Shown: one piece after another, positions 1-40,458 of the stretch
How positions within the stretch are numbered: the stretch's first letter is position 1
How the letters are laid out: the number at the start of each line of letters is the position of its first letter
Assembly: GCA_029976695.1 (NCBI GenBank)
Contig: JARQTN010000253.1
Coordinates: 1-40,458, forward strand
Source of the DNA: Lewinellaceae bacterium
GTDB taxonomy: Bacteria > Bacteroidota > Bacteroidia > Chitinophagales > Saprospiraceae
Length of the DNA stretch: 40,458 bases
Direction: 5' to 3'
Position numbers and translations under genes: made by a program
Notes under the pieces: generated by a model
The model's input: the letters and a program-made list of their open reading frames with translations, nothing else
Told to the model about the DNA's origin: nothing
Databases searched by the model: none

Positions 1-3
1 CCT

Positions 4-11
4 TACCTTTG
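4..11 (+). promoter_or_regulatory. Bacteroidota -7 box for the ferredoxin-NADP reductase gene
   Basis: TACCTTTG matches the TAnnTTTG -7 element of Bacteroidota housekeeping promoters exactly. It lies 22 bases before the ATG at 34, giving a short leader of roughly 15 bases. The -33 element would fall outside the window. Confidence 0.6.
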
Positions 12-33
12 CGGCGGTTTTGAAAGACGACCT

Positions 34-1053
34 ATGAAAGAGACTGATATCATCATCATCGGGGCCGGGCCAACGGGTTTGTTCACCGTTTTCGAGGCAG
101 GCCTTCTGAAGCTCAAATGCCATCTGATCGATGTGCTGGGGCAACCCGGCGGCCAGCTTACAGAGATCTACCCCAAAAAGCCGATTTACGATATTCCGGG
201 ATATCCTTCAATCATGGCGGGAGAACTGGTCGATAAACTGATGGAGCAGATCGCCCCTTTTCAGCCTGAATTTACGTTGGGAGAAAGGGCAGAGGTGATC
301 GAGAGAGATGCCAACGATCATTTTATCGTCACTACTTCAAGGGGGACAAAGATCAAGGCGCCTGTGATTGCAATAGCCGGTGGCCTGGGTTGTTTTGAAC
401 CGCGAAAACCCCCGATCCCGAATATTGTGGAATTTGAAGATCACGGGGTTGATTATATCGTAAAGGACCCGCAAAAGTATGCCGGCAAAAAACTGGTGAT
501 CGCCGGGGGAGGGGACAGTGCACTTGACTGGACGATCATCCTTGGGGAAATCGCAGATTCTGTCACCCTGGTGCATCGGCGGTCTTCTTTCCGGGGTGCC
601 CTGGATTCGGTGGAGAAAGTCATGGAGATGGGGAGCAACGGCCAGGTGAATGTGATCACGGAAGCCCAGGTGACCGGCCTGCAGGGGAACGGATCGTTAT
701 CCCATGTGATGATCTCACATAAGAACGAAGGCGAAATTTCCACTGAGGCTGACTTTTTCATTCCGTTGTTCGGGCTCGCACCAAAACTTGGCCCGATTGC
801 TGACTGGGGATTAAACCTCGACAAGAACCAGATCATTGTGGATCCAATGGATTGCAGTACCAATGTCCCCGGCATCTATGCCATCGGGGATATCAATACA
901 TATGAGGGCAAGCTGAAACTGATCCTGTGTGGATTCCACGAGGCCACGATGATGTGCCAGTCTGCCTTCAGGCATATTTATCCGGACCAGAAACTTTCAT
1001 TTAAATATACAACGGTGACGGGTGTGGCAGGTTTTGGGGAGGATGCTGGTTAG
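34..1053 (+). CDS. Ferredoxin/flavodoxin--NADP+ reductase, thioredoxin-reductase-like type
   Basis: A 339-residue FAD- and NADP-dependent flavoprotein that passes electrons between NADPH and ferredoxin or flavodoxin in the cytoplasm. The FAD-binding motif GAGPTG is at residues 10-15. The NADP-binding loop GGGDSA is at 158-163, followed by HRRSSFRG at 181-188, whose arginines fit the 2'-phosphate of NADP. The closing FAD motif AIGDIN is near residue 285. The CxxC redox pair of true thioredoxin reductases is absent, which points to the YumC-type ferredoxin-NADP reductases of similar length. The ATG at 34 follows a good promoter. The stop overlaps the stop of the convergent downstream gene. Electron partner is inferred from the family. 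Confidence 0.9.
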   Translation: MKETDIIIIGAGPTGLFTVFEAGLLKLKCHLIDVLGQPGGQLTEIYPKKPIYDIPGYPSIMAGELVDKLMEQIAPFQPEFTLGERAEVIERDANDHFIVTTSRGTKIKAPVIAIAGGLGCFEPRKPPIPNIVEFEDHGVDYIVKDPQKYAGKKLVIAGGGDSALDWTIILGEIADSVTLVHRRSSFRGALDSVEKVMEMGSNGQVNVITEAQVTGLQGNGSLSHVMISHKNEGEISTEADFFIPLFGLAPKLGPIADWGLNLDKNQIIVDPMDCSTNVPGIYAIGDINTYEGKLKLILCGFHEATMMCQSAFRHIYPDQKLSFKYTTVTGVAGFGEDAG

Positions 1054-1427
1054 CCACCCATTTCATGTTTCAGGATCGCCATCTGGTTTTCCCAAAGCTG
1101 TTTTTGATCATTCACTTCATCCTCATCCGCAAAGTCTGTGATCTCCAGGACAGTCTCACCGGTGACCGGTGATTTGTACATCCTGAACTCCAGGTATTCA
1201 TTTTCTGCGGCATCTTCCCACTTGAAACGGAGCCTTTCCTCTTCAATATCATCCACAAGCTCGGCCACCTCCTCTGAACCATCCCACTCGAAAGTAAAGA
1301 TGTCATTTTCTATGTCAACTGCTTCGCTGAACCACCTGATCAGGCATGCAGGGGTTGTCAGAAACTTGTACACGATCGCCGGAGAAGCCCTGAAAATAAA
1401 CTCCATGTCAAACGATACTCTCTTCAT
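1050..1427 (-). CDS. START-like (SRPBCC fold) domain protein
   Basis: A small cytoplasmic protein of 125 residues. The sequence fits the START-like/AHSA1-like helix-grip fold: an N-terminal strand MKRVSFDMEFIF, then PAIVYKFLTTP, an acidic middle and a C-terminal amphipathic helix. Such proteins are common and conserved in Bacteroidota but their ligand is unknown. The ATG at 1427 was chosen over the longer frame (to 1481) because the fold begins there and the extra 18 residues look like untranslated leader. Its stop overlaps the stop of the convergent reductase by 4 bases. No enzymatic residues can be named. Confidence 0.75.
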   Translation of the reverse strand: MKRVSFDMEFIFRASPAIVYKFLTTPACLIRWFSEAVDIENDIFTFEWDGSEEVAELVDDIEEERLRFKWEDAAENEYLEFRMYKSPVTGETVLEITDFADEDEVNDQKQLWENQMAILKHEMGG

Positions 1428-1702
1428 AATCAATGTAATTCCGCTTAAGAAGCGCTGCTTTTCAACTCTAAGCGCGCCCATTTACTAAGGGCTCAATAAA
1501 GAATAAAAATTCCATTTATCAAAAAAAATGAACTTTTTTTATAGAGGTTGGATTGAAATAAAGAAACCAGCTTGCCCATATCGCCCAGTCGAAAGGGAGG
1601 GAACATTCATTTTGTATACGACAAAGGTTTTTCATTTCATTTAGATCATCTATTTTTGGACCCAGTTTTGATACTTTTCTCCAGATAAAATTTGAAAACT
1701 GA
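1428..1702. other. AT-rich intergenic region between the START-like gene and rpoD
   Basis: This 275-base gap is clearly more AT-rich than its surroundings and separates two divergent genes. It holds the leader of the minus-strand START-like gene and, on the plus strand, a probable rpoD promoter near 1651. A 72-codon minus-strand frame across it (1519-1737) runs into the rpoD coding region and is not credible. No RNA gene was recognised. Confidence 0.5.
1651..1658 (+). promoter_or_regulatory. Probable -7 box of the rpoD promoter
   Basis: TATTTTTG matches TAnnTTTG. A T-rich run (TTTT, about 1628-1631) lies 19 bases upstream in the place of the -33 element. The predicted leader is about 38 bases before the ATG at 1703. 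Confidence 0.5.
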
Positions 1703-2572
1703 ATGAGGCAGTTAAAAATTACCAAGTCCATTACCAACCGGGAAAGTCAGTCACTTGAAAAATACCTTCAGGAAATCGGGAAGGTAGACTTGCTGACACC
1801 TGAAGAGGAAGTGGACCTGGCAAAACGGATCAAACAAGGGGATCAACTAGCGCTGGAAAAGCTGACAAAGGCCAACCTGCGTTTTGTGGTCTCCGTTGCA
1901 AAGCAATATCAGAACCAGGGACTCTCACTCAGTGACCTGATCAATGAAGGGAACCTGGGTTTGATCAAGGCTGCCCAGCGGTTCGATGAAACGAGGGGAT
2001 TCAAATTCATTTCGTATGCCGTATGGTGGATCAGGCAATCCATCTTGCAGGCCCTTGCGGAGCAATCCAGGATTGTCCGGCTGCCGCTGAACAAGGTAGG
2101 TTCGCTCAACAAGATCAACCGTGCCTTTTCCGAGCTGGAGCAGGAATACGAGCGGGAGCCTTCTGCCGATGAATTGGCCGAGCTGCTCGATATCACAACG
2201 GAGGAAGTTGAAACAACCCTTGGGGTCGCGGCCCGACATGTCTCCATGGATGCGCCCTTTGTTGAAGGTGAGGATAATTCCCTCCTCGATGTGCTTGAAA
2301 ATGCAAACACGCCGGAAACGGATGCATCTCTTGAATACAGCGAATCACTGCGGCGTGAGATCGAAAGGTCCCTCAATACGCTCACTGAAAGGCAATGTGA
2401 TGTGATCAAGCTGTATTTCGGCATTGGTGTGGAACATCCAATGTCACTGGAGGATATTGGTGAAAAATTCGGCCTGACCCGGGAAAGGGTTCGCCAGATC
2501 AAAGACAAGGCAATCAACAAACTCAGGTCTGCCTCAAGGTCGAAACTCCTCAAGCATTATTTGGGGGCTTAG
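1703..2572 (+). CDS. rpoD: Primary sigma factor RpoD (sigma-70 family, short Bacteroidota form)
   Basis: The housekeeping sigma factor that directs RNA polymerase to most promoters. At 289 residues it is the usual Bacteroidota size: region 1.1 is absent and region 1.2 starts at once ([20 protein letters not shown]). Region 2 contains the [14 protein letters not shown] core-binding helix and the -10-reading stretch [13 protein letters not shown]. Region 3 follows, and region 4.2 near the end carries the helix-turn-helix [18 protein letters not shown]. The start MRQLKITKS is the conserved N-terminus of this group. This factor would read the TTTG / TAnnTTTG promoters listed here. Its last 23 bases overlap the convergent Lrp-type gene. 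Confidence 0.97.
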
Positions 2573-3041
2573 CCGGGTCATCCATTTCAATCTCGACAGG
2601 CCTGTCAATGCTTTCATGCAGGGAGATAAACGTCTCCGTACGCTGGATGCCCTGGATTTCCTGAATGCCGTGGCTGATGACATCGCGAAGGTGTTCGGTA
2701 TCCTTGCAGACGATTTTCGCGAAAATGCTGTACGAACCTGTCGTGTAATTCGCCCCGACGACTTCTTTGATCTTTCGTAGTTCTTCAATCACCTTGTTGT
2801 ACAAAGAACTTTTCTCAAGGTAGATTCCCAGGAAGGCGACGATATCGTAGCCCAGTTTGCTGTAATCAACCAGGATCTGTGAGCCGGTGACAATGCCCAT
2901 GGATTCAAGCTTGCGCATCCGCACATGCACCGTTCCACTCGATACGAACAGTTTTTTGGCAATATCCGTAAATGGAACCTTGGCATCCTGCATCAGGATA
3001 CGCAAAATCTGATAATCGAGCTCATCCAATTTGTCCTGCAT
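2550..3041 (-). CDS. Lrp/AsnC-family transcriptional regulator
   Basis: A 163-residue DNA-binding regulator of the leucine-responsive (feast/famine) type. The N-terminal winged helix-turn-helix opens with [20 protein letters not shown], followed by [25 protein letters not shown]. The C-terminal RAM ligand-binding domain spans about residues 70-150 (VAFLGIYLE...[13 protein letters not shown]). Such proteins form octamers that often sense amino acids. The ligand and targets cannot be read here. The 3' end overlaps the rpoD 3' end by 23 bases on the opposite strand. The extra C-terminal tail ([18 protein letters not shown]) lies beyond the usual RAM domain and is the part encoded by the overlap. 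Confidence 0.93.
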
Positions 3042-3146
3042 GACTCAATGGTTTAAAACTTTAAGTTAGGAAAAATCGTTTGTCTACGAAAATCAATGGC
3101 CAGTCAGAAAAAAAGCGGTTGTCATATCGATACCTGCTCCATTCCT

Positions 3147-3154
3147 TATTTTTG
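3147..3154 (+). promoter_or_regulatory. -7 box upstream of the S41 protease gene
   Basis: TATTTTTG fits TAnnTTTG, with a leader of about 20 bases to the ATG at 3180. A TTG lies about 24 bases upstream and could be a weak -33 element. Confidence 0.55.
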
Positions 3155-3179
3155 CATGGCCGGATCAAGGCACTGACCA

Positions 3180-4814
3180 ATGAGTGAAAAGAGATCCACC
3201 GGATTGGGTAAATATAAAATTTGGGAACCATTGCTCCTGTCGATCATGGTCGTCCTGGGGATGATTGCGGGCCAGAAAATGGCATCCACGCATTCAAAAC
3301 CGGGTTTCCTGGCTCGTATTGACAAGGAACAATCCCTCGCAGGTGACCGCATCGAAGAATTGGTGAAATTCATAGAAACGAGGTACGTCGACGATGTGGA
3401 CTCGGATGCGCTGGTGGAAAAGGCCATCAATGCAGTACTCACAGAGCTTGACCCCCATTCAAATTACCTTCCACCAGAGGAAGTTGCTGATCTTGATGCG
3501 AAAATGAAGGGGAGTTTTGAAGGGATCGGCATCGAATTTGACCAGTTTGACGATACGTTGATCATTATCCATGTGATCCCTGACGGCCCGGCCATGAAAG
3601 CAGGCCTGAAATCTGGAGATCTGCTGATCGCAGCAAACGATACATCGCTGATTGGTGCCATGGATAAGGAGCAGGCGGTTCTCAGGAAGCTGAAGGGTGA
3701 AAAAGGAAGCGTTGTCAACCTCACCGTTCTGCGCAATCCAGGACGTCAGAAGTTGGAATTCAAGGTCGAACGGGACATCATTCCGATTCACAGTGTGCCT
3801 GCCGCATTTATGGTCGAGGACAGGATTGGGTACATTAAGATCGACAGGTTCAGTTCAACGACATACAAGGAATTTATGGATGCCCTTGAAGAGCTTGTTG
3901 AGCAGGAAGGGATGGAGGACCTGATCATCGATGTCAGGCAGAATCCCGGGGGATACCTGCAGGAGGCTGTGAATATCCTTTCCCAGTTGTTTGAGGAAAG
4001 GAACAAGCTCATCGTATACACGGAAGGTGAGCATAGCAAGCGAACTGAGTACAAGACGACAGGCAATCCTTTTTTCAAGGTGAACAAGGTGACGGTTCTG
4101 ATTGACGAGGGTTCTGCATCTGCCAGTGAAATTGTAGCCGGGGCGATCCAGGATCACGACAGGGGGATCATTATCGGAGCTCAAAGTTTTGGAAAGGGAT
4201 TGGTACAGGAACAATACAAATTGAGTAACGGGGGTGCCCTCCGCCTGACGGTGGCCAGGTACTATACGCCCTCAGGCAGATTGATCCAGAGGCCATACAT
4301 GACGGGTAGTGATACCAGTTATTTCAATTATCATATGGACAAGTCGATTGCCGTATCGTCAGATTCGACACAGTTTTATACCGACAATGGCAGGGTGGTC
4401 TATGGGGAAGGCGGGATTGAGCCAGACATTGTAGAAAAGAACCCCATTGATTGGAGGGACCCCGAAGCAGGTTTGCTCTATCGGGCAATGACAAGGTATG
4501 CCCTGTCATTCCTTGAACCGGGATCAATGGATTCAGATTCCGTGATCATTGCGTATCGCGCCAAACTGCCATCCGATGAAAAACTCGTTTCCGGCTTTAG
4601 TGAATTTGTTCTGGATGGAACTGAAAAAGAACGGTTTGATGTAGAGAAATTTGCCTCCAGGGCAGACCTGCCGGGCCTCCTGAGAGCCCAGATCCTGTCC
4701 TTTCAGTTTGGTGCAGCGCATTGGTACAGGGAAATGGCGAAATCGGATCCTGTCACAATGAAAGCTGTTGAGATTCTCAAGAGTGAAATATTGTATTCAG
4801 AACAACTCCATTAG
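3180..4814 (+). CDS. S41-family C-terminal processing (tail-specific) protease
   Basis: A 544-residue envelope serine protease of the Ctp/Prc family that trims or degrades exported proteins from their C-termini. A membrane anchor or signal segment covers residues 17-35. A PDZ domain spans about 110-195 (GSFEGIGIEF, then VIPDGPAMKAGLKSGDLL). The S41 catalytic core follows. The Ser-Lys-Gln site is visible: Ser314 in GSASASE, Lys339 in SFGKG and Gln343, with the Ser-Lys spacing of 25 typical of CtpB-like enzymes. A helical C-terminal domain completes the Bacteroidota-type length. It is monocistronic, with its own promoter and a convergent neighbour. Substrates are unknown. Confidence 0.95.
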   Translation: MSEKRSTGLGKYKIWEPLLLSIMVVLGMIAGQKMASTHSKPGFLARIDKEQSLAGDRIEELVKFIETRYVDDVDSDALVEKAINAVLTELDPHSNYLPPEEVADLDAKMKGSFEGIGIEFDQFDDTLIIIHVIPDGPAMKAGLKSGDLLIAANDTSLIGAMDKEQAVLRKLKGEKGSVVNLTVLRNPGRQKLEFKVERDIIPIHSVPAAFMVEDRIGYIKIDRFSSTTYKEFMDALEELVEQEGMEDLIIDVRQNPGGYLQEAVNILSQLFEERNKLIVYTEGEHSKRTEYKTTGNPFFKVNKVTVLIDEGSASASEIVAGAIQDHDRGIIIGAQSFGKGLVQEQYKLSNGGALRLTVARYYTPSGRLIQRPYMTGSDTSYFNYHMDKSIAVSSDSTQFYTDNGRVVYGEGGIEPDIVEKNPIDWRDPEAGLLYRAMTRYALSFLEPGSMDSDSVIIAYRAKLPSDEKLVSGFSEFVLDGTEKERFDVEKFASRADLPGLLRAQILSFQFGAAHWYREMAKSDPVTMKAVEILKSEILYSEQLH

Positions 4815-4839
4815 TTTGATCAACAACACTGTTGGCTGG

Positions 4840-5412
4840 TCATGAACGGATAAATTCAAGTTGCCCATCATCATCATAGGTCGCGATGACCGAGGGTTCG
4901 CCCGGATTCCTGTCTTCCTGCCTGTGTTTTACCACGTAGTCAACAGCCCTGATGATTTCCGATGAGACCTCACCAAAATGTCCCGGGGCCGGTGCATCTG
5001 TTTGACTTGCACCAAGAGCCACCAAAGGGTTGCCTAATGAGGTGATCAGTTCACTGCAGAATGGATCCCGGACGATCCGCATACCGACAGCAAAACTTCC
5101 TTCCATCAGGATATCCGGCAGGTTCTTTGTTTGCGGATAGACGATCGTCAGGGGGCGCTCATGGAGGGTCAGGAGGGTTTCAATCCGCGGATGTATTTCC
5201 TCCACATATTTCCTGAGCATAACAATGCCGTCTACGAGGACGGTCAGTGGCTCGGAAGGAACATTTTCCTTGATCCTGAATAGCTTATGAATACCCTCTT
5301 CGCTTGTGGCATCACATCCGATACCCCAAACTGTGTCCGTGGGGAAGAGGATCACTTTTCCTGCTTGCAGAAGTTGGCAGATCTCTTCGATATTGTCCTG
5401 GACATAAATCAT
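4840..5412 (-). CDS. tsaC: L-threonylcarbamoyladenylate synthase (Sua5/YrdC/TsaC family)
   Basis: This 190-residue protein makes threonylcarbamoyl-AMP from threonine, bicarbonate and ATP, the first step of t6A37 tRNA modification. The single YrdC domain is evident: ILFPTDTVWGIGCDA near residue 20, then the K-x-R-like stretch FRIKENVPSEPLTVLV near 45-60, and the C-terminal NPGEPSVIATYDD close to the end. Length matches the short TsaC/YrdC form, lacking the extra Sua5 domain. YciO-type paralogues share this fold, so the assignment to t6A synthesis rather than a paralogue is an inference. The gene is convergent with the S41 protease, 25 bases apart. Confidence 0.88.
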   Translation of the reverse strand: MIYVQDNIEEICQLLQAGKVILFPTDTVWGIGCDATSEEGIHKLFRIKENVPSEPLTVLVDGIVMLRKYVEEIHPRIETLLTLHERPLTIVYPQTKNLPDILMEGSFAVGMRIVRDPFCSELITSLGNPLVALGASQTDAPAPGHFGEVSSEIIRAVDYVVKHRQEDRNPGEPSVIATYDDDGQLEFIRS

Positions 5413-5577
5413 AGGCGGTGTGGGTAAACCTCCATTTTGACATCAAAAATGCAAAATTCCTTGTTTAGTTATCTATTTTACACCGGTCCGGACGTTATGT
5501 CGCTGTCTATTTGACACAAATACCATTTATTTGCAGCCAGCGGAAACCATGTAGATGTCTTTATGTTGATCATCAAA

Positions 5578-7833
5578 ATGATAAAATATCCACTCATCTG
5601 GATTTTCCTTCTCCTGGGCGTTTCATTTGCCTCGGCCCGTCATATCATTGGTGGAGAGATCACATATACATGTACCGGTCCAGGGTTGACACCCAATACC
5701 ATGAACTATGAACTGGTGATGAAAGTATACCGTGATTGTGGTGACTCAGGTGCCCAATTTGACAACCCGGCACCGATTGGCGTGTACGCACTTGTCAACG
5801 GCATCTACAGCCTGGTCAGGGAGTTTCCAGTCGATTTATCCAGGATGGATTTTATACCGGTAGATGATAACCCGTGCTTCATTCTTTCCCAGACCATATG
5901 CGTCCAGGAAGGGACCTATTTTTTCGACATCAGAAACCTGCCGGTAATCGAAGGGAGTTATTTTATCAGCTGGCAGCGTTGTTGCCGGAATAACACAATT
6001 AACAACATTATCGACCCGCAGGATACGGGTGCTACCTACACCGTTGAGATCACTGCCGAGGCCCAGACGCAATGCAACACCAGTCCCACCTTCGATGATT
6101 TCCCGCCCATCGCAATTTGCGTAAATGAACCGATCGCGTTTGATCATTCTGCAACGGACCCTGAAGGGGATCTGCTGGTCTATGAATTTTGTGCGCCGCT
6201 CCAGGGCGGAGGGCCTGTCGGGACTGTGGATAATCCGGGGGACGGATTTGGCTGTGACGGGATCATGCCAGATCCGGCAAGATGCCCTCCGCCATACCAG
6301 GAAGTCGTATTTGTCGGTCCGCAGTACTCTCCGTCAGCTCCGCTCGGAGGCAGTCCAGTCGTCCGGATCAGCCAGGCCACCGGGCTGATCACCGGGATTC
6401 CGACAATACAAGGTCGTTTTGTTGTAGGTGTATGCGTAAAGGAATACCGCAATGGGATCCTCCTGTCAGAACTGCGCAGGGATTTCCAGTTCAATGTGAT
6501 AGGCTGTGAACCTGCTGTAAATGCAACCATTGAGGCTGATGCCGTTGTCAACGGGCAGAATTTTGTGATCAATTCCTGTGGCGAAAACACGATCCAGTTC
6601 AATAACCTCAGCCAGCTTGAATCGAATATCGTGTCCTATGAATGGATGTTTGATATCAATGGGCAAATGCAAACCTACAGTACGCGCGATGTGGAAGTGA
6701 CATTTCCGGGCCTGGGGACATATACCGGGAGTATGGTGTTAAATGAGGGAACAGAATGTGCTGATTCAGCCACGATCAGCGTCAATGTATTCCCGGCCAT
6801 TAACGCGGATTTCGAGTTTGCCTATGACACCTGCATTGCTGGCCCTGTAGCGTTCACTGACCTGTCTGTCACGGGCAGCAACCAGATGACGGACTGGAAC
6901 TGGTCCTTTGGTGATGGGGACAGCTCCATTTTACGGAATCCCAACCACCTGTACAGGATACCGGGGGATATGAATGTCCAGCTCGAAGTGGTGGACATCA
7001 ATGCATGCAGGGATACGATGATGAGGACAATCCCTTATTACCCGGTTCCACCATTGATCATTGTTGAGCCTTCCACCTTCAATGGGTGTGTGCCTGCTTC
7101 TGTCACTTTCAGAAACCTGTCTGTGCCTGTAGATTCGACATATGATATTTTCTGGGATTTTGGAGACGGGAACGCCGGATTTGATGTCAGTCCTGTCCAT
7201 CAATACCAGGATCCGGGCATTTATTCCGTGAGCGTGGACATCACATCACCGATCGGCTGCTTTACGAGCGCTTCTTTCCCGAACTGGATTACTGTCCGCG
7301 ATTCGCCCGAAGCGGGGTTTTCCTATACGCCTGAAAACCCCAATCGCTTCGAATCAGAAATTTTCTTCACCAACCTGTCCGAGCGAGAGGTTTCCTGGCA
7401 ATGGGATTTCAATGGAGAGGCTTTTTCATTTGAGGAAGATCCTTCCTACATGTTTCGGGATACAGGGGTCAAGGATGTGAAACTGGTCGTGTTTCACCAG
7501 AATGGCTGCACGGATACCGCATTTGCACAGATCGATATCGAGCCCCAGTACAGGTATTTTCTCCCGAATGCATTTACACCCAACAATGATGGAAAGAATG
7601 ATGTCTACAAGGCGGCGGGGTTCTTTGATGGGATCAGCCAGTTTGAGATGACGATCTGGTCACGTTGGGGTGAAAAGGTCTTTGAAACGAACAACCCGGA
7701 GGAAGGATGGAATGGCCAGAAGCAAAATACAGGTGAACCCTTGCCCGTTGGCGTGTATGTAGCCAAGGTCACCTTCAGGGGCCCACGGAATGAGGCCGTA
7801 GAATTGAAGGAATTTGCGACCCTTGTCAGGTAA
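5578..7833 (+). CDS. Large secreted PKD-repeat protein with T9SS type B (gliding-motility C-terminal) sorting domain
   Basis: A 751-residue exported protein (756 if the ATG at 5563 is used). The start at 5578 gives a compact signal peptide (MIKYPLIWIFLLLGVSFASA). An N-terminal Cys-rich region of about 300 residues resembles the front part of other Bacteroidota surface proteins. Three to four PKD-type Ig-like repeats follow (for example WNWSFGDGDSSILRNPNHLY and IFWDFGDGNAG). The last 90 residues are a gliding motility-associated C-terminal domain: FLPNAFTPNNDGKNDVY, then IWSRWGEKVFETNNPEEGW and a final VELKEFATLVR. That domain directs export by the type IX system and surface attachment. Adhesion is a family-level guess. 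Ligand is unknown. Confidence 0.92.
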   Translation: MIKYPLIWIFLLLGVSFASARHIIGGEITYTCTGPGLTPNTMNYELVMKVYRDCGDSGAQFDNPAPIGVYALVNGIYSLVREFPVDLSRMDFIPVDDNPCFILSQTICVQEGTYFFDIRNLPVIEGSYFISWQRCCRNNTINNIIDPQDTGATYTVEITAEAQTQCNTSPTFDDFPPIAICVNEPIAFDHSATDPEGDLLVYEFCAPLQGGGPVGTVDNPGDGFGCDGIMPDPARCPPPYQEVVFVGPQYSPSAPLGGSPVVRISQATGLITGIPTIQGRFVVGVCVKEYRNGILLSELRRDFQFNVIGCEPAVNATIEADAVVNGQNFVINSCGENTIQFNNLSQLESNIVSYEWMFDINGQMQTYSTRDVEVTFPGLGTYTGSMVLNEGTECADSATISVNVFPAINADFEFAYDTCIAGPVAFTDLSVTGSNQMTDWNWSFGDGDSSILRNPNHLYRIPGDMNVQLEVVDINACRDTMMRTIPYYPVPPLIIVEPSTFNGCVPASVTFRNLSVPVDSTYDIFWDFGDGNAGFDVSPVHQYQDPGIYSVSVDITSPIGCFTSASFPNWITVRDSPEAGFSYTPENPNRFESEIFFTNLSEREVSWQWDFNGEAFSFEEDPSYMFRDTGVKDVKLVVFHQNGCTDTAFAQIDIEPQYRYFLPNAFTPNNDGKNDVYKAAGFFDGISQFEMTIWSRWGEKVFETNNPEEGWNGQKQNTGEPLPVGVYVAKVTFRGPRNEAVELKEFATLVR

Positions 7834-7887
7834 GGCCGATGGATGATACTTTTTGATAAAATTATATCCGTTTCAAAATAATTCATA

Positions 7888-7895
7888 TATCTTTG
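7888..7895 (+). promoter_or_regulatory. -7 box of the rplS promoter
   Basis: TATCTTTG matches TAnnTTTG exactly and lies 22 bases before the rplS ATG in an AT-rich gap. No convincing TTTG was seen at -33 spacing. Confidence 0.6.
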
Positions 7896-7917
7896 CACCC
7901 GCTAAAATTGAATTATC

Positions 7918-8274
7918 ATGGATGCTGTAAAATTTGTACACGAGCAATTGTCCCGGGAACTGGATTACCCGAAATTCCAGGCGGGTGACAATATCGTGGT
8001 CAGTTATAAAATCGTTGAAGGTGCCAAAGAAAGGATCCAGGATTTCCGTGGAAACGTGATCCAGATCAACGGTGAAGGTGGCACAAAAACCTTTACAGTG
8101 AGAAAGGTATCCAACGGGGTGGGCGTTGAACGGATCTTTCCTTTCTCCAGCCCGAATATTGTAGAGATCAAGGTCCTGAAAAAAGGAAAGGTGCGACGGG
8201 CAAAACTCTACTACCTGAGGAACCTGGTCGGCAAGAAAGCGAGGATCAAGGAAAGGAAGTACTTCAGGAATTAG
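7918..8274 (+). CDS. rplS: 50S ribosomal protein L19
   Basis: A 118-residue ribosomal protein located at the 30S-50S interface near the A site. Characteristic stretches are [56 protein letters not shown] and the basic C-terminus [22 protein letters not shown]. Length is that of ordinary L19. The usual rpsP-rimM-trmD neighbours are absent and the gene has its own promoter (7888) and a strong terminator (8301-8339), so it appears monocistronic, as is common in Bacteroidota. Confidence 0.98.
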
Positions 8275-8300
8275 ACTAGATCCCGAAAATGATACATACC

Positions 8301-8339
8301 GAGCCGGTAAGCAAGTGCTTGCCGGCTCATTTTGTTTTT
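8301..8339 (+). terminator. Rho-independent terminator after rplS
   Basis: A 12-pair stem (8301-8312 with 8317-8328, one U-G pair) with a 4-base loop is followed by ATTTTGTTTTT. The right arm contains the stop codon of the convergent M1 peptidase gene (8327-8329). Confidence 0.85.
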
Positions 8340-9988
8340 AATGCCGGGGTTCCTGCCTTGACCCTGTAATATCCTTTGTCTGCAATTACCTTGACATCCG
8401 TGGACTCATGGAACGGGAGTTCAGATTTCCTCAGCGTTGAAGATGCCTCCAGTTTGATTTCCACCTGCCCATTGCCAATGAAAAATGGGAATTCAAAACC
8501 ATCCACGACATTCTCCCAATAGTACGTGATTATCGTCTCCCTTCCTTCCTGGCTGAATTGGTATCTCAGGACAGGAATTTGGGCTGTATACAGGTATTGC
8601 CTGAAAAAAGGCTGGAGTTTCAGTTCGCTTTCTTCCTCGAAAAAACCGAGGATATCTTCGGTTTGCACGACGGAACACGCGTGTGTCTGGTACAAACTGC
8701 GTAACATGCTGAACCATTTTTCATCATTTTCAATCGCCATCCTCAATGTGTGCAGGACCCAGGCACCTTTATAATAATGATCACTGCTCATGTATGTATA
8801 ATGGTTCACACCGTGGGGGCCGATTATCGGTTCCCGGTTCAATATGAAATTTTTCTGCGACCGCAAATACCTCTCAGCTGCTTCCTTGCCATGCAGGTAT
8901 TCGACGTACAGGGACTCCATGTAGGTTGTGAAAGATTCGTGTATCCACAATTCTGCGAGATCCGAGGCGCTGATACAGTTTCCCCAATACTCATGGCCGG
9001 CTTCATGGACAATGATATAGTCAAAATCGAACTCACGCGGGATCATCCCTCCCAGGTATCCCCTTTGATATTTGTTCCCGTATGCGATCGCACTTTGATG
9101 CTCCATTCCAAGGTAGGGGGTTTCCACCAGGCAAAAGCCGTCGTCCCAAAAGGGGTATTTACCAAAATAGTATTCAAAAGCCTCCAGTACACCATGCACC
9201 TGCCTGAAATGGGATCTCGCTTTTGCGACATTGTCCCTGAGTACATAATATGACAGGTCAAGAGAATCTCCCGTTTTGGAATAATAAGTGTCGGAGAAGT
9301 TTGCATAGTCCCCGATATTGATCGTGACGTTGTAGTTGTTGATCGGATATTGTACATGCCAGGAATACTTTTTCCTGTTCCTGCCTGCCGGGGCAACCTG
9401 CCTGAGGTTGCCGTTTGAAACGCAAAACAGGTGATCCGGAACCGTAACACGAATGCTCATTGAATCCGGTTCATCACTCAGGTGATCCTTGTTCGGCCAC
9501 CACAGGGAAGCACCGATACCTTCGCAAGCCACACCTACCCAGGGTTTGCCGTTCGGGTCGGTATCCCATATAAATCCGCCGTCCCACGGAGGCATCCGGG
9601 CAGTTTTTGGTTTGCCGGAATAGGTAATGGCCAAGTCTGCTGATGCACCGGGCCTCAATGGCGTTGTTTTGATGAAAATGGCATTGTGCACCCGTTCATA
9701 GGTGCAATCCGAACCATTCAGGGTGATGGCATGGACGGGCATGTTCTCAAACAGGTCTACCTGGATTTCCTGTGTTGCTTCCACGACATTGAACCGAATG
9801 AGGCATTTGCCGGATATCGACCTTTTGTCCAGGTCAACCTCAAGGTCCAGGTCATAGTAGGTCACATCATAACATGTTCTCTGTGGCCTCAAACTCCCCC
9901 TCAGTGAATCGGCAGGCGGGAAATGCCGCTGGGCCATCAGCATGGCGGAAAAAAGGATGAACAGGATGAATGAAAAACTTTTCTTCAT
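8327..9988 (-). CDS. Secreted M1-family zinc metallopeptidase (aminopeptidase N-like)
   Basis: A 553-residue exported metallopeptidase that likely trims N-terminal residues from peptides. The signal peptide is residues 1-20 (ending LFSAMLMAQ). The N-terminal beta domain spans about 35-230. The zinc site is complete: HEAGH at 328-332 plus Glu351 in WIHESF, which is the HExxH-x18-E pattern. The exopeptidase motif GxMEN is present in the variant GMEHQ at 294-298. The protein is shorter than full-length aminopeptidase N because the C-terminal HEAT-like domain is missing. No lipobox or T9SS sorting domain was seen, so a periplasmic location is inferred. It is 9 bases downstream of the SDR gene on the same strand and may be cotranscribed. 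Confidence 0.93.
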   Translation of the reverse strand: MKKSFSFILFILFSAMLMAQRHFPPADSLRGSLRPQRTCYDVTYYDLDLEVDLDKRSISGKCLIRFNVVEATQEIQVDLFENMPVHAITLNGSDCTYERVHNAIFIKTTPLRPGASADLAITYSGKPKTARMPPWDGGFIWDTDPNGKPWVGVACEGIGASLWWPNKDHLSDEPDSMSIRVTVPDHLFCVSNGNLRQVAPAGRNRKKYSWHVQYPINNYNVTINIGDYANFSDTYYSKTGDSLDLSYYVLRDNVAKARSHFRQVHGVLEAFEYYFGKYPFWDDGFCLVETPYLGMEHQSAIAYGNKYQRGYLGGMIPREFDFDYIIVHEAGHEYWGNCISASDLAELWIHESFTTYMESLYVEYLHGKEAAERYLRSQKNFILNREPIIGPHGVNHYTYMSSDHYYKGAWVLHTLRMAIENDEKWFSMLRSLYQTHACSVVQTEDILGFFEEESELKLQPFFRQYLYTAQIPVLRYQFSQEGRETIITYYWENVVDGFEFPFFIGNGQVEIKLEASSTLRKSELPFHESTDVKVIADKGYYRVKAGTPALKTK

Positions 9989-9997
9989 GATCCGGGA

Positions 9998-10876
9998 TTA
10001 CTTTTCAAAGTTGAATGCACGGGTGATCAATTTATCAGCATACCTGTCCGGCAGCCATTTTCGAAAAACTGTATAGAGCCATTTCTGGCGTGCAATTACT
10101 TTCCTGGTGGGAACAGAGCCGATTGTGACCATTCGGTAAATTGCTTCGACAAGAATCTGCGGGGAAAGGAAGTGTTCCCTCTGCTTTCTGATGTAGGCAT
10201 CCTTTTGCCGGAAGATCCATCCGTAGTCCGTATCCTCATATGTCTGCTCTGCAGACAGAGTCTTGTCCCAGATTGGTGTTTCGATACTAGCTGGTTCAAG
10301 GATGACCACGTCAATATCCGGGTAGAGCATACACTCGCGCCGAAGGCTGTCCGTCATGGCTTCCAGGGCAAACTTGGACATTGCATAGGGCCCAAGAAAC
10401 GGGCTTGCGATCAGACCGGATACGGATCCAACCTGAATGATCCGCTTCCTGACACCCGGTTCTGTTCCGGGCCTGAATAATGGAAAGAATGCCTGGATGA
10501 CCTTCAATGTGCCCAGGACATTGACATCCAGCTGGTGTGCGACTTCCGTCATATCGATATGCAGTAGTGGACCGGTCACGGCAATCCCGGCATTATTGAC
10601 GATGGCAACAAGCCTTCCGTCCCGGAGGATCCCCTTCGCTTCTTCTGCTGCATCGCAAACAGCCTTGTGGTCAGTCAGGTCAAAGATGAGCGGGTGAAAA
10701 GCCTCGCCCAGTTCCTCCCTCAATCTGGTGGCATCTTTGTCTGTCCGGATACTCCCGAATACATGATATCCTTTCCCCAGCATGAATTTTGCACATTCAT
10801 GGCCTATTCCGGACGAAACCCCCGTGATCAATATGAAATTCTTCAAGTTTACTCTTTTATCCTGGGCAAGATACAT
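9998..10876 (-). CDS. Short-chain dehydrogenase/reductase (SDR family)
   Basis: A 292-residue NAD(P)-dependent oxidoreductase of the classical SDR fold. The cofactor-binding TGVSSGIG is at residues 18-25, the NNAG motif near 93, the catalytic Ser in VGSVSGL, and YxxxK in YAMSK. The C-terminal part carries extra basic and aromatic residues typical of SDRs resembling retinol/steroid dehydrogenases. The substrate cannot be deduced. The ATG at 10876 gives an 11-residue extension. A TTG 10 codons later (before KNFILITG) would give a more typical N-terminus. The gene precedes the M1 peptidase by 9 bases, but no functional link is apparent. Confidence 0.9.
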   Translation of the reverse strand: MYLAQDKRVNLKNFILITGVSSGIGHECAKFMLGKGYHVFGSIRTDKDATRLREELGEAFHPLIFDLTDHKAVCDAAEEAKGILRDGRLVAIVNNAGIAVTGPLLHIDMTEVAHQLDVNVLGTLKVIQAFFPLFRPGTEPGVRKRIIQVGSVSGLIASPFLGPYAMSKFALEAMTDSLRRECMLYPDIDVVILEPASIETPIWDKTLSAEQTYEDTDYGWIFRQKDAYIRKQREHFLSPQILVEAIYRMVTIGSVPTRKVIARQKWLYTVFRKWLPDRYADKLITRAFNFEK

Positions 10877-10910
10877 TTTGCCTATAAATGTCTGTGAACA
10901 TGTAACTTTG
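10877..10910 (+). promoter_or_regulatory. Promoter of the metallophosphoesterase gene
   Basis: TTTG (10877-10880), a 22-base spacer and TAACTTTG (10903-10910) fit the Bacteroidota TTTG / TAnnTTTG promoter. This is one of the best-formed examples in the window. It lies 43 bases before the ATG at 10954 and directly abuts the divergent SDR start codon. Confidence 0.65.
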
Positions 10911-10953
10911 AAATTCGTTATGGTGTTGTGTTTATATAGTCGAAGATAATCCG

Positions 10954-12183
10954 ATGATCTTTGTCCTTCTGTTTCTCATCATCGCCCTTGATGCCTATCT
11001 TGCCTTTACGATCAGGGATGTCCTGCAATTGTTGGGTGTTCCCGCAGAATACAGCATGATCATCCTGTCCCTTTTTGTCGCACTCTCCCTGTTTGCGATG
11101 ATCTATATCCTTTTCGGTTTTCAGAAAAGGCCGAAGCGCTTTACTCAGCAATCCAAGGACCGGGTATTTGCCACAGTGATCGGGTCTTATATTGCCAAGG
11201 TGGTTACTTCTGTTCTTTTGCTGCTTGATGACCTGAGGCGGTTGATATACTGGATCCTGCAGGTCATTGGCGGATGGGAATTCAGCATGGATCGTACGCT
11301 TGTTGTTTCAGGTGGTGGACTTCTGGTAGGATTGATCCTGTTTATCCTGCTCGTCTATGGCATGGTCAGGAATCCGCACAGGTATCAGGTGAGGCAGGTG
11401 AATGTGCCTGTCAACGGCCTGCCGGAGCCACTTCATGGGCTCCGTATCGTTCAGATCTCTGATATCCACTCAGGGAGTTTCAGGAAGGGGCAACCCATCA
11501 CAAGGGCGATCGAAAAGATCAATGCGCTCAACCCTGATTTCATTTTCTTTACGGGTGACCTGGTAAACCACATTGCCGAGGAGATCGATCCCTACATGGA
11601 CATCTTCAAGGACCTCAGGGCACGGTATGGTGTTTATTCAGTCCTGGGCAACCACGATTACGGGGATTACGTAGCCTGGAAAAATATGGATGCAAAGCGG
11701 GAAAACCTGAAGAAACTGTGTGACAAGCACCGCAAGATGGGCTGGGAACTCTTGTTGAACGAATTCAGGAAAATCCCTGTTGAAACGGCTGAAGTGGGTG
11801 TCATCGGTGTGGAGAATTACTCTGCACATCCTCGTTTTGCCAAATATGGCGATATGAAAAAAGCGACTGAAGGATTTCAGAATGCAGACTTCAATATCCT
11901 GCTTTCTCACGATCCGACACACTGGGATGATGAAATCACGGATAAATATCCCTATGTCGACCTTACCCTGTCGGGGCACACCCATGGTTTTCAGTTCGGG
12001 TTTGAGATCAATGACAGGATCAGGTGGAGCCCGATCCAATATGTGTATCGCCAATGGGCCGGTTTGTATAAGACAGGCAAGCAGTATTTGTATGTGAATC
12101 GTGGATTCGGTTACCTCGGTTATCCCGGCCGGGTGGGGATCCTTCCAGAGATCACGCTGCTGACGCTTGAGCAAGGTCAATGA
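10954..12183 (+). CDS. Membrane-anchored metallophosphoesterase (calcineurin-like)
   Basis: A 409-residue protein with an N-terminal membrane part and a C-terminal phosphoesterase domain. Hydrophobic segments lie at about 1-20, 27-50, 70-95 and 115-140. The metallophosphoesterase motifs then appear in order: QISDIHSG, FTGDLVNH, LGNHDYGD, LLSHDPTHW and LSGHTHGFQFG, which supply the two-metal site. This layout matches YaeI/YkuE-like phosphodiesterases, some of which act on lipid-linked substrates; which substrate is used here is not evident. The final residues lead into a small lipoprotein gene 56 bases downstream on the same strand. Confidence 0.92.
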   Translation: MIFVLLFLIIALDAYLAFTIRDVLQLLGVPAEYSMIILSLFVALSLFAMIYILFGFQKRPKRFTQQSKDRVFATVIGSYIAKVVTSVLLLLDDLRRLIYWILQVIGGWEFSMDRTLVVSGGGLLVGLILFILLVYGMVRNPHRYQVRQVNVPVNGLPEPLHGLRIVQISDIHSGSFRKGQPITRAIEKINALNPDFIFFTGDLVNHIAEEIDPYMDIFKDLRARYGVYSVLGNHDYGDYVAWKNMDAKRENLKKLCDKHRKMGWELLLNEFRKIPVETAEVGVIGVENYSAHPRFAKYGDMKKATEGFQNADFNILLSHDPTHWDDEITDKYPYVDLTLSGHTHGFQFGFEINDRIRWSPIQYVYRQWAGLYKTGKQYLYVNRGFGYLGYPGRVGILPEITLLTLEQGQ

Positions 12184-12239
12184 ATGAAAGGATTTTGTAG
12201 ATTTATGGCAAGAGCCATATCAACTTGCTGAACAGAAAT

Positions 12240-12611
12240 ATGAGAGAATTCTTGCATGTATTATGTGTATGTGTCTTCCTGACTTTTTTTTTGGCCTGTG
12301 CGTCATCAGACAAGCCGGAAAAGTCTGATTTGATAGATAACTGGGTTGTCGTCGGGGCAACCCGCGATGGCCGGGCAACCGAGACGCTCAACGGGGCATA
12401 TTTCAAATTTTCTGACGATGTGCTTGAGACAAATTTTATGGGGGAGGAGATGAGAAATAACTATGTATTGAAGAATCACAATATTTTGATCGGGAAGGAG
12501 AGAAGGCAGTACCAGATCGAATATATTGATCCGGACAGCCTGCACCTTTCTGTGGAGATAAAAGGATATCCATTTCATTTCTTTCTGCACAAGGAATCAA
12601 ATACGAAGTAA
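12240..12611 (+). CDS. Small lipoprotein, lipocalin-like
   Basis: A 123-residue exported lipoprotein. The signal sequence MREFLHVLCVCVFLTFFLAC ends in a lipobox (FLAC), with the modified Cys at residue 20. The mature part resembles short lipocalin-like domains of Bacteroidota: LIDNWVVVGATRDG, later MRNNYVLKNHNILIG and YIDPDSLHLSVEIKGYPFHFFL. The ATG at 12240 was preferred to an in-frame TTG at 12225. The stop codon directly abuts the ATG of the GWxTD gene, indicating translational coupling. Ligand unknown. Confidence 0.75.
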   Translation: MREFLHVLCVCVFLTFFLACASSDKPEKSDLIDNWVVVGATRDGRATETLNGAYFKFSDDVLETNFMGEEMRNNYVLKNHNILIGKERRQYQIEYIDPDSLHLSVEIKGYPFHFFLHKESNTK

Positions 12612-14063
12612 ATGCATGGGTACAGGCACATCATCCTCATATTCGGCTTATTGCTGATCGTCCGTCTCGGCCTTTCCATTGATGTCAGCCTCCAGATGCA
12701 TGCCTTCAAGGGCCCTGAACAGCCCTATCTTGAAATGTCCCTGTATATCATCGGTAAGAGTATCGCTCCATTTTATGTGGATAGTATGCAACAGGGCAGG
12801 GTGGAGGTGCTGATGACCTGTGCAAGGAAGGGCGAGATCGTCCTTGCGGATAAGTATATCCTGAACAGCCCGCTTGGCCAGGAAGTCAATGACTTCCTGG
12901 ATGTGAGGCGTTATGCTGTGGATACCGGGATGTACCGGGTGACATATACCTTTCGCGACCTCGCTGACACACTGAATACATCCACACTGACAGGGGAGAT
13001 CTCTGCTGTGTTTACCGGAACCGGACTCGAACAATCAGATGTCCAGCTTTTATCTGCTGTAAAAAAGAGTGGAGAGAATGAGCAGATGGTGAAGAACGGG
13101 ATATACATGGAGCCACTTCCTTTCGATTTCTACCACAGGGATCTGGACCAGCTGATCGTGTATCATGAGATCTATGGCCTTGACCAGCTCCAGGATGACC
13201 GTTATTATTGCACTGTTTCCGTTTCCACACTGGAGGATCCGGAAACGGCGATCCTTGAGACGCACAAGATGCTGAAGCAGGAACCCGCTTTTGCTTTGCT
13301 GAAACAGGTTGATATCCGTGACCTCCCGTCCGGCAATTATCTCCTGAAGGTAAGTATCCATGACAGCAAGCGGGACCTTTTATCCCTGGAGGAGTGCCGG
13401 TTCCAGAGAAGCAACCCCGAGCGGGACGTCCAGGCATTTGGTGAGACCGCCAGGTCTACCTTGTCAAACAGCTTCACACAGCAAATCCCCCAGGATTCAT
13501 TGGATTACTGCCTGCGTGCCATTGCTCCAGTCGTCTCAAGCATCGACAATGAAGTACTCAACTATGTGATCAAACAGGGCTCTGATGAAAGCAAACGATT
13601 CTTTCTGCACAGGTACTGGTCATCCAGGGACATGGTTCAACCGCAAGCTGTATTTCATGCATACATGAATGTGGCGCGTGCCATCGACAAAATGTACCAA
13701 AGTGGTTTTGGCTATGGTTTTGAGACGGACAGGGGGCATATTTACCTCAAATATGGCAGGCCGGATGATGTGATCACGGTGCTCGATGAACCCAGCGCAC
13801 CGCCCTATGAGATCTGGTACTACAACCAGTTCGAAGCCACGCACCAGGCCAATGTACGCTTCCTGTTCTATAACCCTTCACTTGCAGATAATGACTTCCT
13901 CCTGTTGCATAGCACAGCCATCGGAGAACGAAGCAATCCGCGCTGGGAAATTGTCCTTTATGGTTCGGCACCCAACCAGATCGAAGGCTCCGATTATATT
14001 GGCGGCACGCGCATGCAGGATAACTTTTTCAGGAATGCGCGCAGGCATTTTGAAGGGAACTGA
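12612..14063 (+). CDS. GWxTD domain-containing protein
   Basis: A 483-residue exported protein with a signal peptide at about 1-22. The N-terminal two thirds form beta-rich segments that look like Ig-like modules. The C-terminal GWxTD domain begins near residue 366 (GYGFETDRGHIYLKYGRPDD, here with Phe in place of Trp in GW). It continues with PYEIWYYNQF and NVRFLFYNPSL, and ends in a short Arg-rich tail. GWxTD proteins are widespread in Bacteroidota and related phyla. No biochemical role is assigned. The gene starts immediately at the stop of the lipoprotein gene, so the two are likely one operon. Confidence 0.88.
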   Translation: MHGYRHIILIFGLLLIVRLGLSIDVSLQMHAFKGPEQPYLEMSLYIIGKSIAPFYVDSMQQGRVEVLMTCARKGEIVLADKYILNSPLGQEVNDFLDVRRYAVDTGMYRVTYTFRDLADTLNTSTLTGEISAVFTGTGLEQSDVQLLSAVKKSGENEQMVKNGIYMEPLPFDFYHRDLDQLIVYHEIYGLDQLQDDRYYCTVSVSTLEDPETAILETHKMLKQEPAFALLKQVDIRDLPSGNYLLKVSIHDSKRDLLSLEECRFQRSNPERDVQAFGETARSTLSNSFTQQIPQDSLDYCLRAIAPVVSSIDNEVLNYVIKQGSDESKRFFLHRYWSSRDMVQPQAVFHAYMNVARAIDKMYQSGFGYGFETDRGHIYLKYGRPDDVITVLDEPSAPPYEIWYYNQFEATHQANVRFLFYNPSLADNDFLLLHSTAIGERSNPRWEIVLYGSAPNQIEGSDYIGGTRMQDNFFRNARRHFEGN

Positions 14064-14080
14064 CTGTGCGGACCCAACAA

Positions 14081-14365
14081 TCAAAGTTGATCCATCCATC
14101 CCCAGTGTCCATTATGTAATGCTGTGAAAAAAGCCAGTACGATCAAGGGTGTGAGGATGGCAGCAAAAAGGAATTTAAAGAAAAGCCTGGGTACACGGGA
14201 AGGTTCAATCCATTCCGCAATGAGAGAGATCAGAAGCACGGCCGTGACCAGCACCGGGAAAGTGAGGGTGATGAAAAAGCCGATGTATTCTGATAGCATC
14301 CAGATCGCCGTATACACGATCAACTGGATGAGTATGAACTCGATGAGGCCAATCCTGAAATTCAC
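14081..14365 (-). CDS. Small hydrophobic membrane protein, function unknown
   Basis: A 94-residue protein with three predicted membrane segments at about 5-25, 28-50 and 62-82 and a Trp-rich C-terminus (GHWGWMDQL). The frame starts with GTG at 14365. No alternative ATG keeps the first membrane segment. It is convergent with the GWxTD gene (17 bases) and divergent from the next gene. No family was recognised. The strong hydrophobic pattern on this strand supports a real gene, but the non-ATG start leaves some doubt. Confidence 0.6.
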   Translation of the reverse strand: MNFRIGLIEFILIQLIVYTAIWMLSEYIGFFITLTFPVLVTAVLLISLIAEWIEPSRVPRLFFKFLFAAILTPLIVLAFFTALHNGHWGWMDQL

Positions 14366-14455
14366 ACACGAAAATTGAGAAAATATTGTTAAAGTTTACC
14401 GGGAATCTCCAAAAACAACCCGGTTGTTGGTTATGTGAACTGAAAACTGAATGAA

Positions 14456-14977
14456 ATGACAAAAAGAACAATGCTGTTTGCCGGCCTGGTCTTCCTGGTT
14501 TCTTTCCATTGTATCAGCCAGGAAATCATCACGGACAAAAAAGCTTTCGACAAGCAATATCAGGAAAGGATAAAGCAGGAAGTCCTGGACGGCGTATATA
14601 TCCCTGTTGATCTGTGGGATGCGATGAACGAGCTGGAAAGGCTCACTGATCCGGACATGATCGAGAAGTTCAAAAACGCCCCGGAAGATACGATTGCCAT
14701 AAAACTGCATTTCAGCCTTGGAAGGTGGATTATTCTGAATTGGGGGTTTTACGAGGGCTCCAGGCTTTCCCACACATTAAAGGAAGCAGGCTTGTCCTTT
14801 CCCGATGATATGGCCAGGTTTATCATTGTCAGTTGGCACAGGAAACTGAATGACCTCCCCCTGGATGTGGAGAACCAGATCAGGGTTTTCCAGGAAAAGA
14901 GGGAACAGGAAGCCCTGGAACGCGAAAAAAGAAAGAAGGTGATCAAAACAGACAAACCGGTGGATAAAAATCAGTGA
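14456..14977 (+). CDS. Small secreted protein, DUF6794-like
   Basis: A 173-residue exported protein with a signal peptide (residues 1-21, ending FHCISQ). The core from about 45 to 140 has the conserved look of the DUF6794 family: IPVDLWDAMNELERL, then IKLHFSLGRWIILNWGFYEG and LSFPDDMARFIIVSWHRKLN. The C-terminal tail is a highly charged helix (EKREQEALEREKRKK). The family name is from memory of the motif. No function is known. The gene sits just ahead of the topA promoter and is probably transcribed separately. Confidence 0.72.
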   Translation: MTKRTMLFAGLVFLVSFHCISQEIITDKKAFDKQYQERIKQEVLDGVYIPVDLWDAMNELERLTDPDMIEKFKNAPEDTIAIKLHFSLGRWIILNWGFYEGSRLSHTLKEAGLSFPDDMARFIIVSWHRKLNDLPLDVENQIRVFQEKREQEALEREKRKKVIKTDKPVDKNQ

Positions 14978-14991
14978 TGTTTCAAAATTTT

Positions 14992-14999
14992 TACTTTTG
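14992..14999 (+). promoter_or_regulatory. -7 box of the topA promoter
   Basis: TACTTTTG matches TAnnTTTG and lies 43 bases before the topA ATG. No clear TTTG was seen at the -33 position. Confidence 0.55.
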
Positions 15000-15042
15000 C
15001 AGACACATTCGAGCATAGAAACACATATAATAAAGGATTGAG

Positions 15043-17583
15043 ATGCCAAGAAATCTGCTGATTGTTGAGTCACCTGCCAAAGCGAAGACCATAGAAAGAT
15101 ATTTAGGAAAAGATTTCACCGTAAGGTCCAGTTTCGGGCACGTCAGGGATCTTGACAAAGGTCAGAAAGGCGTTGATGTAGCGCAAAATTTCACTCCAAA
15201 GTATATCATCACACCCGACAAGAAGAAAGTCGTTAAGGAACTCAGGGAATGGGTGAAAAAGGTCGATGAAGTATGGCTCGCTACTGATGAGGACCGCGAA
15301 GGGGAGGCGATCAGCTGGCACTTGTGCCAGGTACTCGGACTCGATGAAGAGGAAACCAAGCGGATCGTCTTCCGGGAGATCACAAAACCTGCCATTCTGA
15401 AAGCGATTGAAAATCCTCGCCATGTGGACCAGAACCTCGTGAATGCCCAGCAGGCACGGCGGATCCTGGACAGGCTTGTTGGATTTGAATTATCCGAAAT
15501 CCTCTGGAGAAAGGTGAAAGGCAAACTGTCTGCAGGCAGGGTGCAATCTGTTGCTGTAAAACTGATCGTTGATCGGGAGCGCGAGATCCAGGCATTTGAG
15601 CCTGCTCCGTTTTTCAGGGTGGTGGCTTTCTTCACAGGCAAGGACGATCTGGGACGTACGATCAGGTTCAAAGCAGAATTACCGTCAAGGCTCGATAACC
15701 TGGAGGATGCTGAGAAGTTCCTTGAGCGGGCTATTGGTGCTACATACACCGTGGAGGACATCGAGGTCAAACCATCCCAGCGCAAGCCGGCTGCACCGTT
15801 TACCACATCTACCTTGCAACAGGAAGCCAGCAGGAAACTAGGGTTTGCTGTGCGCAGGACGATGAGTGCGGCGCAGCGCCTGTATGAAGCAGGTCATATT
15901 TCCTACATGCGTACGGATTCCACGAGTCTCAGCCAGACTGCAATCGAAAGTATTGCGGGCGTGATCAGAGACAGCTACAGCGAAAAATACCTCCATTCAA
16001 GACAATACGCCACAAAGAAGGCATCTGCCCAGGAAGCGCATGAAGCCATCAGACCGACATATGCTGACAGGAAAACCGTGCCTGGCGGGTCGGACGAACA
16101 ACGGTTGTATGAGTTGATCTGGAAGCGCACCGTGGCTTCCCAGATGGCCAATGCACAGTTTGAAAGGACCAGTGTCCGGATCGGGATCAGTACCCTTCCT
16201 GACGATCATTTATTGGCGAAAGGTGAAGTGCTCAAATTTGATGGGTTCCTCAAGGTCTATTTAGAGTCCGTTGATGATGACCAGGAGGATGAAAACGGAA
16301 AGAACGAACTGCCTCCCATGGAAAAGGGACAAACACTTTCCCTGGGCGAAATGCAGGCGATCCAGCGTTTTACGCGACCACCGGCAAGGTATACGGAAGC
16401 TGGTCTGGTCAAAAAACTGGAAGAACTGGGGATCGGGCGTCCATCTACCTATGCCCCGACCATTACGAAAATAATGGAACCCGGCCGTGGGTATGTGGTC
16501 AAAGATAGCCGTGAGGGTGAAGAAAGATCCTACCATGTGCTTACCTTGAAGAATGATGCTATCAAAAAGGAAATCGAGACGGAAATAACAGGATCGACAA
16601 GCAATCGGCTGTATCCCACAGATATGGGTATGCTGGTAACTGATTTTCTTGATAAGCACTTCAAGGAGATTATGGATTACGGCTTCACGGCCAATATCGA
16701 GGAACGTTTCGACTCGATCGCGGACGGACAGATGGAATGGCATGAAATGCTCGAGGCTTTCTACAATCCATTTCATGAAAAAGTGGAGGACACAAAGGAA
16801 AATGCCGGTCGCGAACGTGGAAGGCGAGACCTTGGCATAGACCCGGAAACAGGTCATACTGTACTCGTCCAGATTACAAGGTACGGACCTGTGGTACAGA
16901 TCGGGACCCGTGAAGAGGTCGGGGAGGACGGGAAACCCAGGTTTGCAAACCTTCAGCCCGGCCAGTCAATGGATACAATCACCTATGAGGAGGCGATGGA
17001 ATTGTTCAAGTTGCCAAAATCCCTCGGGACCTACAAGGATGAGGAGGTTTCGATTGGAATTGGAAGATATGGTCCATATGTGAAATTCGGTGACCTGTTT
17101 GTTTCCATCCCAAGGGGGACTGATCCGATGGAAGTGACCATGGAGCAGGCCCGGGAATGGATTGAGGCAAAGCTCGATGAGACACGACCCATTGCAGAAT
17201 ATGAGGGCAAACCTGTGACAAAGGGCAAGGGCAGATTCGGTCCTTTCTTCAAATGGAACGGGATGTATATCAATATACCGAAAAAATACGATCCAGATAC
17301 GATATCCCGTGAAGACATGTTTGCCCTGATCAAGGCAAAAGCCGAAAAGGAAGCGAACCGTTATATCAAGGTTTTCGAGAAGCAAAAGATCAGTATTGAA
17401 AATGGCAGGTGGGGACCTTTCATCCGAAAGGGAAGAAAGTCCATTTCAATTCCGAAGATCGATGGAAACCGGATCACAAGCGAGCAGGCAAAAGAAATGA
17501 CGCTGGAAGAGGTTCAGGAGATCATTGATGGCAAAATGCCCGAGACCGTGATCAAGCGCGTCAAATCTGAAGTTGAAGAATAG
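15043..17583 (+). CDS. topA: DNA topoisomerase I
   Basis: An 846-residue type IA topoisomerase that relaxes negative supercoils. The Toprim domain opens with LLIVESPAKAKTIERYLG and includes the metal-binding ATDEDREGEAISWHL near residue 86. The active-site Tyr288 lies in GHISYMRTDSTSL. RPPARYTEAGLVKKLEELGIGRPSTYAP follows in the core. The C-terminus carries about four topoisomerase C-terminal repeats instead of zinc ribbons (for example IGRYGPYVKFG, KGRFGPFFKWNG and NGRWGPFIRKG), which is usual in Bacteroidota. The start MPRNLLIVES is canonical. Confidence 0.97.
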   Translation: MPRNLLIVESPAKAKTIERYLGKDFTVRSSFGHVRDLDKGQKGVDVAQNFTPKYIITPDKKKVVKELREWVKKVDEVWLATDEDREGEAISWHLCQVLGLDEEETKRIVFREITKPAILKAIENPRHVDQNLVNAQQARRILDRLVGFELSEILWRKVKGKLSAGRVQSVAVKLIVDREREIQAFEPAPFFRVVAFFTGKDDLGRTIRFKAELPSRLDNLEDAEKFLERAIGATYTVEDIEVKPSQRKPAAPFTTSTLQQEASRKLGFAVRRTMSAAQRLYEAGHISYMRTDSTSLSQTAIESIAGVIRDSYSEKYLHSRQYATKKASAQEAHEAIRPTYADRKTVPGGSDEQRLYELIWKRTVASQMANAQFERTSVRIGISTLPDDHLLAKGEVLKFDGFLKVYLESVDDDQEDENGKNELPPMEKGQTLSLGEMQAIQRFTRPPARYTEAGLVKKLEELGIGRPSTYAPTITKIMEPGRGYVVKDSREGEERSYHVLTLKNDAIKKEIETEITGSTSNRLYPTDMGMLVTDFLDKHFKEIMDYGFTANIEERFDSIADGQMEWHEMLEAFYNPFHEKVEDTKENAGRERGRRDLGIDPETGHTVLVQITRYGPVVQIGTREEVGEDGKPRFANLQPGQSMDTITYEEAMELFKLPKSLGTYKDEEVSIGIGRYGPYVKFGDLFVSIPRGTDPMEVTMEQAREWIEAKLDETRPIAEYEGKPVTKGKGRFGPFFKWNGMYINIPKKYDPDTISREDMFALIKAKAEKEANRYIKVFEKQKISIENGRWGPFIRKGRKSISIPKIDGNRITSEQAKEMTLEEVQEIIDGKMPETVIKRVKSEVEE

Positions 17584-17602
17584 ACAGGAGCAGGCAACCC
17601 AG

Positions 17603-18256
17603 TTACTCCTCTTCTTTCAGGATGCGGCTGTGATTTGCCAGCCAGAGCTGTCCCTTCATTACGAAAACGTGTGAAACTTTTTCGCCGATCCTGATCATTT
17701 GCCTGATTTGCTTCATGGATAGCAATTTGTTATGTCGGTAGAGGATGAATACATAGTTGCATCCTTCAAGTGAATAGCCCTTTTCTTTTCCAAACAAGTC
17801 AAGGATCTTCTCCTGGTTGAATGTATGCTGGATGAATTCAGTATCGTCTCCTTTCAGATAGTATTGCTTTGAAAAACGGGGATAGGCAACAAAATCAATG
17901 TCGTCTATGCCAAAGACCTTTCCCAACGCGTGATACCATTTTTCAGGTACCATATAAAAATGTGGCAGGGCAAAAGTTTTGCTATATACCATATACACCG
18001 TTTGATAAAATGTGCGGGAAGAATTCCCTGAACTGATCGTATACTGGTAATCAAACAAAATAGTCTCTTCAAAGGTGGAGGGATCCCTTCTGCGTACGAC
18101 ATTCTGTATTTTCTTCCTTATCCCGCGTTTGAAAAGCTTGAAATTTTCCAGGAATGCCTTTGTGCCTGAATCGTCCCGAAGTTCAAAGCTGAACCCGGTT
18201 TCGGAAGCAAGGCTGCGCATTGTTTCTGTGTGTTGACTGATTTTGCTACTAAACAT
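17603..18256 (-). CDS. Conserved hypothetical protein in the surE-lpxB operon
   Basis: A 217-residue soluble protein. No family was recognised. Visible features are a pattern like KKIQNVVRRRDPSTFEETIL followed by a beta-rich stretch (FDYQYTISSGNSSRTFYQTVYM), and LPHFYMVPEKWYHALGK. There are no membrane segments and no export signal. The N-terminal SLASETGFSFELRDD and the central region recall the cytosolic domains of DUF3137-like proteins that occur with membrane anchors in other bacteria, but this resemblance is weak. It is the last gene of the minus-strand operon, 11 bases after lpxB. Confidence 0.75.
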   Translation of the reverse strand: MFSSKISQHTETMRSLASETGFSFELRDDSGTKAFLENFKLFKRGIRKKIQNVVRRRDPSTFEETILFDYQYTISSGNSSRTFYQTVYMVYSKTFALPHFYMVPEKWYHALGKVFGIDDIDFVAYPRFSKQYYLKGDDTEFIQHTFNQEKILDLFGKEKGYSLEGCNYVFILYRHNKLLSMKQIRQMIRIGEKVSHVFVMKGQLWLANHSRILKEEE

Positions 18257-18267
18257 GGAAAGGGATT

Positions 18268-19374
18268 TTATCGGGATTCAAGATAATGAATGATTTCTTT
18301 GGCAACTTCTTCAGGCGGAGATCCATGATGTGTCAATTTTTCATGGATGAGCTCATATGCCCGGACCTGTTCATCCCTTTTGCTTCCGGTCAGGATCTCG
18401 GAAAATTCCCGGTTGAGCGACTGCTCATGAAGATCTGACTGGATCAGTTCCCGAACCACTTCCCTGCCTGCAATCAGGTTTACGAGTGAAATGAAAGGTA
18501 CCCGGACCAGTCTTTTGGCAAGTTCAAACGAAATCCTGTTCCCCTTATAGCAAACGACCTGCGGAACCCTGAACAGTGCTGTCTCCAGCGTGGCAGTTCC
18601 GGATGTCGTGATCGCGGCAATCGCCTGGTTCAGCAGGGCATAAGTGTTCCCGTCATTCATGCGGATATTCGCGGCATTCGGTGGGATGAATTGTGTATAG
18701 AAGGAAGTTTCTATGGCCGGTGCACGGGCAATACGGAACTGGTACCCGGTGTGCTGCAGGGCGACATTTATAAATACGGGCAACATCTGGGTGATTTCCT
18801 GCCTGCGGCTTCCGGGGAGCAGGGCCACAGTTTGTTCTCCCGTGTGCGTGGACGGGTGGCTGTGCCTGTATTCATCGATCACATTTTTCAGGGGATGGCC
18901 CACATAGTGCACATCCATCCCGAAACTGGCAAAGAATTCCTTTTCGAATGGAAGGATCACGAAGAGCCGTTTTACGTCGCGCTTCAGTTTGAACACCCGT
19001 TTCACGTTCCAGGCCCAGACTTGCGGCGAGATGTAGTACATCACGGGAATCTCCATCTTGCTTGCCCAACGGGCGATGCGCATGTTGAATCCAGGATAAT
19101 CGATGAGGACCAGTGCATCGGGATCGAACTCCAGGATATCCTGCTTGCAAAATCGCAGGTTGTTCAGGATTGTTTTGATGTTTTTCGCCACTTCCAGAAA
19201 TCCCATGAATGCCAGGTCGCGGTAGTGCCTCACCAGGTCTGCCCCTGCAGCCTCTATCTTTTCACCTCCCCATGCCCTGACTGAAGCCGTTTCATCCTGC
19301 CGGTGCAATTCCTCTACAAGACCGGCACCGTGAAGGTCTCCCGAGGCTTCTCCTGAGATCAGGTAGTATTTCAT
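18268..19374 (-). CDS. lpxB: Lipid-A-disaccharide synthase
   Basis: A 368-residue glycosyltransferase (family GT19) joining UDP-2,3-diacylglucosamine and lipid X at the inner membrane in lipid A synthesis. The start MKYYLISGEASGDLHGAGL is the canonical N-terminus, so the ATG at 19374 is chosen over the longer frame to 19521. Other hallmarks are DYPGFNMRIARWA, YYISPQVWAWNVKRV, LPFEKEFF, YVGHPL, ALLPGSRRQEI and SGTATLETALFRVPQVVCYK. It lies 11 bases from genes on either side in the surE operon. This shows the organism makes lipid A. Confidence 0.97.
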   Translation of the reverse strand: MKYYLISGEASGDLHGAGLVEELHRQDETASVRAWGGEKIEAAGADLVRHYRDLAFMGFLEVAKNIKTILNNLRFCKQDILEFDPDALVLIDYPGFNMRIARWASKMEIPVMYYISPQVWAWNVKRVFKLKRDVKRLFVILPFEKEFFASFGMDVHYVGHPLKNVIDEYRHSHPSTHTGEQTVALLPGSRRQEITQMLPVFINVALQHTGYQFRIARAPAIETSFYTQFIPPNAANIRMNDGNTYALLNQAIAAITTSGTATLETALFRVPQVVCYKGNRISFELAKRLVRVPFISLVNLIAGREVVRELIQSDLHEQSLNREFSEILTGSKRDEQVRAYELIHEKLTHHGSPPEEVAKEIIHYLESR

Positions 19375-19385
19375 AGAGAAAGTGC

Positions 19386-19700
19386 TTATAAATGGAGGAT
19401 ATGCCGCCCGTAAAAAATAAACCAGAGGATCACAAACAGGAGTGTGGGAAATACCACACCCCTCATGGAATGATCCATGTTTCTTTTCCTGAAATAACTC
19501 AGGAGGGCCAGGTTTGCACAAATGGAAAACAGCATGAGTGTCCTGGTCCTGAAATCTTCAGCAAATCCCACATCGCTGATGATATCGCTGCTGTCCAGCA
19601 GGTCATAGAGGAAAAGAAGGATGCCATATGCCGTAATTGGTACGGCTGTGCCGGCCAGCAGGCCGATCAGGAAGGAGTCTTTTCTTCTTTTGTAATTCAT
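19386..19700 (-). CDS. Small membrane protein between surE and lpxB
   Basis: A 104-residue protein with hydrophobic segments at about 10-32, 55-68 and 82-100. It begins MNYKRRKDSFLIGLLAGT and ends FIFYGRHILHL. Its ATG overlaps the surE stop by 4 bases, giving translational coupling, and lpxB follows after 11 bases. A small membrane protein in this position is common in Bacteroidota, which supports it as a real gene. Function unknown; a link to lipid A or envelope metabolism is only positional. Confidence 0.82.
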   Translation of the reverse strand: MNYKRRKDSFLIGLLAGTAVPITAYGILLFLYDLLDSSDIISDVGFAEDFRTRTLMLFSICANLALLSYFRKRNMDHSMRGVVFPTLLFVILWFIFYGRHILHL

Positions 19701-20488
19701 GCTTCTGTTTCGGAATGGCGGTTCAAGTGTTTCAAATGAGGAATTGCCTCATCGTCTGTCAGGTCATACCTGGATGGCACGACTGAGATAAATCCGTTCT
19801 TGAGTGCCCAGATATCTGTATCCTCACTGGCATCACGGGCGACAAACCTTCCCGTAAGCCAATAATACGGCTCCCCCCTGGGATCGATGCCCTGCTGAAA
19901 TTCCTCGACCCAGCTCCCGTGTGATTGACGGCAGACTTTGATGCCCTTGATGCTTCCCCCGTCCATATCCGGGATATTCACGTTCAGCAATCGGCAGCCC
20001 TTGAGACCATGACGGAGTACAAAGTCCATGATTTCCCGTACATAGGGCAGTGCCGCATCCATATCTGCCTCGAAGGAATAATTCAGGAAAGAAAACCCTA
20101 TCGAGTTAATGCCTTCGAGGCTTGCCTCCATCGCCGCAGACATGGTGCCGGAGTACAGGATATTGATCGATGCATTGGAGCCGTGGTTGATACCGGAGAC
20201 ACACAGGTCGATTGGTTTGTCAGGATAGAGGACATTCTTTGCAAGTTTGACACAATCCACTGGTGTCCCGTTGCATTCGTAAGCTTCCACACCATCCATG
20301 ATATTGACCTTCCGGAGCCTCAGGGGTTCTGACAGTGTCACTGCGTGCCCCTGGCCGGATTGCGGTGAATCAGGGGCCACTACATAAACCTGCCCCAGGC
20401 TTTGTGCAATCCTGATCAACCTCTGGATGCCCGGCGCAAACATGCCGTCATCATTTGTGACCAGGATCGTGGGTTTCTTTTCCATCAT
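19697..20488 (-). CDS. surE: 5'/3'-nucleotidase SurE
   Basis: A 263-residue metal-dependent phosphatase acting on nucleoside 5'- and 3'-monophosphates, linked to stationary-phase survival. The metal site is seen in ILVTNDDGMFAPGI (Asp-Asp), in APDSPQSGQGHAVTL and in SGINHGSNASINILYSGTM. A later HGSWVEEFQQGIDPRGEPYYWLTG region and a C-terminal VPSRYDLTDDEAIPHL complete the family pattern. It is first in the operon surE / small membrane protein / lpxB / unknown. A second Met (residue 2) could equally be the start. Confidence 0.96.
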   Translation of the reverse strand: MMEKKPTILVTNDDGMFAPGIQRLIRIAQSLGQVYVVAPDSPQSGQGHAVTLSEPLRLRKVNIMDGVEAYECNGTPVDCVKLAKNVLYPDKPIDLCVSGINHGSNASINILYSGTMSAAMEASLEGINSIGFSFLNYSFEADMDAALPYVREIMDFVLRHGLKGCRLLNVNIPDMDGGSIKGIKVCRQSHGSWVEEFQQGIDPRGEPYYWLTGRFVARDASEDTDIWALKNGFISVVPSRYDLTDDEAIPHLKHLNRHSETEA

Positions 20489-20552
20489 GATTCATTTTCA
20501 GACCCCGAAAATACAATAAGATCAAGAGGGGCTCCAAATTTAAATGATTCCG

Positions 20553-20560
20553 TAGTTTTG
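20553..20560 (+). promoter_or_regulatory. -7 box upstream of holA
   Basis: TAGTTTTG matches TAnnTTTG and gives a leader of about 14 bases before the ATG at 20581. No -33 element was seen. Confidence 0.5.
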
Positions 20561-20580
20561 AACCGTCTACCTTTACCTCT

Positions 20581-21609
20581 ATGACCTTTCAGCAATTATT
20601 GAAGACGATCCGGGAAAAATCCCTTTCCCCAGTGTATTTCCTGCATGGCAAGGAAACTTTTTATATCGATGAACTTGTGAAACACTTTGAACAGGATGTC
20701 CTCACGGAATCTGAGAAGGCGTTTAACCTGACAATTTTATATGGCCGGGAAGTGGATCAAAAGAAAGTGCTCGATCATGTCAGACAATTTCCCGTTATGG
20801 CGGAGAAGCAACTCGTGATCCTCAAGGAGGCGGCGGATATGCGCAACCTTGGTGATCTCGAGGGATATGTCAAATCGCCAAACCCCCATTGTGTCTTTGT
20901 GATCGTTCACCGGAACAAGCAATTGGACAAACGGAAGTCATTTTACAAAGCCCTGGCAAAGCATGCAGTTCTTTTTGAATCAAAGGCGCTCAAGGAAAAA
21001 GAGCTTCCTTCCTGGATAGGTCAGTATGCAAAATCGAAAGGGGTCCGGATAGAACCGGTTGCCATCGACATGCTTGTTGAACTGATCGGTTCGAACCTGG
21101 GGAACCTGTCAAATGAGCTGGATAAGATGATGATCGGCATGGAAAAGGGCAGCTCGGTGACAAAAGACCAGGTCCTTGCAGAAATCGGGATGAGCAAGGA
21201 GTTTAATATTTTTGAACTGCAATCTGCCATTGCCAGAGGCAATGCATTCAAAGTGCACCAGATTGCCAGGCATTTTACAGCTCATATCAAGGAATTTCCA
21301 TTGCCGATGCTAATCGGGGTCTTGTACAATTTTTACAGCAAGTTATATATGGCTGCAGCAACACCGAATATGGCAGATGATCAATTGGCAAAAAGGCTGG
21401 GTTTTTCATCCGCATGGTTTATCCAGGATTACAAAGCTGCAATCAAGAGATACAGCTATAACGATGTAGAGCGGTGTCTGAGCATCCTGCACCAGTATGA
21501 TCTGAAAATGAAAGGCATGGGCGCAAGAAATCCCGGGCACCAGGCGCTGATGCTGGAATTGATTGATCAGTTGCTTTTTGTCAGGCATGCTTCGGGCGTA
21601 TCGGACTAA
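20581..21609 (+). CDS. holA: DNA polymerase III, delta subunit
   Basis: A 342-residue clamp-loader subunit that opens the beta clamp. The N-terminal domain I has the delta hallmark SPVYFLHGKETFYIDELVK, then the beta-clamp-contacting helix region around LPSWIGQYAKSKGVRIEPVA. Domain III follows (FELQSAIARGNAFKVHQIARHF ... PMLIGVLYNFYSKLYMA) and the last segment carries NDVERCLSILHQYDLKMKG. Length and order match Bacteroidota HolA. In many Bacteroidota the HsdR_N-type nuclease gene lies beside holA. Here it is about 4 kb away. Confidence 0.94.
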   Translation: MTFQQLLKTIREKSLSPVYFLHGKETFYIDELVKHFEQDVLTESEKAFNLTILYGREVDQKKVLDHVRQFPVMAEKQLVILKEAADMRNLGDLEGYVKSPNPHCVFVIVHRNKQLDKRKSFYKALAKHAVLFESKALKEKELPSWIGQYAKSKGVRIEPVAIDMLVELIGSNLGNLSNELDKMMIGMEKGSSVTKDQVLAEIGMSKEFNIFELQSAIARGNAFKVHQIARHFTAHIKEFPLPMLIGVLYNFYSKLYMAAATPNMADDQLAKRLGFSSAWFIQDYKAAIKRYSYNDVERCLSILHQYDLKMKGMGARNPGHQALMLELIDQLLFVRHASGVSD

Positions 21610-21644
21610 TGTGGGAATGAGTGAATCATTTTAAAGCATCAAGA

Positions 21645-22007
21645 ATGGATATTGAATGTAATAAAGAAGTGCTAGACCTGCAAAAATTAAGTGTTGTTAC
21701 CAGGGGGAACAGTGAAAAGTTGAGGCAGTATTTGGTCCAATTCAGGGAGCTCATCCCGGCAAGGGTGGCACTGATGCGACAATACATGGAATCTGAAGAC
21801 CGCAGGATGATCAGACAGACCGTCCACCAGGTCAGCCCCCAACTTCATTATTTTGGAATCCGTGGGATTGCCCCGCTCATTGAGCGGGTTGAAATGGAGT
21901 ATCCATTCATGCCAATGGATGAATTGAAAAGAACGGTCAGCGTGCTCATTGAAAAAATGGAAATGGCAAAACAGGAGGTTAGCCGGATCCTTGATCGATG
22001 TGACTAA
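21645..22007 (+). CDS. Free-standing Hpt (histidine phosphotransfer) domain protein
   Basis: A 120-residue helical protein likely to carry phosphate between receiver domains. The phosphoacceptor is proposed as His61 in RQTVHQVSPQLHYFGIRG, with the small-residue/Gly pattern and following helix (IAPLIERVEMEY) seen in Bacteroidota Hpt modules. The classical HxLKG lysine and glycine are altered. The ATG at 21645 was taken over the GTG at 21621 because the helical domain starts after it. It is 35 bases after holA and convergent with the LytTR regulator, overlapping it by 4 bases. A pairing with that regulator and the hybrid kinase is inferred. Confidence 0.72.
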   Translation: MDIECNKEVLDLQKLSVVTRGNSEKLRQYLVQFRELIPARVALMRQYMESEDRRMIRQTVHQVSPQLHYFGIRGIAPLIERVEMEYPFMPMDELKRTVSVLIEKMEMAKQEVSRILDRCD

Positions 22008-22777
22008 ACCGGTTTGGGATACCGGAGTTTCAAATCTTCATACCAGTCCCTGAATTCATCCTGTTTCCTCCGGGCGACAGGGATCTCTTCTTCATTTGAG
22101 AGCACAATCGTTTTCTTGTTCACGCAATCGCTGATATGATGATAATTGACGAGGTGAGATTTATGGCAACGGAAAAAGCTTTTGTCATCGAGCAGTTCTT
22201 CGAGCTCTCCCAGCGTTTTGGACACAAGCTTTCTGGAGCCCGATCCCAGGTAAATGAAGCTGTAATTCCGTTCTCCTTCAATCCGGACAATATTTCCCAA
22301 TTTCATCCTGAGTTCTCCCTCCTGGGTGTTCAGAGTGAGGTATTGTTCGGCAATTTGAGGTTCCTCCATATTGATCAGTGCGCGCTGCACATCCTCACCC
22401 TGGTGCGCCTGTTTGTCCCTTTTCTCCCGAAATCTCTGGACGGCTTGTTTTAACTCTTCAAGGTCGAGGGGTTTGACCAGGTAATCCAGTGCATTGAACC
22501 TGATGGCCTTGATGGCATAATGCGTGTAAGAAGTAATAAAGATTGTGGAAAAGTCGATTTGAGGAAGCCTTTTCAATAGCTCAAAACCGGTCATGTCATC
22601 CATTTCAACATCAAGGAAAACAAGATCGGGCCTGAGCTGCTGGATGACATGCAGTCCGTCAGTCCCGTTTTCTGCTTTTCCGACAACCCGGATATCTTCA
22701 ACAAACTGCTCAAGTTTGTCCATCAGCAGCTTTTGAATGAAAGGATCATCATCGATGATGACTGTTCTTATTTCCAT
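22004..22777 (-). CDS. LytTR-family response regulator
   Basis: A 257-residue two-component regulator. The receiver domain has the acidic pair Asp9/Asp10 in VIIDDDPF, the phosphoacceptor Asp56 in LVFLDVEMDD, ITSYTHYA and Lys102 in YLVKPLD. The C-terminal LytTR DNA-binding domain covers about 155-250 (VRIEGERNYSFIYLG, SKTLGELEELLDDKSFFRCHKSHLVN, IPVARRKQDEF). The ATG at 22777 is chosen over a TTG-initiated extension because the receiver begins there and a purine-rich stretch precedes it. The LytTR domain would bind promoter direct repeats of its own targets. No such repeats were identified here. Confidence 0.94.
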   Translation of the reverse strand: MEIRTVIIDDDPFIQKLLMDKLEQFVEDIRVVGKAENGTDGLHVIQQLRPDLVFLDVEMDDMTGFELLKRLPQIDFSTIFITSYTHYAIKAIRFNALDYLVKPLDLEELKQAVQRFREKRDKQAHQGEDVQRALINMEEPQIAEQYLTLNTQEGELRMKLGNIVRIEGERNYSFIYLGSGSRKLVSKTLGELEELLDDKSFFRCHKSHLVNYHHISDCVNKKTIVLSNEEEIPVARRKQDEFRDWYEDLKLRYPKPV

Positions 22778-22944
22778 CCCTCCTAAGTTAATAAAGTTTA
22801 TGAATGCAGGAAACAAACGGTTGATCTAACGGAGGAATAAATATTTCGCTGCCAGTTGATCAAGCATCGCTCCACAGGATAACAATTCCTTGACAAGCAG
22901 CCGGTTTGCCCTGATATTGTAGGCATCACAACAAATTAAAAGAA

Positions 22945-23376
22945 ATGAAAACGTTAAGCACCTTGATTTTGATCCTCTTTTCAACCGTCCTGTTTAGCCA
23001 GCAAATCGTTCAATGGAATGGCGGGACCCCTGGCAGGCAATCCGACTGGAATGAACCAAGAAACTGGATGCCAAACAAAGTGCCCAACGAGTTTTCCCAT
23101 GTGGTCATCAAAAAGATCAATAATGGCCATCACTCAATGCCGGTCATTGATGACGAGGTCCATATTGAATCTCTTCACATCGTGGGCAATGCCATCCTGA
23201 ATATCCAGGGGAATGGATCCCTGACATTTGACGGCATGCATTATCTGGCAGCCAATATCACTTTGACGAGTGAAATGATGGCAGGTTCCAGCAAGCTCTC
23301 TTACACTGATCTGGCACTCGGGAACGGTACTGATTCAGATCATCCTGTCGTCAGGACCAGCAATACACCGTTTTAG
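22945..23376 (+). CDS. Short secreted protein resembling the front of Bacteroidota surface beta-helix proteins
   Basis: A 143-residue protein with a signal peptide (MKTLSTLILILFSTVLFSQQ). The mature start IVQWNGGTPGRQSDWNEPRNWMPNKVPNEFSHVVI is the typical opening of long T9SS-exported adhesins and beta-helix proteins, but here the chain ends after one such module (LNIQGNGSLTFDG) with no sorting domain. It may be a minimal secreted member or the stump of a longer gene. No frameshifted continuation was seen before the next gene. Function unknown. Confidence 0.72.
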   Translation: MKTLSTLILILFSTVLFSQQIVQWNGGTPGRQSDWNEPRNWMPNKVPNEFSHVVIKKINNGHHSMPVIDDEVHIESLHIVGNAILNIQGNGSLTFDGMHYLAANITLTSEMMAGSSKLSYTDLALGNGTDSDHPVVRTSNTPF

Positions 23377-23438
23377 ATCGATCCATCATCAATCAAATAA
23401 GTTTCACCTTTAAATAAACCCTTTTAAGACCTGTAACC

Positions 23439-24092
23439 ATGAAAAATTTGATCATCCTTCTTTCCGTTTTCTGCTTCTTCATCATCGATGCATCTGCCCA
23501 AATTGAGTTTGGTGTGAAAGCCGGGATATTGGTTCCCGTATCACCTGAAACCAACTCCATCATTGTCAACAGGCAATCCCCGAGAAATGAATTTTTGTTC
23601 AATGCAAAATCAGTTGGGAACGGGATTACATTAGGCGTATTTGCAGAACAGAACCTGAGCGAACCATTTTTTCTGAGAGGAGAATTACTTTTCAACCAGT
23701 TTGAAACGACATACGAAATGAATGATACGTGGAATTCGGGTTCCCGTGAGTCCGACTCCAGGACCTATAAAGAGAAGACAATGCGCATTGATGTGCCCGT
23801 CACACTCGGGGTCAGGCTTGATGCATTCGAGATCACTTCAGGTGTTGTCGCAAGGTATGTCCTCAGCCATGAGAATGAGATGGATGTTCTTGAAGGATAT
23901 GGAGAGGCGTCAAATCCAGTTCAACTTGGTCTCCAGGCTGGTGTGGGATTAAACCTGGGACAATTGAATCTCGGCCTGGCCTATCAGTTGGACTTTACAA
24001 ACTTTGGAGATCATCTGACCTACAACGGAAAAGCACTTACGCTCCAGAACAGCCCCTCAAGGCTAATGGCAACGATTGGATACAGGTTCTGA
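23439..24092 (+). CDS. Outer-membrane beta-barrel protein (porin-like)
   Basis: A 217-residue exported protein with a signal peptide of about 20 residues (ending IIDASAQ). The mature part alternates hydrophobic and polar residues in amphipathic strands (FGVKAGILVPVS, GITLGVFAEQNLS, FFLRGELLFNQFETTYEM, QLGLQAGVGLNLGQLNLGLAYQL) and ends in RLMATIGYRF with a terminal Phe. This is the signature of BamA-inserted outer-membrane barrels of the 8-strand type. A terminator follows. The gene lies between the LytTR regulator and hybrid kinase, so regulation by that pair is possible but unproven. Confidence 0.85.
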   Translation: MKNLIILLSVFCFFIIDASAQIEFGVKAGILVPVSPETNSIIVNRQSPRNEFLFNAKSVGNGITLGVFAEQNLSEPFFLRGELLFNQFETTYEMNDTWNSGSRESDSRTYKEKTMRIDVPVTLGVRLDAFEITSGVVARYVLSHENEMDVLEGYGEASNPVQLGLQAGVGLNLGQLNLGLAYQLDFTNFGDHLTYNGKALTLQNSPSRLMATIGYRF

Positions 24093-24165
24093 CCATGAAA
24101 CGTTTCCGGCATACATAACCCTGTGTTTCATACCCATGCATAACCCCCATCTTTTTTGACAATCG

Positions 24166-24192
24166 GGCTCCGGCACTCGCCGGAGCCTTTTT
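24166..24192 (+). terminator. Rho-independent terminator after the beta-barrel gene
   Basis: GGCTCCGGC (24166-24174), loop ACTC and GCCGGAGCC form a perfect 9-pair stem followed by TTTTT. The T-run touches the stop codon of the convergent histidine kinase gene. Confidence 0.85.
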
Positions 24193-25523
24193 CATAACTC
24201 CTTCCGGGTATTCCTGCTTTTCTGGATTTCTTCATGAATTGTGCCGATCAACTGTTCGATCTGGTAAGGCTTGGGAATATAATTATCCATGCCCACCTTG
24301 TAACACTTATCAATCTCATGTTCCAGCAGGCTTGCAGTCATGGCGATAATGGGGATATGCCGCTCATCATCACGGTTTTGTTCGAGTTGTCGGATTTGAG
24401 AAGCTGCATCATAGCCATCCATTTCCGGCATTTGAATATCCATCAGGACAAGATCGTATGACTCCTGCTGAAAGCTTTCCACAGCCATCTTTCCGTTTGC
24501 AGCAGTATGAATCCTGACTCCGGGGATATAGTGTGTAAGGTCATCGGTGGCAAGCATGATATTGAAATGGTTATCCTCGGCAAGCAGGATTTGAATGCCA
24601 CTCATTTGTCGTCCCAACTTTTCGAGGATTTGCTCATCGGTAGCCTTCGGTTCCATGCTCTCTTTCTCACAAATGATCAACGGTAACCTGAAGGTAAAGG
24701 TGCTGCCTTCACCTTCCTTGCTCACCACGAATATTTCGCCTCCCTGCATTTCGACTAACTGTTTGCATATGCTCAACCCGAGTCCGGTGCCGCCGAATTT
24801 CTTTGACAGCGTCCCGTCAACCTGCTCAAAAACTTCAAATATGGTTTCCATTTTATTGGCGGGGATACCGATGCCTGAATCCTTCACTGAATATTGGAGC
24901 ATTCCCTGTCCATCTGCGGTCACCTGCTTGCAAATGATCTGGACACTGCCCTGCTCTGTAAACTTTATTGCATTGCTGGCCAGGTTGGTCAGGATTTGAT
25001 TGAGCCGGATCGGGTCACCGATCACTCTTTCAGGCAGGCCTGGCTCGATCTCATGGGTCAGTGACAGGCCCTTGTCAGTGGCCCGCAAGGAAAGGATTTC
25101 AACAAGGTCGGTGATGATCTTTGCCGGTTCCATCGGGACTTCGTCAATCTTCAGTTTGCCCGCCTCAATCTTTGATGAGTCCAGGATGTCATTCAGAATG
25201 ACGAGCAAATTTTCGGCGCTTTGATGGATGGCATCCAGATACCTGACCTGTCCCGGGAGGTGTTCATTTCTTCGGAGGATGTTTGTCATGCCTGATATCG
25301 CATGCATCGGGGTCCGGATCTCATGGCTCATGTTGGCCAGGAAGAATTCCTTGTATTTTTCGGATTTTTCGGTTTTTTCAATTTGTGCGGTCAATTCGCT
25401 TGTCTTGTGATGCAGTTCATCCTGCAAGCCCGAAATCCTTGATTTCAGGGTGTGGCGCTCGTTGAACCAGGTAAAGACCAGGATCAGGACCAGGATGATG
25501 AGGAGAAGGACAATGTAATGCAT
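24192..25523 (-). CDS. Hybrid sensor histidine kinase with C-terminal receiver, no periplasmic sensor
   Basis: A 443-residue membrane kinase. One membrane segment (residues 2-20) leads into a coiled coil (about 25-60), then the HisKA domain with His67 in ANMSHEIRTPMHAIS. The HATPase_c motifs follow: LASNAIKFT, DSGIGIPANKM, FEVFEQVD and GGTGLGLSICKQLV. The C-terminal receiver has AEDNHFN, phosphoacceptor Asp362 in LVLMDIQMPEMDG, Thr396 and Lys418 in IPKPY. The ATG at 25523 gives the membrane start; a longer frame to 25640 looks spurious. A receiver-bearing kinase needs an Hpt partner, which is present at 21645. The gene follows the nuclease gene by 35 bases. Confidence 0.93.
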   Translation of the reverse strand: MHYIVLLLIILVLILVFTWFNERHTLKSRISGLQDELHHKTSELTAQIEKTEKSEKYKEFFLANMSHEIRTPMHAISGMTNILRRNEHLPGQVRYLDAIHQSAENLLVILNDILDSSKIEAGKLKIDEVPMEPAKIITDLVEILSLRATDKGLSLTHEIEPGLPERVIGDPIRLNQILTNLASNAIKFTEQGSVQIICKQVTADGQGMLQYSVKDSGIGIPANKMETIFEVFEQVDGTLSKKFGGTGLGLSICKQLVEMQGGEIFVVSKEGEGSTFTFRLPLIICEKESMEPKATDEQILEKLGRQMSGIQILLAEDNHFNIMLATDDLTHYIPGVRIHTAANGKMAVESFQQESYDLVLMDIQMPEMDGYDAASQIRQLEQNRDDERHIPIIAMTASLLEHEIDKCYKVGMDNYIPKPYQIEQLIGTIHEEIQKSRNTRKEL

Positions 25524-25558
25524 GTCTGAGCACTTTGTGAACTTGGAATATCGGGAAA

Positions 25559-26035
25559 TTATCCGGTTTCCAGGTCCCTGAAGGTCGGGACCTCCGGATG
25601 GAAGACCAGCTGCCGTGCTTTGCGATCTATGGAGCAGCAATAGTTTTTAGTGCCATTGGACAGGATCAGGAAGCGGACATCCAGTGCCATGTTATAATGC
25701 AGGATCTGATCAAAAACGGCCTGGTCCAGGTGTGTGGCAGGTGATTTGCATTCTACCAGGAGGAGAGGGATCAAATTGCGGTCAAATACGGCGATGTCAT
25801 ACCGCCTCGAAATTCCTTCAATCGCAACCTCTCGTTCGACACTGATCCGTGTTTGGGGAAATCCTCGTTCTGTCGTGAGGTACTGGATCAGCAACTGCCG
25901 AACGAATTCTTCAGATGTCAATCGGATCCATTTCTTCCTGACCGGATCAAAAATAAAACGTTGGCCCGAATCTGTCCTGATCCTCAGGAGGTGTGTCCAT
26001 TTCAGTAGATCGATATGGATATCTGCCGGAGCCAT
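25559..26035 (-). CDS. Small PD-(D/E)XK nuclease with type I restriction HsdR N-terminal fold
   Basis: A 158-residue protein matching the HsdR N-terminal nuclease domain alone. The catalytic set looks intact: Glu43 (EEFVRQLL), Asp80 (RRYDIAVFD), Glu95-x-Lys97 (LLLVECKSP) and Gln110-x3-Tyr114 (QILHY). The last is the QxxxY motif of RecB/HsdR-type nucleases. No HsdM, HsdS or translocase gene is nearby, so this is not a classical restriction enzyme. Stand-alone proteins of this type are widespread in Bacteroidota, often next to holA, with no known role. Here it lies 11 bases downstream of the degenerate helicase-like gene and 35 bases before the hybrid kinase. Confidence 0.87.
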   Translation of the reverse strand: MAPADIHIDLLKWTHLLRIRTDSGQRFIFDPVRKKWIRLTSEEFVRQLLIQYLTTERGFPQTRISVEREVAIEGISRRYDIAVFDRNLIPLLLVECKSPATHLDQAVFDQILHYNMALDVRFLILSNGTKNYCCSIDRKARQLVFHPEVPTFRDLETG

Positions 26036-26046
26036 ATCCCGGGAAT

Positions 26047-28503
26047 TTAAGCGCTTTTCATGTGTTCCTGGCTGATGTAGTCAGGAACATGTTTCAGGAT
26101 AAAGGATTTGACCCCTCCCATTTGTCGCCCACCATGATTCATCCAGTCTACTGTCCAGGAATTGTGGATCGGAAATCCGACCTCTGCGCATCTTTTCATG
26201 ACCATGTTTTGCCACCGGACGGAACCATGGGCCCCAGGTGAAAAGAGTCCGTCGCGGACAAGGATCAGGAGAGGCTTTTTCTGGTCGAGGAGGCATTCCA
26301 CAAGGAACGCACTTGTCGGGTTCATCCCTTCCTCATGGATCTTATACGGGAAGGGCAACTCATCCAGGAGCCAGGCATCCAGTTTAGGACCTAAAAATGA
26401 AATGACCTGTACAAACTTGGTATTGTAAATCGTCATATTCTCGTATACTGGTTCAAGCATGGATGCCACCCGTTTGTAAAAATTCAGTTTTTCACTGCTT
26501 GATACATTTGCGAGGGTATATGCAGAATCGGACAAATCGGCAGACTGAATGCGCATGAAAGTGAATTGCACCTTCCTCGTGGACTGGCTTGTCTGCAGGA
26601 GCCTGTGTGCAACACCGGGAGAGGAAATGATATGGCAGGTGCCTTTCCGGGTGGTTGATGCAAGCTGGTTGCCTACCTCAATATGTGCTTCATCGAGTAC
26701 ATAGAGCACTGCGGCCTCCGGATTGGTATAATCCGTACCGTACTTTCTGGTGAACAGCTCAGGACCGATGATCTGTATCGGGAACAACTGCATCCGCTGG
26801 TCCGGTTCAAGAAACTCGATCGCCTGGATCGTCCCGGACTCGTCTTTTTTTCGGATCAGTTTCATCACCGAACGGGCATCTTGCGCCCCTGAATGAAGGA
26901 ATGCATAGCGCTGAGACTGGGTCTCCAGCTTGAGGTATTGTACGATCGCTTTGAGGCCAGATGAGGCAATTTGTTCAGGCACCTCAAGATATGAACCGGA
27001 ATCGGGCATTTCAGCAAGGGTATGTTGGTCAAGCGTGCTCATGAAATACCACTGGTCAAAAAGGTCAAGCCACTTGTGATGTTCTTCAAATTCAAGAGCA
27101 GCGATGACCTTGCGCGCATTTTCCGGGATGTTATCCTCAAATGACCGCCAGAAAAAGAAGTCCTCAAGTTTTGCACATGCCCGGCGCATCTCCCTCAGTT
27201 GTCTTACGATTTCCGTCACGATACCGAGTTTCTTCCGGACAGATAATGCATTCACTTCCTTGCCAAGATCCAGGAATTCGGATTCATCGATTTGCCTTTT
27301 CCATTCAAAAAGCTGTTTTTCCCATTCACCGATGCGTCCTTGCAAGGGGTGTCCTGATGGCAGGTTTTTCGAATTCAGCCGTTTGATCTGTTCGTTGATC
27401 CTGGCCTGCATCTTGCGTTCACAATCCTGCAATTCCCTTGACAGCCTGTTCAAATGTGCTGTGATCGCATCCATCGAAAGGGTCTCGGCTGGCTGCAGGG
27501 ATTCCACCGGGAGATATGCCTCCAGGATTTCAAGGTTCGTGAGCAGGTTTATGTATGCAGACTTCACCCACCTGCGGGCCTTGATCAGGTCTTTGCTCGC
27601 TCGTGTGAAATTACTTTTCAGCTTCAGTGTGAAATTACCCAGTGAAGTCTCCATTGAGAATTCCGGGCCCAGGAATTGTTGGTAATTTTCGATTTTGAAG
27701 AGCAGCGTGGATATTTCGTGATAACTTTTTTTCAGGATTGCCTGTAGGGATTGCTTTGAATGCTGAATATAGTCCAGCAGGAGGATTTCCCCCTCGCGGA
27801 TGAGCCGCTCCCCGGTTTCGGTATTCTGGGACAAGTGTGCAGTGACTTCCTTTTTAATTGTTTCAAGGGCATATTTCTTGAGGTGACTGATATTCAGTTC
27901 CTGCAACTGGTCAAACCAGGGATGATTGAGTTTGCACAATTTGACATAGTTGGACAGTTTTGACCGGATCATTTTGTATTCCTCAGCGGTCCGTTCAAAT
28001 TCAGTCGGGTTCAGTTTGAGTGACAGGATATTGGGATTGCCGCTAAGCGGGTGTGCCGCCAGCCTGTCGGCAATGTCCTGCCAGGTCATCGTATCGAAAA
28101 CCCTGGTCTGCAAAACCTCATACTTCTCTTGCCATTGTTTCATTTCCTGGCTGGCGGCGGACATGGCAAACTGCTGGCTCTTCACTTCCTTCTCATCTGG
28201 TAGCCTTTTTCTGGCCAGTTGAATTGCAGGGTAGTAACCTGCTTCATTTTTCAGGTATACAATAGCTGAAAGGTCCAGATCCTGGAATCTGCGATGCAGC
28301 TGGTTTCTTTGTTCGGGAGACCCGATCACGAGATATGCCTTTTTCCCGGCCAGGGCCTGTTCTATTGCCCAGGCAGTGATGAGTTCAAGCTGTTTCTCCT
28401 GTTCATTCACTGAAAGAAGCAAATGTGGTTGTGATTGAAGCAGATCAAGGGCTTTCAGCTGGTCCGGGTCCAGCGTGTGGAGCCATCTGTGCGGTAATGA
28501 CAT
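26047..28503 (-). CDS. Large degenerate superfamily 1 helicase-nuclease-like protein (probable pseudoenzyme)
   Basis: An 818-residue protein. Its order of segments follows the large SF1 helicases (DUF4011/AAA_11-type) that end in a Vsr/MTES_1575-like nuclease. Residues 12-80 align with the first RecA region, but SVNEQEKQ (31-38) replaces the Walker A GPPGTGKS, keeping only Lys37. A long helical insert with a LNHPWFDQL landmark (192-200) spans about 120-560. Motif II survives as VLDEAH (602-607). Motif III and most of the second RecA domain are missing. The C-terminal 705-790 retains the nuclease framework (RDGLFS; FPIHNSWTVDWM) without the acidic catalytic residues. There is no export signal. 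The frame is uninterrupted. The alignment is by eye, so the family call is moderate. Confidence 0.62.
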   Translation of the reverse strand: MSLPHRWLHTLDPDQLKALDLLQSQPHLLLSVNEQEKQLELITAWAIEQALAGKKAYLVIGSPEQRNQLHRRFQDLDLSAIVYLKNEAGYYPAIQLARKRLPDEKEVKSQQFAMSAASQEMKQWQEKYEVLQTRVFDTMTWQDIADRLAAHPLSGNPNILSLKLNPTEFERTAEEYKMIRSKLSNYVKLCKLNHPWFDQLQELNISHLKKYALETIKKEVTAHLSQNTETGERLIREGEILLLDYIQHSKQSLQAILKKSYHEISTLLFKIENYQQFLGPEFSMETSLGNFTLKLKSNFTRASKDLIKARRWVKSAYINLLTNLEILEAYLPVESLQPAETLSMDAITAHLNRLSRELQDCERKMQARINEQIKRLNSKNLPSGHPLQGRIGEWEKQLFEWKRQIDESEFLDLGKEVNALSVRKKLGIVTEIVRQLREMRRACAKLEDFFFWRSFEDNIPENARKVIAALEFEEHHKWLDLFDQWYFMSTLDQHTLAEMPDSGSYLEVPEQIASSGLKAIVQYLKLETQSQRYAFLHSGAQDARSVMKLIRKKDESGTIQAIEFLEPDQRMQLFPIQIIGPELFTRKYGTDYTNPEAAVLYVLDEAHIEVGNQLASTTRKGTCHIISSPGVAHRLLQTSQSTRKVQFTFMRIQSADLSDSAYTLANVSSSEKLNFYKRVASMLEPVYENMTIYNTKFVQVISFLGPKLDAWLLDELPFPYKIHEEGMNPTSAFLVECLLDQKKPLLILVRDGLFSPGAHGSVRWQNMVMKRCAEVGFPIHNSWTVDWMNHGGRQMGGVKSFILKHVPDYISQEHMKSA

Positions 28504-28546
28504 ATGAGACCTGTATTTTGAGTTTTCTGTTCTGAGGATGGCTGAA

Positions 28547-28554
28547 CAAATATA
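28547..28554 (-). promoter_or_regulatory. -7 box upstream of the helicase-like gene
   Basis: On the minus strand the bases read TATATTTG, matching TAnnTTTG, 43 bases before the start codon at 28503. No TTTG at -33 was seen. It lies in the gap between this gene and the divergent lipoprotein gene. Confidence 0.5.
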
Positions 28555-28657
28555 TCATTTTTTTAATATATTCACATTTCATTTTATCGCTTTCCTCAGC
28601 GCATATAAAATGACAATTTCTATTGCACATTTTATTTCGTCCATAAAATCAAGTATC

Positions 28658-29272
28658 ATGATGAAAACGAGATGGTATCCATTCTTTATTCTCATCAACA
28701 CTGTTTTTCTTTTGATCAGCTGTCAATCAGGAAACAGGAATGTGGAAACCGCACAAGATCTTGCCGGTTATGAAATCGAAGCGATCAAGGGGTCTGCATT
28801 CTCACATGCTACCCTGTCAGGTCCGGATGGCAAAATCCTAGAGAAGGGACCTGTCCTCGATGGTCTGCGGAACGGCACCTGGATCAAATATGCCGATGAT
28901 GGCAGGATTCAGCTGCTGAGCTCCTATCTTGACGGTGCATTGAACGGCCCTGTGCTGAGTTTCAGCAAAAGGGGACAGATTGATGAAAAGGCCTATTACA
29001 GGAACAACCTGTATCACGGGCCCCGCGTGACATACCGCTTTGGCCGTCCACAGGTGGAAGAAAATTATGTGGATAACACGCTCGATGGCATCAAACGGAA
29101 ATATCACAACAATGGAAAGATCCAGGAAGAGATCGAATATAAAATGGGTGTGCAGGACGGGATATACCGCTATTATGACGACCAGGGGAACATGACCCTG
29201 GACTACCTGTACAAGGACGGGGAAAAGGTCAGCGGTGGCATCGTCGAACCGTCAGCTGAAAACGAGCAGTAG
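28658..29272 (+). CDS. MORN/YwqK-repeat lipoprotein
   Basis: A 204-residue exported lipoprotein. The signal MMKTRWYPFFILINTVFLLISC ends in a lipobox with the modified Cys at residue 22. The mature part is a string of about five MORN-like repeats with the consensus G-x-x-x-G-x-W/Y-x-x-Y (GLRNGTWIKYADDG, GALNGPVLSFSKRG, NLYHGPRVTYRFG, NTLDGIKRKYHNNG, GVQDGIYRYYDDQG). Such proteins are often labelled YwqK-family antitoxin-like, without evidence for an antitoxin role here. The ATG pair at 28658/28661 is chosen because the longer frame (to 28538) overlaps the divergent promoter. Sits upstream of the gld operon. Confidence 0.85.
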   Translation: MMKTRWYPFFILINTVFLLISCQSGNRNVETAQDLAGYEIEAIKGSAFSHATLSGPDGKILEKGPVLDGLRNGTWIKYADDGRIQLLSSYLDGALNGPVLSFSKRGQIDEKAYYRNNLYHGPRVTYRFGRPQVEENYVDNTLDGIKRKYHNNGKIQEEIEYKMGVQDGIYRYYDDQGNMTLDYLYKDGEKVSGGIVEPSAENEQ

Positions 29273-29283
29273 GCCGTCAGGCA

Positions 29284-29314
29284 TTTCCCTGTAAATTCAT
29301 TTTTTTTATTTTTG
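29284..29314 (+). promoter_or_regulatory. Promoter of the gldA operon
   Basis: TTTC (29284-29287), a 19-base spacer and TATTTTTG (29307-29314) fit the Bacteroidota promoter with one -33 mismatch. The leader before the gldA ATG is about 50 bases. Confidence 0.55.
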
Positions 29315-29372
29315 TGTGTCAAATCCGGGCATCCAAGATGCCCCATGATTCATTATTACAAGACTGCAGACA

Positions 29373-30296
29373 ATGGATATTCAAATACAGAATTTGAGTA
29401 AATCTTATGGATTGCAAAAGGCCGTGGATGATATTTCATTCCATGTGAAACCCGGTGAAATCGTTGGTTTCCTTGGACCGAATGGCGCCGGAAAAACGAC
29501 AACCATGAAGATGATCACGCACTATCTGGAAATGGATGGTGGTGATATCCTGATCGGGGGGAACTCGATCAGGAAAGTGAATATGCGAAAGCACATCGGA
29601 TACCTTCCCGAAAACAACCCGCTCTATGAGGATATGCCGGTCATCGATTACCTGGCTTTCTGTGCGGGACTGCATGGTGTCCCGAAGACGGAAATCCCGG
29701 GCCGGATCCGGGAAATGGTCAGGCTATGCGGGCTGAATGTCGAAAAACACAAGAAGATCGGTGAACTGTCCAAAGGGTACCGACAGCGGGTGGGCCTTGC
29801 CCAGGCCATGATCCACCATCCTGCTGTCCTGGTCCTCGATGAGCCGACCACAGGGCTTGACCCGAACCAGATTGTCGAGATCCGCGAACTTATCAGGAAA
29901 CTTGGAAGGGAAAAGACAGTGATCCTGTCCACCCATATTCTGCCAGAGGTCGAGGCAACCTGTGACCGCATCCTGATCATCAACAACGGGAAAATCGTAG
30001 CTGATGGAACTGCCCAGGATCTGCGCAAACAGGCTTCCGGAAGGCAGATCATCAAGGCGCGCATCCAGGGCGGAAGTGTGCAGGATATCTTTGAAAAACT
30101 TGCTGCATTGCCGGGCGTCGCATCCGTAGATCTCGTGAATGCTGATGAATCGAGGTTTGAAATCGAAAGTCACCAGGGGGCAACCAGCAACGAGGCAGTC
30201 TTCCATGCCTGTGTCCAGAACAAATGGGTCCTGACCGAGCTGATCCCGATAGAAACGAAGCTTGAAGATATTTTCCGGGATGTGACCCTGAATTGA
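29373..30296 (+). CDS. gldA: ABC transporter ATP-binding protein GldA
   Basis: A 307-residue ATPase of the GldAFG ABC transporter, which is required for gliding in Flavobacterium johnsoniae. Walker A is GPNGAGKTTT near residue 34, the signature LSKGYRQRVGLAQAM near 133, Walker B VLVLDEPTTGLDPN, and the switch His in STHILPEVE. A C-terminal extension of about 85 residues (from KARIQGGSVQD on) is typical of GldA. It is first in the operon, 36 bases before gldF. In some Bacteroidota the same cluster occurs without gliding, so motility itself is an inference. Confidence 0.93.
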   Translation: MDIQIQNLSKSYGLQKAVDDISFHVKPGEIVGFLGPNGAGKTTTMKMITHYLEMDGGDILIGGNSIRKVNMRKHIGYLPENNPLYEDMPVIDYLAFCAGLHGVPKTEIPGRIREMVRLCGLNVEKHKKIGELSKGYRQRVGLAQAMIHHPAVLVLDEPTTGLDPNQIVEIRELIRKLGREKTVILSTHILPEVEATCDRILIINNGKIVADGTAQDLRKQASGRQIIKARIQGGSVQDIFEKLAALPGVASVDLVNADESRFEIESHQGATSNEAVFHACVQNKWVLTELIPIETKLEDIFRDVTLN

Positions 30297-30332
30297 CGAA
30301 CTCCTTTATTGAATTAAATCGATCCACCAGAA

Positions 30333-31049
30333 ATGAAGGAAATTTGGATTATCGCGAGACGAGAGTTGAACGCATTTTTTGACAGCCTTGTCGCATATAT
30401 TTTATTGATCGCTTTTTTAGGATTCAGTGGGTACTTTACCTGGCTTGGCGGTTCTGATATCTTCTTTCGGAAACAGGCTGACCTGCAGGTCTTCTTTTCC
30501 GTTGCGCTCTGGACCCTGTTCTTTTTCATTCCGGCGCTGACCATGAAGCAACTTGCTGAGGAAAAGAAAACAGGGACGATCGAACTGCTCCTGACAAAGG
30601 CGATCTCGGACCGTCAGGTCATCCTCGGGAAATTCCTTGCCTGTCTGATGCTCGTTTTGATCGCCCTGGCTTTGACCATCCCTTATTTTATAACGATCTC
30701 TTCGATCGGGGATATGGATCAGGGTGCGACGCTTTCGGGTTACCTTGGACTGATCCTGATGAGTGCTGCGTATATCGCGATCGGGCTTTTCGCCAGCAGT
30801 CTGACGAACAACCAGATCGTGGCATTCCTGCTGGCATTGCTGATCGGCATCTTTTTCCAGTTCCTGTTCAATGTGTTTTCTTCCGGGATGACAGGCTGGA
30901 TGGGTGAATTGATCAGCAACCTGAGCGTGACGAAGCATTATGAGTCCATCAAAAGAGGTGTCATTGACTCCAAGGATATCGTGTATTTCCTGTCCCTGAC
31001 TTTCCTGGGTCTCATGTTCTCAGAATTAGTGATTTCTAAAAGAAAGTAA
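30333..31049 (+). CDS. gldF: Gliding-motility ABC transporter permease GldF
   Basis: A 238-residue inner-membrane permease with about six hydrophobic segments (near 15-35, 55-75, 100-125, 135-160, 165-190 and 215-235). Landmarks include FIPALTMKQLAEEKKTGTIELLLTKAISD, which is the hallmark cytoplasmic loop of ABC-2-type permeases, and VTKHYESIKRGVIDSKDIVYF. It pairs with GldA and GldG, which follows 10 bases later. Confidence 0.93.
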   Translation: MKEIWIIARRELNAFFDSLVAYILLIAFLGFSGYFTWLGGSDIFFRKQADLQVFFSVALWTLFFFIPALTMKQLAEEKKTGTIELLLTKAISDRQVILGKFLACLMLVLIALALTIPYFITISSIGDMDQGATLSGYLGLILMSAAYIAIGLFASSLTNNQIVAFLLALLIGIFFQFLFNVFSSGMTGWMGELISNLSVTKHYESIKRGVIDSKDIVYFLSLTFLGLMFSELVISKRK

Positions 31050-31059
31050 ACCTGCAATC

Positions 31060-32556
31060 ATGAACAGACTGATTTCCATCCTTCTGATTATTGGAATCGT
31101 CATCCTGGCAAACCTGCTTTCGACGCAATACTTTGCCAGGTTGGATATAACGGAAAATCATCAGTACACACTGAGCAGTGCCACGAAGCAGATCCTTTCA
31201 AATCTCGAAGACCCGGTTACAGTACAGGCTTATTTTTCAAAGAATTTGCCCGTGGACATCGAGAAAGTGAGAAAGGACTTCCAGGACCTGCTTGTAGAAT
31301 ACAACACCCTCAGCAAAGGAAATGTCGACTATGAGTTTATCGATCCATCCGGCTCGGAAGACGAGGAGCGGTCCGCCATGCAGGAGGGCATCAGGCCTGT
31401 CCTGATCAATGTCCGTGAAAAGGACCAGACGACCCAACAAAAAGCATTTATGGGTGCTGTCTTGAGTTTTGGCGACCAGAAAGAAATCATCCCGTTTATT
31501 TCCCAGGAGACGCCAATGGAATATGAGCTTACGACGGCAATCAAAAAAATGACGGCGGTTGACAAGCCTTCAGTCGGTTTTATTACCGGGCATGGCGAGC
31601 CGGATTTGTCCAGGATGGGACAGGCAGTCCAGGCGCTTTCCGTCATCTTCAGTGTGGAAATGATCGACCTGGATGCGGAACCGGCCATCCCGGCGCGATT
31701 CAGGGCCGTTGCCATGATCGCACCCGTGGACAGCCTGCCGCCCGCTCATCTGGGCAAACTCGATGATTATCTCGCAATGGGGGGCAAACTCCTGGTGGCC
31801 ATGAATGCAGTAACCGGGGATTTTTCCACTGCCCAGGGGACAGCTGTGGAAAGCAACCTGTTTGCCTGGCTTGCTGAGAAGGGTATCCGGGTCGAACCTT
31901 CATTTGTCATCGATTCACGTTCAGGCTCTGTGACGGTGCAACAGCAGCAAGGGTTTTTCAGAATGAATACCCAGGTCCAGTTTCCCTATTTTCCGCTTGT
32001 GCAGAGTTTTGGCGACCACCCGGTTTCAAAGGGGCTTGACCAGGTCATCTTCCAGTTTGCGAGTCCCATCCAGTTTGCGGGCGATTCAATGAGCCAGTTC
32101 ACCCCGATCATCCGGAGCTCCGACCGGGCAGGCATACAGCAGGCCCCCACCTTTTTCGATGTACAGAGAAAGTGGTCCAATTCAGATTTCCCGATGTCGA
32201 ATATTGTGATGGGAGGGGTGCTCGAAGGTGTGATCGAAGGGTCGCCAGAGGCGAAACTCGTTGTCTTTACGGATGGAGATTTTCCCCAGGGGGAACCTGG
32301 AAGGGGGATTAATCCGGACAATGCCAACCTGCTGACAAATGCAATTGAATGGCTCTCTGATGATACGGGCCTGAGTGCTTTGCGTACGAAAGCAGTCCTC
32401 TCACGACCAATTGATGAACTTGAAGAGGGGAGAAGGACATTCCTCAAATTCCTGAATTTCTTTCTGCCAATCGGCCTTGTGCTCCTGTTTGGCATTTTCA
32501 GGTGGCAAAGAAACCGTTCAAAACGGATGAGGAGGATGGTAGAAAACTACACTTAA
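31060..32556 (+). CDS. gldG: Gliding-motility ABC transporter component GldG
   Basis: A 498-residue protein anchored at both ends: a membrane segment at residues 4-22 and another at about 468-487. Between them is a large periplasmic part with the GldG signature LDITENHQYTLSSATKQIL, then DFQDLLVEYNTLS, VGFITGHGEPDLS and the GATase-like region around LDDYLAMGGKLLVAMNAV. The C-terminal stretch RRTFLKFLNFFLPIGLVLLFGIFRW is typical. It completes the GldAFG set and is followed after 23 bases by a DUF4340 gene. Confidence 0.94.
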   Translation: MNRLISILLIIGIVILANLLSTQYFARLDITENHQYTLSSATKQILSNLEDPVTVQAYFSKNLPVDIEKVRKDFQDLLVEYNTLSKGNVDYEFIDPSGSEDEERSAMQEGIRPVLINVREKDQTTQQKAFMGAVLSFGDQKEIIPFISQETPMEYELTTAIKKMTAVDKPSVGFITGHGEPDLSRMGQAVQALSVIFSVEMIDLDAEPAIPARFRAVAMIAPVDSLPPAHLGKLDDYLAMGGKLLVAMNAVTGDFSTAQGTAVESNLFAWLAEKGIRVEPSFVIDSRSGSVTVQQQQGFFRMNTQVQFPYFPLVQSFGDHPVSKGLDQVIFQFASPIQFAGDSMSQFTPIIRSSDRAGIQQAPTFFDVQRKWSNSDFPMSNIVMGGVLEGVIEGSPEAKLVVFTDGDFPQGEPGRGINPDNANLLTNAIEWLSDDTGLSALRTKAVLSRPIDELEEGRRTFLKFLNFFLPIGLVLLFGIFRWQRNRSKRMRRMVENYT

Positions 32557-32579
32557 CGAAAAAAAACTGTTTGCATCCA

Positions 32580-33518
32580 ATGAATAACAAGATTTTGCTT
32601 GGCATTTTTGCGCTATTGCTTGTCCTTTATGTCGGCTCCAGGCTCTTCAAAGGTAACAGGCAGAGCAGCTTCGATCCTCTGGTGGTCTCTGTAGATACAT
32701 CTGCTGTAGACCTGATCAGGATCCATCCCAAAGCAAGCCCCGACGGGGTGTTTTCACTTGAAAGACAAGAGGGTAAATGGATGGCAATGAATGACAACAT
32801 GGAGGTGGATGCCGTAACTTCTTCCGTTCAGTCCCTGTTGAACCAGCTGGTCAGTATTCGGGCAAAACGTGTGGTTTCAAAGTCCCCGGACAAATGGCCT
32901 GACTATGAAGTGGATGAATCTGCCGGTACACGCGTCGAAGTGTTTGGACAGGGCAAGCCGATCGTCGATTTTATTGTAGGCGCATTCAAATATGACCAGG
33001 CAAACCAGTCTGCTTCCTCTTATATCCGGAAAACGGATGAACAATCAGTCTATGTGGTGGATGGGTTTTTATCCATGTCCTTCAACCAGCAATTCAATAA
33101 TTTCAGGGACAAAACAATCCTCAAGACAACTGCATCGGACCTCACCACGATCAGGTTGCTCGAGGGTGCAGAAACGGAGACCTTCCAGAAAGTGGGTCAA
33201 TCATGGCTTTTCGGCGGCATGGAGAATGTAGACTCCACACAAATGGCAAATTATGTGAGTGGGATTTCCAATGTGTCGGGATTCGAATTTGTAGATGATT
33301 TCAATCCCTCCGCAGCCTCTCCGTTACGAAAACTGGAAATTGAAGCCAATAACCTGATGTCAGAAATTACGATCACGGCTTACCCGGGCACGGAACCGGA
33401 AACCCCGTTCATCATTCATTCCACCATGAACCCTGACGTTTACTTCCGGAGTGATTCAGCCGGTATCTATAACCGCCTTTTTGGAAAGCTGAAAGCGCTT
33501 TCACCCGTCTCCATGTAG
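32580..33518 (+). CDS. DUF4340 domain-containing protein
   Basis: A 312-residue protein with an N-terminal membrane anchor (MNNKILLGIFALLLVLYVG). The rest is periplasmic and beta-rich, with the DUF4340 pattern DLIRIHPKASPDGVFSLER, LLNQLVSIRAKRVVSKSPDKW and YVVDGFLSMSFNQQFNNFRDKTIL. DUF4340 proteins occur beside GldG-like ABC components in many bacteria, which suggests a part in the same transporter complex. The ATG at 32580 replaces a longer frame that overlaps gldG. No enzymatic residues are evident. Confidence 0.85.
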   Translation: MNNKILLGIFALLLVLYVGSRLFKGNRQSSFDPLVVSVDTSAVDLIRIHPKASPDGVFSLERQEGKWMAMNDNMEVDAVTSSVQSLLNQLVSIRAKRVVSKSPDKWPDYEVDESAGTRVEVFGQGKPIVDFIVGAFKYDQANQSASSYIRKTDEQSVYVVDGFLSMSFNQQFNNFRDKTILKTTASDLTTIRLLEGAETETFQKVGQSWLFGGMENVDSTQMANYVSGISNVSGFEFVDDFNPSAASPLRKLEIEANNLMSEITITAYPGTEPETPFIIHSTMNPDVYFRSDSAGIYNRLFGKLKALSPVSM

Positions 33519-33562
33519 GGAGCCGGTTCTTGATTTGTTACTTTTCTTTCGACCAGAAACAT

Positions 33563-35218
33563 ATGGATAACAAGGAAATCGCGCGCTCATTCCGGCAGTT
33601 GGCTGACTTGATGGAGCTACATGGAGAAAATCCATTCAGGACAAGGACATATGCGAATGCGTATATCAGCCTCCGGAAGGTGGACCGGGATATTTCCATG
33701 CTGGATGAAGGTAGCCTGGCCTCCATTAAGGGCATTGGCAGTTCGGTTGCAAAGAAGATCCGCGAGCTGGTCGAGCACGGAAAGATGGATGCCCTGGAAA
33801 AGTACCGGGAGAAAACACCCGAAGGCATCCGGCAGATCTTATCGATCAAAGGGATCGGCCCGAAAAAGGTCAGGCAAATCTGGGAAGAGCTTGGAGTAGA
33901 GTCACCCGGAGAATTGCTTTATGCGTGCCAGGAGAACAGGCTTGTTGACCTGAAGGGATTTGGATTGAAAACACAACAGGACTACATCGCAAAGATCGAG
34001 TATTTCCTCGATTCACAGGAAAAGTCCCTGTATGCTTCCATTGAGGATGATGCCCTTGCCTTGCTGGAGATGTTGAGGAATGTCACTTCCGGAAAATGTG
34101 TGTTGGTCGGTGAAGTAGCGCGGAAGTGCCCCGTCATTTCTTCTTTTGAGATTCTGGTGGAAAAGCCTGTTTTCCATACGGCATTTCAAAGTCAGGATAA
34201 CCTCGAGGTTTTGGAGGCGCAAGATGATATCATCAGGATCCGGTATGCGGATAAAATGACCTGGTCCCTGCATCCATGTACAACATCAGATTTTGGGAAA
34301 AGGCAATTTGAATTGACAGCGGATGCAGCATTCATTTCTGCATGGAATGAAAAATTCAATCTTCCGGAAGAAGCAGAATCGATGGATCAGGTATTCAGGT
34401 CTGCAGGGATCCCTGTTCCGCCATCAGAAATCATGGAGGGAGAGGAGGGCCTCCGGCGAATTCTGGCGGATGAGGCACCCGGCCTGGTTTCTGATTCAGA
34501 CATCAAGGGCATCTTGCACAACCACAGCACGTACAGTGACGGGCTGCATTCCCTCAGGGAGATGGCTGAATACGTGAAAGCGAGCGGATATGCATACTTC
34601 GGGATCTGTGACCATTCACAGTCTGCGTTTTATGCAAACGGGATGCCCCCGGAAAGGGTGCTGGAACAGCATGCGGAGATTGATCTGCTCAACCGTGAAC
34701 TGGCACCATTCAAGGTATACAAGGGGATTGAATCTGACATCCTCAATGACGGGTCCCTGGACTATGAAGAGGAGATCCTTGCCCGATTTGATTTTGTCGT
34801 TGCTTCCATCCATTCGAATCTCAGGATGGACAAGGATAAAGCGACTGAACGGCTCATCAGGGCGATCGAAAATCCGTATACACGGATGCTGGGCCATCCA
34901 ACAGGCAGGCTTTTGTTGTCAAGGGAGGGGTACCCGATCGACCACATGGAGGTCATTGATGCCTGTGCCCATCATCATGTGGCCATCGAGCTGAATGCAA
35001 ATCCGCTCCGGCTTGACCTCGAATATACCTGGATTCCGTATGCAGTCGAAAAAGGAGTCCTGATCTCCATCAATCCCGATGCCCATTCAAAAGGGGGGAT
35101 ACACCTGACCCGGTTTGGTGTCATTGCTGCGCGGAAGGGATGGCTGCCGGTAGATAACTGCCTGAATGCATTGGGACCTGATGACTTTCAGGCCTGGATC
35201 AATGCGAAGAAAGTGTGA
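33563..35218 (+). CDS. polX: PolX-type protein: helix-hairpin-helix plus PHP exonuclease, degenerate polymerase domain
   Basis: A 551-residue PolX homologue. N-terminal HhH motifs for DNA binding appear as IKGIGSSVAKKI and IKGIGPKKVRQI. The polymerase palm is degenerate: the expected GDxDxL reads SSFEIL (194-198), so the metal-binding Asp pair is Ser/Glu. The TGS/HN nucleotide-binding stretch is lost near ELTADAAFISAW. The PHP domain is intact with His319, His321, Asp326, His351, Glu390, His417, His445, Asp506 and His508. The likely activity is a metal-dependent 3'-5' exonuclease without synthesis, as for the noncanonical PolX group. It follows the DUF4340 gene by 44 bases in the gld operon. 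Confidence 0.85.
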   Translation: MDNKEIARSFRQLADLMELHGENPFRTRTYANAYISLRKVDRDISMLDEGSLASIKGIGSSVAKKIRELVEHGKMDALEKYREKTPEGIRQILSIKGIGPKKVRQIWEELGVESPGELLYACQENRLVDLKGFGLKTQQDYIAKIEYFLDSQEKSLYASIEDDALALLEMLRNVTSGKCVLVGEVARKCPVISSFEILVEKPVFHTAFQSQDNLEVLEAQDDIIRIRYADKMTWSLHPCTTSDFGKRQFELTADAAFISAWNEKFNLPEEAESMDQVFRSAGIPVPPSEIMEGEEGLRRILADEAPGLVSDSDIKGILHNHSTYSDGLHSLREMAEYVKASGYAYFGICDHSQSAFYANGMPPERVLEQHAEIDLLNRELAPFKVYKGIESDILNDGSLDYEEEILARFDFVVASIHSNLRMDKDKATERLIRAIENPYTRMLGHPTGRLLLSREGYPIDHMEVIDACAHHHVAIELNANPLRLDLEYTWIPYAVEKGVLISINPDAHSKGGIHLTRFGVIAARKGWLPVDNCLNALGPDDFQAWINAKKV

Positions 35219-35288
35219 TCCGAAAGTGCTATTCCCCAGGATTATCAGTTCATTAACAAACCATTGACAATAAAGCTGAGAATCAGCC

Positions 35289-35319
35289 TTTCTTATATTA
35301 TGATTATCAATTAGTTTTG
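35289..35319 (+). promoter_or_regulatory. Promoter of the DUF1573 lipoprotein gene
   Basis: TTTC (35289-35292), a 19-base spacer and TAGTTTTG (35312-35319) fit the Bacteroidota promoter with one mismatch. The leader before the ATG at 35358 is about 30 bases. Confidence 0.55.
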
Positions 35320-35357
35320 AAGCCGTATTTATTTTGAAACCGAAAAACGCTTTAATA

Positions 35358-35876
35358 ATGAAATCCATGAAAAACTTTTCTTTTTTGATTGCCGCTTTTG
35401 CGCTCTTCTTTGTTGTGGCCTGTCAGAGTGATGCTGACGATGCTCGTGCCAAAGCCAGGGAAAGCCTCGCTTCCACTGCACCGGCAGAAAATGTACAGCC
35501 AAACCAGCCTGCAAATGCCAAACCAGCCAACCAGGCTCCCGCAGGTCCAACCACAACGATTGATTTTTCAGAAAATTCATTTGATTTCGGAACCGTCTCA
35601 GAGGGCGAGAAAGTATCCCATGTGTATAAATTCAAAAATACAGGCAACGAGCCTCTCGTGATCAGCAACGCAAAAGGAAGTTGCGGATGTACGGTGCCTC
35701 AATGGCCAAAAACACCAATCGCCCCGGGTGAATCAGGTGAGATCATGGTGGAATTCAATTCCAAGGGAAAGCCCGGCAAGCAAACCAAAAGGGTTACAGT
35801 TACGGCAAATACCAATCCTCCGCAATCATTCCTGACGATCACAGGAAATGTGGAGAAAGCAGCACCAGCGAACTAA
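35358..35876 (+). CDS. DUF1573-domain lipoprotein
   Basis: A 172-residue exported lipoprotein. The signal MKSMKNFSFLIAAFALFFVVAC ends with a lipobox and the modified Cys at residue 22. An Ala/Pro/Asn/Gln-rich linker (about 38-65) precedes the DUF1573 immunoglobulin-like domain (FSENSFDFGTVSEGEKVSH, FKNTGNEPLVISNAKGSCGCTVPQWP, APGESGEIMVEFNSKGKPG). DUF1573 proteins are abundant in Bacteroidota envelopes with no fixed role. The ATG at 35358 is preferred to a TTG at 35334; an ATG at 35367 would also serve. A strong terminator follows. Confidence 0.9.
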   Translation: MKSMKNFSFLIAAFALFFVVACQSDADDARAKARESLASTAPAENVQPNQPANAKPANQAPAGPTTTIDFSENSFDFGTVSEGEKVSHVYKFKNTGNEPLVISNAKGSCGCTVPQWPKTPIAPGESGEIMVEFNSKGKPGKQTKRVTVTANTNPPQSFLTITGNVEKAAPAN

Positions 35877-35900
35877 AAATAAAGGTTTATAAAACCGATC

Positions 35901-35936
35901 AGGTCTGAACAGGGTTATACTGTTCAGACCTTTTTT
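35901..35936 (+). terminator. Rho-independent terminator between the DUF1573 and ubiA genes
   Basis: AGGTCTGAACAG (35901-35912), a 7-base loop and the perfect complement CTGTTCAGACCT (35920-35931) form a 12-pair stem, followed by six T. The ubiA start codon begins only four bases after the T-run. Confidence 0.9.
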
Positions 35937-35939
35937 GTT

Positions 35940-36803
35940 ATGAAGAAGTACCTTTCACTCATCAAATTCGCACACACGGTTTTTGCCTTGCCTTTTGCGT
36001 TGCTTGGCTTTTTCCTGGGGGTGCATTCTGAGGCGGGCGAATGGTCATTGCACAAGTTTGTTCTGGTCATCCTGTGCATGGTTTTTGCGCGCAGCGCGGC
36101 AATGGCCTTTAACCGGCTGGTTGACAGGGAGATTGATTCAAGGAATTCCAGGACGGCAGGAAGGGAAATTCCAGCAGGCATCGTGTCACCTGCATCAGCC
36201 AGGATTTTTGTCCTGGTCAATTCGATGCTCTTTGTCCTGACCGCATATTTTATCAATCCAATTTGCTTCTACCTTTCACCAGCCGCTTTGCTCATCGTCC
36301 TGGGATACAGCTGGACAAAGAGGTTTACGTTCCTTTGTCATTTTGTCCTCGGACTTGGCCTGTCGCTTGCGCCGGTCGGTGCATACCTTGCCGTGACAGG
36401 TGAATTTGCTTTGCTTCCGATCCTGTATGGATTCATTGTGCTACTTTGGGTCAGTGGATTTGATATTATCTACGCACTGCAGGATATCGATTTTGACAAA
36501 TCCCTTTCCCTGCATTCCGTACCTGCATTTTTCGGCAAAAAGACCGGGTTGGTCATATCAACACTATTGCATGTGATCTGTGCGGCCATCCTGATCGTGG
36601 CAAGCCAGCTGGTCTCTTCAGCTTACCCACAGCTGAACTGGCTGCACTGGACCGGAAGTATCCTGTTTGTCATACTCCTGGCTTATCAACATCTGATCGT
36701 AAAACCAAATGACTTGTCGCGGGTGAATCTGGCATTTTTTACAACCAATGGAATTGCCAGTGTAGCTTTTGCTATGCTTGTCATCGCGGACTTTTATTTC
36801 TGA
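35940..36803 (+). CDS. UbiA-family prenyltransferase (4-hydroxybenzoate octaprenyltransferase-like)
   Basis: A 287-residue membrane enzyme with about eight to nine hydrophobic helices that transfers a polyprenyl chain to an aromatic ring. The first Asp-rich motif is NRLVDREIDSRN, the second is YALQDIDFDKSLSLHSVPAFFG. The N-terminus MKKYLSLIKFAHTVFALPFALLGFF is canonical for the UbiA-like group that occurs in the quinone pathway of menaquinone-making bacteria. Bacteroidota mostly make menaquinone, so the exact aromatic substrate is uncertain. The ATG lies right behind the upstream terminator, with no room for a separate promoter after it. Confidence 0.88.
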   Translation: MKKYLSLIKFAHTVFALPFALLGFFLGVHSEAGEWSLHKFVLVILCMVFARSAAMAFNRLVDREIDSRNSRTAGREIPAGIVSPASARIFVLVNSMLFVLTAYFINPICFYLSPAALLIVLGYSWTKRFTFLCHFVLGLGLSLAPVGAYLAVTGEFALLPILYGFIVLLWVSGFDIIYALQDIDFDKSLSLHSVPAFFGKKTGLVISTLLHVICAAILIVASQLVSSAYPQLNWLHWTGSILFVILLAYQHLIVKPNDLSRVNLAFFTTNGIASVAFAMLVIADFYF

Positions 36804-36844
36804 TCCAGAACCAGGATTCCTACTCGCTGCAAGCTTCTCACTGG

Positions 36845-37423
36845 CTACGATATTGTTTCTAAAAAACTGATCAGTTTCGCTGTGGCCCGTGCACGGTGAC
36901 TGATTTTGTTTTTGATCTCTGCGGGGAGTTCGCCGAAGCTCCTATCATACCCTTCAGGCTGGAATACCGGGTCATATCCAAATCCGCCTTCACCTTTGGG
37001 GTCTTCGAGAATGGTGCCTTCCACAATGCCTTCAAATGTATGCATTTGGCCATCCAGGATCAGTGCGATTACCGTCCTGAAGCGTGCGCCCCTGTTGACG
37101 GTGCCCTTCATTTCTTCCAGCACCTTCTGCATATTGGCCTGACTTGAGCGCGCATTTCCGGCATACCTTGCCGAATGGACGCCGGGGGCACCACCCAGTG
37201 CATCGATTTCAAGGCCTGTGTCTTCCGCGAAGCAGTCTATGCGGTAGCTTTCGAAAAGCGCCTCTGCCTTCTGGATCGCATTGCCTTTGATTGTGTCTTG
37301 TGTTTCCGGCAGTTCTCCCGCAAAGCCGATCTCTGACAGACCTGTTACCTCGATGCCTTCGGGAATGATGTTGCGGATTTCCTCTAGCTTATGGGGATTT
37401 GAAGTAGCGAAGACGAGTTTCAT
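36845..37423 (-). CDS. rdgB: RdgB/HAM1-family non-canonical purine NTP pyrophosphatase
   Basis: A 192-residue house-cleaning enzyme that hydrolyses dITP, XTP and related nucleotides to the monophosphates, keeping them out of DNA. The N-terminal FATSNPHKLEEIRNI contributes the substrate loop. CFAEDTGLEIDALGGAPGVHSARYAG holds the catalytic Asp, and the C-terminal GFGYDPVFQPEGYDRSFGEL plus SHRARATAKL complete the family pattern. It lies 16 bases after an unknown 141-residue gene on the same strand. Confidence 0.95.
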   Translation of the reverse strand: MKLVFATSNPHKLEEIRNIIPEGIEVTGLSEIGFAGELPETQDTIKGNAIQKAEALFESYRIDCFAEDTGLEIDALGGAPGVHSARYAGNARSSQANMQKVLEEMKGTVNRGARFRTVIALILDGQMHTFEGIVEGTILEDPKGEGGFGYDPVFQPEGYDRSFGELPAEIKNKISHRARATAKLISFLETIS

Positions 37424-37439
37424 GCTGATTCTGGTTTCG

Positions 37440-37865
37440 TTAACCTGGTTGGAACATTTGTTTCAGGGCATTCCAAAGGTGCCGTTTCTTGCCCTGATCT
37501 CCATTCAATTCCTTCAATGGATAAGTCCTGAGAAACGATGTCTTGCCAAACGGGAATGGAGCATTTCCCGGTGTGCGCGCCTGGATGCCGATTTGTTTCA
37601 AGCAATCTCCAAACACAAGTACTTGCTGAATGTCATGTGTCTCACGGATCTTGTAAAATGGGATGTAATCTGCATCCTCACACGCAAAAACAAGGCAGTC
37701 TTTTGTGATGTCGATATCCACTGATTGCATGATCTTACCGAGAAATTCGGAATCTGCATGATAAGCGTCCTTCCGTAAAACGATTAGGATATTTCTCGCG
37801 TTCATACCTATGAGAGCATCTGTGTACTGTCCTTGTACGGGAATCTGGTAAATGTTGTATTGCAT
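37440..37865 (-). CDS. Conserved hypothetical protein upstream of rdgB, possibly HolD (psi)-like
   Basis: A 141-residue soluble protein. The C-terminal half, VLVFGDCLKQIGIQ, then a hydrophobic/proline stretch and GDQGKKRHLWNALKQMF, resembles the end of DNA polymerase III psi-like proteins, which typically end in a Leu/Trp-rich helix. This is a motif impression and no family is asserted. The N-terminal part (ILIVLRKDAYHADSEFLGKIM) looks like an alpha/beta fold. Its pairing with rdgB would fit a nucleotide or replication role. The promoter candidate at 37879-37911 supports it as a real gene. Confidence 0.7.
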   Translation of the reverse strand: MQYNIYQIPVQGQYTDALIGMNARNILIVLRKDAYHADSEFLGKIMQSVDIDITKDCLVFACEDADYIPFYKIRETHDIQQVLVFGDCLKQIGIQARTPGNAPFPFGKTSFLRTYPLKELNGDQGKKRHLWNALKQMFQPG

Positions 37866-37878
37866 GCTAAGTGGGTAT

Positions 37879-37911
37879 GAAATATAATTTTACGAATATA
37901 ATGTTTGCAAA
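37879..37911 (-). promoter_or_regulatory. Promoter of the rdgB pair
   Basis: Read on the minus strand: TTTG (37911-37908), a 21-base spacer and TATATTTC (37886-37879), one mismatch from TAnnTTTG. It is 13 bases from the start codon at 37865, implying a very short leader. Confidence 0.45.
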
Positions 37912-37968
37912 ATATAATTCTATTACAAGATAAGATAGAATAAATGTAAAGAATAAAAAATATTTATT

Positions 37969-37976
37969 TAAATTTG
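37969..37976 (+). promoter_or_regulatory. -7 box of the ilvE promoter
   Basis: TAAATTTG matches TAnnTTTG exactly and sits 16 bases before the ATG at 37993, within a very AT-rich intergenic stretch (37866-37992). The predicted leader is under 12 bases. Confidence 0.5.
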
Positions 37977-37992
37977 AACAAAATAATGTTCT

Positions 37993-39069
37993 ATGAAGGA
38001 TATAAAAATAACCCGTACAAAGCAATCCAGGCTTTCCTCCCTGGACTTTAACAACATTCCATTCGGAAAGGTCACCTCAGACCACATGTTTTCTGCAGAA
38101 TATGTTGATGGCGAATGGATAAATTATGAGATCAAACCGGTAGAAAACCTGTCCCTTCATCCAGCAAACCTTGCACTCCACTATGGTCAATCGATTTTTG
38201 AAGGGATGAAAGCTTCCATCACGAAGGAGGGGGTGCCTATGCTGCTTCGTCCTGAAATGCACGCCCGCCGTTTCAATGCATCTGCTACGCGCATGTGCAT
38301 GCCCACATTCCCGGAGGATGATTTTGTGGAAATCCTCAAACTGCTGGTTGGGATGGAAAAAGACTGGATCCCGCCTGTTACTGGAAGTGCCATGTATATC
38401 CGTCCGATCATGTTTGCAAAAGATGCTGCGCTTGGCGTCAAGCCTTCCGACACCTATCAATTCCTTGTGTTGACCTTGCCGGTAGGGCCATATTACAGCC
38501 GTCCGGTCAAATTGTTCGCAGAAACGCAATATGTCCGTGCTGTCGAAGGCGGTGTTGGAGAAGCCAAGACAGCCGGAAATTATGCCGCTTCCCTCTACCC
38601 AACCAAAAAAGCGATCGAAAAAGGATATGACCAGGTACTCTGGCTGGATTCAGAAGAATTCAAATACATCCACGAAGTCGGCACGATGAATATTTTCTTC
38701 GTATTCAATGAAAAAGATGTGGTAACTCCTGCCATCAACGGATGCATCCTGAAAGGGGTCACACGCAATACCGCCATCCACTTGTTAGGGGAGGCTGGCT
38801 ACAATGTCAAGGAGCGGGACCTTTCAATCCTCGAGGTCGTAGAAGCCTATGACAACGGTACTTTGACAGAAGTTTTTGGCACCGGCACAGCTGCTCTTGT
38901 GGCACATGTGGAAGAGATCAACTACAAGGGCAAGCGGATTTTCCTCTCTGAGGACAATTGGGGTGCCAGCGAATACCTGAAAGCCCAGATCAACGGCTTG
39001 AGGGACGGTACCATTGAAGATACTCATGGATGGATGGTCCCCATCAAGGAACCCGTTTTAGCCGAATAA
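37993..39069 (+). CDS. ilvE: Branched-chain amino-acid aminotransferase
   Basis: A 358-residue PLP enzyme that interconverts leucine, isoleucine and valine with their 2-oxo acids. It belongs to the larger class-IV subgroup shared with eukaryotic BCATs rather than the 300-residue E. coli type. Landmarks: LHYGQSIFEGMKA, MCMPTFPEDDF, AMYIRPIMFA, GEAKTAGNYAASL with the PLP-binding Lys192, VLWLDSEEFKYIHEVGTMNIFFV and LTEVFGTGTAALVAHV. It stands alone, with its own promoter and terminator. Confidence 0.95.
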   Translation: MKDIKITRTKQSRLSSLDFNNIPFGKVTSDHMFSAEYVDGEWINYEIKPVENLSLHPANLALHYGQSIFEGMKASITKEGVPMLLRPEMHARRFNASATRMCMPTFPEDDFVEILKLLVGMEKDWIPPVTGSAMYIRPIMFAKDAALGVKPSDTYQFLVLTLPVGPYYSRPVKLFAETQYVRAVEGGVGEAKTAGNYAASLYPTKKAIEKGYDQVLWLDSEEFKYIHEVGTMNIFFVFNEKDVVTPAINGCILKGVTRNTAIHLLGEAGYNVKERDLSILEVVEAYDNGTLTEVFGTGTAALVAHVEEINYKGKRIFLSEDNWGASEYLKAQINGLRDGTIEDTHGWMVPIKEPVLAE

Positions 39070-39090
39070 ACTCAAAAGGAGCACAAGCTG

Positions 39091-39131
39091 AATACCCGGT
39101 TTTCCAGGCATGGAGCACCGGGTATTTTTTT
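39091..39131 (+). terminator. Rho-independent terminator after ilvE
   Basis: AATACCCGGT (39091-39100) pairs perfectly with ACCGGGTATT (39117-39126). An inner TCCA/TGGA hairpin sits in the loop, and a T-run follows. The convergent aldo/keto reductase stop is at 39137. Confidence 0.85.
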
Positions 39132-39136
39132 ACCTG

Positions 39137-40120
39137 TCAGAAAACCGGTTTTTTGGGTTTATTCTGCAGAATGTCTTCGATTTTTTCTTCAATTTCCTCG
39201 CTGATCAGCGGGATGACATCAAGCGCCGAAAGTGTCTCCTTCAATTGATGGAGTTTTGAAGCTCCCAGGATCACGGTGCTTACAAACGGCCTTTTGGCAC
39301 ACCAGGCCACAGCAAGTTTGGCAAGTGTTGTACCCATTTCTTCAGCCAGGGCGTTGAGTTTCCTGGTTTTATCCAGTTTTTCTTCCGTCAGGGCGATTGA
39401 TTTCAGCCATTCGAGGTCTTCCATGCTGAGCCGGGTCCCTTCCGGAAACTTCCCAATATACTTGTTTGTCAGGATGCCGGATGCGAGTGGAGACCAGATC
39501 GTGGTGCCCAGACCGAAATTTTTGTAAACCTGGTCATATTCCACTTCGACCCTTCGCCTGTGGAACATGTTATATTGTGGCTGTTCCATCGTGGGCCCGA
39601 TCAGGTGGTTTTCTTTTGCTGCCACATGGGCGGCCATGATCTCCTGGGCGGACCATTCCGAAGTGCCCCAATAAAGCACCTTCCCCTGCTGGATCAACTG
39701 GTTCATTGCCCATACGGTTTCCTCGATCGGTGTTTGCTTGTCCGGCCTGTGGCAAAAATACAGGTCGAGATAATCTACATTGAGTCGCCTCAATGCTGCA
39801 TGGCATGCCTCGTACACATGTTTTTTACTCAGCCCGGTCTGGTTTGGTTTGCTGCCGCCGTCACCGAAGAATACCTTGCTTGATACCAGGTACGAGCTCC
39901 TTTCCCAGTTCATTTTTTTCAGGATATTGCCCATGACGATTTCGGACTTCCCCTGCGCATATGCCTCAGCGTTGTCAAAAAAATTCACCCCCTGGCTGTA
40001 GGCATAGGCCATGAGGTCTTCCGCCGTCTCATCAGGGATCTGGTTTCCAAATGTGATCCAGGAACCAAAAGATAATGTGCTCACCTGGAGCCCAGATTTT
40101 CCCAGTTTTTTGTACTCCAT
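39137..40120 (-). CDS. Aldo/keto reductase (Kv-beta-like, AKR family)
   Basis: A 327-residue NADPH-dependent oxidoreductase of the (beta/alpha)8 barrel type. The N-terminus MEYKKLGKSGLQVSTLSFGSW is typical. The catalytic tetrad is visible as Asp and Tyr in NFFDNAEAYAQG, Lys in VSSKVF and His in YFCHRPD. The C-terminal VSTVILGASKLHQLKETL contacts the cofactor. It is closest to the potassium-channel beta subunit-like and YghZ-like reductases. The natural substrate is unknown. Confidence 0.93.
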   Translation of the reverse strand: MEYKKLGKSGLQVSTLSFGSWITFGNQIPDETAEDLMAYAYSQGVNFFDNAEAYAQGKSEIVMGNILKKMNWERSSYLVSSKVFFGDGGSKPNQTGLSKKHVYEACHAALRRLNVDYLDLYFCHRPDKQTPIEETVWAMNQLIQQGKVLYWGTSEWSAQEIMAAHVAAKENHLIGPTMEQPQYNMFHRRRVEVEYDQVYKNFGLGTTIWSPLASGILTNKYIGKFPEGTRLSMEDLEWLKSIALTEEKLDKTRKLNALAEEMGTTLAKLAVAWCAKRPFVSTVILGASKLHQLKETLSALDVIPLISEEIEEKIEDILQNKPKKPVF

Positions 40121-40144
40121 GAAATGTGTTTTATGTGTGAAAAA

Positions 40145-40175
40145 AAGCGGCCAGGGGAGTCGCCCCTGACCGCTT
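40145..40175 (-). terminator. Rho-independent terminator for the T9SS cargo gene at the window end
   Basis: A 13-base stem with one mismatch (40145-40157 with 40163-40175, loop AGTCG) is followed, on the minus strand, by a run of seven T. It lies 28 bases downstream of the partial gene's stop. Confidence 0.8.
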
Positions 40176-40202
40176 CAAGATACAAAGTTATCCTCCAGTC
40201 CC

Positions 40203-40458
40203 TTAATGGACCAGGATTTTCTCGTTCAGGATTCCTTCTTCAAACTCAGCTTTCAATACGTACATGCCCGGTGTCAAGTGGCCCACCTGGAATCCAAACT
40301 GATTTTCATTGACTTCGATATGCTTGAGGACCAGCCGGCCGTTGAGGTCGTACATGGACACCTGATCGATCGGAAACCCCGCATCGGTGCGGATTTCGAT
40401 CCTGTCAGTGGCCGGGTTCGGGCCAAAGGAGAATCCGACTTCAGACGGATCGAGTTCC
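40203..40458 (-). CDS. C-terminal part of a secreted protein with T9SS type A sorting domain (partial at window edge)
   Basis: The frame is open at the right edge and ends with a TAA at 40203-40205. The 84 visible residues are a complete type A sorting domain: FSFGPNPATDRIEIRT, the linker VSMYDLNGRLVLKHIEV, LTPGMYVLKAEFEEG and the final ILNEKILVH. This domain targets the protein for export by the type IX secretion system and is then usually cleaved. The functional domain lies outside the window, so the cargo's role is unknown. Confidence 0.9.
   Translation of the reverse strand, partial: ELDPSEVGFSFGPNPATDRIEIRTDAGFPIDQVSMYDLNGRLVLKHIEVNENQFGFQVGHLTPGMYVLKAEFEEGILNEKILVH

Follow-up and report, generated by a model that had tools for sequence, protein, structure and literature searches.

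Helicase folds that have lost their motor are known from RecC, AddB and the PriA protein of Deinococcus radiodurans, the last from a helicase family other than that of the protein described here. In the parts of the published accounts available to us, RecC and AddB keep a motor-less helicase fold as a scanner; the nuclease-like domain of RecC is also dead, whereas that of AddB is active (PMC1185551; PMC4824097). Deinococcus PriA is described, in the available text, as a pseudohelicase without ATPase or unwinding activity that binds DNA and a partner; its inactivity was established by assay and goes with loss of motifs rather than of a whole domain (PMC4504706). Among intact enzymes, the relevant comparison is with the DUF4011/ProA-like and Hhe-like helicase-nucleases (NF058533, NF042953, PF13195, PF18741), and DUF4011 is reported, in the excerpt available, to be among the core genes next to a defence hotspot in Pseudomonas aeruginosa (PMC10250203).

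The window (the whole 40,458-nucleotide stretch of Lewinellaceae DNA that was analysed) carries a gene that resembles these enzymes in layout. It begins with ATG and its frame is unbroken over 818 codons, as the first-pass annotation had stated, and its codon-position G+C (0.55/0.34/0.57) resembles that of the four other window genes compared. Its features are as follows.

26047-28503, minus strand: pseudo-helicase-nuclease, short form, 818 aa, without RecA2 and without the N-terminal domain of long forms
28387-28410, minus strand: Walker A slot (residues 32-39), VNEQEKQL opposite GPPGTGKS in the profile-profile alignment
26893-28167, minus strand: helical insert separating motif Ia from motif II (residues 113-537), the source of the match with intact enzymes (E 5.9e-27)
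26683-26694, minus strand: DEAH (residues 604-607) in the motif II slot, within VLDEAH (602-607)
26089-26418, minus strand: putative remnant of an MTES_1575/Vsr-like nuclease (residues 696-805), assigned by order and alignment, weak alone
26248-26259, minus strand: VRDG (residues 749-752) opposite the canonical ECDG, glutamate lost and D751 kept

With the ProA-like and Hhe-like enzymes the protein shares a colinear course from the Q-motif region to motif II, the helical insert and the nuclease-like end. In contrast to them it has no Walker A motif, RecA2 domain, motifs III-VI or nuclease glutamate, and the ProA and Hhe models do not match it. Compared with PriA, its inactivity is predicted from sequence. 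Our search of the PMC literature found no paper on a Saprospiraceae pseudo-helicase family, nor Saprospiraceae, helicase and pseudoenzyme treated together. The earlier remark that no system of this type had been described thus holds for this lineage in the literature searched, but not for other lineages, where RecC, AddB and Deinococcus PriA are pseudo-helicases.

Homology to intact helicase-nucleases

Searched singly, the 818-residue protein has no Pfam match over cut-off (best E 0.024) and none in PADLOC or NCBIfam, so the helicase-nuclease link is visible only through relatives. A profile of 21 intact enzymes matches it at E 4.6e-28; this profile was built without the window protein, whereas the family profile used in several other steps contained both the window protein and the intact locus L023. 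In an hhalign comparison of 12 short relatives, the 818-residue protein first among them, with seven intact enzymes, 571 columns aligned with a probability of 99.8 and E 4e-28. Among 200 shuffled versions of the protein, the best reached only E 9.9 against the intact-enzyme profile, and together these values rule out chance similarity to SF1 helicases. The nuclease-like end taken alone is weak (the intact profile gives E 98 and the long-form profile 0.49), and its assignment therefore rests on colinearity and relatives. PF18741 (gathering score 38.2 bits) has no match in the protein; it does match in relatives, over cut-off only in L032 (43.6 bits). The ProA anti-phage model NF058533 (curated cut-off 1500 bits) likewise leaves the protein unmatched, and the genome has no match to it at 1e-15. 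Judged by profile homology and colinearity, the protein is a descendant of the DUF4011/ProA-like, Upf1-type (SF1B) helicase-nucleases. The succession of an SF1 helicase and an MTES_1575-like end, read from the letters alone in the first-pass annotation, is borne out by profiles of intact enzymes and relatives that link both.

Membership in the RecC/AddB family would also account for an SF1 fold without motifs, and for a dead nuclease-like domain as described for RecC in the available parts of the sources (PMC1185551; PMC4824097). However, the profiles indicate DUF4011/ProA-like and Upf1-type enzymes, RecC and AddB give no Pfam, NCBIfam or PDB profile match to the protein, and no such chain stands among the 13 PDB matches of the short-form profile up to E 1. 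The genome moreover has a separate 1062-residue frame with a PDDEXK_1 match over cut-off, as expected of AddB. We rule this membership out, its probability being negligible.

Within the protein, the loss of catalytic motifs follows the order of the domains. The Walker A slot is erased, as had been claimed, but its register moves from SVNEQEKQ at 31-38 to residues 32-39 in the profile-profile alignment, and the pattern GxxxxGK[ST] occurs nowhere in the 818 residues. Alignment places VLDEAH in the motif II slot, where the annotation had put it. An aspartate-glutamate pair stands in this slot in 2/16 short forms, and the DEAH is read as a vestige or a chance occurrence because the nearest relatives do not have it. 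From DEAH to residue 705 we counted about 97 residues, close to the roughly 95 first estimated; RecA2 is absent, and motifs III-VI have no counterpart in alignments to intact enzymes. At the nuclease-like end the canonical IECDG reads LVRDG, which leaves the E...D pair incomplete, and SWTVDW occupies the slot of the relatives' SWSVDWW; the altered IECDG and the kept RDG and SWTVDW had been recognised correctly. AlphaFold modelling, in which two relatives were admitted as rows, gave a mean pLDDT of 39.2 for the protein, and the model was not used.

Motif loss and retention across Saprospiraceae

The 818-residue protein itself finds matches in 198 of 398 Saprospiraceae genomes. The cultured species Haliscomenobacter hydrossis carries a short form. 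A family profile matches in 311/398, an upper figure because weak matches may be other SF1 helicases. The 63 family members counted (40 long, 7 mid and 16 short forms) are best matches and hand picks, not a random sample. They derive from 66 collected rows. One of these, L023, is counted with the intact enzymes instead; two rows truncated at contig ends, L019 and L089, were excluded, whereas L009, L064 and L083, likewise truncated, were retained. The intact set of 21 comprises L023 and 20 of the 30 best ProA-profile loci, including L138 from Saprospiraceae itself and L159, a frame without the Walker A part; selection accounts for part of its motif content, since the loci were best ProA-profile matches. 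Among the ten loci outside this set (L132, L134-L136, L139, L140, L143, L154, L157 and L160; several are partial frames), the patterns of motifs II, III and VI occur in 10/10, motif IV in 8/10, motif V in 9/10 and Walker A in 4/10.

All 21 chosen intact relatives retain motifs II-VI, and motifs IV and V, each present in 21/21 of them, were found in 0/63 family members. Because the short forms are hard to align, an alignment-free pattern count was added; it gave 0/63 for each of motifs III, IV and V and 3/63 for motif VI. The nuclease E...D pair is complete in 12/21 chosen intact relatives versus 0/63 family members, although the aspartate of the slot is kept in 59/63 and in 16/16 short forms. 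This retention could point to activity through an unrecognised site, for example a nuclease using the kept aspartate, but the glutamate was lost together with the motor and the Walker A pattern occurs in 0/16 short forms (all forms below 850 aa), and we consider such an enzyme very unlikely.

The family forms a graded series. Intact relatives, which belong to neighbouring families, are followed by long forms, mostly with a P-loop and with a defective RecA2, then by mid forms without RecA2, short forms without the P-loop and finally empty slots. The closest homologues of the window protein, in genomes G012 and G141, are 28% identical to it and are themselves without Walker A (WSQQADHL and WSQHTDHL in the slot, respectively) and without the nuclease glutamate (LVRDF). 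Close homologues are therefore not intact, and a single decayed copy is ruled out by the family spread and by the motif loss in the 63 members. Trees are dominated by long branches: a group of 14 short-form rows had support of 95 in one tree and was not recovered whole in the other. Neither a single clade of 45 family rows (p-AU 0.575) nor one of all 16 short forms (p-AU 0.352) is rejected. Differing neighbours in genera g19 and g7 suggest independent truncations, and no more than suggest them, because the single clade of 16 short forms also stands unrejected.

Codon comparisons indicate that purifying selection acts in relatives of the window protein, as judged from few well-measured pairs. 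A short-form pair from genus g7 (765 codons, 82% identity) gave dN 0.107, dS 0.94 and dN/dS 0.11, and is the only motor-less pair with dS below 1. Among the g7 and g70 short-form pairs, 17/87 had a finite dS, and 16 of these 17 had dS above 1.7 with ratios of 0.18-0.52. The sister-genus pair G012/G141 is 85% identical over 794 codons (dN 0.10) with saturated synonymous sites, versus 62-64% for two neighbour genes. Across 11 loci, mean identity of the pseudo-helicase is 0.19 versus 0.39 and 0.40 for two neighbours.

These data bear on whether the gene is dying, its use having ended with loss of the motor, and is now eroding slowly, with deletion complete in some genera. The few pairs with low dS and the higher ratios of the deeper ones would fit such decay, as would the fast divergence within g70, where nine genomes share 22-46% identity with G364 over matched stretches. 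In g7, 9/21 genomes have no match to the g7 query, the copy in G373 is split across two frames, and several forms are strongly shortened. Against this, the one well-measured motor-less pair has a low dN/dS, G012 and G141 have kept the protein more similar than its neighbours despite synonymous saturation, a match is present in all 10 g70 genomes, its 12 rows free of internal stops, and the same residues are lost over many genera in intact frames. We therefore regard a dying gene as improbable, and the retained pseudoenzyme proposed at first reading gains support from the family spread and the selection measured in relatives.

The HSDR_N_2 neighbour and possible functions

The genes on either side of the pseudo-helicase provide a further clue to its possible role.

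25559-26035, minus strand: HSDR_N_2 single-domain nuclease-type gene, 158 aa (PF13588, 1.4e-30), D...ECK site present
28538-29272, plus strand: MORN-repeat protein gene, here divergent from the pseudo-helicase
29373-32556, plus strand: gldA-, gldF- and gldG-like genes, named by best NCBIfam matches, each under the curated cut-off
33530-35218, plus strand: PolX-like gene (HHH_8 and PHP)

Upstream, a MORN gene lies within three genes of the homologue in 21/41 loci (window included), on the opposite strand in two, and adjoins long as well as short forms. Genes of the gldA/F/G-like BLAST clusters stand beside MORN and a helicase homologue in the long-form loci L027, L028 and L107, and a member of the PolX cluster occurs in 8/41 loci.

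The downstream gene is a plain member of the HSDR_N_2 single-domain proteins with an intact site, and D and ExK of the PD-(D/E)XK site are present in 46/46 aligned HSDR_N_2 rows (four are repeats). Its start lies 11 nt past the pseudo-helicase stop. In 22 genomes, drawn from several genera, an HSDR_N_2 gene follows directly on the same strand, the gap ranging from -83 to +84 nt; in three of these genomes the copies are truncated by a contig end. The 22 do not include G373, where 836 nt separate the split copy from HSDR_N_2. This count covered L026-L045, L091-L130, L161-L189 and the window, but neither the contig-end loci L029 and L033 nor the partial frame of 516 residues in L111. Direct linkage was found in 0/23 forms of at least 1000 aa and is absent in 14 short-form genomes of genera g7 and g19. 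HSDR_N_2 lies on another contig in 17/17 compared genomes with long or mid forms. Its neighbour elsewhere is an NAD-epimerase-type gene in 6/6 loci scanned, and an initial placement beside holA proved wrong. A DNA polymerase III delta-type gene lies within the window at 20581-21609. G013 and G032 have PolX, MORN and HSDR_N_2 in order with no family member between them, an arrangement that also speaks for the dying gene considered above. These unlinked copies and the order in G013 and G032 show that HSDR_N_2 can do without the pseudo-helicase.

The pseudoenzyme might have a structural or regulatory role unrelated to HSDR_N_2, the adjacency stemming from one ancestral joining. The linked copies form one group of 13 rows in two trees (support 91 and 83), and one event may suffice. 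Distance matrices for 11 loci reveal no excess co-variation: partial r is 0.57 for HSDR_N_2 and 0.54 for the MORN neighbour, itself a companion of both long and short forms. However, stop and start lie at most 84 nt apart or overlap throughout the 22 genomes, while the genes around the pair vary. We regard an unrelated role as possible, though it is not our first choice.

Our preferred reading, to which we give close to an even chance, is a retained non-catalytic pseudo-helicase-nuclease scaffold that in this gene's group serves as the binding or specificity subunit for cutting by HSDR_N_2. An SF1B helicase-nuclease of the DUF4011/ProA-like kind would have been taken over in Saprospiraceae, its motor and nuclease glutamate decaying throughout the family members seen, and short forms would additionally have lost the N-terminal domain, P-loop and RecA2. 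What they retain, namely the nuclease-like end, the long helical insert and a short segment ahead of the P-loop position, makes a DNA- or protein-binding scaffold most likely. The pseudo-helicase and the downstream protein could then form a two-gene unit, and perhaps a complex, in which the former binds and specifies DNA and the latter cuts, by analogy with AddB and RecC. More speculatively, and with distinctly lower confidence, a defence-type helicase-nuclease may have become a widespread core pseudoenzyme which, in one group of genera, captured the separate core nuclease gene HSDR_N_2 for its cutting subunit, independently reinventing the RecC/AddB principle out of a different SF1 branch, with intermediates still alive.

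RecC, AddB and Deinococcus PriA represent end points, whereas in Saprospiraceae several stages seem to coexist among genera, so that the reasons for keeping a dead motor, and the order in which motifs are lost, become directly testable, with the cultured Haliscomenobacter hydrossis at hand. The pseudo-helicase would add to the natural cases in which a motor protein, once dead, has been turned to a different purpose. A functional link to HSDR_N_2 would, in addition, assign a role to this small nuclease-type gene, which is present in 58/60 genomes of the order.

Relationship to SF1B helicase-nucleases

26047-28503, minus strand: uninterrupted open reading frame of 818 residues, the pseudo-helicase-nuclease
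25559-26035, minus strand: HSDR_N_2 gene (158 aa), a small nuclease-type gene

Taken alone, the 818-residue protein has no Pfam match above cut-off, and PADLOC and NCBIfam give no match at all; its identity is supplied by relatives in other genomes. At E 1e-3 it matches 24 of 60 related genomes and 198 of the 398 genomes of its family, which we take to be Saprospiraceae; a profile of the pseudo-helicases matches 311 of the 398, a count that may include other SF1 helicases. The protein thus belongs to a pseudo-helicase-nuclease that is widespread within a single bacterial family, a larger finding than the first-pass annotation had stated. Its relatives fall into long (~1190-1360 aa), mid (~1010-1040 aa) and short (~620-820 aa) forms, the window protein being short.

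An intact-looking counterpart from a different family within the order (L023, frame cut at the locus end) carries AAA_11, AAA_12 and DUF4011 above Pfam cut-offs and MTES_1575 below its own; its NCBIfam matches, ProA (1.2e-128) and Hhe (7.1e-76), both lie below cut-off. With a profile of 21 intact relatives the window protein scores E 4.6e-28, against E 9.9 for the best-scoring of 200 shuffled versions. The match runs through residues 113-537 (E 5.9e-27), with residues 744-805, not significant alone, also aligned in the correct order. Profile-profile alignment of 12 short with 7 intact forms has a probability of 99.8% and E 4e-28, and its 571 columns reach from the Q-motif region to beyond motif II. 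The SF1 helicase link and colinear segments proposed in the first-pass annotation are thus borne out. Against the PDB, the intact profile matches SMUBP-2 chains (6e-16), Sen1, NAM7/Upf1 and Dna2, and the branch is therefore Upf1-like SF1B.

Loss of active-site motifs

Alignments to relatives place VNEQEKQL in the Walker A slot of the window protein (residues 32-39) and DEAH at motif II (604-607), with none of motifs III to VI and with LVRDG in place of the nuclease motif IECDG. Another short form, from a genome taken as Haliscomenobacter hydrossis (Saprospiraceae), has GGTTARQF in the Walker A slot. Motifs were counted by alignment column in the intact relatives and in 63 family members, a non-random set of best matches and picks.

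Table. Motif counts by alignment column, with occurrences of the Walker A pattern (motif: intact, long, mid, short)
Walker A pattern: 19/20 (the L159 frame is without that part), 32/40, 7/7, 0/16
Motif II D-E: 21/21, 17/40, 0/7, 2/16
Motif III G-D..Q: 21/21, 11/40, 0/7, 0/16
Motif IV Y-R: 21/21, 0/40, 0/7, 0/16
Motif V: 21/21, 0/40, 0/7, 0/16
Motif VI R-A-R/K: 21/21, 1/40, 0/7, 0/16
Motif VI arginine alone: 21/21, 17/40, 0/7, 0/16
Nuclease E...D: 12/21, 0/40, 0/7, 0/16
Nuclease D alone: 14/21, 37/40, 6/7, 16/16

Alignment-free patterns in the same 63 members found Walker A in 39 and motif VI in 3, and DEAS, motifs III, IV and V and the nuclease motif in none. By these counts all members seen are motor-defective as judged from sequence, with motor loss deepest in the short forms. 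The erased Walker A, largely missing RecA2 and altered nuclease motif described at first pass all hold, and the suggested survey of homologues did reveal conserved loss, motifs IV and V and the nuclease E...D being absent from all 63. The surviving motif II is indeed present, but its closest relatives lack the DEAH of this protein, which is no ground for assuming a kept function. Separately, relatives in family f18 (L148-L151, L153, L155, L158) keep the motor motifs, but their nuclease motif is gone (IECDG reads IDFENT, for instance), so that there it is the opposite half of the enzyme that decays.

Genomic neighborhood and the HSDR_N_2 gene

Of 41 loci, 21 have a MORN-repeat gene no more than three genes upstream, for long and short forms alike; in the window and in locus L044 it has the opposite orientation. 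In the window gldA/F/G-like genes adjoin MORN, and the same BLAST clusters occur in three long-form loci (L027, L028, L107). This shared place argues for orthology. Two genomes (G013, locus L119; G032, locus L124) keep the order PolX, MORN, HSDR_N_2 with MORN-HSDR_N_2 gaps of 1 and 41 nt, and have no family member between the latter two or in their gene lists.

The HSDR_N_2 gene (PF13588, 1.4e-30) begins 11 nt downstream of the window protein and has an intact PD-(D/E)XK site; D and ExK are present in 46/46 HSDR_N_2 rows, four being repeats. Its start lies -83 to +84 nt from the short-form stop, on the same strand, in 22 genomes (three copies cut by contig ends), and it is absent from that position in 14 short-form genomes of genera g7 and g19. 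The 23 forms of at least 1000 aa for which 700 nt or more of downstream sequence was available all lack it in the stretch retrieved, and the 17 genomes that have both an HSDR_N_2 match and a long or mid form all carry them on different contigs. Of 60 genomes of the order, 58 carry a single-domain HSDR_N_2 gene with an intact PD-(D/E)XK site. In six short-form loci (L044, L045, L093, L094, L096, L097) a gene of ~105-126 aa follows HSDR_N_2, with two copies in L044; the one copy scanned had no Pfam match.

Because the HSDR_N_2 gene next door has an intact nuclease site, its product would be the first candidate partner of the pseudo-helicase, bringing that site. Co-variation did not single it out and it occurs without the pseudo-helicase elsewhere, so the probability of this partnership is no more than moderate.

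Selection and a putative scaffold

dS was unusable for most pairs, which are too distant. Among 13 pairs compared, five long-form pairs had finite dS, with dN/dS of 0.05-0.15; a short-form pair from the sister genus (G012/G141) had dN of 0.10 with saturated synonymous sites. Finite dS was obtained for 17 of 87 short-form pairs from g7 and g70, one of them with dS below 1 (dS 0.94, dN 0.107, ratio 0.11) and the remainder near saturation (dS 1.7-3.2, ratios 0.18-0.52). Internal stops occurred in 0/12 match rows of g70 and 1/15 of g7. The dN/dS check proposed at first pass was run on relatives; the sets searched contained no second genome of the window's own genus. In sister genus g13 (L026, L091) two species share 85% identity in the pseudo-helicase and 62-64% in both neighbors, the reverse of the gene's fast evolution elsewhere. 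In an 83% complete genome (G373; L171, L173) the pseudo-helicase is split in two frames.

Three stretches of the window protein are best kept: residues 1-30, ahead of the P-loop, with 22-25% identity to the family; residues 411-500, where the helical insert ends in a W-rich segment (identity of 24% to short, 22% to long and mid and 16% to intact forms); and residues 696-760 of the nuclease-like segment (22% among short forms). Other stretches show 8-19%. With insert and nuclease-like end kept and the engine gone, the protein would most simply be a non-catalytic binding scaffold. RecC and AddB are examples of such folds reading DNA within an active complex (PMC1185551; PMC4824097), and Deinococcus PriA of a dead helicase that retains DNA and partner binding (PMC4504706).

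Pseudo-helicases are already known as a kind, to which this family adds a variant and no new kind. Among 198 genomes of the order, 75 have a match to the ProA profile at E 1e-15, of which 5 exceed the curated cut-off. Intact relatives are frequent in some neighboring families (f4, f12, f18) of the match list, but at E 1e-60 an enzyme like that of locus L142 is confined to a single genome among 198 spanning the class. In one locus (L136, G524) the ProA-type match is divided between two adjacent open frames, one of 1141 aa and the other of 863 aa. If a scattered active gene did give rise to the widespread dead one, this would amount to domestication.
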